Part shown: piece by piece, positions 1-41,162 of the stretch
Position numbering within the stretch: position 1 is the stretch's first letter
How the letters are laid out: every line of letters starts with the position of its first letter
Assembly: GCA_028715885.1 (NCBI GenBank)
Contig: JAQUQX010000015.1
Span: 1 to 41,162, forward strand
Length of the DNA stretch: 41,162 nucleotides
Reading direction: 5' to 3'
Source of the DNA: Candidatus Methanoperedens sp.
Lineage (GTDB): Archaea > Halobacteriota > Methanosarcinia > Methanosarcinales > Methanoperedenaceae
Notes under the pieces: generated by a model
What the model was told of the DNA's origin: nothing
Seen by the model: the letters and a program-made list of their open reading frames with translations, nothing else
The model's database searches: none
Translations under genes and position numbers: made by a program

Positions 1-2
1 TA

Positions 3-350
3 ACAGGATGGAACGGCTCGGAATATTTCTGGAATGTAACGGGTTACACAGAGAAATACGGGACGAACAGTCTCAACAACAACCTTACGGTGCTCTTGAA
101 TGCTACTTTTGCGGCGCAGGGCATTGCCCATAATGTGGAGGTAACTTTTCTTACAGATAACGGGGCAAATGTTTCCAGCCGGAGAATGATATACAACGGC
201 GAACCGTCTGATAATGCTGTGATAGTATCAAGGAGAATATCGCTTCATGATGGCGAAATTCGCCAGACAGACAATCCAATCAGGGATATTGATTCTTCTA
301 CCAGCCTTTATAACATAGTTGAAGTTAAACTTATTTTATGGAGAATGTGA
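3..350 (+). CDS. Pilin-like secreted protein, C-terminal part (5' end outside window)
   Basis: The frame is open from base 3 to the TGA at 348-350, so this is the 3' end of a longer gene. An apparent internal start at 90 is a poor choice because coding continues upstream. The visible part is a beta-rich, Asn/Thr/Ser-rich sequence with several N-x-S/T sequons (NGS, NVT, NLT, NAT, NVS), typical of the exported domain of an archaeal surface protein. No membrane segment lies in the visible part; if it resembles its neighbours, an N-terminal class III-like signal lies upstream of the window. The next gene starts at 350 in a TGATG overlap, so it belongs to the operon running to 3690. Calling it pilin-like rests on context. 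Coding is clear; the exact family is not. Confidence 0.6.
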   Translation, partial: TGWNGSEYFWNVTGYTEKYGTNSLNNNLTVLLNATFAAQGIAHNVEVTFLTDNGANVSSRRMIYNGEPSDNAVIVSRRISLHDGEIRQTDNPIRDIDSSTSLYNIVEVKLILWRM

Positions 351-1081
351 TGGACATAATAGAAAACAGGGACGCCCAGTTTGTGCTGCTGGCAGGCTTT
401 ATTATTGCTGTGGGACTTGTGATAACCACGCTGCTGCTTAACAGCATCGCATTTGAGGGGAACATGGCTGTTGATGCGGGAAGCAGTCCCATAAAATATG
501 ATATAGCGAACCTGATGCGGATTACTGCTGATGAAATGAAAAGCGCATACAGGAATGCAACGGCTCCGGGAGGATATGCTATTGACAACTTCAACAGACA
601 GATGCGAAATTTTAACGGGAATGTTTCAAAGATTTATGCGCTGCGCGGAGAGGGGGTTAACGTGAGCTGGGATTTGAATAATTGGCAGAATATGCAAAAT
701 GCAAGTTTCACGGATAACGGGACTGCAAGCGGTGCAAGTAACTGGACTGTGATTGAAAATGTTAGCCGCACCAATATTACGGTGAATGTTGTTAGCGTCG
801 GCGGCGGCACATTTCAAATCGGACTGATAAATGCATCCGGGCAAAGCTGGACAAATGTATCCGCAACCCAAACTGTCAAAAATGTTAACGTTATTCCGAT
901 TACACCGTCTTCAATTGTTTTTAGAAACGGCAGCACTACGTCTGGCAACTATAGCATCAACGGCACAGCCTCAGGCAGGAGCTTCACCCGCGCCCGCGAT
1001 TACATCCTGAACGCCACGCTCACCCTGTCCACAAGCAGGGTTCGCGCCAACATAACTATCCCGGTATCAGTGCCGTGGTGA
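350..1081 (+). CDS. Type IV pilin-like membrane-anchored protein (DUF7261-like)
   Basis: A 243-residue protein. Residues about 8-32 (AQFVLLAGFIIAVGLVITTL) form one hydrophobic helix right after a short charged N-terminus, the layout of archaeal pilin-like proteins. The rest is predicted extracellular and carries many N-x-S/T sequons. I place the start at 350 rather than 338: ATG 350 overlaps the upstream stop as TGATG and has a GGAG purine run about 6 nt before it. It resembles the haloarchaeal families that cluster with DUF7266/DUF7289 pilin-like genes, where the N-terminus reads GQ-hydrophobic; here it is AQF. That family link is from memory of the N-terminal pattern and is moderate. It probably contributes to a surface filament or envelope complex with the next three proteins. 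Confidence 0.65.
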   Translation: MDIIENRDAQFVLLAGFIIAVGLVITTLLLNSIAFEGNMAVDAGSSPIKYDIANLMRITADEMKSAYRNATAPGGYAIDNFNRQMRNFNGNVSKIYALRGEGVNVSWDLNNWQNMQNASFTDNGTASGASNWTVIENVSRTNITVNVVSVGGGTFQIGLINASGQSWTNVSATQTVKNVNVIPITPSSIVFRNGSTTSGNYSINGTASGRSFTRARDYILNATLTLSTSRVRANITIPVSVPW

Positions 1082-1085
1082 TTAT

Positions 1086-1562
1086 ATGAATTCAAAAAAC
1101 TTCCTGAAAAATGAAGAGGCAACATCCGTCACTATCGGCTTTATTATGATGGCAACAATAACCGTGATTGTTTTTATAGCGATTATTCTCTCGTTTTACA
1201 CACTCATGCAGCAATCGAAAAATACAGCCATGCGTGAAAGCTTTGACATCCTCGGAGGCGGACTTGCTTCCAGAATTACCACGGTTGATACGCTGGTAAA
1301 TATTACAAGTTATTATGGCGGCACTGTTAATTCGCTTGAATACGAATTCTCGCTTCCTTTAACCATAGCAAATGAGGGATATTCAATTGAAATAGCCAAC
1401 ACCACCAGACAGATAATACTACAATCGGATATCGGCGCAAAGGCGTGGATTCCATTGAATGCTTCATCAAACCTGATGGGGAAAACAATATACAGCAGCG
1501 CCGGGGATTATAAATTAACATATAACCAGACTAACAATATTATTAACATCGAAGGGCAATGA
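1086..1562 (+). CDS. Type IV pilin-like protein (DUF7266-like)
   Basis: A 158-residue protein beginning with a short basic/acidic leader (NSKNFLKNEEATS) followed by a hydrophobic segment at about residues 14-40 that starts VTIGFIMMATITVIVF. This matches the archaeal class III prepilin signal style, in which a charged leader precedes a V-x-x-I-G-type hydrophobic helix and is cleaved by a prepilin peptidase. The remainder is a short extracellular domain with sequons (NIT, NTT, NAS, NQT). It starts 4 nt after the previous stop, and its stop overlaps the next start as ATGA, so translation is coupled. No peptidase, PilB ATPase or PilC platform is visible here, so assembly partners must lie elsewhere. 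Confidence 0.7.
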   Translation: MNSKNFLKNEEATSVTIGFIMMATITVIVFIAIILSFYTLMQQSKNTAMRESFDILGGGLASRITTVDTLVNITSYYGGTVNSLEYEFSLPLTIANEGYSIEIANTTRQIILQSDIGAKAWIPLNASSNLMGKTIYSSAGDYKLTYNQTNNIINIEGQ

Positions 1563-2317
1563 AAATAATAAAGTTTCTTTTTTCGGAAGATGCAGTCTCG
1601 GAAGTACTGGATTTTATCACAGTCCTTTCAATCTTAGTGATTTCCATTGGTATCATAGGAGTTACAGGCTACCCACTGGTCAAGACTGCGCAGGAGGTAA
1701 ATAACATAGAGACCACAAAGCAGAGTTTTATTGTGCTTGCGGCGAACATAAATAAAGTGGCGCTGGGACAGGCGCCCTCGCAGAGCGTGGAGCTTAAGAT
1801 GTACGGCGGTTCGCTGACCATTACAGGGAGCAGCACGATTAATATAACCGCGAATAATTCAAACGGTAATAGAATAACACTTGTCAACAGCACGATGCGC
1901 AGTATTGAAAGCGTGGTAGGCGAGAACGTAATCGCATACGAGGGTACAGGGGTGTGGATAAAGTATCCTGACGGCAATACGTTCCTTGTCTATAAGCCGC
2001 TTATTACCAACCAGAGCAATGTGCTTGTTATCCCTGTTGTTAGTATAAACGGCTCATCATCCACCGGAGGCAGCGGCATGAGCAGGGTTACGGTGAAAGG
2101 GACGCCGCGTGCTACTTATTATAATAACGTGAGCGATGTAATAGTGAGAATCAACAGCAGTTACTCAAAAGGCTGGGAGGGCTATTCTAAAAAGACAATG
2201 TCATGGAGTTTTTGTTTTTCAGGCGGCGCATCAGGGGATTGCACAGGGTCGCTTAATACTGCGGAGAATATCGATGTATATATACTCAATGTCCAGCTTG
2301 ACGCAGAGGTCGTATGA
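1559..2317 (+). CDS. Type IV pilin-like protein (DUF7289-like)
   Basis: A 252-residue protein. The N-terminus (FLFSEDAVSEVLDFI) resembles the charged-leader plus V-S-E-V motif of archaeal prepilins and is followed by a hydrophobic helix to about residue 38. Then comes an exported domain with repeated G-G-x-L/T strands and sequons (NIT, NNS, NGS, NST, NQS, NVS). The stretch around residues 45-75 (NNIETTKQSFIVLAANINKV) aligns by eye with the equivalent NAEQTF-LLDSRAS region of the next protein, so the two look like paralogues. Both also share an AYEG-GVW-KYP motif in mid protein. The gene overlaps both neighbours by 4 nt. I infer a structural or minor pilin subunit; a secreted adhesin is an alternative. 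Confidence 0.7.
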   Translation: MKIIKFLFSEDAVSEVLDFITVLSILVISIGIIGVTGYPLVKTAQEVNNIETTKQSFIVLAANINKVALGQAPSQSVELKMYGGSLTITGSSTINITANNSNGNRITLVNSTMRSIESVVGENVIAYEGTGVWIKYPDGNTFLVYKPLITNQSNVLVIPVVSINGSSSTGGSGMSRVTVKGTPRATYYNNVSDVIVRINSSYSKGWEGYSKKTMSWSFCFSGGASGDCTGSLNTAENIDVYILNVQLDAEVV

Positions 2318-3690
2318 ATTTCCTGAGGTCTGAAACCGCGGCTTCTGAAGCCATAGGTCATGCAATCTTACTGGGTATTACAGTTACCGGGGTAAGCATG
2401 ATTTTGCTGTACGGCGTGCCTGCAATCTTAAGCTTAGAGGACATGGCGAATATCAAGAATGCGGAGCAGACTTTTACGCTTCTGGATTCCCGCGCAAGCA
2501 TAGCAGCGCTTGGCGACTCGCCGCTTCAGATAACCAATATCAATCTCGGAGGCGGCGCACTTGCGGTTAAACCCAACAGTGGCGCCAGCAATAGCTATAT
2601 TTGGATAAATAGCAGCAGTTTTAATTTTATGATACCAATGGGTAAGATAGAATACCAGTTTGACGACAGGATAATAGCATACGAGGGCGGAGGCGTGTGG
2701 TCAAAATACCCTTCGGGCTCTGTGATGCTTTCGCCGCCCGCTTTCCATTACAACGGGGTAACGCTGACGCTTCCGGTAACCAATATCAGCGGCAATGCTT
2801 CTGTGGGGGGGAAGGGGACTGCGTCGGTTTCTTTTAAGAAAACTGCAACGATTGTGCAATACCCTAACACAAGCTTCGTGAACAGGACAAACCCGATAAA
2901 TTATAACATTGCGGGGAAGGTTTATGTGAATATTACGAGCGATTTCTATGATGCGTGGTATTATTATGCCAGAACTCTCCCATATACGAAGGTCAGCAAG
3001 AATTCTACAACAAAAACAACAAGCGTGGAGTTTGCGGTTATACCTGTCAATTTAGAGAAAAATTCATCAATACCTGATAATATTGTTTTCAGGGGGCTTG
3101 GCGTAAATCCAAACCCGCTGAGGAATTTTAGTTTCAGGATAAACAGCATTTCAAACATGAATGACTTTGACTGGCAGATGTCTACAAAATCTGGGTCAAA
3201 AACACTGGTCATCCAGTTAAAAGAGAGAAATAACAACGAGATAAAGATTCGTGTTGGATATAAAGATACAAGCGTCGCCGGGCAAAATGCAGAAACATGG
3301 AGAACAGACGATGGGGATGGTTTTCTTATAATTTCTGGAAATTATGCAGATATAGATATGCTAAATAAGACTATCAATATTGAGTATAATAGTGAAGACG
3401 TTCCTTCAGGAACTGCATGTGGACTCTCTATCGATCACACTTATTTTAATGATACTTCTGCATTTTCATGGTTGCCTGAAAAAAAAATCAATCTCACAAC
3501 AAATACTACACAAAGCCTCTATAACGTCACACAGCACTATTTTCAATTAATGATGCAGGATGTTCCTTTGAACAATTGCTTGGAAGATGGCAATATCAAT
3601 TATGCCACCTCCTCCATGCTCATCAACTACACAGGCAACCTCAGCTACCTCCACATCACGGAAAACAGGGCGGATGCGGAGATAAGCTAA
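2314..3690 (+). CDS. Large type IV pilin-like protein (DUF7289-like), last gene of the operon
   Basis: A 458-residue protein with leader NFLRSETAASEAIG and a hydrophobic helix at about residues 12-38 (AIGHAILLGITVTGVSMILL). The exported region is long and has many N-x-S/T sequons, suggesting heavy N-glycosylation. It shares the AYEGGGVWSKYPSG motif and the preceding strand pattern with the 1559-2317 product but carries about 200 extra residues at its C-terminus. The tail ends SYLHITENRADAEIS. The DNA coding that tail (3616-3690) recurs in degraded form at 4449-4520 and 5225-5277, around two toxin-antitoxin cassettes. The stop is only 3 nt from the convergent PIN toxin gene. Function inferred: surface filament subunit or glycosylated envelope protein. 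Confidence 0.7.
   Translation: MNFLRSETAASEAIGHAILLGITVTGVSMILLYGVPAILSLEDMANIKNAEQTFTLLDSRASIAALGDSPLQITNINLGGGALAVKPNSGASNSYIWINSSSFNFMIPMGKIEYQFDDRIIAYEGGGVWSKYPSGSVMLSPPAFHYNGVTLTLPVTNISGNASVGGKGTASVSFKKTATIVQYPNTSFVNRTNPINYNIAGKVYVNITSDFYDAWYYYARTLPYTKVSKNSTTKTTSVEFAVIPVNLEKNSSIPDNIVFRGLGVNPNPLRNFSFRINSISNMNDFDWQMSTKSGSKTLVIQLKERNNNEIKIRVGYKDTSVAGQNAETWRTDDGDGFLIISGNYADIDMLNKTINIEYNSEDVPSGTACGLSIDHTYFNDTSAFSWLPEKKINLTTNTTQSLYNVTQHYFQLMMQDVPLNNCLEDGNINYATSSMLINYTGNLSYLHITENRADAEIS
3616..3690 (+). repeat. Tail repeat, copy A (intact, coding)
   Basis: This is the intact 3' end of the pilin-like gene and the reference for two downstream partial copies. Its last 45 bases (3646-3690) match 5233-5277 with four differences. 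It also aligns with 4449-4520 allowing two one-base deletions. It encodes the final 24 residues of the protein. Confidence 0.8.
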
Positions 3691-3693
3691 TCG

Positions 3694-4179
3694 TCACGGC
3701 TTCCAGACCTTAACCCAGTCCACTCTCTCGAAATCGCTATCGTTGGTAGCTATTTCATTAAGCCCGTTAGCCTTCATAACACATAAGTTCAATGAATCGT
3801 TTGTCAACATGTTATACTTTTTTCGTAAATTTTTACTTTGAAATATCGTTTCTGGCGATATTGATAAAATTTTGACCCTGAATTCCGGTATTTCCTTAAT
3901 TGCAATTTCACATTTTTCAAGTGCAGGAATGATCTCTGGTTTTTCTTTCAGATATTTTATGGCACGACCGGGTTTAACATCATATTTTTCAACTACCTCT
4001 GCAATCATCAGCCTATGTAAAACTTCTGCCAGTACAACTGTAGAGGTATAAGCCTCTATCTCTTTCAATTCTATTCTTTCCAAGAAATCTGTACAATATT
4101 CTGAAACATCTAAGAAGTGATAAATAAAAATATTTGAATCGACGAATACTATACTGTTTAAAGGGATTTTTTCTAACAT
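3694..4179 (-). CDS. PIN-domain ribonuclease toxin (VapC-like)
   Basis: A 161-residue PIN-domain protein. The first catalytic Asp is in VFVDSNIFIYHFLD (about residue 14), the conserved Glu in TVVLAEVLHR (about residue 52), and the later acidic residues in LTNDSLNLCVMK and IATNDSDFERV. PIN toxins cleave RNA, often tRNA or rRNA, when released from their antitoxin. The gene directly follows its antitoxin: its ATG at 4177-4179 abuts the TAG at 4180-4182. It ends 3 nt from the stop of the convergent pilin-like gene. The length is slightly above the usual 130-150 residues. Target RNA cannot be read from the sequence. Confidence 0.85.
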   Translation of the reverse strand: MLEKIPLNSIVFVDSNIFIYHFLDVSEYCTDFLERIELKEIEAYTSTVVLAEVLHRLMIAEVVEKYDVKPGRAIKYLKEKPEIIPALEKCEIAIKEIPEFRVKILSISPETIFQSKNLRKKYNMLTNDSLNLCVMKANGLNEIATNDSDFERVDWVKVWKP

Positions 4180-4377
4180 CTATGCATTCAAAACAGATAG
4201 TTCATCGCTTTCTGCAATTTCTTTGGCTAATTCATGGTCTATCCTGATAATACCCTTTGTTTTCCGTGCCATGCTGCTGATTTCAATCTCAACCTCTTCC
4301 CCTTCCATTAAATCCAGCTTCTGTAATGGTTTTAAAACCTCATGCCGATATATCGCCCTTACTCGCATCTTCATCAT
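4180..4377 (-). CDS. AF2212-like antitoxin (DUF104) paired with the PIN toxin
   Basis: A 65-residue protein starting near MMKMRVRAIYRHEVLKPLQ, followed by LDLMEGEEVEIEI. This is the hallmark beta-strand start of the AF2212/DUF104 antitoxin family (A-I-Y-x-x-x-V-L-K-P-L ... L-x-E-G-x-x-V). The family pairs with PIN toxins and neutralises them; some members also bind their own promoter. The start could be any of three near-adjacent ATGs. A TATA-like CTTTTTAAAG (4400-4409 read on the minus strand) lies about 25-30 nt upstream, implying a nearly leaderless mRNA. Toxin and antitoxin are adjacent without a gap. Confidence 0.82.
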   Translation of the reverse strand: MMKMRVRAIYRHEVLKPLQKLDLMEGEEVEIEISSMARKTKGIIRIDHELAKEIAESDELSVLNA

Positions 4378-4448
4378 AACAAATAGATTAGTTTTTGAAC
4401 TTTAAAAAGATGTTGCTTGGAATAACATTCATGCCCGAGCTTCCATCA

Positions 4449-4520
4449 TGCACATCAACTACACAGCCACCTCAGCTACTCCACATCACCGAGAACAGGG
4501 CAGATGTAGGGATAAGCTGA
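4449..4520 (+). repeat. Tail repeat, copy B (degraded pilin-gene 3' end)
   Basis: This non-coding stretch aligns with 3616-3690. It keeps CATCAACTACACAG, CCACATCAC and GAGAACAGGG and ends GGGATAAGCTGA. Two single-base deletions relative to copy A (near ACAGCCACC and TACTCC) break the frame, so it is a pseudogene fragment. Where the frame is intact its end would read LHITENRADVGIS, as in copy C but not copy A. It lies between the two toxin-antitoxin cassettes. Confidence 0.75.
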
Positions 4521-4560
4521 GGCGCAAAAGCTTTTATCCTCAAAGTTCTAAAAGAATATT

Positions 4561-4881
4561 ATGAGTTCAGAGATTGAAAACGAAGTCCTGACAGAATTTA
4601 AACATATCGCCAAGCCGTTAATGGAACTCGGTTTATACGATTCCACCGGAGAATTCATCAGGGATGTTGCTAAGGATTTCATCAAGCATAAGGTAGAAAT
4701 TTACAAAAAACAGCTCAAAGCATTCGAGCAAAAATACCGCATGTCCTTTGATGCCTTTTCAAAGAAATTAGAAAAAGGCGCATCTATCGCACAAGAAGAT
4801 GAATGGATGGAATGGGAAGCTTCCGAAAATATGCTAAAAGCCTGGAAGCAAGCAGCCAAAGAGACTGGTGTAAGTGCATAG
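4561..4881 (+). CDS. Antitoxin-like protein paired with a TumE-type toxin (DUF6516 partner)
   Basis: A 106-residue, highly charged and helical protein (SSEIENEVLTEFKHIAKPLM at the start). It contains a long lysine/glutamate-rich helix at about residues 35-65, the profile of small antitoxins found upstream of DUF6516/TumE genes. Its stop overlaps the following GTG start by 8 nt. A TATA-like CTTTTATCC at about 4530-4538 sits about 25 nt upstream of the ATG, indicating a leaderless transcript. Assignment depends mainly on the partner gene; no recognised DNA-binding motif is obvious to me. Confidence 0.65.
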   Translation: MSSEIENEVLTEFKHIAKPLMELGLYDSTGEFIRDVAKDFIKHKVEIYKKQLKAFEQKYRMSFDAFSKKLEKGASIAQEDEWMEWEASENMLKAWKQAAKETGVSA

Positions 4882-5212
4882 GACTGTTAAAATTTTAAAA
4901 GAATCCGGCATCGTCGAGTCTATTCTTTACATCGATTCAGATGCATTTGGAGAATACTATAAATTAAAAATAGAGGCGCGCCTGGTAAATGGCTGGGGGC
5001 TTCATATCTGGGAACACACGGCGCCGCAACTTCGAAGATATGCATATCATGTATTAAAGGGGTCAGAACTTGTTATCAGGTGGGATAACGCGCCGCATCA
5101 CAGGCAAATCAAGACTTTTCCCCACCACAAGCATATCAAGGATGCTATTCTTGAATCGAAAGAAGTAACGATAGAGAATGTTATGGAAGAACTGGAAAGG
5201 ATGATTAAATGA
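4874..5212 (+). CDS. TumE-like toxin (DUF6516)
   Basis: A 112-residue protein starting with GTG at 4874, inside the end of the antitoxin-like gene. Recognisable features of the DUF6516/TumE family are an early strand ESGIVESILYIDSDAFGEYY and the block LVNGWGLHIWEH. Next comes a segment RYAYHVLKGSELVIRWDNAP, then a histidine-rich motif HHRQIKTFPHHKHIK. The family is a toxin component next to a small helical antitoxin; its biochemical activity is not something I can state. The HH and PHHKH motifs could form a catalytic or metal-binding site. A degraded pilin-gene tail follows at 5225. Confidence 0.72.
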   Translation: MHRTVKILKESGIVESILYIDSDAFGEYYKLKIEARLVNGWGLHIWEHTAPQLRRYAYHVLKGSELVIRWDNAPHHRQIKTFPHHKHIKDAILESKEVTIENVMEELERMIK

Positions 5213-5224
5213 GAATTACCAGTG

Positions 5225-5277
5225 CTATCATTTACCTCCACATCACGGAGAACAGGGCGGATGTGGGGATAAGCTGA
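5225..5277 (+). repeat. Tail repeat, copy C (degraded pilin-gene 3' end)
   Basis: The last 45 bases (5233-5277) match 3646-3690 at 41 of 45 positions and would encode YLHITENRADVGIS followed by TGA. No upstream reading frame supports translation. It begins about 12 nt after the TumE-like stop and closes the A / PIN cassette / B / TumE cassette / C arrangement. Confidence 0.8.
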
Positions 5278-5293
5278 ACAACTAATTGTTATT

Positions 5294-5323
5294 AAAAAAA
5301 AAGACTTGTAACAGGTAAAAAAA
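5294..5323 (-). terminator. Oligo-U terminator downstream of rpl11
   Basis: Read on the minus strand, a run of seven T (5317-5323) directly follows the rpl11 stop and a run of nine T (5294-5302) lies about 20 nt further. Archaeal RNA polymerase terminates at such U tracts, often without a hairpin. It is the natural end of the secE-spt5-rpl11 transcript. Confidence 0.6.
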
Positions 5324-5806
5324 TTACATCGGCTCGGAAAGCTCCGAGTCGAATTTGCCGCTATTTATAGCCACTATGGCTTCCTTGGGCTTTAATCCCT
5401 CGAAAGTCACACCCAGCGGAACGCATGAACCCACGACCTCTTTCACCGCATTCTTCAGCGATTTCGCAAGAGTATCGCTCTTCTTCATGCGCGCAATCTT
5501 TACAGCCTGTTTAGCAGTAAGATTGCCCACTGTATTCGTGTTAGGAGTACCCGAGCCAGTCTCAACCCCAACCTCTTTCTTTATCAGGGCTGAAGTCGGC
5601 GGGGTTCCAACCTGTACCGTGAATTGCTTCTTATCATCCACGATGACTTTAACAGGGACCTGCATTCCGCTGAACGCTTTTGTCTGTTCATTGATTTTGT
5701 CTATGATTGCCTTTACATTCACGCCAAGCGGACCGAGCGACGGACCCAGTGGCGGACCCGGGGTAGCTGAACCGCCGGAAACTAATGCTTCTACAACGCT
5801 TACCAT
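5324..5806 (-). CDS. rpl11: Large ribosomal subunit protein uL11
   Basis: A 160-residue archaeal L11. The N-terminal rRNA/stalk domain carries the hallmark GGSATPGPPLGPSLGPLGVN. The C-terminal RNA-binding domain includes the GTPNTNTVGNLT region and the KSDTLAKSLKNAVKEVVGSC helix. L11 forms the base of the GTPase-associated stalk on 23S rRNA. An SD (AAGGAGAT) lies just upstream of the ATG. It is the last gene of secE-spt5-rpl11. The usual next genes of this archaeal cluster (rpl1, rpl10/P0, rpl12) are absent; toxin-antitoxin and pilin-like genes occupy the position instead. Confidence 0.97.
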   Translation of the reverse strand: MVSVVEALVSGGSATPGPPLGPSLGPLGVNVKAIIDKINEQTKAFSGMQVPVKVIVDDKKQFTVQVGTPPTSALIKKEVGVETGSGTPNTNTVGNLTAKQAVKIARMKKSDTLAKSLKNAVKEVVGSCVPLGVTFEGLKPKEAIVAINSGKFDSELSEPM

Positions 5807-5824
5807 TTTTGATATCTCCTTAAT

Positions 5825-5844
5825 CCCCCGAATGAATTCGGGGG
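5825..5844 (-). promoter_or_regulatory. Intercistronic hairpin between spt5 and rpl11
   Basis: A perfect 8-bp stem CCCCCGAA / TTCGGGGG with loop TGAA (complement on the transcribed strand). It begins 4 nt after the spt5 stop and ends just before the rpl11 ribosome binding site. It could be an RNase processing or stabilising element, or part of a translational control site. It lacks a long U tract on the rpl11 side, so a plain terminator is less likely. Confidence 0.6.
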
Positions 5845-5848
5845 TCTT

Positions 5849-6325
5849 TTACTTCTCTTGTTCCTCACGTTTCAATATTCTAACATTATCGCCGCGAACT
5901 GTAACCGGGATGGGTACCATCGCCTCAAACAGTTCTACCGTAATTTCTTCATGAGTGGTATCAATCCTTTTCACCCTCGCTTTTTCTCCTTTGAAAGGAC
6001 CTGATATAAGTTCCACTATACTTCCTTCGGTAATACCAGTCACTGTAAGTTTGGGTACCAGGAAATGCGCTATCTCGGTGAAACTTGACTGACCTTTCAC
6101 CAGGGTGCGGGCATGCGGCACGTTCTGGATGACCTGGTCAACCACTTCCGGACCTTCAGCCTCGACAAGGACGTATCCTTTCAACTCATCCGGTGCGAGG
6201 ACGGCATGAACAGCCAGATGCTCTTTTTTTGCCACTTTTTCGATAAGATTCGCCACAGTTCTTTCCTGGTTAGCAGTCGTCTTGACCACATAGATTGCTG
6301 CATCGGTTTTTACTTCCTCGTTCAT
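5849..6325 (-). CDS. spt5: Archaeal transcription elongation factor Spt5 (NusG homologue)
   Basis: About 158 residues. A NusG N-terminal (NGN) domain (AAIYVVKTTANQERTVANLI ... LKGYVLVEAEGPEVVDQVI) is followed by a KOW domain (ITEGSIVELISGPFKGEKARV). Spt5 with Spt4 clamps RNA polymerase around DNA and raises processivity. The ATG at 6325 overlaps the secE stop as ATGA, which I prefer to a TTG three codons upstream. Genes run secE-spt5-rpl11, the classical archaeal order. Confidence 0.95.
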   Translation of the reverse strand: MNEEVKTDAAIYVVKTTANQERTVANLIEKVAKKEHLAVHAVLAPDELKGYVLVEAEGPEVVDQVIQNVPHARTLVKGQSSFTEIAHFLVPKLTVTGITEGSIVELISGPFKGEKARVKRIDTTHEEITVELFEAMVPIPVTVRGDNVRILKREEQEK

Positions 6326-6522
6326 TTGAACCAACCCGGCATTACGGTTATCAACAGATATATAATGAACCCGATAAACCCGACTAAAAGTATCCCTGCC
6401 CCCGCTACTTTTGCAATTACGGTAAACTCTTCTCTTGAAGGCTTCCTTGTCAACTTCAGCACCCTGAGATATTCGCCAAATCTAAGGGGAATATTACCAA
6501 GCGCTTCTTTATCTTCGAACAA
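6322..6522 (-). CDS. secE: Protein translocase subunit SecE (Sec61 gamma)
   Basis: A 66-residue protein with an amphipathic N-terminal helix (RFGEYLRVLKLTRKPSREEF) and a single C-terminal membrane helix (ILLVGFIGFIIYLLITV). This is the compact archaeal Sec61-gamma layout, clamping SecY. The start codon is TTG at 6522. Upstream ATGs are out of frame or run into a stop, so TTG is the only good choice. A TATA box lies about 40 nt upstream, giving a very short leader. Confidence 0.92.
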   Translation of the reverse strand: MFEDKEALGNIPLRFGEYLRVLKLTRKPSREEFTVIAKVAGAGILLVGFIGFIIYLLITVMPGWFK

Positions 6523-6558
6523 TATGTTTCACATCCATGATTTTAATGATAGTAATAA

Positions 6559-6569
6559 TTTATATAAAA
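6559..6569 (-). promoter_or_regulatory. TATA box of the secE-spt5-rpl11 operon
   Basis: TTTTATATAAA on the minus strand, centred about 42 nt upstream of the secE TTG, predicts a start near 6538 and a leader of about 15 nt. The surrounding 6540-6660 stretch is very AT-rich and separates this operon from the divergent genes. Confidence 0.55.
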
Positions 6570-6669
6570 GCTATCCCAAAATAATAGCAGTCTATAATTA
6601 TACTCAACATAAAAATAGTTTTCGCTTTAACTTTTTAAATATTTTTTATATATTTTTTGGAATCACGGT

Positions 6670-6738
6670 CCCGCATCGAGCTACAATATACACGGGTCAT
6701 ATCTGTATATTCCCTTCCTCGAAAGGAGTGGCTGCGGG
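6670..6738 (+). ncRNA. Candidate structured RNA or leader element (family unknown)
   Basis: Inside an AT-rich 319-nt gene-free gap, this GC-richer block folds into nested helices. CCCGCA (6670-6675) pairs with TGCGGG (6733-6738), TCGAG (6676-6680) with CTCGA (6718-6722), and AATATACA (6685-6692) with TGTATATT (6704-6711) around an 11-nt loop. AT-rich TATA-like sequence lies just upstream (about 6630-6658), and T-rich sequence follows at 6770-6782. It could be an independent small RNA or a 5' leader of the phosphoribosyltransferase gene at 6842. No known family was recognised. The strand is uncertain because the stems are nearly symmetrical. Confidence 0.35.
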
Positions 6739-6841
6739 AGGTTCATTGTTTTGGAAACGTGAATTTAGCTTTGTTATTTTTCTGTAACCCTTCGCTCGAA
6801 TCAGGAAAGAATATGTATTACAATAAGCCATCTATACTAAT

Positions 6842-7501
6842 ATGGAAAAGCCCGGCAACAAATTTAAATGCCATCTGGTAAGCTGGGATGAATCACACCG
6901 GCTTGCAAAAATCTTAGCCAGCAAAATAAAAAGCTCAGGATTCAAAGCAGACCTTGTTATAGGGATAGCGAGAGGCGGGCTTGTGCCGGCGCGTGTTGTG
7001 TGCGATTATCTTCTCCAGAAAGACCTTGCAGCCATAAAAGTTGAACACTGGGGAATAGCTGCAACCCTCGGAAAAGCCAAAATAAAATTCCCTCTCCCCA
7101 TAGACATTTCCGGAAAGAAAATACTGGTTGTGGACGATGTTGCAGATACAGGCGATACCTTTTCCGTGATTAGGGATTACCTAAAGGAAAAGAATCCCTC
7201 TGAAGTTAAAACCGCAGTTCTGCATTACAAGACCTGTTCAACCAGCGTTCCTGATTACTGGGCAGAAATGCAGGAAAAATGGATGTGGATAATATACCCG
7301 TGGGCTGTTTACGAAGATTTGACAGGTTTTGTTAAAAAAGTGCTTGTCAAGCCCATGACGCATGAGAAGATACGAAAATCCCTGAAGAACAACTACGGCA
7401 TAAAAATATCAAGAAAAGACCTTTCGGAAATTCTAAATGATATGCAAGCGGCTGGAGACCTGCGGAAAATGAAAAAAGGTATTTATGTTGAATCGGGTTG
7501 A
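6842..7501 (+). CDS. Phosphoribosyltransferase (purine/Gpt-like) with C-terminal helical extension
   Basis: A 219-residue protein. The PRTase fold is clear: a beta-strand with GIARGGLVPARVVCDYL (residues about 40-56), a flexible segment, and the PRPP-binding loop ILVVDDVADTGDT (about 95-107). A tryptophan-rich hood (KWMWIIYPWAVYED) follows. The last about 50 residues (MTHEKIRKSLKNNYGIKISR...) look like a small winged-helix or helical domain not found in plain Gpt enzymes. Family members transfer phosphoribose to guanine, xanthine or hypoxanthine; the base cannot be decided here. The added C-terminal domain hints at a regulatory or nucleic-acid-binding role. A possible structured leader lies 100 nt upstream. 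Confidence 0.82.
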   Translation: MEKPGNKFKCHLVSWDESHRLAKILASKIKSSGFKADLVIGIARGGLVPARVVCDYLLQKDLAAIKVEHWGIAATLGKAKIKFPLPIDISGKKILVVDDVADTGDTFSVIRDYLKEKNPSEVKTAVLHYKTCSTSVPDYWAEMQEKWMWIIYPWAVYEDLTGFVKKVLVKPMTHEKIRKSLKNNYGIKISRKDLSEILNDMQAAGDLRKMKKGIYVESG

Positions 7502-7541
7502 TATGAAAATCAGGTCGCAGAAATTAACAAAAATTTGAATC

Positions 7542-9209
7542 CTACCTCTCCCACAAGCCCTTTTCCTTAAGCTTTTCAATCACATCTTTCTTTTTTTCAA
7601 ACTCCATCATCCGCAGCTCCCTGCGCTTGATTTTGCCGCTGATGGTTTTGGGAAGCTCCCTGACAAATTCAACAGCTCTCGGATACTTGTATGGAGCGGT
7701 TATCTTCTTGACATGCTGCTGGATATCCATGACAAGTTCCTCGGAAGGCTTGTATTTCTCCTTCAAGACCACAAAAACCTTGACAATCTCCCCTCGCAAA
7801 ATGTCTGGGCTCGGAACCATCGCGCATTCAAGGACTGCCGGATGCGAATTAACCGCGCTCTCTACTTCAAACGGACCAATCCTGTATCCTGAACTTTTAC
7901 AAATATCGTCAGCCCTTGAATCAAACCAGATGTATCCGGCTTCGTCCATCATTGCAATGTCCCCGGTCAGATACCAGTTACCCACGAAGCATTCGGCGGT
8001 TTTTTCCGGTTTGTTGTAATATCCTTTGAACAGCATGGGATGATTCCTGACAACCGCGATTACTCCTTTCTCGCCTGCCTTTACCTGTTCTCCAGTTTCA
8101 GGTTTCACAATCGCTCCCTCGACTCCGGGCGTAAACTTACCCATTGAACCCGGTTTTATCTCCATTCCAGGCAGATTGCACGCCACTACACAGGTTTCGG
8201 TCTGCCCGTAACCTTCCCTGACAGATATGCCAAACTTCTCATTGAAGAACCTTATAATCCCTGGCGTGCAGGGCTCCCCGGCAGTCAGCATGACCTTCAG
8301 CTCTTCCAGGTTGTATCTTTTGCCAGCGTCATCGAGCGTCGCCATAGCCCGCAGTTCCGTGGCTGTCATGCACGCCCTGTTTATTTTCCATTTATCAAGA
8401 AGCTCAAACCATTTCTCCGGGTTAAACCTGCCCATGTAATGGAAGTTTGCTGCGCCGCCGTTTAAAATCGCCCCGAAAGGCGCCCAGTACCATTTAGCCC
8501 ATCCGGGTTCTGTGGTCGCCCAGCACAGCTCGTCAGGCTGTGTATTCCACCAGTAATACCTGTTCAGCCTGTAAAAACAATACATCAATGAATGAGTATG
8601 CACGACTCCTTTTGGCGCGCCCGTAGTCCCCGATGTGTAGGTCAGGACTAAAGGATCGCTTTGCTTAATTTTTTCAAGTTCTAATTTCCTTGAGGCTGAA
8701 TTGATTTCCCGGTGCAGGTTTCTCCATCCATCCCTCTCGCCAAAAAAGAAAAGGCTGCTAATTGAGGTTCTGTCTTTTATCGCGTCCACTTCATCGGCTA
8801 TTGTTGAGTCGCCTGTAATTAAAGCTTTGACCCCGGCATCCGTGCTCCTGTATTCTATATCCCCTCTCCGCAGCATTATCGTTCCGGGAATGACAACGCC
8901 CCCGACTGCCCAGATGCCGATGCTTGCAGTATAAATGTCTATGCCCCTTGGAAGTATTACCAGAACCCTGTCGCCTTTCCGGATGCCGGAATCTCTCAGG
9001 ATATTACCCAGTCTCATGGCGTTATCCCACACTTCCCAGTATGCCGCTTTTTCAACCAGCCCGTCCGGATGTTCGGTGATTGCCATCAGCTTTGTCCTGT
9101 CTTTTGCCCATTTTCCTATAGTATCGACGAAATTGTAATCCTGAGGGACATCCCACCTAAATTTTTTTCTCTCCTCTTCGTAATCGAATGCAGACGTTTC
9201 TATTCCCAT
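7542..9209 (-). CDS. Acyl-CoA/acetyl-CoA synthetase family ligase (AMP-forming)
   Basis: A 555-residue ANL-superfamily enzyme. Motifs in order: the P-loop LTYTSGTTGAPKGVVHTHS (about residue 190), the adenylate motif EGYGQTET (about 335), YLTGDIAMMDEAGY (about 415), the hinge SGYRIGPFEVE, and the C-terminal catalytic lysine in PKTISGKIKRREL. It activates a carboxylic acid to acyl-AMP and then acyl-CoA. Overall form is nearest to medium-chain acyl-CoA synthetases of the acetate-CoA ligase group; the substrate is uncertain. An SD (GAGGT) precedes the ATG. It is monocistronic here, with a TATA-like CTTTAATTA about 80 nt upstream. Confidence 0.9.
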   Translation of the reverse strand: MGIETSAFDYEEERKKFRWDVPQDYNFVDTIGKWAKDRTKLMAITEHPDGLVEKAAYWEVWDNAMRLGNILRDSGIRKGDRVLVILPRGIDIYTASIGIWAVGGVVIPGTIMLRRGDIEYRSTDAGVKALITGDSTIADEVDAIKDRTSISSLFFFGERDGWRNLHREINSASRKLELEKIKQSDPLVLTYTSGTTGAPKGVVHTHSLMYCFYRLNRYYWWNTQPDELCWATTEPGWAKWYWAPFGAILNGGAANFHYMGRFNPEKWFELLDKWKINRACMTATELRAMATLDDAGKRYNLEELKVMLTAGEPCTPGIIRFFNEKFGISVREGYGQTETCVVACNLPGMEIKPGSMGKFTPGVEGAIVKPETGEQVKAGEKGVIAVVRNHPMLFKGYYNKPEKTAECFVGNWYLTGDIAMMDEAGYIWFDSRADDICKSSGYRIGPFEVESAVNSHPAVLECAMVPSPDILRGEIVKVFVVLKEKYKPSEELVMDIQQHVKKITAPYKYPRAVEFVRELPKTISGKIKRRELRMMEFEKKKDVIEKLKEKGLWER

Positions 9210-9358
9210 TTAATTACCTCATCATCCGAAGTCCTGCTGCAGGCAGCGTATCAACCCCGTTTTCCAGTATTATCAACGCTGTCAGGGTAATTAAAGTTTT
9301 ATGGTAGAATTCTATTGGGCACGATAGGCATCTTTATTCTTTTCTTGTCCGGGTTCTG

Positions 9359-9508
9359 TCAACTAGATTTTTTGACCTGGTATTTCTTCAGTACTGCATT
9401 TAATTCGTATCTCGGCAAATCTTCTACGAGTTCAGCCAGCGTATCCGCTGTGAGATGCTGCACATCGTACTTAGTGCCTTCGATTACGATATGTGATACT
9501 TTCGCCAT
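9359..9508 (-). CDS. Small protein, 49 residues, unknown function
   Basis: Read on the minus strand, the frame begins MAKVSHIVIEGTKYDV, passes through TADTLAELVEDLPRYEL and ends KKYQVKKSS before TGA. A strong AGGAGGG precedes the ATG, though at short spacing. The sequence mixes an initial beta-strand pair with two amphipathic helices and a basic tail, consistent with a small folded or nucleic-acid-binding protein. Amino-acid composition is normal for a real gene, and the region would otherwise be a 340-nt gap. I do not recognise a family. It lies between the EEP-family gene and the acyl-CoA synthetase gene, all on the same strand. Confidence 0.6.
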   Translation of the reverse strand: MAKVSHIVIEGTKYDVQHLTADTLAELVEDLPRYELNAVLKKYQVKKSS

Positions 9509-9549
9509 AACCCTCCTGTGTATTTTCCTTTTAACGCATTACATTCCAT

Positions 9550-10479
9550 TTATGTGTTGATTTCGATGAACACTGCACAGTGGTCTGATGCCTCCGTGCC
9601 CTTTTGACCAACTCCAGGGAACCTGGGGCCATTATATGCCTTGGCATAATTGGCAAGACCCCGCCGCTCGATTTTCGGAAGAACCTTTGGATTTTTCTTT
9701 GATAACGCCCTAGATAGAAGAATATAGTCAAACTGGTTTATCTCATGTTTAGCCTCCCAGTAATGTGTCCACTGCTCATTCTTTGGCAGGCGCGCTACAA
9801 CATTCTCTACCATTGAACCATCAAGAATCGGCTTAAGGCATCTGGCATCGGGCGTGTCGTTAAAATCTCCAAGTACAGCAAAATTTGCATTTTTTACATT
9901 GCTTCCAAAGCGTTCATGTATAATCTCGGCAATTCTGGTTGCCTGTCGCTCACGTTTCTCCGCTGTTTCCGCTTCTCCGCCGAGCCTGGATTTCAGGTGA
10001 TTGACAAACAATGTCAAACTCTTATTTCCTTTTTTATCAAGGAGGATATCTGCTTCGAGGCAGTCGCGGGAGAAAATCGCACCTTTCCCGTCCTTATCGA
10101 ACTGGTGTGTCTGCACTCCTCCGATTTCAAGCTTGCTGAGAATCCCGACATCAATCTGCCGGGGATCATTGGCATCAATCAGCATGGCATATGGATACTT
10201 CCTATTCAGGTAATTGCTGTTGAACTGCTTCAATGTCTCAATGTTCTCCACTTCCTGGAGGCAGATTATATCCGGGTTGTTCTCAAGGATTACCCGTGCA
10301 GTGTTCTTTCTCTGCCCCTCGTCAAGTATCTCGAATCCCATCATGTTTATATGCCCGCCCTCCTTGATGAATTTGTTTGGATCGACCTTCTTTTTTCCCA
10401 TGCTTCCTCTTTCACTCGCTAGGAACTTGTAGCGAAGGAACAGGTTCTCTGCATTAAACGTGCCTATTTTGATACCCAT
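9550..10479 (-). CDS. Endonuclease/exonuclease/phosphatase (EEP) family protein
   Basis: A 309-residue EEP-fold enzyme. The metal ligands and catalytic residues are visible: IGTFNAENLF at the N-terminus, IICLQEVEN (Glu, about residue 76), LFVNHLKSR, VLGDFNDTPD (about 200) and the terminal TEASDHCAVFIEIN. The family includes metal-dependent nucleases and phosphodiesterases acting on DNA, RNA or phospholipids. No signal peptide is seen, so it is probably cytoplasmic and may act on nucleic acid. SD GGTGG lies 8 nt before the ATG and a TATA-like AAATATATAC at about 10518-10527. Confidence 0.85.
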   Translation of the reverse strand: MGIKIGTFNAENLFLRYKFLASERGSMGKKKVDPNKFIKEGGHINMMGFEILDEGQRKNTARVILENNPDIICLQEVENIETLKQFNSNYLNRKYPYAMLIDANDPRQIDVGILSKLEIGGVQTHQFDKDGKGAIFSRDCLEADILLDKKGNKSLTLFVNHLKSRLGGEAETAEKRERQATRIAEIIHERFGSNVKNANFAVLGDFNDTPDARCLKPILDGSMVENVVARLPKNEQWTHYWEAKHEINQFDYILLSRALSKKNPKVLPKIERRGLANYAKAYNGPRFPGVGQKGTEASDHCAVFIEINT

Positions 10480-10610
10480 ATTTCATACCACCTTTAATTA
10501 ATAAGACCTATTGCTCGTATATATTTGTCCAGCCTTAATTCCAATACACCCCGGCCTCAGGGCAGAGGTGCATGGAATCAGTTCGACCCGCTTATTTAAG
10601 AGATCCTGTT

Positions 10611-11117
10611 TTACTTTCTTTTCAGAATCTTTTCAAATTCATCGAGAATTTTCTTATGCGGTACATCTGATACTTCACGTTTCAGATCTAACTCTTTTTC
10701 CGAGAACCGTTCGATTTTTTCTTCGGGGACTGTCTTGGCTATTTTCTCAAGAAGGTCTACCATTTCCTTAATTTTCACTTCAGGTATTTTTGCCTCTCTG
10801 GCATGGTTTACAAGGCTTGTAAGTCGCCTAATCGGAGCACCGGCATATTCCCTGATCAGATTAGCACAGGCTGTATCTCCGCAACCAACAATAATCACAG
10901 TTTCCTTGGCTGTACCGCAACAACCCGGTTTCCAGCTTGCATCTACCACATAGCATCCGGGTGGCACTTCTATCTCTGCATGCCCTTTTTTAAGGGGAGC
11001 CTGGTAGATCTGGGGATTCTTGGTGCAACATGGTCGAGCCCATGCATATCCATCCATTTCTGAAACTGTGCAATCATTTGGTTCTCTTATCCAAACATTA
11101 ATTTTTGCTGTTCCCAT
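10611..11117 (-). CDS. Cysteine-rich protein of unknown function
   Basis: A 168-residue protein I do not recognise. The N-terminal half (residues 1-90) appears to be beta-rich and contains eight cysteines, including two CC pairs (ARPCCTKN and KPGCCGTAK) and a pair in VGCGDTACANL. The second half is helical and charged (KIPEVKIKEMVDLLEKIAK onward), possibly a coiled coil. No signal peptide or membrane segment is visible. The cysteines could bind a metal or an Fe-S cluster, or take part in thiol chemistry. The start is well supported by a GGAGGT site 6 nt before the ATG. Upstream lie tandem imperfect repeats and palindromes. Confidence 0.7.
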   Translation of the reverse strand: MGTAKINVWIREPNDCTVSEMDGYAWARPCCTKNPQIYQAPLKKGHAEIEVPPGCYVVDASWKPGCCGTAKETVIIVGCGDTACANLIREYAGAPIRRLTSLVNHAREAKIPEVKIKEMVDLLEKIAKTVPEEKIERFSEKELDLKREVSDVPHKKILDEFEKILKRK

Positions 11118-11299
11118 TTTGTTACCTCCATTTGTAAGGATACTTCCTTTCAGACAAGTCTAGTTTGCTTTTAGACAAATCCGGTTTTGACCATGCATTC
11201 ATATTATTTATTACTACCCATGTATAATATTAAATAAATCATATAATGTTATAACACTAAACTAAAATGACACTATAGTGACTATTTAAATAGAATCAA
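11118..11299. promoter_or_regulatory. AT-rich promoter region with short repeats and palindromes
   Basis: It holds an imperfect 21-bp direct repeat (TTTCAGACAAGTCTAG... at 11150 and TTTTAGACAAATCCGG... at 11171). It also has a perfect palindrome CACTATAGTG (11271-11280) followed by TATTTAAATA. It is the upstream region of the cysteine-rich gene and the downstream flank of the tRNA. The repeats may be operator sites for that gene. Confidence 0.35.
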
Positions 11300-11406
11300 T
11301 GCCCAGGACGGGATCCGAACCCGTGACCTCCAGATTTCTCAGGAGGCATGCGCCTCATCAAAATACCCTATGAGTCTGGCGCCCTAACCGACTAGGCCAC
11401 CTGGGC
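11300..11406 (-). tRNA. tRNA-Met (CAT), elongator type, with 33-nt intron
   Basis: The acceptor stem GCCCAGG/CCTGGGC is perfect with discriminator A. The T arm is ACGGG-TTCGGAT-CCCGT and the anticodon stem CCAGA/TCTGG. After removing an intron at 11336-11368, the loop reads CTCATAA with anticodon CAT at 11370-11372, and the mature tRNA has 74 nt. The intron-exon junction shows a CTCA/TGAG central helix flanked by three-base bulges TAG and AAA, the archaeal bulge-helix-bulge pattern. The intron contains its own GAGGC-GCAT-GCCTC hairpin. The intron at position 37/38 favours elongator Met; Ile2 (CAT) is the alternative. A TATA-like TTTTAATA lies about 30 nt upstream. Confidence 0.92.
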
Positions 11407-11488
11407 ACAACCCTCCCTACATGCAAAGATGGTATTAAAACATATCGTCTTTCGATTGTGAAATCATGGACGGCAGATAAACACGGAT

Positions 11489-12769
11489 TTATAGCGGCGT
11501 ATCTGCGGTTTCAACAACAGCGCCTGTCTTTTTAAGCTCCTCGAAAAACCCGGGATACGAAATGCTCACAGATTCAACCGTATCAATCGTGGTTTCGCCC
11601 GCCACCATACCCGCAACCGCAAGCGCCATCACAATCCTGTGGTCGTCCCAGCCGTGCACCTTTGCGCCTTTTATCGTCCCGCTTTTGATAACCAGCCTGT
11701 CCTTCTCCTCTGTGATATCCACGCCCATTTTTTGAAGTTCAACAGTCATCGCATGTAACCTGTCTGTCTCTTTATACCTTACATGCTCGGCGTTCTCGAT
11801 CAACATTGTTCCTTCAGCGGCAGCTCCAAGCACTGCAAGCGTAGGCACAAGGTCGGGTGTTTTCCCAACATCAACAGTAATGCCTTTTAGCCTGCTCTTG
11901 CTCACCTTGATTTCCCCTTTTTTCTGGTTCCATGAGATTTGAGCGCCCATTTTTCCGAGTATATCAACGAGGGCAGAGTCACCCTGCTCTGAAGGGAACA
12001 TGTTTTTGATAGTTACCTCGCCGCAAAGCGCTCCCGCAGCCATCATATACGAAGCTGATGAGAAATCCCCGGGAACGTTGTAAGACTTCATGTCATATTC
12101 CTGTTCAGGCGGGATGGTGAAAGAATTTGGCGTATCTGCGATAATTTTGGCGCCTGCATCTTTCAGCATGTCGATTGTAATATTTACATAGGGTCGGGAT
12201 TTCAATTCCCCTTTTATCATTATGTCAGTCCTGTTCTTCGCAAACGGACATGCAATCAGCAGGGCGGAAATGAACTGGGAACTTATGGAGCCGTCGATAT
12301 ACACGCGCCCACCTCTCATTTTCCCCCTCACCACAAGCGGCGCCATGCCGTTGTTGCGCGTGGAGAATGCTTCGGCGCCGAGGTCGTTAAGCGCATTCAG
12401 GAGCGGTGTGTTTGGTCGCGTTCGTATGCTGGCATCGCCTGTAAGAACGGTGGCGCCGTCAGCCAGCGATGCCACGGCTGTCATTATGCGAAGCGTGGTG
12501 CCGGAGTTTGCAATGTCGATTACGTTGTCGGGGATTTTTGGTTTCCCGTCAAATCCTTTGATTAGGAGTGAGTCTTTCTTTGTTTCCACCACGGCGCCGA
12601 AGGCTTCCGAGGCTCTAATTGTGGCTTTTGTGTCTTCCGATATAAGCGGGTTATTGACGGTTGCTTTTTTGGAGAGGGCGGCTATTGCGACAGCCCTATG
12701 CGTGTAGCTTTTTGAGGGCGGGGCGTTTACAACGCCTTTTATATCGGATTTCTGGAGCGTGAGTTTCAT
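11489..12769 (-). CDS. aroA: 3-phosphoshikimate 1-carboxyvinyltransferase (EPSP synthase)
   Basis: A 426-residue EPSP synthase, usual length. Hallmarks are PPSKSYTHRAVAIAALS at the N-terminus, NSGTTLRIMTAVASLADG (about residue 87), and TRPNTPLLNALNDLGA. Further on come ISSQFISALLIACPFA, GDFSSASYMMAAGAL and the terminal DHRIVMALAVAGMVA. It joins shikimate-3-phosphate and PEP in aromatic amino-acid synthesis. It stands alone: no other aro genes are adjacent, and the next gene upstream is on the opposite strand. Confidence 0.97.
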   Translation of the reverse strand: MKLTLQKSDIKGVVNAPPSKSYTHRAVAIAALSKKATVNNPLISEDTKATIRASEAFGAVVETKKDSLLIKGFDGKPKIPDNVIDIANSGTTLRIMTAVASLADGATVLTGDASIRTRPNTPLLNALNDLGAEAFSTRNNGMAPLVVRGKMRGGRVYIDGSISSQFISALLIACPFAKNRTDIMIKGELKSRPYVNITIDMLKDAGAKIIADTPNSFTIPPEQEYDMKSYNVPGDFSSASYMMAAGALCGEVTIKNMFPSEQGDSALVDILGKMGAQISWNQKKGEIKVSKSRLKGITVDVGKTPDLVPTLAVLGAAAEGTMLIENAEHVRYKETDRLHAMTVELQKMGVDITEEKDRLVIKSGTIKGAKVHGWDDHRIVMALAVAGMVAGETTIDTVESVSISYPGFFEELKKTGAVVETADTPL

Positions 12770-12944
12770 TGTGTCGAATTTGCTAATTGATGATGAAACT
12801 ATTTATAATTGCGCTGTGGGAGCATGGGGTGTTTTGAAATCGGTAGCTATGAACCTGATAAAAGTTATGGGATAAAATGGTTTTAACTAACATGAGGTAT
12901 AAGATGCAGGGCAAAAGTCACGGATTCCGCTTTGAATAAATGGG

Positions 12945-12960
12945 GCATCTGTGCAGATGC
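12945..12960. other. Perfect hairpin GCATCTG-TG-CAGATGC in the aroA/13027 spacer
   Basis: The 257-nt spacer 12770-13026 holds no gene I can support. Its clearest element is this 7-bp perfect stem, followed by GAAAG. It could be part of the leader of the 13027 gene or an operator. No poly-T tract follows. Confidence 0.35.
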
Positions 12961-13026
12961 GAAAGAGAAGAGCTTTAGCGTAAGTAAAAAGAACATCTTT
13001 AATTATCTGACGACTGGATAAGTAAT

Positions 13027-13824
13027 ATGAATCAAGAATTTTCTGAGAAATGCATCGATATAATAAAAAAGCACATTCCAGACGGTTGTGTAGTTCAGTC
13101 GGAGCGCGATTTAGTCAGAAGAAAGGACGGTAGTGATTACACTGATGTCGATTTCTATTATTATAAGGACTTTATATCTCCAGACATCGCCTCAAGGGTT
13201 ATTTTCGTATTCGAGTTTGTAAGATTGTCTAAAGACTGGGTAGAACTCAAACCCGATAAACTGGTAAGAGGAACACCGAGTGCGATATTAGCGGATTATG
13301 AGAACGGGCAACTGAGATTTAATTCAAATAATAACGAAAACATGCCTTTTGATAATGAATCTTCTTATACGGAGTGTAAATTCTATAAGAAGAATTTCAA
13401 AACAAAGGAATTTGAGCTGGATGGGGATTATGTCAACGAAGACATCCGAAAAGTAGTTGCAAGCTCTTTGAAATTATTAACTGATACTATAAGTGAGATT
13501 AATTGTCCAAGCATTTCATTGACGGTTATCCCGATCGTTGTTACAGAACAAAAAATAAAGGCAGAGCTTCCCGCGTTCAATTACACTCTTGGTGATGATG
13601 TAAAAGATTTACCTTTTTTAGATGGGGTCTCCCGCAAGGATCTTGAGCCTGTTACCGTTCATATTTTAAATGTTTCTGAATTAGCTATTACGTTACCCGC
13701 CCTAAATATGATTTTTAAAAGTACAGAAATGTGGCATTATGCAGGTACGGACGTAATGAGAATGTTGTTAGACCCTCTTGTTAAAGAAATGAAACAAAAT
13801 GATAAGAATTATAGAGACATATAA
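13027..13824 (+). CDS. Protein of unknown function, 265 residues
   Basis: I do not recognise this protein. It is soluble, acidic, with many Asp/Asn/Tyr residues (for example KDGSDYTDVDFYYYKDF near residue 35), and has no signal or membrane segment. The layout of alternating strands with a late ITLPALNMIFKSTEMWHY block recalls the loosely defined TIGR04255-type proteins of accessory regions, but this is only an impression. Base composition is more AT-rich than aroA upstream and hemL downstream, and it sits beside a DUF3800 gene. This suggests an acquired accessory patch, perhaps defence-related. Confidence 0.6.
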   Translation: MNQEFSEKCIDIIKKHIPDGCVVQSERDLVRRKDGSDYTDVDFYYYKDFISPDIASRVIFVFEFVRLSKDWVELKPDKLVRGTPSAILADYENGQLRFNSNNNENMPFDNESSYTECKFYKKNFKTKEFELDGDYVNEDIRKVVASSLKLLTDTISEINCPSISLTVIPIVVTEQKIKAELPAFNYTLGDDVKDLPFLDGVSRKDLEPVTVHILNVSELAITLPALNMIFKSTEMWHYAGTDVMRMLLDPLVKEMKQNDKNYRDI

Positions 13825-13935
13825 TATCGGCGCAGATGCTCAAGGGTTCTTTTATAGGACGGTTTTATCTAGAACTACTGTGAATATATCCATATTTTAG
13901 CTCATAAACTACCTCATAAATCAATAGCTTGCGGC

Positions 13936-13944
13936 TTTATATAT
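13936..13944 (+). promoter_or_regulatory. TATA box of the DUF3800 gene
   Basis: TTTATATAT is centred about 30 nt upstream of ATG 13970. It overlaps a more upstream in-frame ATG at 13943, which therefore cannot be in the mRNA. It predicts a start near 13965 and an almost leaderless transcript. Confidence 0.5.
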
Positions 13945-13969
13945 GATAGTCGCATATTCCGTGGCAGTC

Positions 13970-14575
13970 ATGAACTCAATCCACATTTACCTTGATGAAA
14001 GCGGTGATCTTGGTTTTAATCCAACTTCATCAAGAAATATTGTAATTGCCCTGCTCATCACAAAAATGCCTCTGCATATCGGAAGATGCATTAAAAAGAT
14101 CAGGCAGAGAAAGCTAAAAAAGAAACTCAGGGAACTGCCGGAAATCAAGTTTAACAAATCCGATGACCATATCAGAGAGCTAACCCTTACCTGCATAGCC
14201 AAAGAACCAATCGAGATCGCTTATATCGTTCTTGATAAGAAGCAGGTGAACCCTGTCAGGCACAACCATAAACAAGAGATTTACAACTTTATTACAGGTT
14301 ATCTAATGCACTGCCTACCATTTGATAATGCAACTCATTCAAAATTGATAGTAGATAAGAGAATCGCAAAAAAGGTTCTCAGAGCCGACTTTGACCAATA
14401 TGTTAAACAAAAGGCAGCCTTCAAAGTGGATATAACCCATGAGAACTCAATGTATAATCAATGCCTGCAAGCTACTGATTTTGTCGCTGGCGCAATCTTT
14501 CAGAAATATGAATTTGAAGACAGCAGGTTTTACGACATAATCAAGGATCGAATAAAGGTCTCTAAGCAGTTATGA
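13970..14575 (+). CDS. DUF3800 domain protein
   Basis: About 201 residues. The N-terminal SIHIYLDESGDLGF carries the acidic D-E-S-G-D signature of DUF3800. A mid-protein D (LIVDKRIAKKVLRADF) and a C-terminal NQCLQATDFVAGAIFQKY complete the RNase H-like acidic pattern. The family is predicted to be a nuclease and is often found in mobile or defence-related regions, but the substrate is unknown. I moved the start from 13943 to 13970 because a TATA box overlaps the upstream ATG. It follows an orphan gene on the same strand after a 145-nt spacer. Confidence 0.78.
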   Translation: MNSIHIYLDESGDLGFNPTSSRNIVIALLITKMPLHIGRCIKKIRQRKLKKKLRELPEIKFNKSDDHIRELTLTCIAKEPIEIAYIVLDKKQVNPVRHNHKQEIYNFITGYLMHCLPFDNATHSKLIVDKRIAKKVLRADFDQYVKQKAAFKVDITHENSMYNQCLQATDFVAGAIFQKYEFEDSRFYDIIKDRIKVSKQL

Positions 14576-14589
14576 TAAAAAATGAGAAG

Positions 14590-14660
14590 AAGCGAACCCT
14601 GTGTACTTGGAATCCATGCACCTCAAGGTGCATAACTATTTCCACAGGACTTACTCGCTT
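14590..14660. other. Stem-rich element in a convergent spacer
   Basis: Three nested perfect stems: AAGCGA (14590-14595)/TCGCTT (14655-14660), CCTGTG (14598-14603)/CACAGG (14643-14648), and ATGCACCT/AGGTGCAT (14616-14623/14626-14633). It lies between the 3' ends of the DUF3800 gene and the minus-strand gene at 14781. It may be a bidirectional terminator, a small RNA, or a short palindromic mobile repeat. The rest of the 205-nt spacer shows nothing else I can name. Confidence 0.45.
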
Positions 14661-14780
14661 AGTTAGTAAGTTAGTTGTCTCTTAATTTATAGTTTACGCA
14701 TCTTGGCTTGCCTTTAGTGGATTTGATGGGCTGCGCTCCTCAAAGATAAAATAAAGCCACTTACCAAATTTCAGCAATAC

Positions 14781-15116
14781 TTACAGCCCCATTTTCCCCA
14801 TACCCATGCCTGCCTTAACCCCGCCCGCATCCTTCGCCATATAGTATTTCACAGAATCATTCTTTACAGTAATCTCCACAATCTTATCCTTGTTTTTCAG
14901 CTCACAGATTGCGCTTGAAAAAGCAACCGAGGAAAGAAACGTCTCAATAATATCCTCCCTGGGTTTTATCTCGAAGGCTTTGATTATATCAGTCAAAGAA
15001 TATGCTGGAGTATCCGTATTCTTTGCCTTCTCCAAAAACTCTAATATCTTCTGTTCCAGAGACCCTTTATCCAATGCTTTTACTCCCTTTTTGATTTCAT
15101 CTTTTGAAAGGGGCAT
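14781..15116 (-). CDS. Small helical protein of unknown function
   Basis: About 111 residues from MPLSKDEIKKG. The frame is open further upstream (to a TTG at 15182, with ATGs at 15161 and 15128). I chose 15116 because a TATA-like TTATAAAG at about 15135-15142 would start transcription right at this ATG. The body resembles a small winged-helix protein: helices SLEQKILEFLEKA and SLTDIIKAF, then a possible wing KDKIVEITVKNDSVKYYMAK. The C-terminus is glycine/methionine-rich (AGMGMGKMGL). The function is unknown; a DNA-binding role is possible. Confidence 0.6.
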   Translation of the reverse strand: MPLSKDEIKKGVKALDKGSLEQKILEFLEKAKNTDTPAYSLTDIIKAFEIKPREDIIETFLSSVAFSSAICELKNKDKIVEITVKNDSVKYYMAKDAGGVKAGMGMGKMGL

Positions 15117-15262
15117 ATATTTTAACATGCGATGATGCTTTATAAGAATAACTGTGCGCATTTCTTCACAATTCTTTAGCAATGCTAAAACCGGAAGATT
15201 TTACGCCCGCGCCCTAACAAAAGGCTTAAATGCAACGAAACCCTTTATGCGAATCCCCAAAA

Positions 15263-15335
15263 GTCCGGATAGTGTAGCGGCCTATCATGGAGGCCTGTCG
15301 AGTCTCCGACCCGGGTTCAAATCCCGGTCCGGACG
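15263..15335 (+). tRNA. tRNA-Asp (GTC)
   Basis: Acceptor GTCCGGA/TCCGGAC with discriminator G, T arm CCGGG-TTCAAAT-CCCGG, anticodon stem GAGGC/GTCTC and loop CTGTCGA, giving anticodon GTC. No intron. Length 73 nt, no encoded CCA. A T-rich tract (TTTTTATTTTT) follows directly and is a likely terminator. The upstream TATA-like sequence is GGCTTAAATG at about 15222-15231. Confidence 0.96.
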
Positions 15336-15397
15336 TTTTTTATTTTTAAAGGGAAAATCACAAATTATATTACTTCATCCCCTAATTTCAGTATCCC

Positions 15398-16663
15398 ATG
15401 GGAACCGAGAAATCAAGAAAATTATTCGAGGAAGCAAAAAAACTCCTTCCCGGAGGCGTAAGCAGCCCGGTACGAGCCATAAAACCATATCCGTTTTACA
15501 CGAAGCGCGCAAACGGCTCAAAAATTACAGATATCGACGGCAACGAGTATATCGACTACGTTATGGGTTACGGTCCGCTGCTTCTGGGTCACAACCATCC
15601 TGCAATCAGGGATGCGGTAATAAAACAGCTCTCAGACGGCTGGTTATACGGTACGCCCACAGAGCTTGAGGTGGCTCTTGCAAAGGAGATAATAAAATTA
15701 TACGCAAGTATAGACATGGTGCGCTTTGTTTCCACGGGAACAGAAGCCACGATGGGAGCGCTGCGGGCAGCCAGAGGATTCACAGGGAAGAACAAGTTCA
15801 TAAAAATCGAAGGAGGATTCCACGGCGCCCACGACGCGGCGCTTGTGAAAGCAGGCTCAGGCGCCACTACGCTTGGCACTCCCGACTCAGCCGGTGTCCC
15901 GAAGGATTTTACGAAAAACACGCTCCAGGTGCCATATAACGACATCGGGGCAATGACAGAAGCGATTGAAGCTTATAAAAAAGATTTGGCAGCGGTTATC
16001 ATCGAGCCCGTTCTTGGCAATATCGGCCCCATCCTCCCCAGAAAAGGCTACTTAAAAGAAGTCCGCGCCGTGACACATGAGAATGATGTGGTGCTGATTT
16101 TCGATGAGGTAATTACAGGATTCCGTCTCGCAATGGGCGGCGCGCAGGAATATTACGGCGTTACTCCCGACATGACCACGCTTGGCAAAATCCTGGGCGG
16201 CGGCTTCCATATCGGCGTCATAGGAGGAAAGCGTGAGATAATGGAAAACATATCGCCGGCAGGAGCGGTGTACCAGGCAGGCACATTCAACGGCAGCCCT
16301 GTATCGATGGCAGCCGGGCTTTCTGTCATCAGCACGCTTAAAAAGGAAAAAGTACATGAAAAAGTGAACAAAGCAGGCGACTTTATACGCGCCGCGCTTC
16401 ATGACGCAATCTCCGACCTCGGTCTTGATTACAGCGTAAGCGGCATCGGAAGCATGTTCAAGGTGTTCTTCGGCGATATGCCGTACAATTACCAGGATGC
16501 GTTAAAATGCGATAAAGAGAAGTTTAATTCGTTCTTCAAGAAAATGCTCGCAGACGGTATATTCCTCCCGCCATCACAATATGAGACCAACTTTTTGTCG
16601 CTGGCTCATTCACAGGACGATATAGATAAGACCATAGAGGCTTATCGAAGGAATTTGAAATGA
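15398..16663 (+). CDS. hemL: Glutamate-1-semialdehyde 2,1-aminomutase
   Basis: A 421-residue class III aminotransferase. It shows [19 protein letters not shown] at the start, [20 protein letters not shown], and [19 protein letters not shown]. The Asp that holds PLP lies in [13 protein letters not shown] and the Schiff-base lysine in [14 protein letters not shown] (about residue 263). It converts glutamate-1-semialdehyde to 5-aminolevulinate, the first committed tetrapyrrole precursor. It heads hemL-hemC-cobA-hemD, overlapping hemC by 4 nt. A TATA-like AAATTATATTA at about 15362 suggests its own promoter after the tRNA. Confidence 0.97.
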
Positions 16664-17643
16664 AGCTTTCCGGGATGCCCCTTCGGATAGGAACGAGAGG
16701 CAGCAAACTTGCGCTTGCCCAGGCAAACCTCGTTTCAGGACTTCTTTTAAAAAACGGCGTTAAAACCGAAATAAAAATCATAAAGACATGCGGTGATACC
16801 TTTACAGACAGACCGCTTCATGAAGTGCAGGGATTCGGGGTTTTCGTGAGGGAAATAGATGACTCGATGCTGGCAGATGATATCGATATCGCGGTGCACA
16901 GCATGAAAGACGTCCCAACCGAGCGCCCTCCCGAACTCACGATTGCGGCTGTTATGAAACGCGATTCTCCGTATGATTTCCTGCTCACGCGAGACGGGAT
17001 AAAATTAAAAGACCTGCCCGAAGGCGCGATTATAGGAACCACGAGCCTGCGGCGCCGGGCGCAGCTTATGCGATTCCGCAATGACCTTATTATAAAAGAA
17101 CTGCGGGGAAATATCGATACGCGCCTTCGTAAACTAAAGGAAGGGCAGTACGACGGCATATTCCTCGCCGAAGCGGGTCTTGAGAGGATGAAATGGGCTC
17201 TTCCTGGTGAACGCCTCAATCCTGATGATTTCGTCCCATCCGCAAACCAGGGTACTGTGGTCATAGTCACGAAAAAGGACTCCGATGCAAAGCGAGCCGT
17301 GAAGGCGCTGGACGATGAAAAAACACGGTTGGAAACAAGAATCGAGCGCATCATTATAGGTATTCTTGGCGGCGGCTGCCTCGTGCCGATAGGCGCTTTT
17401 GCGCAGACTGAGGGCAATAAGATTCATGTTCGCTGCGAGGTTCTCTCGGTGGATGGAAAACGCTGCGTAAAAATAGATGAATTTATAAACCCTGCCGAAT
17501 ATGAGCAGAAATCTCTGACCATCGGGAACGAGTTGAAACGAAAAGGCGGAGGAGAACTCGTTGAAGAAGCAGTGAAAACGTTTGCAGCAAAAAGAGGAAA
17601 ACATGACCGGGAAAGTTTATCTTGTGGGCTCAGGTCCTGGTGA
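16660..17643 (+). CDS. hemC: Porphobilinogen deaminase (hydroxymethylbilane synthase)
   Basis: A 327-residue enzyme. [16 protein letters not shown] opens domain 1, followed by [14 protein letters not shown] and [12 protein letters not shown] with the substrate-binding arginines. The dipyrromethane cofactor cysteine lies in [13 protein letters not shown]. It polymerises four porphobilinogens to hydroxymethylbilane. Its 3' end overlaps the cobA start by 41 nt, long for a translational overlap. The last 14 residues (after KRGKH) are read from DNA that also encodes cobA and look unconserved. Confidence 0.97.
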
Positions 17644-18340
17644 CCCCGAGCTTCTGACAATAAAAGCAAAACGACTCATCGAAAGTGCCGAGGTAATCCT
17701 TTACGACCAGCTTCCCGGCGAGGCGATTCTTGCCATGATGCCGGAATCCGCTGAAAAAATCGATGTGGGGAAATACGCCGGGAACCACAAGCTATCCCAG
17801 TGGCAGATAAATGAACTGCTTGTCAAGCGGGCAAAGGAGGACAAGATTGTGGTGCGCCTCAAGGGTGGAGACCCTTATCTTTTCGGGCGCGGGGGCGAGG
17901 AAGCCCAGACTCTTGCGGCAGAAGGTATTAAGGTGGAGGTCGTGCCCGGAATCACATCAGCAATTGCAGTGCCGGCTTATGCAGGAATACCTGTGACTCA
18001 TCGCGATTACGCTTCCATGGTAACCTTTATCACGGGTCATGAAGACCCTGATAAAGAAGAAACCGGACTCGATTGGGAACTTCTGGCGCGGTTTGAAGGA
18101 ACGCTTGTTATCCTCATGGGCGTGAGCATGCTTGCGCGCAATGTGAAAGAGCTGATAAGACACGGGAAATCCATCGATACTCCTGTGGCGGTTATCGAGA
18201 GGGGCACGCGCCCCGACCAGCGTGTCACGGTTGGGACACTTGCGGATATTGTGGGCTTGTGCAAACAGCGAAAAGTTAAAGCGCCAGCTATAACTGTTAT
18301 TGGCGATGTGGTTAAACTCCATCACGAACTTGCCTGGTAA
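17603..18340 (+). CDS. cobA: Uroporphyrinogen-III C-methyltransferase
   Basis: A 245-residue SUMT. The SAM-binding and substrate motifs are [53 protein letters not shown] and the HRDYASMVTFITGH block. It methylates uroporphyrinogen III at C2 and C7 to precorrin-2, the branch point to F430, cobamides, siroheme and the siroheme-dependent heme route. I place the start at 17603: AGAGG lies 5 nt before that ATG, whereas an ATG at 17582 adds seven residues absent from the family. No precorrin-2 dehydrogenase domain is fused. Confidence 0.96.
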   Translation: MTGKVYLVGSGPGDPELLTIKAKRLIESAEVILYDQLPGEAILAMMPESAEKIDVGKYAGNHKLSQWQINELLVKRAKEDKIVVRLKGGDPYLFGRGGEEAQTLAAEGIKVEVVPGITSAIAVPAYAGIPVTHRDYASMVTFITGHEDPDKEETGLDWELLARFEGTLVILMGVSMLARNVKELIRHGKSIDTPVAVIERGTRPDQRVTVGTLADIVGLCKQRKVKAPAITVIGDVVKLHHELAW

Positions 18341-18353
18341 AAAAGAGATAACA

Positions 18354-19124
18354 ATGAAAGTAATCGCTATAATGAGACCTGCAAGCTATCTTGCAGAGTC
18401 GGTTAAACTCGCACATTCCATGGGATTCGCTGTAGTCACCGCGCCCATGATTGATGTGGTGGACAAGACTGACGCCAATTTTTTTGGATTCGTGGAGCGT
18501 ATCATGAAAGGGGAGGTGGATTATGTGATATTTACAAGCGCCAATGGCGTTGAGTTCACACTTTTAAAACTGGACGATCCTGAGGGGTTTATCGAACAGC
18601 TCAATAAGACCCATGTGGTAGCGATTGGTCCTGAGACTGAAAAAGCTCTTTTGAAAAACAAAATCCGGGTAGGTATCATACCAGAGTCTTACAGTTCGCA
18701 GGGACTGGTGGAACACGTTACCGGAGTAGAAGCGGCGGTTATCGAGATTGCCCGAAGCAGCCACGGGGCGCCTGAGCTTATTGATGGGCTCAGGAAAAAA
18801 GGGGCAATTGTGCATGAAACGCAGGTGTACCAGATAATTAGCCCGAGGGATGAGAGGCATGCTGTGCTGATGAAGAAGGCGCTGGCGGGTGAAGTGGATA
18901 TATTTGCATTCACAAGCTCGATGATGGTGAGGAATTTCATGGCGCTTGCCGATGAAATGGGAATGAAGGATGAGCTTGTTGGGATAATGAACGAAAAGAC
19001 CGTTGCTGCTATCGGGAAGCCCACGGCTGATACTTTATCGGGATACGGGGTAAATGTTAAGGTAATACCTGAAAGATACACTTTTGAGGAACTGCTTCGT
19101 GAGTGCAGGGAGCATGACTGTTAA
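18354..19124 (+). CDS. hemD: Uroporphyrinogen-III synthase
   Basis: A 256-residue HemD with the two-lobed pattern of this poorly conserved family: DYVIFTSANGVEFTLL, VVAIGPETEKALL, PESYSSQGLVEHV, then DIFAFTSSMMVRNFMALA, VAAIGKPTADTL and IPERYTFEELLRE. It closes and inverts ring D to make uroporphyrinogen III. The start is at 18354, after an AAAGAGAT site, rather than the upstream in-frame ATG at 18300 that lies inside cobA. It completes the set needed with HemC and CobA; hemA and hemB are not in the window. Confidence 0.92.
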   Translation: MKVIAIMRPASYLAESVKLAHSMGFAVVTAPMIDVVDKTDANFFGFVERIMKGEVDYVIFTSANGVEFTLLKLDDPEGFIEQLNKTHVVAIGPETEKALLKNKIRVGIIPESYSSQGLVEHVTGVEAAVIEIARSSHGAPELIDGLRKKGAIVHETQVYQIISPRDERHAVLMKKALAGEVDIFAFTSSMMVRNFMALADEMGMKDELVGIMNEKTVAAIGKPTADTLSGYGVNVKVIPERYTFEELLRECREHDC

Positions 19125-19154
19125 ATCCGAAGTGTACATTATCTGTCAGTGAAC

Positions 19155-20945
19155 ATGAAAAAACAGCCACATTTCCTCCCCATGTCCCTGCGTGAAGCCG
19201 CAGAGCTTGGAATCAGGGAATTCGACATTATCCTCGTAACAGGCGACGCTTATGTTGACCATCCCTCATTCGGCGCGGCTGTAATCGGCAGAGTGCTGTG
19301 GGATGCAGGCTACAGCGTTGGCATCATAGCCCAGCCTGACTGGAAGAGCGATACTGATTTTAAGAAACTCGGAAAACCCCGGCTATTTTTCGGCGTTACC
19401 TCAGGAAATGTGGATTCCATGGTGAATAATTATACCGCCAACCTGAAAATACGAAGCGATGATGTTTATTCACCGGGCGGGATTCCAAAACGACCAAACC
19501 GCGCTGCGATAGTCTATTCAGATAAGCTGCACTCCATTTTCCCCGATACTCCCATAGTGCTGGGCGGCATCGAGGCAAGTCTGCGCCGGTTTGCGCATTA
19601 CGATTACTGGCAGGATTCCGTGCGCCAGTCCATTCTTGCAGATGCGCCTGCGGATATGATTGTTTTTGGAATGGGAGAAAGGCAGGTGGTTGAGATTGCT
19701 TCACGATTATCAAAAGGCGAGGACATTAAGAACATCACCGATATTCCCGGCACGACCATCAAAATGGAAATAAGTAAGTGGCGCTCGGCGGTGCATGAGG
19801 ATTATGTGGAGATACCTTCGTTCACCGACGTCGCGCAGGATAAAACTCTCTATGCAAAAGCTTTCAACCTGCATTATAAGGAGCAAGACCCTGTCAGAGG
19901 AATGACAGTAGCGCAGCCGCACCCGAAAACCGTAATTATACAGAACAAGCCCGCCATGCCTTTGAGTACGCAGGAACTTGACAGTGTGTATGAACTCCCG
20001 TTCTCAAGAAAAGCGCACCCTTCTTACAAGAAACCCATACCTGCGCTGGCTCCTGTCAGGTTTTCGATAGTAAGCCACCGCGGATGTTTTGCTTCATGCT
20101 CTTTTTGCGCCCTGACGCACCATCAGGGAAGGATAGTGCAGAGCCGGAGCATTGAATCTATTGTGCGCGAGGTTAAAAGAATGACACATATGCCTGATTT
20201 CAAAGGCATCGTGCAGGACGTGGGAGGACCAACTGCAAATATGTATATGCTGCATTGCGCGCGCTGGGATACGCTGGGCGCATGTACAGATAAAATATGC
20301 ACTTTTTGCAAAAGCCTTGATGCAGGTCATGAAAAACAGGTTGAACTCCTGCGGTGCCTGCACGAGATTCCGGGCGTGAAAAAGGTGTTCATAGGTTCGG
20401 GAATACGTTACGACCTTGCGCTTTCCGATACTTCCGATTACCTTCGCGAGCTTTGCGCGCATCATGTGAGCGGGCATCTCAAGGTCGCACCTGAGCACAT
20501 AACGCAGCACGTCACTGATATCATGCACAAACCATCGAGGGAAGTATTTGAGGAATTCAGGAAGAAATTTGACAGTTTAAATAAAGAACTCGGGAAAAAA
20601 CAATATCTTCTCCCGTATTTTATGTCAGGTCATCCCGGCTGTACTGTGGAGGACATGGTTGAACTTGCTGAGTACATTCGCGATAATAATCTCTATACAG
20701 AGCAGGTTCAGGATTTCACGCCCACACCGATGACCGCATCAACGTGCATGTATTATACTGGCATCAATCCTTTCACGATGGAAAAGGTGCATGTTGCGAA
20801 AGGGCGGGAAAAGAGGATACAGCGCGCCCTCTTGCGGTATAAGGACGAAAGGAATTACGGGCTGGTGTATGAAGGGCTGAAGATGGCGGGGCGGGAGGAA
20901 CTGATTGGAGATGGGTGGAAATGTTTAATAGGGAGAAAAAGGTAG
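19155..20945 (+). CDS. YgiQ-type radical SAM protein
   Basis: About 596 residues. An N-terminal YgiQ domain (FDIILVTGDAYVDHPSFGAA, LGGIEASLRRFAHYDYW) is followed by a radical SAM core. The cluster motif is RGCFASCSFCALTHHQGR, spacing C-x3-C-x2-C, at about residue 315. Another Cys cluster DKICTFCKSL follows. It ends with the short conserved C-terminal region rather than a long DUF3362 tail. The reaction of YgiQ proteins is unknown to me. The start could also be GTG at 19149. It lies 30 nt behind hemD on the same strand, so it may be cotranscribed. Confidence 0.92.
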   Translation: MKKQPHFLPMSLREAAELGIREFDIILVTGDAYVDHPSFGAAVIGRVLWDAGYSVGIIAQPDWKSDTDFKKLGKPRLFFGVTSGNVDSMVNNYTANLKIRSDDVYSPGGIPKRPNRAAIVYSDKLHSIFPDTPIVLGGIEASLRRFAHYDYWQDSVRQSILADAPADMIVFGMGERQVVEIASRLSKGEDIKNITDIPGTTIKMEISKWRSAVHEDYVEIPSFTDVAQDKTLYAKAFNLHYKEQDPVRGMTVAQPHPKTVIIQNKPAMPLSTQELDSVYELPFSRKAHPSYKKPIPALAPVRFSIVSHRGCFASCSFCALTHHQGRIVQSRSIESIVREVKRMTHMPDFKGIVQDVGGPTANMYMLHCARWDTLGACTDKICTFCKSLDAGHEKQVELLRCLHEIPGVKKVFIGSGIRYDLALSDTSDYLRELCAHHVSGHLKVAPEHITQHVTDIMHKPSREVFEEFRKKFDSLNKELGKKQYLLPYFMSGHPGCTVEDMVELAEYIRDNNLYTEQVQDFTPTPMTASTCMYYTGINPFTMEKVHVAKGREKRIQRALLRYKDERNYGLVYEGLKMAGREELIGDGWKCLIGRKR

Positions 20946-20946
20946 T

Positions 20947-22713
20947 TTAAAAAAAATATGTTTCGTTCATATCTGGATTTGATTTAAATCCATTGTATTT
21001 AATATAAATTTCTCCAACGTTCATTTTAAGTTTAGAATAGAATTCTTCTTGTAATTTGTTAAGTTCTTCACAAACTTCTTCCATAATATAAAATCTATGC
21101 TCGTCAAACCAGTTCATAATTGGCCTAAAAGTATCGTAATCCACAGAAGGTTGGCTTATATGATTTCTTAGAATAGCCAGTCGTTCTTCGATATCTGACT
21201 TTTTTATTTGTGGCTTTAAGTTAGGGTACAAATCAACCATTCCATCCTCTGAAATTATTATGGCAACAGCTTTATTTTCTGGAATATCGACATATCTTAT
21301 AGCCGAATTGTATCGAGCGCCTCTGGAAGGTGTGCCATGCTGTGTAGCCATCCCATCAAGAATTACGCCAATAGAATGACAGACACCTGAAGTATCTAAT
21401 AATACAGCCCCATCGATTGATGTAATACTTTTTATAAGACCTTCATCAGGCATCAGTGGTTCGATTAATATTGACTGATTTTTTAGTCTCCACGCTTCTT
21501 TTGCGGCATCTTCGGATACAATAATAAGCGTTCCATGCTTTTGTTCGGTTGCTGAAGTAACTATTTTCCAAAGACATTGCAATGCTTCATCCGAGATTTT
21601 AGTAAATATTCTCTTTAATATAGAGTGAAAATTATCTTTATCCAATTTATTAGTGGGAAGATGTGGAATCGTATATTTAACTATCATCATTGTTTGAGAG
21701 TTATGTGATAACTCCCAGACATGGTCGCCCATAAAATTAATTATAAACAAATCTTCATTTGAAGGATTATATTCTCCTTCCAATTTTGCAAAACCAATTA
21801 TATTATTTCCATCTGTGTATAATGCTAATTTTTCAGAAGCTATTTCTAAAAGTTTCCTAACTATTCTATGATTTTTTAACGGTATAGGTTCGGCTAATTT
21901 TATTAGAATATTTAGATTAGGGTGATTTTGTCTTGAAAGTATCAGTTTGCCAATACCAGAATCTCCTTCATATTTTAGAGCGGAAATATAATTACATATA
22001 TCAAAAAGATCATAAGTTCCTCTGTAATCACTGGCTGCGGATATAGCTGTACCAATAAAATGTGCACCGACTACTCTAAGTAACTCACTTTTGTCAGTCT
22101 TGATCATTCTTAGACCCACTCCAGGATAAGGTTTGTAAAGAGGATTAATTGCTTCATTTAGAAAAATGTGTACTAATGCGTCGATAAGAGATTTATCCAC
22201 TCTTAATATATTTGTTTTACTGATAACAATTTCAGATCTCTGAAGAGAATAGAATCTCTCGTAAACAGTCTTCTCAAACTGTAAAATTACAAATACTTCA
22301 TAATTATCTAATATCACTGGACGAGAAACAAAAGACATTTTCCCCGCTCTTTCAAAATGTGTATTGATTATTTCTTGTACAGCTTTTTGTAGACATTCGA
22401 CCTTCAAATCATCATGATACCTTTTATGATACTCTGCATTTGTATGAAATATTTTACTCCGTGAGTCGTTAGCATGTATTTTCTTAGCTAATTCATCTAC
22501 ATCCTTGAAAGCTGCAACATCAATTCCACATTCTTCAGGCTCTACACAAATGGGATGAGAGCCATTTGTAGGTTTACACAAAATTCCAACTAAAAAAACA
22601 CTGGGATTTAACTTATCAGACAATTCATGAAAAATTTCTTTAGCTTCTCTTTCAAGTCCCATTTGAAAATGAGGTTGATATCCCCACATGTAATATTTAA
22701 GAAGGGTTCTCAT
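20947..22713 (-). CDS. Large sensor protein with a variant diadenylate cyclase (DAC/DisA_N) domain
   Basis: A 588-residue protein. Residues about 385-510 resemble a DAC domain: SIDGAVLLDTSG (DGA motif, Asp about 434) and GTPSRGARYNSAIRYVD, at the position of the canonical G-T-R-H-R-T-A nucleotide motif (RHR replaced by RYN). DAC domains make c-di-AMP from two ATP. The about 370-residue N-terminal part has no recognised domain and may sense a ligand, as in multi-domain DAC proteins; residues 510-588 form a helical tail. The start abuts the xseB stop with no gap. It is clearly richer in AT than xseA or ygiQ, suggesting acquisition. Activity is uncertain given the changed motif. Confidence 0.68.
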   Translation of the reverse strand: MRTLLKYYMWGYQPHFQMGLEREAKEIFHELSDKLNPSVFLVGILCKPTNGSHPICVEPEECGIDVAAFKDVDELAKKIHANDSRSKIFHTNAEYHKRYHDDLKVECLQKAVQEIINTHFERAGKMSFVSRPVILDNYEVFVILQFEKTVYERFYSLQRSEIVISKTNILRVDKSLIDALVHIFLNEAINPLYKPYPGVGLRMIKTDKSELLRVVGAHFIGTAISAASDYRGTYDLFDICNYISALKYEGDSGIGKLILSRQNHPNLNILIKLAEPIPLKNHRIVRKLLEIASEKLALYTDGNNIIGFAKLEGEYNPSNEDLFIINFMGDHVWELSHNSQTMMIVKYTIPHLPTNKLDKDNFHSILKRIFTKISDEALQCLWKIVTSATEQKHGTLIIVSEDAAKEAWRLKNQSILIEPLMPDEGLIKSITSIDGAVLLDTSGVCHSIGVILDGMATQHGTPSRGARYNSAIRYVDIPENKAVAIIISEDGMVDLYPNLKPQIKKSDIEERLAILRNHISQPSVDYDTFRPIMNWFDEHRFYIMEEVCEELNKLQEEFYSKLKMNVGEIYIKYNGFKSNPDMNETYFF

Positions 22714-22938
22714 TTATTCTCCTTCCACCTCAAACGGCTCCGTCCTCAGTTCGCCATTCTCCTCGATCAACTGCTCCACTTTCTGCTGGGCGCTCTTCAG
22801 CTTGTCATTGCATTCCCTCACAAGCTTTATCCCCCTCTCGAATAGCATAAGGCTCTCATCAAGCGAAAGCTGCCCCTTTTCCAGTTTCTCCACTATACCC
22901 TCAAGTTCAGCCAGTGATTCCTCAAAACTCATTTCCAT
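22714..22938 (-). CDS. xseB: Exodeoxyribonuclease VII small subunit
   Basis: About 74 residues, the normal length. The family pattern SFEESLAELEGIVEKLEKG followed by LSLDESLMLFERGIKL and a helical tail with NDKLKSAQQKVEQL is unmistakable. Several XseB subunits bind the XseA coiled coil. I place the start at the ATG at 22938, six nt after AGAGGT, rather than the ATG at 22944. It overlaps the xseA end by 10 nt. The next gene downstream (DAC protein) begins immediately at its stop. Confidence 0.95.
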   Translation of the reverse strand: MEMSFEESLAELEGIVEKLEKGQLSLDESLMLFERGIKLVRECNDKLKSAQQKVEQLIEENGELRTEPFEVEGE

Positions 22939-24146
22939 GTGCATACCTCTTTGTCATTTACTTTGCATTTGATTTTTCCATCATTAACTATTATCGAAAG
23001 CTCATCCTTTTTCTCAACATCACCTATGCTGCGCACATGTGTTTCTTCAGGCAATTTCAATGTTATGCTGTAACCCCTCAAAAGCGTCCCGAGCGGACTG
23101 ACTGCATCAAGTTTGCCCGCATGCGCATTGAGCAAAGACCTCTTAACCTCTAAGAGCCTCTGGATATTCAAGCTCTGCCGCTGGGTCAGCTCGTCAGTAA
23201 ATTGCATATAATCAGCCAGCCGCTCAAGGAACAGGCGCGGCTCGACTCCAGCCTTTAATTCTGAAATATGAACCATCACATCTTTAATACTGCGCCTCTT
23301 GTTCTCGATTAACCTCTCGCCCAGCCTGTTTATGTGATTGGCAAGCTCAGCCCTGTCCGGAACCGCTATCTCCGCTGCAGCCGATGGAGTCGGCGCGCGG
23401 ACATCAGCCACAAAGTCCGTTATCGTGTAATCGGTTTCATGCCCTACTGCTGATATGATTGGGATTCTTGAATTGAAAACAGCCAGCGCCACAATTTCTT
23501 CGTTGAAAGCCCAGAGGTCTTCTATCGAGCCGCCGCCCCTGCCAAGGATTATCACGTCGGCGTCGGTTTTATTCAGCAATCCAATCGAACGGGCAATGCT
23601 TTCCGCAGCATATTCTCCCTGCACTATCGTAGGGATAAAAAGCAGGTTTGCGGGATAGCGCCGCTTTATAACCGTCATGATGTCGTGCAGGACAGCGCCT
23701 GTCGGCGATGTTGCGATGCCGATTTTTTTGGGGAATTTCGGCAGGGGTTTTTTATGCTCAGGCGAGAACAAGCCCTCCATTGCCAGTTTGTTTTTTAACT
23801 GCTCAAACGCTTTGTAGAGTTCCCCGATGCCGTCGGGTCGTATATCCCTGACCTTTAACTGGTAAATGCCCCTTTGCTCATAAACATCCAGGTCCCCCAT
23901 GACAAGAACTTTCATGCCATGCTCTGGTTCAAACCGCAGGTTCTTGCCGTACCATTTGAACATAACGCACTGCAATGAGCTGCTTTTATCCTTCAGGGTA
24001 AAATATCGGTGACCTGAGTTATGGTTTGTGAAATTTGATATCTCACCCCTTATCCAGACATCATTGAACCTGCCGCTTGTAAGAATACTCTTAACCGCCA
24101 AGGTGAACTCATGCACGGTATAGATGCCCTTCTCTTCAAAAACCAT
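22929..24146 (-). CDS. xseA: Exodeoxyribonuclease VII large subunit
   Basis: A 405-residue XseA: N-terminal OB fold (RGEISNFTNHNSGHRYFTLKD), catalytic core with KIGIATSPTGAVLHDIM, VIILGRGGGSIEDLWAFNEE and ISAVGHETDYTITDFVADVR, then the helical region that binds XseB. With XseB it degrades single-stranded DNA from both ends to oligonucleotides. Exonuclease VII is mainly bacterial but is present in Methanosarcinales, so a lateral origin in this lineage is plausible. A palindromic region lies 65-95 nt upstream. Confidence 0.96.
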   Translation of the reverse strand: MVFEEKGIYTVHEFTLAVKSILTSGRFNDVWIRGEISNFTNHNSGHRYFTLKDKSSSLQCVMFKWYGKNLRFEPEHGMKVLVMGDLDVYEQRGIYQLKVRDIRPDGIGELYKAFEQLKNKLAMEGLFSPEHKKPLPKFPKKIGIATSPTGAVLHDIMTVIKRRYPANLLFIPTIVQGEYAAESIARSIGLLNKTDADVIILGRGGGSIEDLWAFNEEIVALAVFNSRIPIISAVGHETDYTITDFVADVRAPTPSAAAEIAVPDRAELANHINRLGERLIENKRRSIKDVMVHISELKAGVEPRLFLERLADYMQFTDELTQRQSLNIQRLLEVKRSLLNAHAGKLDAVSPLGTLLRGYSITLKLPEETHVRSIGDVEKKDELSIIVNDGKIKCKVNDKEVCTWK

Positions 24147-24210
24147 AGTGGTTATATTAAATCCCTGTACGTATCTGCTTTACGATAGCGATGTGAAAGT
24201 ATTAGTCAGT

Positions 24211-24241
24211 CCCCGTATTTAAATACGGTTTTTATACGGGG
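24211..24241 (-). promoter_or_regulatory. Double palindrome between the DUF151 gene and xseA
   Basis: CCGTATTTAAATACGG (24213-24228) is a perfect 16-bp palindrome, and CCCCGTAT (24211-24218) can also pair with ATACGGGG (24234-24241), so two folds compete. It starts 4 nt after the DUF151 stop. It may terminate or attenuate that transcript, or be an operator enclosing the TATA-like ATTTAAAT for xseA, which would leave an about 50-nt leader. Confidence 0.5.
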
Positions 24242-24244
24242 CCT

Positions 24245-24700
24245 TTAGAAGTAGTTGTCAATCGACAGGATATTCTCAAGCTCTTCTTTATGAATTACTG
24301 CATCGGAAAGTACGCTTTCTCTAACATTAATAGGCGCGCCGCAACGAAGAGCTATAGCTATGCTATCGCTCGGTCTTGCATCTAACTCGAAATGCTTCCC
24401 GTCCATCGAAACAGACATCCTTGCGTAATAAACACCCTCATTCAATTCATCTATAAGGATACTGTCTATCTTTGAACCCAGGCGTTCAAGCAGCGAGATA
24501 AACAGGTCGTGTGTCATTGGTCTTGGCGGGATTTCATGATTCAAGGCTGAATTAATGGATATCGCTTCTGGTAGTCCGATGTATATGGGCATTATGCGTT
24601 TTGTATTGTCCTCCAGAAGTACAAGCGGTACCGGAGGCGGGGGTTTTTTCTCAAGCAGATATACGCCTTTTATGGCGACCTGCAAAATTGTACCGTTCAT
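24245..24700 (-). CDS. Bifunctional nuclease family protein (DUF151)
   Basis: A 151-residue DUF151 protein. The family block is present: LLEDNTKRIMPIYIGLPEA, RPMTHDLFISLLERLGSKID and ELDARPSDSIAIALRCGAPI. Plant and bacterial members have DNase/RNase activity; archaeal roles are unproven. It lies just upstream of xseA on the same strand, separated by a 98-nt palindromic spacer. A divergent promoter region (24701-24793) lies between it and the small membrane gene. Confidence 0.9.
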   Translation of the reverse strand: MNGTILQVAIKGVYLLEKKPPPPVPLVLLEDNTKRIMPIYIGLPEAISINSALNHEIPPRPMTHDLFISLLERLGSKIDSILIDELNEGVYYARMSVSMDGKHFELDARPSDSIAIALRCGAPINVRESVLSDAVIHKEELENILSIDNYF

Positions 24701-24793
24701 TACGGTATTATTAATAAATGAGATAATAAGTTTTCCGATGGCTGGATAAAAAAACTTAATATGGGATAAAAGAATTAAGCATGGGTGAATAAC

Positions 24794-25030
24794 ATGTCTT
24801 CAGCAGGTAATATAGTAAAAATGTTGATTGGTATAGTTGTATTGGTTATTGGCGTTGTATGGTATACCGGAATACCAGGACTTTTTGTTGGATTCAAAAG
24901 TCAACTTCTCGCTTTAATCGAAGCTACAGTCGGTCTCTTCCTCCTCTTTGTAGGATTAATCGTCGCATGGATGGGCTACGATGACTACAAGATGGACAAA
25001 GAGATGGCTAAAGAAGAGAAAAAAGAATAA
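24794..25030 (+). CDS. Small membrane protein with two transmembrane helices
   Basis: About 78 residues. Helix 1 is roughly VKMLIGIVVLVIGVVWY, helix 2 LIEATVGLFLLFVGLIVAWM, with a charged tail (DDYKMDKEMAKEEKKE) on the cytoplasmic side. The start is at ATG 24794 because GGGTGA lies 6 nt upstream; GTG 24785 is less likely. The role is unknown; its tail suggests interaction with a cytoplasmic partner. TATA-like CTTAATATG at about 24755. Confidence 0.75.
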   Translation: MSSAGNIVKMLIGIVVLVIGVVWYTGIPGLFVGFKSQLLALIEATVGLFLLFVGLIVAWMGYDDYKMDKEMAKEEKKE

Positions 25031-25040
25031 ATAAATACAA

Positions 25041-25068
25041 GCCGGTAATACCGGCGCAATCTTTTTTT
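25041..25068 (+). terminator. Hairpin terminator after the small membrane gene
   Basis: GCCGGT (25041-25046), loop AAT, ACCGGC (25050-25055), then GCAATC and seven T (25062-25068). The stem with oligo-T is placed 10 nt after the stop of the plus-strand gene, and just before the 3' end of the convergent DUF362 gene. Confidence 0.7.
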
Positions 25069-25080
25069 GTGCAATAATAT

Positions 25081-26109
25081 CTATACGTCTTTCAACATTT
25101 CTTCGATTTGAGAGCAAATAGCCTGCGCTTTATCATTTACCGGGACCACATCTATTTCATCCGGCGCAGAAGCCCCAAGACCCAATTCTACTGCCCTTGC
25201 TATCTGTTCCTGCCTGAATATCCCTCCCCCGGATACCTCGCCTGTGGTGCCGTATATCCGTAGCACTGCCACGCCCGCGGCGTCCAGGGCTACCCTGTCC
25301 CTGCTTGCCATCATGATGCCCGGCTCAATCAGCGTTCCAGTATCAGGACCCCCTTTTGAGAAACCGGCAATTGCATCCATAATTACAAACTCCGGCGTAT
25401 AGGCTGTATTTATTTCAGCTATCATCTGCCTCTGGTACCGCGAAGAGTGAAGCTCAGCCATGTAGTTGTAGCCGTCTTCAGGATCGTACTTCGCCGCCAT
25501 GCCAACGCTGTTCTTGAGGGACATGGTGAAGTGCCCCCCATACCTGTGGGTCTTGAGGCAGCATGTCTGCGCTATGGCATCCGCCTCCCGGAATACCTTT
25601 GGAAACAGGAATCCTCTTTTCCAGCGGCTTCCCTGCGGTTTTTCCTTGCTCCACTCGCTGCTTTTCAGCTCGCCCAGCACCACTACATCAAATCCCTGTT
25701 TTTTTGCGAGTTCCATGACACCCGTCTTTTCCAGCACTTCTCTGGTATTTCCCATGCCGCTTCTCTCGGCAAGAACCACGCTCGCTCCATATTCTTTAAG
25801 AGCGGAAACCAAAGCCGAGAGGGTATCGGGATGCGTGGAAGCCGGAAAGGGGTCGGCGCTGTTGTAGTTGGCTTTGAGCGCAACTCTTTTGCCTTTCAAG
25901 CCTGCAAGGTCAAGATGGTTCAGCAGCTCCTTAATTGCCGAAGCCCTGTCATTGGTTTTTATCACATACACTTTTGATTTAATGGCTTTTTTCACAGGCA
26001 AACCCTCCTCAACTGCTTTTGGTTTTTCACTCTCTTTATAAAGGCAGCCTGATAGAATAATAGAGAACAACGCTGCTAATAATTTGATAAACTCCCTTCT
26101 TTTTACCAT
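25081..26109 (-). CDS. DUF362 domain lipoprotein
   Basis: A 342-residue DUF362 protein. The N-terminus KRREFIKLLAAL with lipobox LSGCLYKES predicts a twin-arginine-like, lipid-anchored export signal. The domain shows KRVALKANYNSADPFPASTHPD, VVLAERSGM, TCCLKTHRYGGHFTMSLKNSVGM and FVIMDAIAGFSKGGPDTG. DUF362 proteins are associated with Fe-S and anaerobic metabolism; the activity is unknown. No ferredoxin domain is fused here. It may be cotranscribed with rnhB, 64 nt upstream. Confidence 0.85.
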   Translation of the reverse strand: MVKRREFIKLLAALFSIILSGCLYKESEKPKAVEEGLPVKKAIKSKVYVIKTNDRASAIKELLNHLDLAGLKGKRVALKANYNSADPFPASTHPDTLSALVSALKEYGASVVLAERSGMGNTREVLEKTGVMELAKKQGFDVVVLGELKSSEWSKEKPQGSRWKRGFLFPKVFREADAIAQTCCLKTHRYGGHFTMSLKNSVGMAAKYDPEDGYNYMAELHSSRYQRQMIAEINTAYTPEFVIMDAIAGFSKGGPDTGTLIEPGIMMASRDRVALDAAGVAVLRIYGTTGEVSGGGIFRQEQIARAVELGLGASAPDEIDVVPVNDKAQAICSQIEEMLKDV

Positions 26110-26173
26110 ATTATAGAGTGAAACTCATACCATATTAAATTTATTTCATCCCGCCCTGATAGTGAACTGGCGC

Positions 26174-26830
26174 TCAATAATCAACGAGCGTTTTCTGGCT
26201 CTTATTGAATTTCTCAAGCAGCCTATGTGCGGTTTCCCACGAACTTCGCGCAAAATCCGGAAGCTTCCCATGTTCCCGAATCCAGTTTTCAAGGAACTTT
26301 ATGGTCTTTGGGTCTGCCGGGTAACCGCTCCCGATTTCAACACCAACTTCGTTCTCCAATTTTTTTACCAGTGCGTCCCTCTGCACTTTTGCAAGTATTG
26401 AGGCGGCTGAAACAATCGGGTATTTCTTATCAGCCTCGTGTTCAGAGGTAATTTCTATTTCGTGGCAATATTTTTTCTTGATATTCTCCCCGAAGCGCGC
26501 TGCAATAACATCCGCAGCATCCACAAAAGCGCAGTCGGGTTTGAGTTCATCAAGGACTTTCGCATAGCATACCACCATTATTTCATTCATGGTCATTATT
26601 TTGCGAAGTTCATCTATCTGGGCTGGACTGATTTCCAGGATAAAATACCTGTCAGCCAGCTTCTTTATCTCAACAGCAAGAGCCTCCCGTTTTTTTGCGG
26701 TAAGTTGTTTGGAATCTTTCACTCCGATTTTAGAAAGCGCATGCAGTTTTTTTTCATCCATCATCACTCCTGCAACGCACATGGGACCAAGCACTGGACC
26801 TTTTCCCGCTTCATCTATTCCGGCGATCAT
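26174..26830 (-). CDS. rnhB: Ribonuclease HII
   Basis: About 218 residues, archaeal length. The catalytic acidic residues lie in MIAGIDEAGKGPVLGPMCVA (D-E of DEAGKGP; Lys replaces the more usual Arg), in CAFVDAADV, and in ITSEHEADKKYPIVSAASILAK. It cleaves the RNA strand of RNA-DNA hybrids and starts ribonucleotide removal. I place the start at ATG 26830, where the protein begins as in other archaeal members; the TTG at 26842 is an alternative. It follows the isochorismatase-family gene closely. Confidence 0.95.
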   Translation of the reverse strand: MIAGIDEAGKGPVLGPMCVAGVMMDEKKLHALSKIGVKDSKQLTAKKREALAVEIKKLADRYFILEISPAQIDELRKIMTMNEIMVVCYAKVLDELKPDCAFVDAADVIAARFGENIKKKYCHEIEITSEHEADKKYPIVSAASILAKVQRDALVKKLENEVGVEIGSGYPADPKTIKFLENWIREHGKLPDFARSSWETAHRLLEKFNKSQKTLVDY

Positions 26831-26845
26831 CAAATTGCCCAAATC

Positions 26846-27373
26846 CTACAACACTTTATCCGAGGTTGTTATTTCCGCGCCATAGATATTTTTCATGTAT
26901 TTAAGGGACTGCTCGTATGATTCTTCGTCTATGGAAGCCGTGCAATCACGCGGCACAATTATCCCGTAGCCTGAGAAATAAGCATCAGCAACATTATTCT
27001 GGACGCAGATATCCGTACTCACGCCTGTAAAAACCAGAGTGTCGGCGCCCAGTTTTTTAAGAACAGCGGGCAATTCTGTATCCACGAATCCGCTGTACCA
27101 TTTCTTTTCGAGAACCATATCATTCTTTTCCGGTTTGAGTTGGGGTATTATCTCGGAAGCGGAAGTTCCTTTCATGGCATGTTCACCCCAGATTGCCAGT
27201 TCTTTGTCGTCAGGGGAATGGGCATCACGGAGGTACACTATCGGAATACCCAGTTTTCGTGCTTTTTTTATGAGGGATGCGATATTCGGCACGATTTTTT
27301 GGGCGCGGGGGCTTCCCAGTTTCCCGGTGACGAAATCATTAATCATGTCCACGATTATGAGAGTTTTTTTCAT
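26846..27373 (-). CDS. Isochorismatase-family hydrolase (nicotinamidase-like)
   Basis: A 175-residue cysteine hydrolase. The catalytic triad is visible: Asp in LIIVDMINDFVTG, Lys in the segment around DMVLEKKWYSGF, and Cys in FTGVSTDICVQNNVADA. The family hydrolyses nicotinamide, isochorismate or related amides. The pattern is closest to nicotinamidase/pyrazinamidase-like members, which would recycle NAD. Specificity is unproven. Its 3' end lies close to rnhB, suggesting one operon. Confidence 0.88.
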   Translation of the reverse strand: MKKTLIIVDMINDFVTGKLGSPRAQKIVPNIASLIKKARKLGIPIVYLRDAHSPDDKELAIWGEHAMKGTSASEIIPQLKPEKNDMVLEKKWYSGFVDTELPAVLKKLGADTLVFTGVSTDICVQNNVADAYFSGYGIIVPRDCTASIDEESYEQSLKYMKNIYGAEITTSDKVL

Positions 27374-27444
27374 GTATGAACACCATAATCAATGTAAGCA
27401 CGCATTTATTTAAGAGTTTGGTGCATTTAATATTGAGTGCGATT

Positions 27445-27639
27445 ATGGAATTGAAGTTTGATAAAAAACAAAACCTGAAAGAAAGGCTGCAATTTCTCCG
27501 CTTTTACACCCGGTGGGTTAAATCCGTGCCTAACGAAGTCTGGAGCGGACAGCAGGCTGAATATATCAACAGTCTTTTTGAGAACGCTAAGAATTTTTCA
27601 TTGAAACCTGAAAAATACCTGAAATCTATAAAGAGATGA
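27445..27639 (+). CDS. Small basic protein of unknown function
   Basis: A 64-residue protein starting MELKFDKKQNLKERL. The middle reads FLRFYTRWVKSVPNEVWSGQ and the end KPEKYLKSIKR. I chose ATG 27445 over the upstream ATG at 27376, since the extra 23 residues are hydrophobic and unlikely. A TATA-like TTTATTTA at about 27405 fits a short leader. It is soluble and helical, and ends 2 nt from the convergent stop at 27642. I do not recognise a family. Confidence 0.65.
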   Translation: MELKFDKKQNLKERLQFLRFYTRWVKSVPNEVWSGQQAEYINSLFENAKNFSLKPEKYLKSIKR

Positions 27640-27641
27640 AC

Positions 27642-30134
27642 TCATTCAGTTGCCACAGCAGCAGGCTCTTCAGTGGCTGTTCTCGGCGGATTATCCTGAA
27701 TATCCGGTCTTTCCTTCCTGTAATCCCGAAGCCTCCTGATTATTACCTCGGCTAAGAACAACCCGAGCGCTGCAAGAAGGAAGGGCTCTTTCTGGCTCTT
27801 GGGCTCCTGCACAGTCCTGACCGCTTTTTCTTTTATGTCAAGAAGCAGCAAGCCTTCAACCTCATCTTCATTGTAAACTTTCCCGCCGTTTGATTCGATA
27901 ACAGTGTTGAGCTTCTCGTTGAAGCCCACTTCCCTGTATTCAAGCGGGTAATTTACAGCAATGCCGTATCCTGAGAGGTCGTGGAAGTTGTCCTTCTCAA
28001 GGTTTATCGAGGCTTCGTAAGTCGTCGGTCCGGTTCTTGAAAGGTCAAGCGCCTTGCCGTCAAGCTTCACCTGCGGCAGCGTGTTCGAGGTGACAACCAC
28101 CCTTCCGGGCGTCCCTCCCCAGATGTCCTCTGCCTGTATCACCACGCCTTCCCTGGGGCGCGGGTCTCCGATTGCCCAGTTTATCATAGCAGCGATGAGG
28201 CGCGAGTTCTCGCCGCTATAGACCTGCGGAGCCCACATCGTATTGCCTGCGCCGTTATCCGTGGTGAATGAAGCAACCCTGCCCAGCCCGAAGCCCCATG
28301 TGGTTATAATGGGCTTTCCTTTCGTGGTTGCTACGAGGCGGTCTCCTCCGAGCTTGGGCGTTACGTCGTTGTATCCTGTAACCGAGGCTGTGAGGTTGAT
28401 GTATTTTGTGATGAAGTGGTTTGCATCCACGGCTGCGAGGGGGTATTCATAACTGATTTCAGGTGTGGGTGTTGGGGTTGGCACGGCGGTCTCACCGGGC
28501 TTTGTTTCAATCAAAGTGCTGGCGCGTTCATCCGGGTTCAGAACGATTGCCTGTCCGTCAGAAGCTTTAGCTATTTCATTATACAATCGATTTGGCTCCT
28601 TGACTGTTTCATATGACAGGCGTACCTGTATGAAATGGATTTTTATTTCTTCATTTTTTAAATCCGCCACTGTCTTTTTTATCTGGTCAAAACCTTCAGG
28701 CGGCATCATGCCGTCAGATAAAACTATTATTTCTTTTGTGCCGCTCACTGAATTTAATAATTTTTCTGCTTCCCGGAGTCCTTTATCGATGTCTGTCGGG
28801 TTATCTCCCCCTTTTGGACCTATATCCTTTATGAACGTTTCAAGCACAGCCTTGTTAGCTTCGCTATTCATCGGCATTATGTCTGTCTTGGCTGTGACTC
28901 CCCCAAACGCCACAACGGCAAGGCGGCTGTCGCGTGCTATATTCTGGACGATATTCAAAGCGTTAGCGTCAATAAGACCGATAAAAGAAAGCCCTGTAGT
29001 CGGGTCTTCTCCTGCCGTACTTCCCGAAGCATCCATAACAATAACCAAATTCCTCCCGCCCTTATACTCAGCCGCCCTCGAAATTATCGGCAGCAAGCCC
29101 TCAACAGGCGAGTTATTGTAATTCCCCTTATCATACGAGGCATCCCCGCCCACGACAACCATACTTCCCCCGCCAGCCACATACGTCCTCAGCGTATCCG
29201 CGCTCAACTGCCCCGCCCCTTTGTTATCTATAATCACAGCCTTGTACTGCGAAAGATCGTCAGGCACAGAGTTAAGGGTCGTGACTGCATACAGGCTGCT
29301 TGCGACTTTATAAAGCGGCGACGTGGTATCCTCAGTAACAGCCAGCACCTTCGGCTTTGGCACCACGAACACGGCTTTATAGAAAACATTGTTGAGTTTG
29401 AACCAGTCCTCGCCGCCTGGGGTTATGGTGGCAGTTATCTTGTGCGTTCCCAGTGAATTGAAGGTAGCAGATACAGGAATCACTTTGGTGCGCTCCGTCT
29501 GCATAAAAGTCTCGCTTTTCACAGGCTTGCCGTCTATCTCCACATCGAGCTTGTAAGAAGTCTCGTTTCCCGCCTGCCTCACCACGATATTGAAGGTATT
29601 CTCATTCCCGATAATCAGGTTCTTGGCGCTCTCTATCTCCACGCCTGCATCATTGTGTATGGGCTTTTGCTTCACGGCGAACACTTTTGTTCCTGTCTTT
29701 GATACAAAAGAGATGGCATCGAACAGGTCTTTCCCGTGGTTATTGTTCCCGTCGCTCACAAGCACGATATTGTTATTCTCGGCGTCCTGTATCACCTCAT
29801 CCCCTATTGGAGAGCTAATCCCCAAGAACTGCCTGTATGTTGTAGGCGTCTTTGGTTTTATGGATTCGAATATTTTCGTGCCGGTATCCTTATTAAATAA
29901 GTCCATGCTCATCGTCTGGTCGGAAACCACAGTAATCCTGGGCGCCTCATCCCGCACCGTGCTTGTGCCCAGCGTAAATGGCGAGGCGAGCGCGATTATC
30001 AAAAGGCTCAGGATAATTATGCGGGAGATTATAAGCGCCCTCGGGATGCCTTTCCTGATGGCATACCATCCTGCAAGCACCACAGGGCTGATGAGCAGGA
30101 GAATAAGGGGATTTGCAAGCTGCGGTATATCCAT
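27642..30134 (-). CDS. Large membrane protein with von Willebrand A domain (BatB/YfbK-like)
   Basis: About 830 residues. Two N-terminal membrane helices (residues about 8-55) precede a degenerate VWA-like segment (ITVVSDQTMSMD) and beta-rich domains. Next are a glutamine-amidotransferase-like segment (GGGSMVVVGGDASYDKGNY) and a full VWA domain with MIDAS LVIVMDASGSTAGEDPT and VLSDGMMPPEGF. More beta domains and a C-terminal helix (FLLAALGLFLAEVIIRRL) end it. Likely anchored with large domains outside. I start it at ATG 30134, which overlaps the upstream stop by one base. It is the last gene of the MoxR/DUF58/VWA operon. Confidence 0.85.
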   Translation of the reverse strand: MDIPQLANPLILLLISPVVLAGWYAIRKGIPRALIISRIIILSLLIIALASPFTLGTSTVRDEAPRITVVSDQTMSMDLFNKDTGTKIFESIKPKTPTTYRQFLGISSPIGDEVIQDAENNNIVLVSDGNNNHGKDLFDAISFVSKTGTKVFAVKQKPIHNDAGVEIESAKNLIIGNENTFNIVVRQAGNETSYKLDVEIDGKPVKSETFMQTERTKVIPVSATFNSLGTHKITATITPGGEDWFKLNNVFYKAVFVVPKPKVLAVTEDTTSPLYKVASSLYAVTTLNSVPDDLSQYKAVIIDNKGAGQLSADTLRTYVAGGGSMVVVGGDASYDKGNYNNSPVEGLLPIISRAAEYKGGRNLVIVMDASGSTAGEDPTTGLSFIGLIDANALNIVQNIARDSRLAVVAFGGVTAKTDIMPMNSEANKAVLETFIKDIGPKGGDNPTDIDKGLREAEKLLNSVSGTKEIIVLSDGMMPPEGFDQIKKTVADLKNEEIKIHFIQVRLSYETVKEPNRLYNEIAKASDGQAIVLNPDERASTLIETKPGETAVPTPTPTPEISYEYPLAAVDANHFITKYINLTASVTGYNDVTPKLGGDRLVATTKGKPIITTWGFGLGRVASFTTDNGAGNTMWAPQVYSGENSRLIAAMINWAIGDPRPREGVVIQAEDIWGGTPGRVVVTSNTLPQVKLDGKALDLSRTGPTTYEASINLEKDNFHDLSGYGIAVNYPLEYREVGFNEKLNTVIESNGGKVYNEDEVEGLLLLDIKEKAVRTVQEPKSQKEPFLLAALGLFLAEVIIRRLRDYRKERPDIQDNPPRTATEEPAAVATE

Positions 30135-32002
30135 TACAGCTCCCCCCTCCATCGCAGGTAAACCAGTTCGAGGAACACGAGGAACATCGCCCCGATTATC
30201 AGGTAAATATCAAGGTTTTTTGGCTTGCGTATCGTCTGGACATTATACGGGATTTCCTTCCCCGGCGTCCCGGCTGCCTGTGGAATGACGGCGCCTGCAA
30301 GGTTTGATTCCCGCTCATCAAAAAGATTCACTGCGATATACTTATCAGGCAGTTCGTAAATCCCCACTTCATCAAGCAGCAAAAGGTCGGTAGTAACCTT
30401 ATCAGAAGGTGTTTTCACTGCATAGGTCGCAGGCATTTTGATGAACTGTCCCGTCTTTGCGTTGTATTCGCTCACGTCAAGGCTTCCGCTTATCCATTCC
30501 AACATCTGTTTCCAGAAAAGAGGATAAGCCGGGTTCGCATGGAAATCATTCCAGATTTTCTCATTGAGAGGGTCGTAGATATTAGTTCCCTGAGGGTCAG
30601 CCAGTCCCGAATAGATGACCAGCCCCTTCCCGAACTTCCAGTAAGCCAGCATAACAGACTTGTCCCCTCCCTCTGCCAGCGATACCGCCCCTCTTTTTAG
30701 CCGCGCCTTGAAATGTTTCTTAACATCTGTTTTTTCAATGTCAATACCGGATGTAATCCTGCCTGGCTGGACTATGTTCAGCGAGGTCTTGTTTGAAATG
30801 GTGTCAAGTTCAACCGGCAGCATCTCCATATCCTTCAGTTCAGGCGATGCGATTATCACCGCATTCCCGCCTTTGCTCACATAATCGGACAGGGTTTTCA
30901 CCGCTTCGGGGGAAGGCTGGGCGCTTACAAAGACAACCGAATAATCAGAAAGCGAAGGGATGTTTTTCGTATCTGTTTTTTTGACCGTGGTATATGGCAC
31001 AAGACCCAGAGCCACGGCTGAAGGTGATTTTTCGTTATCTGTTATATAGAGAAGGCCTCGTTTTACCGAGCCTGGTATGATTACATAGGCGTTGTTGTCC
31101 ACCGAAAGCGCATCATCAACATTCAGGGAGATTTTTGTCGTTCCCGGGGCGAGGCTGCTTATCGAAAAATACTCGCTTGACTGACCTTTGAGGCTGAGGG
31201 AACTTGAAAGCACGCTCTTGTCATCAGTTGTAACGTCAATTTTGACGTCTTTTGCCTCAGTATTGAAGTTCTTGATGATTATCCTGTAATCGCCGTTGGA
31301 TTCAAACCAGCCGTTCACGATTCCAATATTATCAGTTCTTCCGGAAATAGTCACAAATTCCGTGTTGATGCCGTTTGCTTCTGCCAGTTTCTTTGCGATT
31401 GCGGGGTCGTCGCCGCTCCAGCTTATAAAGTCAGAAAGAACCACAATCCTTCCCCCTTCCGGCAGCATTCTTCTCCCCAGCAGGATGGCGCTTGATATAT
31501 CAACGCTTGTGGCTTTTGCCTTCAGTTTTTTCAATGCGTCCGATGCGCTGCTTGAAGGCGCTTCTTTCATCACCATCACAGGCACGCTTTCAGCAAGAAT
31601 TATTGTGTTCTTTGCCGAGACGAACTTATTTGCTTCCGCAACTGCCCTCCCAAACTTTCCGTCAGCCTGCATGCTGGCTGAGGCGTCGAGGATAATTACG
31701 GTGTGCCCTCCTCCTGCTTCCTCGTTTGCCATTATAAAAGGCGCAGCTACCGCAAGCGACACAATCGTAAGCACAAGCAGTTGAATCAGGAACAGGGGGT
31801 CTTTCAGGAATTTTCTGAAAATATTAAGCCGTTTCTTTTTTTCAATGTCAAAAAGGAACATCAGCGAAGGGATTTTTATCTTGAGCGGTCTCGGGCGCAG
31901 TAAATAGATTATTATAAGCGGGATAATAGAAAGAAGAGCATAGAGTCCAATCTCGTTTGCGAATTGCACAGGATTGGCGTATAATACATCGAGCAGGCTC
32001 AT
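30134..32002 (-). CDS. BatA-type membrane protein with von Willebrand A domain
   Basis: A 622-residue protein. The N-terminus has the BatA (aerotolerance regulator) domain with two helices (LYALLSIIPLIIIYLLRP and LIQLLVLTIVSLAVAAPFIM). Then comes a VWA domain with MIDAS HTVIILDASASMQAD and RIVVLSDFISWS. Beta-rich domains follow, then a C-terminal helix (LIIGAMFLVFLELVYL). With MoxR, DUF58 and a second VWA protein it forms the widespread MoxR-Bat type operon, thought to aid metal-dependent assembly or stability of envelope complexes. Confidence 0.86.
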   Translation of the reverse strand: MSLLDVLYANPVQFANEIGLYALLSIIPLIIIYLLRPRPLKIKIPSLMFLFDIEKKKRLNIFRKFLKDPLFLIQLLVLTIVSLAVAAPFIMANEEAGGGHTVIILDASASMQADGKFGRAVAEANKFVSAKNTIILAESVPVMVMKEAPSSSASDALKKLKAKATSVDISSAILLGRRMLPEGGRIVVLSDFISWSGDDPAIAKKLAEANGINTEFVTISGRTDNIGIVNGWFESNGDYRIIIKNFNTEAKDVKIDVTTDDKSVLSSSLSLKGQSSEYFSISSLAPGTTKISLNVDDALSVDNNAYVIIPGSVKRGLLYITDNEKSPSAVALGLVPYTTVKKTDTKNIPSLSDYSVVFVSAQPSPEAVKTLSDYVSKGGNAVIIASPELKDMEMLPVELDTISNKTSLNIVQPGRITSGIDIEKTDVKKHFKARLKRGAVSLAEGGDKSVMLAYWKFGKGLVIYSGLADPQGTNIYDPLNEKIWNDFHANPAYPLFWKQMLEWISGSLDVSEYNAKTGQFIKMPATYAVKTPSDKVTTDLLLLDEVGIYELPDKYIAVNLFDERESNLAGAVIPQAAGTPGKEIPYNVQTIRKPKNLDIYLIIGAMFLVFLELVYLRWRGEL

Positions 32003-32012
32003 TTTTTATCCT

Positions 32013-32873
32013 CTATTTCTCTTTAACATTTCTCTTGCTTATGACCTCGAATATGGAGTCAAAGACCGGCTTATCCGTGGTAACAGTGTGAAAATCCGCC
32101 CCTACCTGAAGGCTTGTATCTTTTATCTTCGCGATATGGTCATTCAGGCGCTTCTCATATTCGGAACGTAAGCGCGGGCTTGTATAAATATCCATTTTTT
32201 TATCAGTCTCAAGGTCTATCAGCCTTGCCTCCCCGCCCAGGTCAAGTTTTCTCTCTACAGGGTCAAGCACCTGAATAAGCACTAACTCATTGTCCCCGAG
32301 CCTGAATATCGAGTTCCTTATACCATCAGCCTCTGCCATGAAATCCGAGATAATGAAAACAAGCGACCTTGATTTTATAATGCTTGCATACTTTTCCATA
32401 CAGTAATCGAACCGGGTTTTTCCAAGAAGCGCTGTGCTGTTGAGAAGGTCGATTGTCTGGGAGAGATACTTCCTGCCGCGTTTTGGCTTCGTGATATTAA
32501 TTTCCTCTGCAAAAGTGGACACGCCAAACTTCTCATTGTCCTTGGTCACAAGATACGCAAAGCCCAGAGCAAGCATCGCCGCATACTCGAACTTGTTGCG
32601 AAAATCCATGCTCTTGCTTGTATCAAGCAGTATGTGCGTTGTGAGGCTTTTTTCCTCCTCGAATTCCTTGACGTAGAGTTTCTCGGTGCGCCCGTACACT
32701 TTCCAGTCAATAATCTTGAAATCGTCCCCCTGCGTGTATTCGCGGTAGCTCACAGGCTCCATGCCCCTGCCTTTCAGGATAGAGCGGCGGCTTCCGCTAT
32801 AGGCTGTGGATACGCGCTTTCGCACCATGAACGAGAAGCGGTCAAGCTCCTTGAAAAACGAGGTATCTATCAT
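32013..32873 (-). CDS. DUF58 protein (MoxR operon partner, VWA-like fold)
   Basis: A 286-residue DUF58 protein. The characteristic block GRGMEPVSYREYTQGDDFK and IDWKVYGRTEKLYVKEFEEE is followed by the VWA-like ILLDTSKSMDFRNKFEYAA and LVFIISDFMAEADG. It is predicted cytoplasmic, acting with MoxR. Its ATG overlaps the end of a 70-codon frame of palindromic repeats that separates it from moxR. It runs into the BatA-like gene after 10 nt. Confidence 0.9.
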   Translation of the reverse strand: MIDTSFFKELDRFSFMVRKRVSTAYSGSRRSILKGRGMEPVSYREYTQGDDFKIIDWKVYGRTEKLYVKEFEEEKSLTTHILLDTSKSMDFRNKFEYAAMLALGFAYLVTKDNEKFGVSTFAEEINITKPKRGRKYLSQTIDLLNSTALLGKTRFDYCMEKYASIIKSRSLVFIISDFMAEADGIRNSIFRLGDNELVLIQVLDPVERKLDLGGEARLIDLETDKKMDIYTSPRLRSEYEKRLNDHIAKIKDTSLQVGADFHTVTTDKPVFDSIFEVISKRNVKEK

Positions 32874-33082
32874 AAAGCGACACCTCGCTTTATCCGGTGT
32901 CCACGTATGGCAGAGCCATACGTGTTGAATTTAATAAACTTTTCTAAAAGTTTAGCGACACCTCGCTTTATCCGGTGTTCAGGTATGCTTCGCATACCTG
33001 TCGTTTTATAAATCTTTCTTAAAGGTTTACATATGGCTTCGCCATACGTTTCTGTGAAGTAAAGCGGCGCAACGTTTTTCAT
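32870..33082 (-). CDS. Possible 70-codon frame made largely of palindromic repeats
   Basis: The frame starts with ATG directly after the moxR stop and ends in an ATGA-type overlap with the DUF58 start, so ribosomes could pass through all three genes. It translates as a basic peptide in which HRIKRGVA occurs twice, 26 codons apart, because the DNA is a tandem repeat with a 78-bp (in-frame) period. No known domain is present. It may be a true small protein, or a repeat insertion whose open frame keeps moxR and DUF58 translation coupled. Confidence 0.3.
   Translation of the reverse strand: MKNVAPLYFTETYGEAICKPLRKIYKTTGMRSIPEHRIKRGVAKLLEKFIKFNTYGSAIRGHRIKRGVAL
32872..33049 (-). repeat. Tandem palindromic repeat element (two units plus a partial third)
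   Basis: Units start at 32877 and 32955 with GCGACACCTCGCTTTATCCG. Each contains a strong hairpin: CACGTATGGC-AGA-GCCATACGTG (32902-32924), CAGGTATGC-TTC-GCATACCTG (32980-33000), and a partial third TATGGC-TTC-GCCATA (33032-33046). A second AT-rich hairpin follows in units one and two (TAAACTTTT...AAAAGTTTA at 32935-32954; related sequence at 33009-33029). Hairpin stems are conserved as pairs while bases differ between units, implying compensatory change and RNA- or DNA-level structure. Confidence 0.85.
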
Positions 33083-34030
33083 TTATTTCACTTTTTTCAG
33101 GATATCAGAAACCACCTGGTCGGTTGTCATGCCCTTGCGCTCTGATTCAAACGTAAGAATAACGCGGTGGCGCAGTACGGGATAAGCCATAGCATCGATA
33201 TCTTCTGCGCTCACGTAATTCCTATCCCTCATCAGCGCCCTGGCTTTTGCAGCCAGAATAATGCCGATGGACGCTCGCGGCGAGGCGCCGTATTCGATAT
33301 GCTCGCTCTTTGCCCTCGTTGCCGCCACAATCTTAATGGCTCTCTGCTTAATATCCTCTGCTATGGGAACGTCGCGCGTAAGTTTCTGGAGTTCAATGAC
33401 TTCGTTCTTTGAAACCACCTGTTTTACCGAAGGAGTAATGTTTTTCGTGTACCTGTTAACAATCTCGTTCTCATCCTCAAACGTGGGATAGTCCATTAAA
33501 ATCTTGAGCAGGAACCTGTCCAGTTGCGCCTCTGGCAGCGGGTATGTGCCTTCCATCTCAATCGGGTTCTGGGTGGCAAGGATAAAAAATGGCTTATCCA
33601 GGGGATAGGTCTTATTGCCTATGGTGACCTGTTTTTCCTGCATAGCCTCAAGGAGAGCGCTCTGTGTCTTGGGCGAAGCCCTGTTTATTTCATCAGCCAG
33701 CACGATATTCGCGAACACAGGTCCTGGCTCGAACCGGTACTGTTTTTTTCCACCCACATCCTCGATTATATAGGTGCCTGTGATGTCGGAAGGCATGAGG
33801 TCAGGGGTGCACTGTATCCTGTTGAATTTCAGGTCGAGAGCCTTTGAAATCGTGCTGATGGTAAGCGTCTTTGCAAGCCCGGGATTGCTCTCCACAAGCG
33901 CATGGCTGTTGCAGAGGATTGCAATCATCATCTGCTCTATTGCTTCATGCTGCCCTACGATAACTTTACTTATTTCATCAAGAAGTTCCTTGAAAATCCC
34001 TTTTGAACTTTTATATGTCTCGTTACTCAT
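33083..34030 (-). CDS. MoxR family AAA+ ATPase
   Basis: A 315-residue MoxR ATPase. Walker A is in LVESNPGLAKTLT (GxPG-type with Ser for the first Gly), Walker B in IVLADEINRASPKTQSALLEAM, then the sensor motif PFFILATQNPIEMEGTYPLPEAQLDRF. The C-terminal lid includes GASPRASIGIILAAKARALM. MoxR proteins act as chaperone-like ATPases with VWA partners, often for metal insertion or envelope stress. It is preceded by a conserved membrane-protein gene and followed by the repeat frame and DUF58. Confidence 0.93.
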   Translation of the reverse strand: MSNETYKSSKGIFKELLDEISKVIVGQHEAIEQMMIAILCNSHALVESNPGLAKTLTISTISKALDLKFNRIQCTPDLMPSDITGTYIIEDVGGKKQYRFEPGPVFANIVLADEINRASPKTQSALLEAMQEKQVTIGNKTYPLDKPFFILATQNPIEMEGTYPLPEAQLDRFLLKILMDYPTFEDENEIVNRYTKNITPSVKQVVSKNEVIELQKLTRDVPIAEDIKQRAIKIVAATRAKSEHIEYGASPRASIGIILAAKARALMRDRNYVSAEDIDAMAYPVLRHRVILTFESERKGMTTDQVVSDILKKVK

Positions 34031-34043
34031 GTTTTAACCTCGT

Positions 34044-34940
34044 TCATATCTTACTCCGTTCAACTGCATATTTACTAATCAATTCTTTTTCGGGTTCGGT
34101 TTTTTTCATGAGGATGCCGTATCCTCCATCTGAAACATTAGAACCGAGAACGTCCACGGGAAACGCTGCCGATTTGATAAACTTGGACTGTGTCTGGCTT
34201 GCATCCCGTACTTCAAAACCGGTTCCCATGCCTGAATATAGTGTCAGGTCGATATTCTTGCCCTCAATGGATGCGATTTTGGGTTTTCCGAAGATGTCTC
34301 CGCCGCCTTTGATTCCCACTTTGGTATCGATGTTCTCGGGGCGACCTACGACTTCGATGGATTCGTTTGTTCCCGGTGTTTCGCCTGTTATGGTTTTGGA
34401 TATGTTTGTGAAAGTATCGGTCAAAGTTTCAGGCGGGATTCTATAATCGGGGTTCATCGAAACGATGGCTGCGCCGGATATAAATATAATCACAAATATG
34501 ATTTTTGTGACCACTACACTTGTTGCTAAAAGTGTTGATGCAGAAACAACAGTCAATGCACTCAAAACAAGGCTTTTCAATGACTCAACAATAACATTAG
34601 TTTCAGTCCTATTATCATAAGCAGTCCTGAGTTTTTCTCTCAACTCTGGATACTTATTTTCGACCAACAGGTTAACATTTATTTTATGATCTTTTCTATG
34701 CAATAAAAAAGCAACGATTATGGCCAGAATGAATGCCAAAACAGGAGGAGTGATTTTAATAATAAAATTTGGTAAAAATAATAGTAATGACGAAAGCCCC
34801 AAAAAATACTCAATTTGAAAGATTTCAAAAGTCGCATAAAAAATGCTAAAAAATGAGATTATATCCAAGATAAAAAGTAACTGCCTACGTCTAAAATATT
34901 CTGACTGGATTTTTAAGAGTTCCTCCATGAAATCGTTCAT
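34044..34940 (-). CDS. Conserved membrane protein heading the MoxR operon
   Basis: A 298-residue protein with membrane segments at about residues 20-45 (LLFILDIISFFSIFYATF), about 48-85 and a pair near 125-155. A C-terminal soluble domain with glycine-rich strands (KVGIKGGGDIFGKPKIASIE) follows, predicted outside the cell. Similar proteins head MoxR-DUF58 operons in other Euryarchaea; I am not sure of the family name. An SD AAGGTGG precedes the ATG at 34940, and a TATA-like CTTAATATA at about 34976 fits a short leader and the operon promoter. Confidence 0.75.
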   Translation of the reverse strand: MNDFMEELLKIQSEYFRRRQLLFILDIISFFSIFYATFEIFQIEYFLGLSSLLLFLPNFIIKITPPVLAFILAIIVAFLLHRKDHKINVNLLVENKYPELREKLRTAYDNRTETNVIVESLKSLVLSALTVVSASTLLATSVVVTKIIFVIIFISGAAIVSMNPDYRIPPETLTDTFTNISKTITGETPGTNESIEVVGRPENIDTKVGIKGGGDIFGKPKIASIEGKNIDLTLYSGMGTGFEVRDASQTQSKFIKSAAFPVDVLGSNVSDGGYGILMKKTEPEKELISKYAVERSKI

Positions 34941-35094
34941 TCAGCCACCTTCTACGGCTTTATTGGCATTGATTATATTAAGTCTTAGGTAGGCAAAATC
35001 TTAAAAAGCATGTATAATAAAATTATTACTCCTTTTATCACTCCAAACACTAACCTTATAATCTTGTCGAACATCTTAGTTTCATTACCCTATA

Positions 35095-35106
35095 TTTTAT
35101 ATAAAA
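35095..35106 (+). promoter_or_regulatory. TATA box for leaderless Nog1 transcript
   Basis: TTTTATATAAAA is centred about 25 nt upstream of ATG 35125, so transcription should start at or next to the start codon. No Shine-Dalgarno sequence precedes the ATG. Confidence 0.6.
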
Positions 35107-35124
35107 TTACAATCACACCTGATT

Positions 35125-36099
35125 ATGATATTTGAAAAGCTCCCCACAGTTCCGACAGCAGATGAACTCCTTGACAAATCCTTCCGCCGCGCTACACGAG
35201 CCAAGCGTGGAAAGCAAATCCTTGACCGCGATTCCAAGCTGAAAGCCGAGGAATCCATGCTTCTGACGGCTGCCAATATACTCACCGATAATCTTGTGAG
35301 CATAGTCAGGAAATTCCCGAGTTTTGACCAGATGCCTCCGTTTTACCTCGAACTTGCCGAGATACTCGTGGGTGTCGAGGAGATGAAAATGAACCTCGCA
35401 TCCGTCCAGTGGGCGGGGAGCAAAATTCACGAGCTGGCAAGGAAGTACGTTGGCATGATGCGCGATGCCGAGGATTCAAAGGTGGTGCGCAAGCAGGCTT
35501 TCGGCAGGATTTCTTCTATCGTGGACAGCATCGACGGCAACCTGCGCTTCCTGAACGATGCGCGCAATAAGCTTAGAAAACTGCCTGCCATTGATGATTC
35601 CCCGGCGCTTGTGATTGCAGGTTACCCCAATGTGGGCAAATCCAGTTTCGTGGCGCTTGTGAGCAGCGCGCGACCTGAGATAGCCCCGTATCCATTTACC
35701 ACGAAAGGCTTGGCTGTGGGGCATTTCACAAGGAACGGGATACGGTACCAGGTTATCGATACCCCCGGGTTACTTGACAGACCTCTTGAGGAGAGGAATG
35801 AGATAGAGCTTCAGGCGATATCGGCGCTGAAGCATGTGGGGAAGGTGATTCTTTATATCATAGACCCCTCAGAGACCTGCGGTTATACGCTGGAAAAACA
35901 GATGCATCTTCTTGGGGAGATAAAAACTGAGTTTGCTGTGTCCACACTGGTTGTGGCGAATAAGACCGATATTTCAAAAACATTTGAGGGCGCCGATATG
36001 AGCATGTCCACGCTTACAGGAGAAGGAGTGGATGTGGTGCTTGAGCGACTGGTTGGGATGGCTAATAAAATACCGATTGAGGAAAAAAGTAATATATAA
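35125..36099 (+). CDS. Nog1-type GTPase (ribosome biogenesis)
   Basis: A 324-residue archaeal NOG1 GTPase. The N-terminal helical domain is followed by the G domain: G1 VIAGYPNVGKSSFVALVS (about residue 170), G2/G3 region with YPFTTKGLAVGHF and YQVIDTPGLLDRP, and G4 VVANKTD. NOG1 proteins act in large-subunit assembly at the peptidyl transferase region. The short C-terminus matches archaeal members, which lack the eukaryotic tail. It is expressed from a leaderless promoter and is divergent from the MoxR operon. Confidence 0.92.
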   Translation: MIFEKLPTVPTADELLDKSFRRATRAKRGKQILDRDSKLKAEESMLLTAANILTDNLVSIVRKFPSFDQMPPFYLELAEILVGVEEMKMNLASVQWAGSKIHELARKYVGMMRDAEDSKVVRKQAFGRISSIVDSIDGNLRFLNDARNKLRKLPAIDDSPALVIAGYPNVGKSSFVALVSSARPEIAPYPFTTKGLAVGHFTRNGIRYQVIDTPGLLDRPLEERNEIELQAISALKHVGKVILYIIDPSETCGYTLEKQMHLLGEIKTEFAVSTLVVANKTDISKTFEGADMSMSTLTGEGVDVVLERLVGMANKIPIEEKSNI

Positions 36100-36135
36100 A
36101 GAAACAAGATATCTACTTAAATTGGAGTGGATATT

Positions 36136-36621
36136 ATGGATAAACTTTACGAGGAATCTGAAACCGGCTGCTGCCCGAGATTTGAACCCGTGCCGTGGGA
36201 TGAAAAAGAAATCACCTGGCAGGATAAATTATTCCTCAAAGACCATGTGAAAAGCTTTTTGCATATCCCGTTGAACATGAATAAAATCATGGTAAAAAAC
36301 ATGGAAAGAATTAAAGAAGCAAATGCCCTTGCCACCGAGCCGCTTATGTTTACGGACGAAAACTCCCTGTGGGGAGCCGATATTTATATTTCGGTCAGCA
36401 AGGAAGTTCCCGGGTCAGAAATGGAAAGATTATCAGGGACTTTTTTGAGTAAGGTTTTTGAAGGGCCGTATAAGAATGCAGGAAAATGGGCAAACGAAAT
36501 GAAGAAGTACGTACTTTCAAAAGGCAAAGACCTCAAGAATATGTATTTTTTCTATACAACATGCCCGAAATGCGCTGAATTTTACGGTAAGAATTATGTA
36601 GTTCTTCTGGCGAAGGTTTAG
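36136..36621 (+). CDS. Conserved cysteine-containing protein of unknown function
   Basis: About 161 residues. It opens MDKLYEESETGCCPRFEPVP with adjacent cysteines and ends with a CPKC motif (YTTCPKCAEFYGKNYVVLLA). Similar proteins occur widely in methanogens and are annotated vaguely. The CC and CxxC could be a metal or thiol site. The start at ATG 36136 has GGAGTG 6 nt upstream; a GTG at 36127 lies in that SD. It sits between Nog1 and a winged-helix regulator on the same strand, but a promoter with operators separates it from the regulator. Confidence 0.7.
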   Translation: MDKLYEESETGCCPRFEPVPWDEKEITWQDKLFLKDHVKSFLHIPLNMNKIMVKNMERIKEANALATEPLMFTDENSLWGADIYISVSKEVPGSEMERLSGTFLSKVFEGPYKNAGKWANEMKKYVLSKGKDLKNMYFFYTTCPKCAEFYGKNYVVLLAKV

Positions 36622-36683
36622 TAGACAAGGTAAAACTATTTATTTTCTGCATCTTTTTCTTGCATTTACGCATGCTTTTTCAT

Positions 36684-36743
36684 CATACTATAGTATTATA
36701 TATCATACGATAGTATTATATATCATACGATAGTATGATTAAA
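36684..36743 (+). promoter_or_regulatory. Triple 20-bp tandem operator over the promoter of the winged-helix gene
   Basis: Three units begin at 36684, 36704 and 36724 with an exact 20-bp period. Each starts CATACKATAGTAT, whose core ATACNATAGTAT is a near-palindrome. The first two units end in TATATAT, which can serve as TATA boxes. The one at 36716-36723 is about 25 nt upstream of ATG 36745, so the third unit overlaps the start of transcription. This arrangement suggests repression by phased dimers on one DNA face every two turns, most simply autoregulation by the following gene. Confidence 0.7.
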
Positions 36744-36744
36744 T

Positions 36745-37089
36745 ATGCTTTCTGAATGGAGAAAATTCAAAGGATGGTGCGTTTTAGAGTTTTTCCTTTC
36801 AAAGCCTGGGAACAAAATCCATATCAAGAGGCTTGCAAGAGAACTGGGCATCAGCCCGCAAACGTCGAACAGGTACCTAAGGCTTTACGAGGCTGAAGGA
36901 CTTCTGATATCAGAAACCGCGGGAAATGTGGTGCAGTTTTATCTGGATAACGAGCATCCGCTGGTGAAGGATTTGAAAAAATTGTATTTTGATATGCAAC
37001 TGCATGAGGGTAAATCAATGAAAGAAGCTCTGCAATCCGATTTTAATGTAAAGAATGACAAAATAGATTATGTCTATGAAGAAGAATAA
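36745..37089 (+). CDS. Winged-helix transcriptional regulator
   Basis: A 114-residue DNA-binding protein. The HTH reads FFLSKPGNKIHIKRLARELG, ISPQTSNRYLRLYEAEGLLI and a wing SETAGNVVQFYLDNEH. A charged C-terminal tail (about residues 75-114) may mediate dimerisation. It resembles ArsR/MarR-type or Lrp-like archaeal regulators with a single HTH; no metal-binding cysteines beyond one near the N-terminus are visible. The gene is probably leaderless and sits directly behind three phased operator-like repeats, so autorepression is likely. Other targets are unknown. Confidence 0.8.
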   Translation: MLSEWRKFKGWCVLEFFLSKPGNKIHIKRLARELGISPQTSNRYLRLYEAEGLLISETAGNVVQFYLDNEHPLVKDLKKLYFDMQLHEGKSMKEALQSDFNVKNDKIDYVYEEE

Positions 37090-37146
37090 ATACGCTGCTG
37101 CTTCGCATCGGTGGCACCATTCCCTTAGATGCGGGGAACTCCATTC

Positions 37147-38412
37147 TCACTTCTTCATAACTTCCCGCATCATCTTAATCGAGCAAAGCTCCCCGCACAT
37201 GCTGCACGTATCCACGTTCCTGCTCCGTGCATGAATCTCCCGCGCCTTCTCGCTGTCGAGCGCAAGCCCGAACTGCCTGCTCCAATCCAGTTCTTTGCGC
37301 GCAAGCGCCATCTCGCGGTCAGATGCGCGCGCCCTCTCGCGGACGCCTTCTTTCACAAGGTCTGCTGCATGCGCCGCTATCTTAGTGACAATTGTTCCTT
37401 CCTTGATGTCCTCAACATTTGGCAGCGCGAGATGCTCGGCAGGCGTGGTCATGCACAGGAAATCCGCGCCGTGCATCCCTGCCACTGCGCCGCCTATCGC
37501 GGCAGTGATATGGTCGTACCCCGGCGCGATATCTGTGACCAGAGGTCCGAGAAGGTAAATCGGCGCATTGCCTGTGAGATGCTTCATCGCGCTGACGGAT
37601 AATCCAATCTCGTCAATCGGAACATGCCCCGGACCTTCAACTATTGTCTGTATTCCGGCTGTGCGCGCTTTTTTCACAAGCTCGCCAAGTGTGATGAACT
37701 CCTCGAACTTGGCTCTGTCCGAAGCGTCGTTGATGCACCCCGGGCGCATGCCGTCGCCGAGGCTTATGGTAAGGTCGTATTCCCGTGCAATTTCGAGCAG
37801 GTAATCGTATTCGGAATAAAACGGGTTCTCCCTGCCATTGTGCTTCATCCACGCGATTGTGAAAGCGCCGCCGCGGCTCACCACATCAAGTATCCTGTCG
37901 CTTGATTTCAGGCGCTCAAAAGCGCTCTGCGTAACGCCTGCATGTATGGTGACAAAATCAATACCGTCTTCTGCATGCTTTCTCACTGCATTGAACATAT
38001 CGTCGGAGGTCATGCTCTCGATGCCGTTGCTTGCAGCCTGGTATATGGGTACAGAGCCTACCGGCACGCTCACAGCATCAACAATGCGCCTGCGTATCAT
38101 GTCAAGGTCGCCGCCTGTGGATAAGTCCATTACAGTATCTGCGCCGTATTTTTCCGCGGTTTCGGCTTTTTTTACCTCAGCATCGATATCAACGTAATCC
38201 CTCGACGTGCCCACGTTGGCGTTGATTTTAGTGCGCATTAATTTACCGATACCGAGTGGTTTGGATTTGCTATTGATATTCTTGGGGATAACGAGCAGCC
38301 CCTGCGACACAAGCTTTTTTATTGCATCGGCATTGACCCCTTCTTTTGCCGCAACCGATTTCATCTCTTTTGCCACGATTCCGGCGTGAGCCATCTCCAT
38401 TAACGTCGTCAT
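37147..38412 (-). CDS. thiC: Phosphomethylpyrimidine synthase ThiC
   Basis: A 421-residue radical SAM enzyme of the shorter archaeal form. Motifs include [35 protein letters not shown], and [26 protein letters not shown] and the C-terminal cluster motif CSMCGELCS (C-x2-C-x4-C) follow. It converts AIR to HMP-phosphate for thiamine. It directly follows herA with a 4-nt overlap at 38409-38412, so it is translated from the herA transcript. No TPP riboswitch is therefore expected directly before it, and none was seen. Confidence 0.96.
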
Positions 38413-40049
38413 GTATTCCTCGACCCGAACATTTTATGATACCATTTCATTTCACGTTTTGCCCGGGATTTTTTGGGAACTTCTTTCACAGGTTCAACTT
38501 TTGGTTCGGTTTTGCCCCCTCCCTCCTTTTCCATATCCTGCGCCGGCTGGGGCTCTTTTTTCTTATCTTCGGCAGGGGCTTTAACCACAGGCACGCTTGC
38601 ACCCCCGTGTTTGCTCTTTCGCGTCCTGATATCAACAAGTATCGGGCGCTCGATATATGTGCTTACTATCATCGCGACGCCGGGGGAGAGACCTTTTATG
38701 TCTTCTTCGACGTCCGAGCTTATGCCTTCAAGACCTTTGCTTATGGCTTTTAAGTCGTTGGGATTTGTGACCTTCATTATTATCTGGGTATTGCACTGCG
38801 AGAGAACGTTCTTATCCACCCGTGCCGGGCGCTGCGAAATGACCATGAGCCCGAGACCGAATTTCCTTCCCTCGGACGCGATGGTACGCAGGATATCCGT
38901 GCTCACCGTCCTATCAAATCCCTTTTCAGGACAGAAATTGTGCGCCTCCTCAAGCACAAGCATACATGGGGGAATCGTGGCAAGCTTTCGTGCCTCGAAA
39001 ATATCAGTGCACAGCTTGGACACTATCATCGCCTGGAGGTCGGGATTCACGCCTCTCATGTCGATTATCGAGGCTCTGCCTTCCTGCACCAGTTCGTTGA
39101 TCGATGTGGCTTTATCTGATAGTATGCCCGTCTCCCTCAATGCCTCAAGCTTATTGATAACGTTCCATTTGACTTTGCTTTTGTTCTGCCCCACTTCAAA
39201 GATTATGTCGTCTATTGTATATTTCTCTTTTTCAGCCTTGAGTTTTGAGACCGCTTCAAACAGTATCCCGGTCTCGTTCTGCGACCTGTCTTCAGAGAAG
39301 AACTGCACGAACTCCTTTATTCCAAGGTTTATGCCGTTAAGTCTGAAAAGCATGTCCGCAGCCGGATTTAGCAATTTATTCGCAGGCGTATAAACTGTTA
39401 TCTGAGCGGCATAACCTTTTGGTGTTATTCCGTATCTCTCAAAGGATGCGGGTTTATCCTCATTTGGGAATTTCAACGTGGCGTATTCCCCGTGCGGGTC
39501 GATGATCAGTAGCGGGACGTTCTTATCGAGAAGTTCTTCCAGTATGACGCCGCCTGTATAGGATTTTCCCGCGCCGGTCTTGGCAAGGATGCTGCAGTGC
39601 TTCTGGACAAGGTTATTGGCGTCAAGGTTGACATGGACGTTCTGCCCGTCCAGCAGCCCGATATACACATCGCAGCGCATCAAGCCGAGTGTCTGCTTGA
39701 TAAGTAACTCATCAGCTTTGAAGACCTTGTCCCCCGGACTGAAAGGGGATTTGGGAACGCGAAGTATCCCTTCCTTGTCGCGAACTCCTATCACAGTGGC
39801 GTCTGCTATAATCTGCTCATCCATGTCGCCTATCTTCGATGAACCTTCTGCTACATCCACCGCTTCTTCAACTGAGAAATCCTCGTTTGAGCTTGTGATT
39901 GTTGAGACCTGAGCGAGCGTCCAGCCGTCGCTTTCGTGCCAGGCTTTGATGTAATCCGACCTTTTGGTAGCAGTGCTGTCAGAGACAGCGAACCGAAAGT
40001 TCAGGGAGCTAGTTTTCCCGAATATTACGCCGATTGAGTCCTTCGCCAT
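38409..40049 (-). CDS. herA: HerA-like DNA translocase/helicase ATPase
   Basis: A 546-residue HerA-type ATPase. An N-terminal HAS-barrel region is followed by Walker [21 protein letters not shown], Walker [17 protein letters not shown] and the arginine/sensor region [20 protein letters not shown]. The tail (about residues 485-546) is low-complexity, rich in Lys/Glu/Pro ([17 protein letters not shown]), ending in basic [12 protein letters not shown]. HerA usually works with NurA in end resection, but neither nurA nor mre11-rad50 is adjacent here. It may be a paralogue with another partner. Confidence 0.9.
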
Positions 40050-40153
40050 GGTATATCAAAATTACTTCCATGCAGTATTATACTTTCTCCATCAAATACT
40101 TTTAAAGAAACAGCGGATAAAAGAAAATGAAGTTTCTATCATGGTATCTGCAT

Positions 40154-40645
40154 TTATCCGCGTTTTTTTAATACCAGCTCACAAAAGTTATCACCAGCGC
40201 TCCGTCTTTTCGTGCAAATATGTAATATATTTTTATCAATTCCTTCGGTCAATCCTCTCTCATAGCCATCGATTGATGCACATACTTCAGGAGTCCAATC
40301 TTTTTTATTCTTCCACATGCACTCGGTTGCACGAATTTTTACTTCGTTAGCGTTTTCCTCAACAATATGGCTTTTTATCCCGAAGATGCGATGCATTCCC
40401 ATCAATGCAATTGCGCATCCGTGCAGGTTTCTTTCTATCTTCAAAGTTTCAACAACTTCGGCTGCATCTTCAAGACCCCATGAATGCATCATTGTTGTCA
40501 ATTTGACTCTTTCATTTTTGTCGAGTACATGAAAAACATCATTAAACATTCTACCGATCCCGCTTGCACTTTTTCTCCATCTTACTCGCATGGGGACAAA
40601 GTCATGTACTATCATGAATTCGATTAATTTACCCCTAAGGTTCAT
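40154..40645 (-). CDS. Conserved protein of unknown function (possible ATC-hydrolase-like)
   Basis: A 163-residue soluble protein. A helical N-terminus leads into FGIKSHIVEENANEVKIRAT, ECMWKNKKDWTPEVCASI and the end KRRSAGDNFCELVLKKRG. The late G-D-x-x-C-E pattern and buried cysteines recall the L-2-amino-thiazoline-4-carboxylate hydrolase-like family and related small-molecule sensors, but this is weak. An SD (AAGGTGA) precedes ATG 40645. It is upstream of herA on the same strand, separated by a 104-nt spacer with a TATA-like CTTTAAAAGT. Confidence 0.6.
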   Translation of the reverse strand: MNLRGKLIEFMIVHDFVPMRVRWRKSASGIGRMFNDVFHVLDKNERVKLTTMMHSWGLEDAAEVVETLKIERNLHGCAIALMGMHRIFGIKSHIVEENANEVKIRATECMWKNKKDWTPEVCASIDGYERGLTEGIDKNILHICTKRRSAGDNFCELVLKKRG

Positions 40646-40692
40646 TCTTTCACCTTAATTAATTAAATCTTGAATTTATAACTATTAGTTTT

Positions 40693-41162
40693 TCACATGA
40701 ACCTTATCCCCTTCGGCATTTCCCCTACCTTCTCCCTGAACTTCTCAGGCCAGTTCTCAGGGTCAAGTCCCTTCTGCGCAAGGAACGTGCTTGCCCACCT
40801 CTCAAGCCCGATGCCGGAGCAGCCGCTCCATACCTCCTTCCCTGACTGCGACTTCACGTTAAAGCCTTTGGGATACTTATCGCCGTTCACGCTCAGGTTC
40901 TGGAACTCAAGCCACTCGCCGTCCTTTCCGCGATAGGGTAGCGGCGCCTCAAAATCAATAGTGCCCACCTCTTTTTGCCCGGCAAGACCGGTCAATCCTT
41001 CCTGCGCCATGAACCAGGGCGTGACCCACGCCATTCTCCATTCAAGGTCGAGTATGTCGTTAAATACATGTTTGTAGCACTCCTGCATCTCCTTTGAGTG
41101 TGCAAGAATCTGCTCAGGCGTGCCAATGAAAACAAGCTCTATCCTGTGGAATTCATCCACCC
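40693..41162 (-). CDS. serS: Seryl-tRNA synthetase, type 2 (methanogenic type), C-terminal fragment
   Basis: The frame runs off the right edge. The apparent start is a GTG that is an internal valine ([14 protein letters not shown]), so the gene continues outside. The fragment covers class II motifs 2 and 3: [14 protein letters not shown], the ordering region [16 protein letters not shown], and [19 protein letters not shown]. This divergent SerRS lineage with an active-site zinc is limited mostly to methanogenic archaea and relatives. It is the best lineage marker in the window. Confidence 0.93.

Follow-up and report, generated by a model that had tools for sequence, protein, structure and literature searches.

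Between a moxR-type AAA ATPase gene and a DUF58 gene of a Candidatus Methanoperedens species lies a palindromic repeat element belonging to a dispersed family whose copies lie at start codons within operons and mostly keep a mini-ORF open up to the start of the downstream gene. Operons with translational coupling probably tolerate such a repeat since its mini-ORF hands the ribosome on from one gene to the next by termination-reinitiation. The window analysed is the whole stretch of 41,162 nt (contig JAQUQX010000015.1), and the features of the moxR/DUF58 junction are as follows.

33083 to 34030, minus strand: moxR-type AAA ATPase gene, the upstream gene (Pfam AAA_3, 3.5e-62, and AAA_lid_2)
32870 to 33082, minus strand: palindromic element, a single 70-codon mini-ORF (from the frame as read and the length class in relatives)
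33047 to 33082, minus strand: left-end block ATGAAAAACGTTGCGCCGCTTTACTTCACAGAAACG; most palindromic inserts at this junction have a similar one
33029 to 33049, no strand assigned: hairpin block ACATATGGC-TTC-GCCATACGT
32981 to 32999, no strand assigned: hairpin block AGGTATGC-TTC-GCATACCT; pairing of the homologous hairpin is kept via compensatory changes
32954 to 32987, minus strand: right-end-type block in a second, internal copy, in frame and 78 bp from the terminal copy
32936 to 32953, no strand assigned: hairpin block AAACTTTTCTAAAAGTTT
32903 to 32923, no strand assigned: hairpin block ACGTATGGC-AGA-GCCATACGT
32872 to 32893, minus strand: terminal hairpin ATAAAGCGA-GGTG-TCGCTTTAT, whose stem positions pair in 90-97 of the 97 copies
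32881 to 32886, minus strand: GAGGTG, a Shine-Dalgarno-like (SD-like) sequence supplied by the element, 7 nt before the DUF58 ATG
32013 to 32873, minus strand: DUF58 gene, the downstream gene (Pfam DUF58, 1.1e-43)

On the minus strand the TAA of moxR is immediately followed by the mini-ORF (ATG AAA AAC...), which runs for 70 codons to a TGA sharing an ATGA with the DUF58 start, whereas stops occur in the other frames. This ATG (32871-32873) marks the right-hand limit of the element, and its first two bases are included in the 3' arm of the terminal hairpin. The preliminary description of the region had placed the beginning of the frame right after the moxR stop and its end in an overlap with the DUF58 start, exactly as found. 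It had also reported a 78-bp tandem repeat with hairpins. The blocks and hairpins exist, as two 34-nt blocks (32876-32909 and 32954-32987) located 78 bp apart are 94% identical and a 21-nt hairpin block likewise has a partner, but the repeat is partial and its units differ beyond the 34 nt. The further proposal that the stems go on pairing despite base changes was borne out by comparison of 18 related units, in which both sides of a pair had changed with pairing kept for three pairs in the central hairpin and one in the right-end hairpin. RNA folding of a 247-nt stretch yielded a minimum free energy of -82.2 kcal/mol against a mean of -51.1 kcal/mol for dinucleotide shuffles (z = -6.8; 0/200 shuffles). 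An Rfam search of the region returned a single match, far under its gathering score.

Copies of the element begin with ATGAAAA... and end with ...TCGCTTTATG, and range in size from 38 to 362 nt, the shortest, 38-nt copies retaining just the two ends. The distribution of the family was traced with the 21-base right end, allowing up to two mismatches, a pattern that favours typical copies. This motif was found in 20 of the 31 genomes of the genus, which are draft bins, with counts from 0 to about 27 per genome. It was absent from three genomes of other genera of the family, had one two-mismatch match among 152 genomes of other families, and was not found as an exact motif in the contigs of a viral collection. 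Judged from these sequence matches, the family appears to be essentially confined to the Methanoperedens-type genus of methane-oxidising archaea, to which the closest named relatives of the MoxR protein also assign the source genome.

Of the 20 copies in the source genome that carry the right-end motif, 18 terminate precisely at a downstream gene's ATG, in the orientation of that gene, as do four further copies with variant ends, bringing the total to about 22. The exceptions are an internal module (L160), a copy that is not at a gene start (L157) and two copies inside other repeats (L302 and L303). A variant right end, AAAGGGGCGTAACCCTTTATG, is present in L300, L304 and L305 (contigs C40, C5 and C3). 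The host junctions include those of RNA polymerase A'/A'', ribosomal proteins S17/L14, argininosuccinate lyase, an ABC ATPase behind CbiM and polyprenyl synthetase, among others; the genes downstream are genuine and often essential. Since the 41-kb window holds 1545 ATG triplets over both strands, far above the gene number, this exact placement is not due to chance.

Empty sites were sought for five copies by fusing 200 nt of sequence ending just before the left ATG with 200 nt beginning at the right ATG and searching the genus. Many relatives align straight across the junction, with a native ATG at the joint; for a TfuA-like gene, 400 of 400 columns aligned at 86%. Because the joined flanks match relatives straight through, the insert extends from the left ATG through the base before the right ATG. 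The term insertion is used here on the basis of empty and occupied sites, since no transposase has been linked to the element. A start codon is present at both ends of the copies, and a gene with a GTG start (L217, a case that is not clean) has GTG at both ends, a sequence pattern that hints at duplication of the start codon upon insertion. Duplication of a 7-base target was considered as a general rule and rejected, as it was found for copies inside other repeats and not at start codons. These embedded copies occur in two other repeat families (L200, L218, L220, L249-L258 and L261, and L199, L201, L202 and L251) and are flanked by the 7-bp direct repeats ACGAACT or ATCYGTG; the composite repeats seem to have spread as units.

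The hairpin ends, the frequent ATGA at both boundaries and the presence of Y1 transposases in the genus would fit a miniature element derived from REP or IS200/IS605 sequences and moved by a Y1 transposase targeting TCAT, the complement of ATGA. However, the counts do not track each other: genome G015 lacks Y1 matches despite 26 motif hits, and G043 has 10 Y1 matches and no motif, a lack of correlation observed in incomplete MAGs. Start codons with other following bases are also used, and the 7-bp direct repeats around the embedded copies are unexpected for the IS200/IS605 class, so that this origin is improbable. The source genome has three Y1 transposase matches (L021, L022 and L023), two of them at contig ends, with no sign of a link to the element; the flanks of L021 lack similar ends.

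REP sequences, which are GTAG/CGTC-tagged and associated with RAYT transposases, are likewise short multicopy palindromes often located between co-directional genes, but most of them are found downstream of coding sequence, and they bear a GTAG or CGTC tag (PMC3733652). In the present family both ends abut coding sequence, no GTAG/CGTC tag defines the ends, and Y1 transposase numbers do not go along with element numbers in the incomplete MAGs. Prokaryotic MITEs share with it small size (here 38-362 nt), multiple copies, the lack of an internal transposase gene and presence/absence polymorphism, with empty sites in relatives. It differs from them in its location exactly at start codons. A parental transposon and a clear terminal inverted repeat were not found; its ends are two different hairpins, and an autonomous partner was not seen among the loci examined.

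Frame was counted in 61 copies from eight genomes by an unbiased rule, taking as the left end the first ATG in any frame from -4 to +12 of the upstream stop. A left-end rule admitting GTG besides ATG chose spurious starts, although 28 of 36 groups still conformed, and the ATG-only rule was used instead. The ATG-to-ATG length is 2 mod 3 in 57 of the 61 copies, so that the mini-ORF reads in frame into the TGA within the downstream ATGA; the mini-ORF ends exactly in this ATGA in 53 copies, and 35 copies form an ATGA overlap with the upstream gene as well. When each ortholog group was counted once, 29 of 33 obeyed the rule (p = 1.3e-10 against one third). Between orthologous sites, 23 of 25 differences in length were multiples of three (p=1.5e-9, a value inflated because many modules are themselves multiples of three). 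Both p values assume independent copies and changes and are overstated, since orthologous copies are not independent; the frame pattern holds irrespective of them. As a control, copies inside other repeats show all length residues mod 3 (Fisher p=0.001). The preliminary description had named relatives without frame conservation, together with an absence of further copies, as the outcome that would speak against it. When this was examined, the source genome yielded 35 matches, and the frame proved to be kept in all eight palindromic occupants of the moxR/DUF58 junction and in most copies elsewhere.

The eight copies that break the exact rule are L145, L180, L194, L208, L232, L234, L235 and L259; four of them stop no more than 16 nt before the start and one stops 13 nt past it. 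In L300 and L305, which have the variant right end and a length of 0 mod 3, a TAA in the terminal loop halts the mini-ORF 6 nt before the start. L208 (genome G041, contig C63) is 129 nt long, also 0 mod 3, and remains open into a downstream gene with an ATGG start, to which, judged by its reading frame, it could add a 43-residue N-terminal extension.

The inheritance of an open frame and a suitable length from a noncoding repeat whose master copy happened to have both is exceedingly unlikely. The stop-free bodies of the copies inside other repeats agree with such an origin, but those copies do not keep length mod 3, while lengths from 38 to 362 nt at start codons keep the frame and single-base indels there are compensated. 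Units with the GGGG/CCCC stem (+2) have one extra left-end base (L150), L186 is one base shorter at the left and one base longer behind the hairpin, and in L306 a longer stem is accompanied by the deletion of one base in the loop.

The nearly universal open frames and a recurrent consensus, MKNFRKVLSKEGYAKHTLYRIKRGVAL, would also be expected if the mini-ORFs were functional small basic proteins with the frame kept for the peptide. However, each of the three frames serves to read the hairpin core in one copy or another (42/27/10), with the right end in one phase (63/2), and the variation shows no excess at third codon positions (10/32/10 and 33/23/21), which argues that openness, not the peptide, is kept; the conserved peptide was rejected on these grounds. 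Lengths from 13 to over 90 codons, and a copy (L233) that stays open with an unrelated repeat as its interior, also leave little probability for a protein function. In that copy (genome G022, contig C32) the mini-ORF with the swapped interior still ends in ATGA.

A resemblance to palindromic elements that insert into genes and keep them open had been suggested beforehand. The Rickettsia palindromic elements (RPEs) are indeed similar in being dispersed palindromic repeats of roughly 100-150 bp with frames kept open, and the suggestion stands with respect to the dispersed palindromic family and its open frame. It fails as to insertion inside genes extending them: RPEs are inserted within genes, code for a conserved peptide and give rise to fusions (review PMC10969869), whereas the copies described here lie at the start codon between co-directional genes as separate mini-ORFs, out of frame with the downstream gene, and their peptide is not conserved. 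A length of 2 mod 3 would moreover frameshift an interrupted gene, which makes the reading of these repeats as RPE-like palindromes inserting in frame inside genes very unlikely. RPEs and MITEs are the nearest known kinds of repeat, and the element is best called a variant of protein-coding palindromic repeats with a placement and frame rule of its own.

An SD-like 4-mer is present 4-16 nt before the ATG in 95 of 97 copies; the pattern used for the 16S 3' end (anti-SD) had no match in the MAG of the source genome. The terminal hairpin is predicted to hide the start codon, for which the median unpaired probability is 0.012 with the element against 0.76 at native empty sites, the latter being drawn from five gene families. 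In archaea and bacteria, a spacing of about 20 nt nearly abolishes termination-reinitiation coupling (PMC10666635), and an untranslated insert of 80 nt should therefore uncouple the genes.

From these data we infer the following relay. A dispersed, apparently non-autonomous palindromic repeat would insert, or be retained, precisely where genes in operons have their start codons. Its mini-ORF would take over the position of the native start codon together with the ribosome-binding context, and the downstream gene would acquire another SD-like sequence and a start codon lying on the margin of the terminal hairpin. Because the hairpin is predicted to hide this start and reinitiation is only very short-range, the downstream gene should need a ribosome that translates the insert. 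Such a ribosome would open the terminal hairpin and stop exactly at the next start, which would account for frame and length being maintained while the peptide is not, selection retaining open copies that end on the downstream ATGA and leaving the peptide free to vary. If the relay operates, copies with an early stop should lower downstream expression.

The terminal hairpin, which is strong, conserved and predicted to conceal the start, and the presence of copies in operons that encode complexes, among them RNA polymerase and ribosomal proteins, could also reflect a regulatory device selected by the host, in which hairpin, SD and start set the ratio of neighbouring genes and which spread because it is useful. 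This appears rather unlikely, as the element is patchy among close species at the same junction and varies from 0 to about 27 motifs per genome, as expected for selfish or neutral DNA, and the host genes are functionally unrelated. A stronger form of the relay reading, possible but doubtful, is that of a categorically new mobile palindrome targeting start codons, which would duplicate the start codon, bring its own ribosome-binding hairpin and relay ribosomes in frame, so being transparent to operon translation.

Termination-reinitiation at ATGA overlaps is known for native gene pairs (PMC6728339, PMC10666635), with stop and start overlapping or a few nucleotides apart, an arrangement found here downstream in 53 of 61 copies and upstream in 35; the difference is that here a repeat element recreates the overlaps on both sides. 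The Borg tandem repeats of Methanoperedens occur in the same host genus and also include repeats in ORFs under strong selection, but they are tandem direct repeats, reported to be virtually absent from host genomes (PMC9879509), whereas the elements described here are dispersed palindromes within the host genome. No description of such elements, their placement or their frame rule was found in the open-licence literature. Since ATGA overlaps have no spare DNA and are tightly coupled, inserted DNA at these junctions is expected to be strongly counterselected; dozens of inserts nevertheless occupy coupled junctions, even those of RNA polymerase subunits and ribosomal proteins, and their length and openness obey the coupling rule. 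They thus offer a natural experiment, covering about 30 species, on the strictness of translational coupling in archaeal operons. The inserts are also a possible source of new small ORFs, and many small hypothetical ORFs in Methanoperedens annotations would be explained as repeat inserts.

At the moxR/DUF58 junction itself, the palindromic inserts of eight species measure 83-296 nt, and all are 2 mod 3 and stop-free. The palindromic state requires about five changes on a tree of moxR plus DUF58. Inserts of other types at this junction (n=11) are mixed in frame; coupling at moxR/DUF58 is therefore not indispensable, and, as it can be lost there, the need for frame in the palindromic copies probably stems from the hairpin that the element brings. 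In relatives (L116, L119, L124, L128-L133, L136 and L137) the other inserts comprise ACCGCAGATAAACGCAGATGAACGCAGATT-type and AACACGGATGACACGGATT-type repeats and, for some species, an ORF of roughly 200 codons; the site has the look of a general hotspot for insertion.
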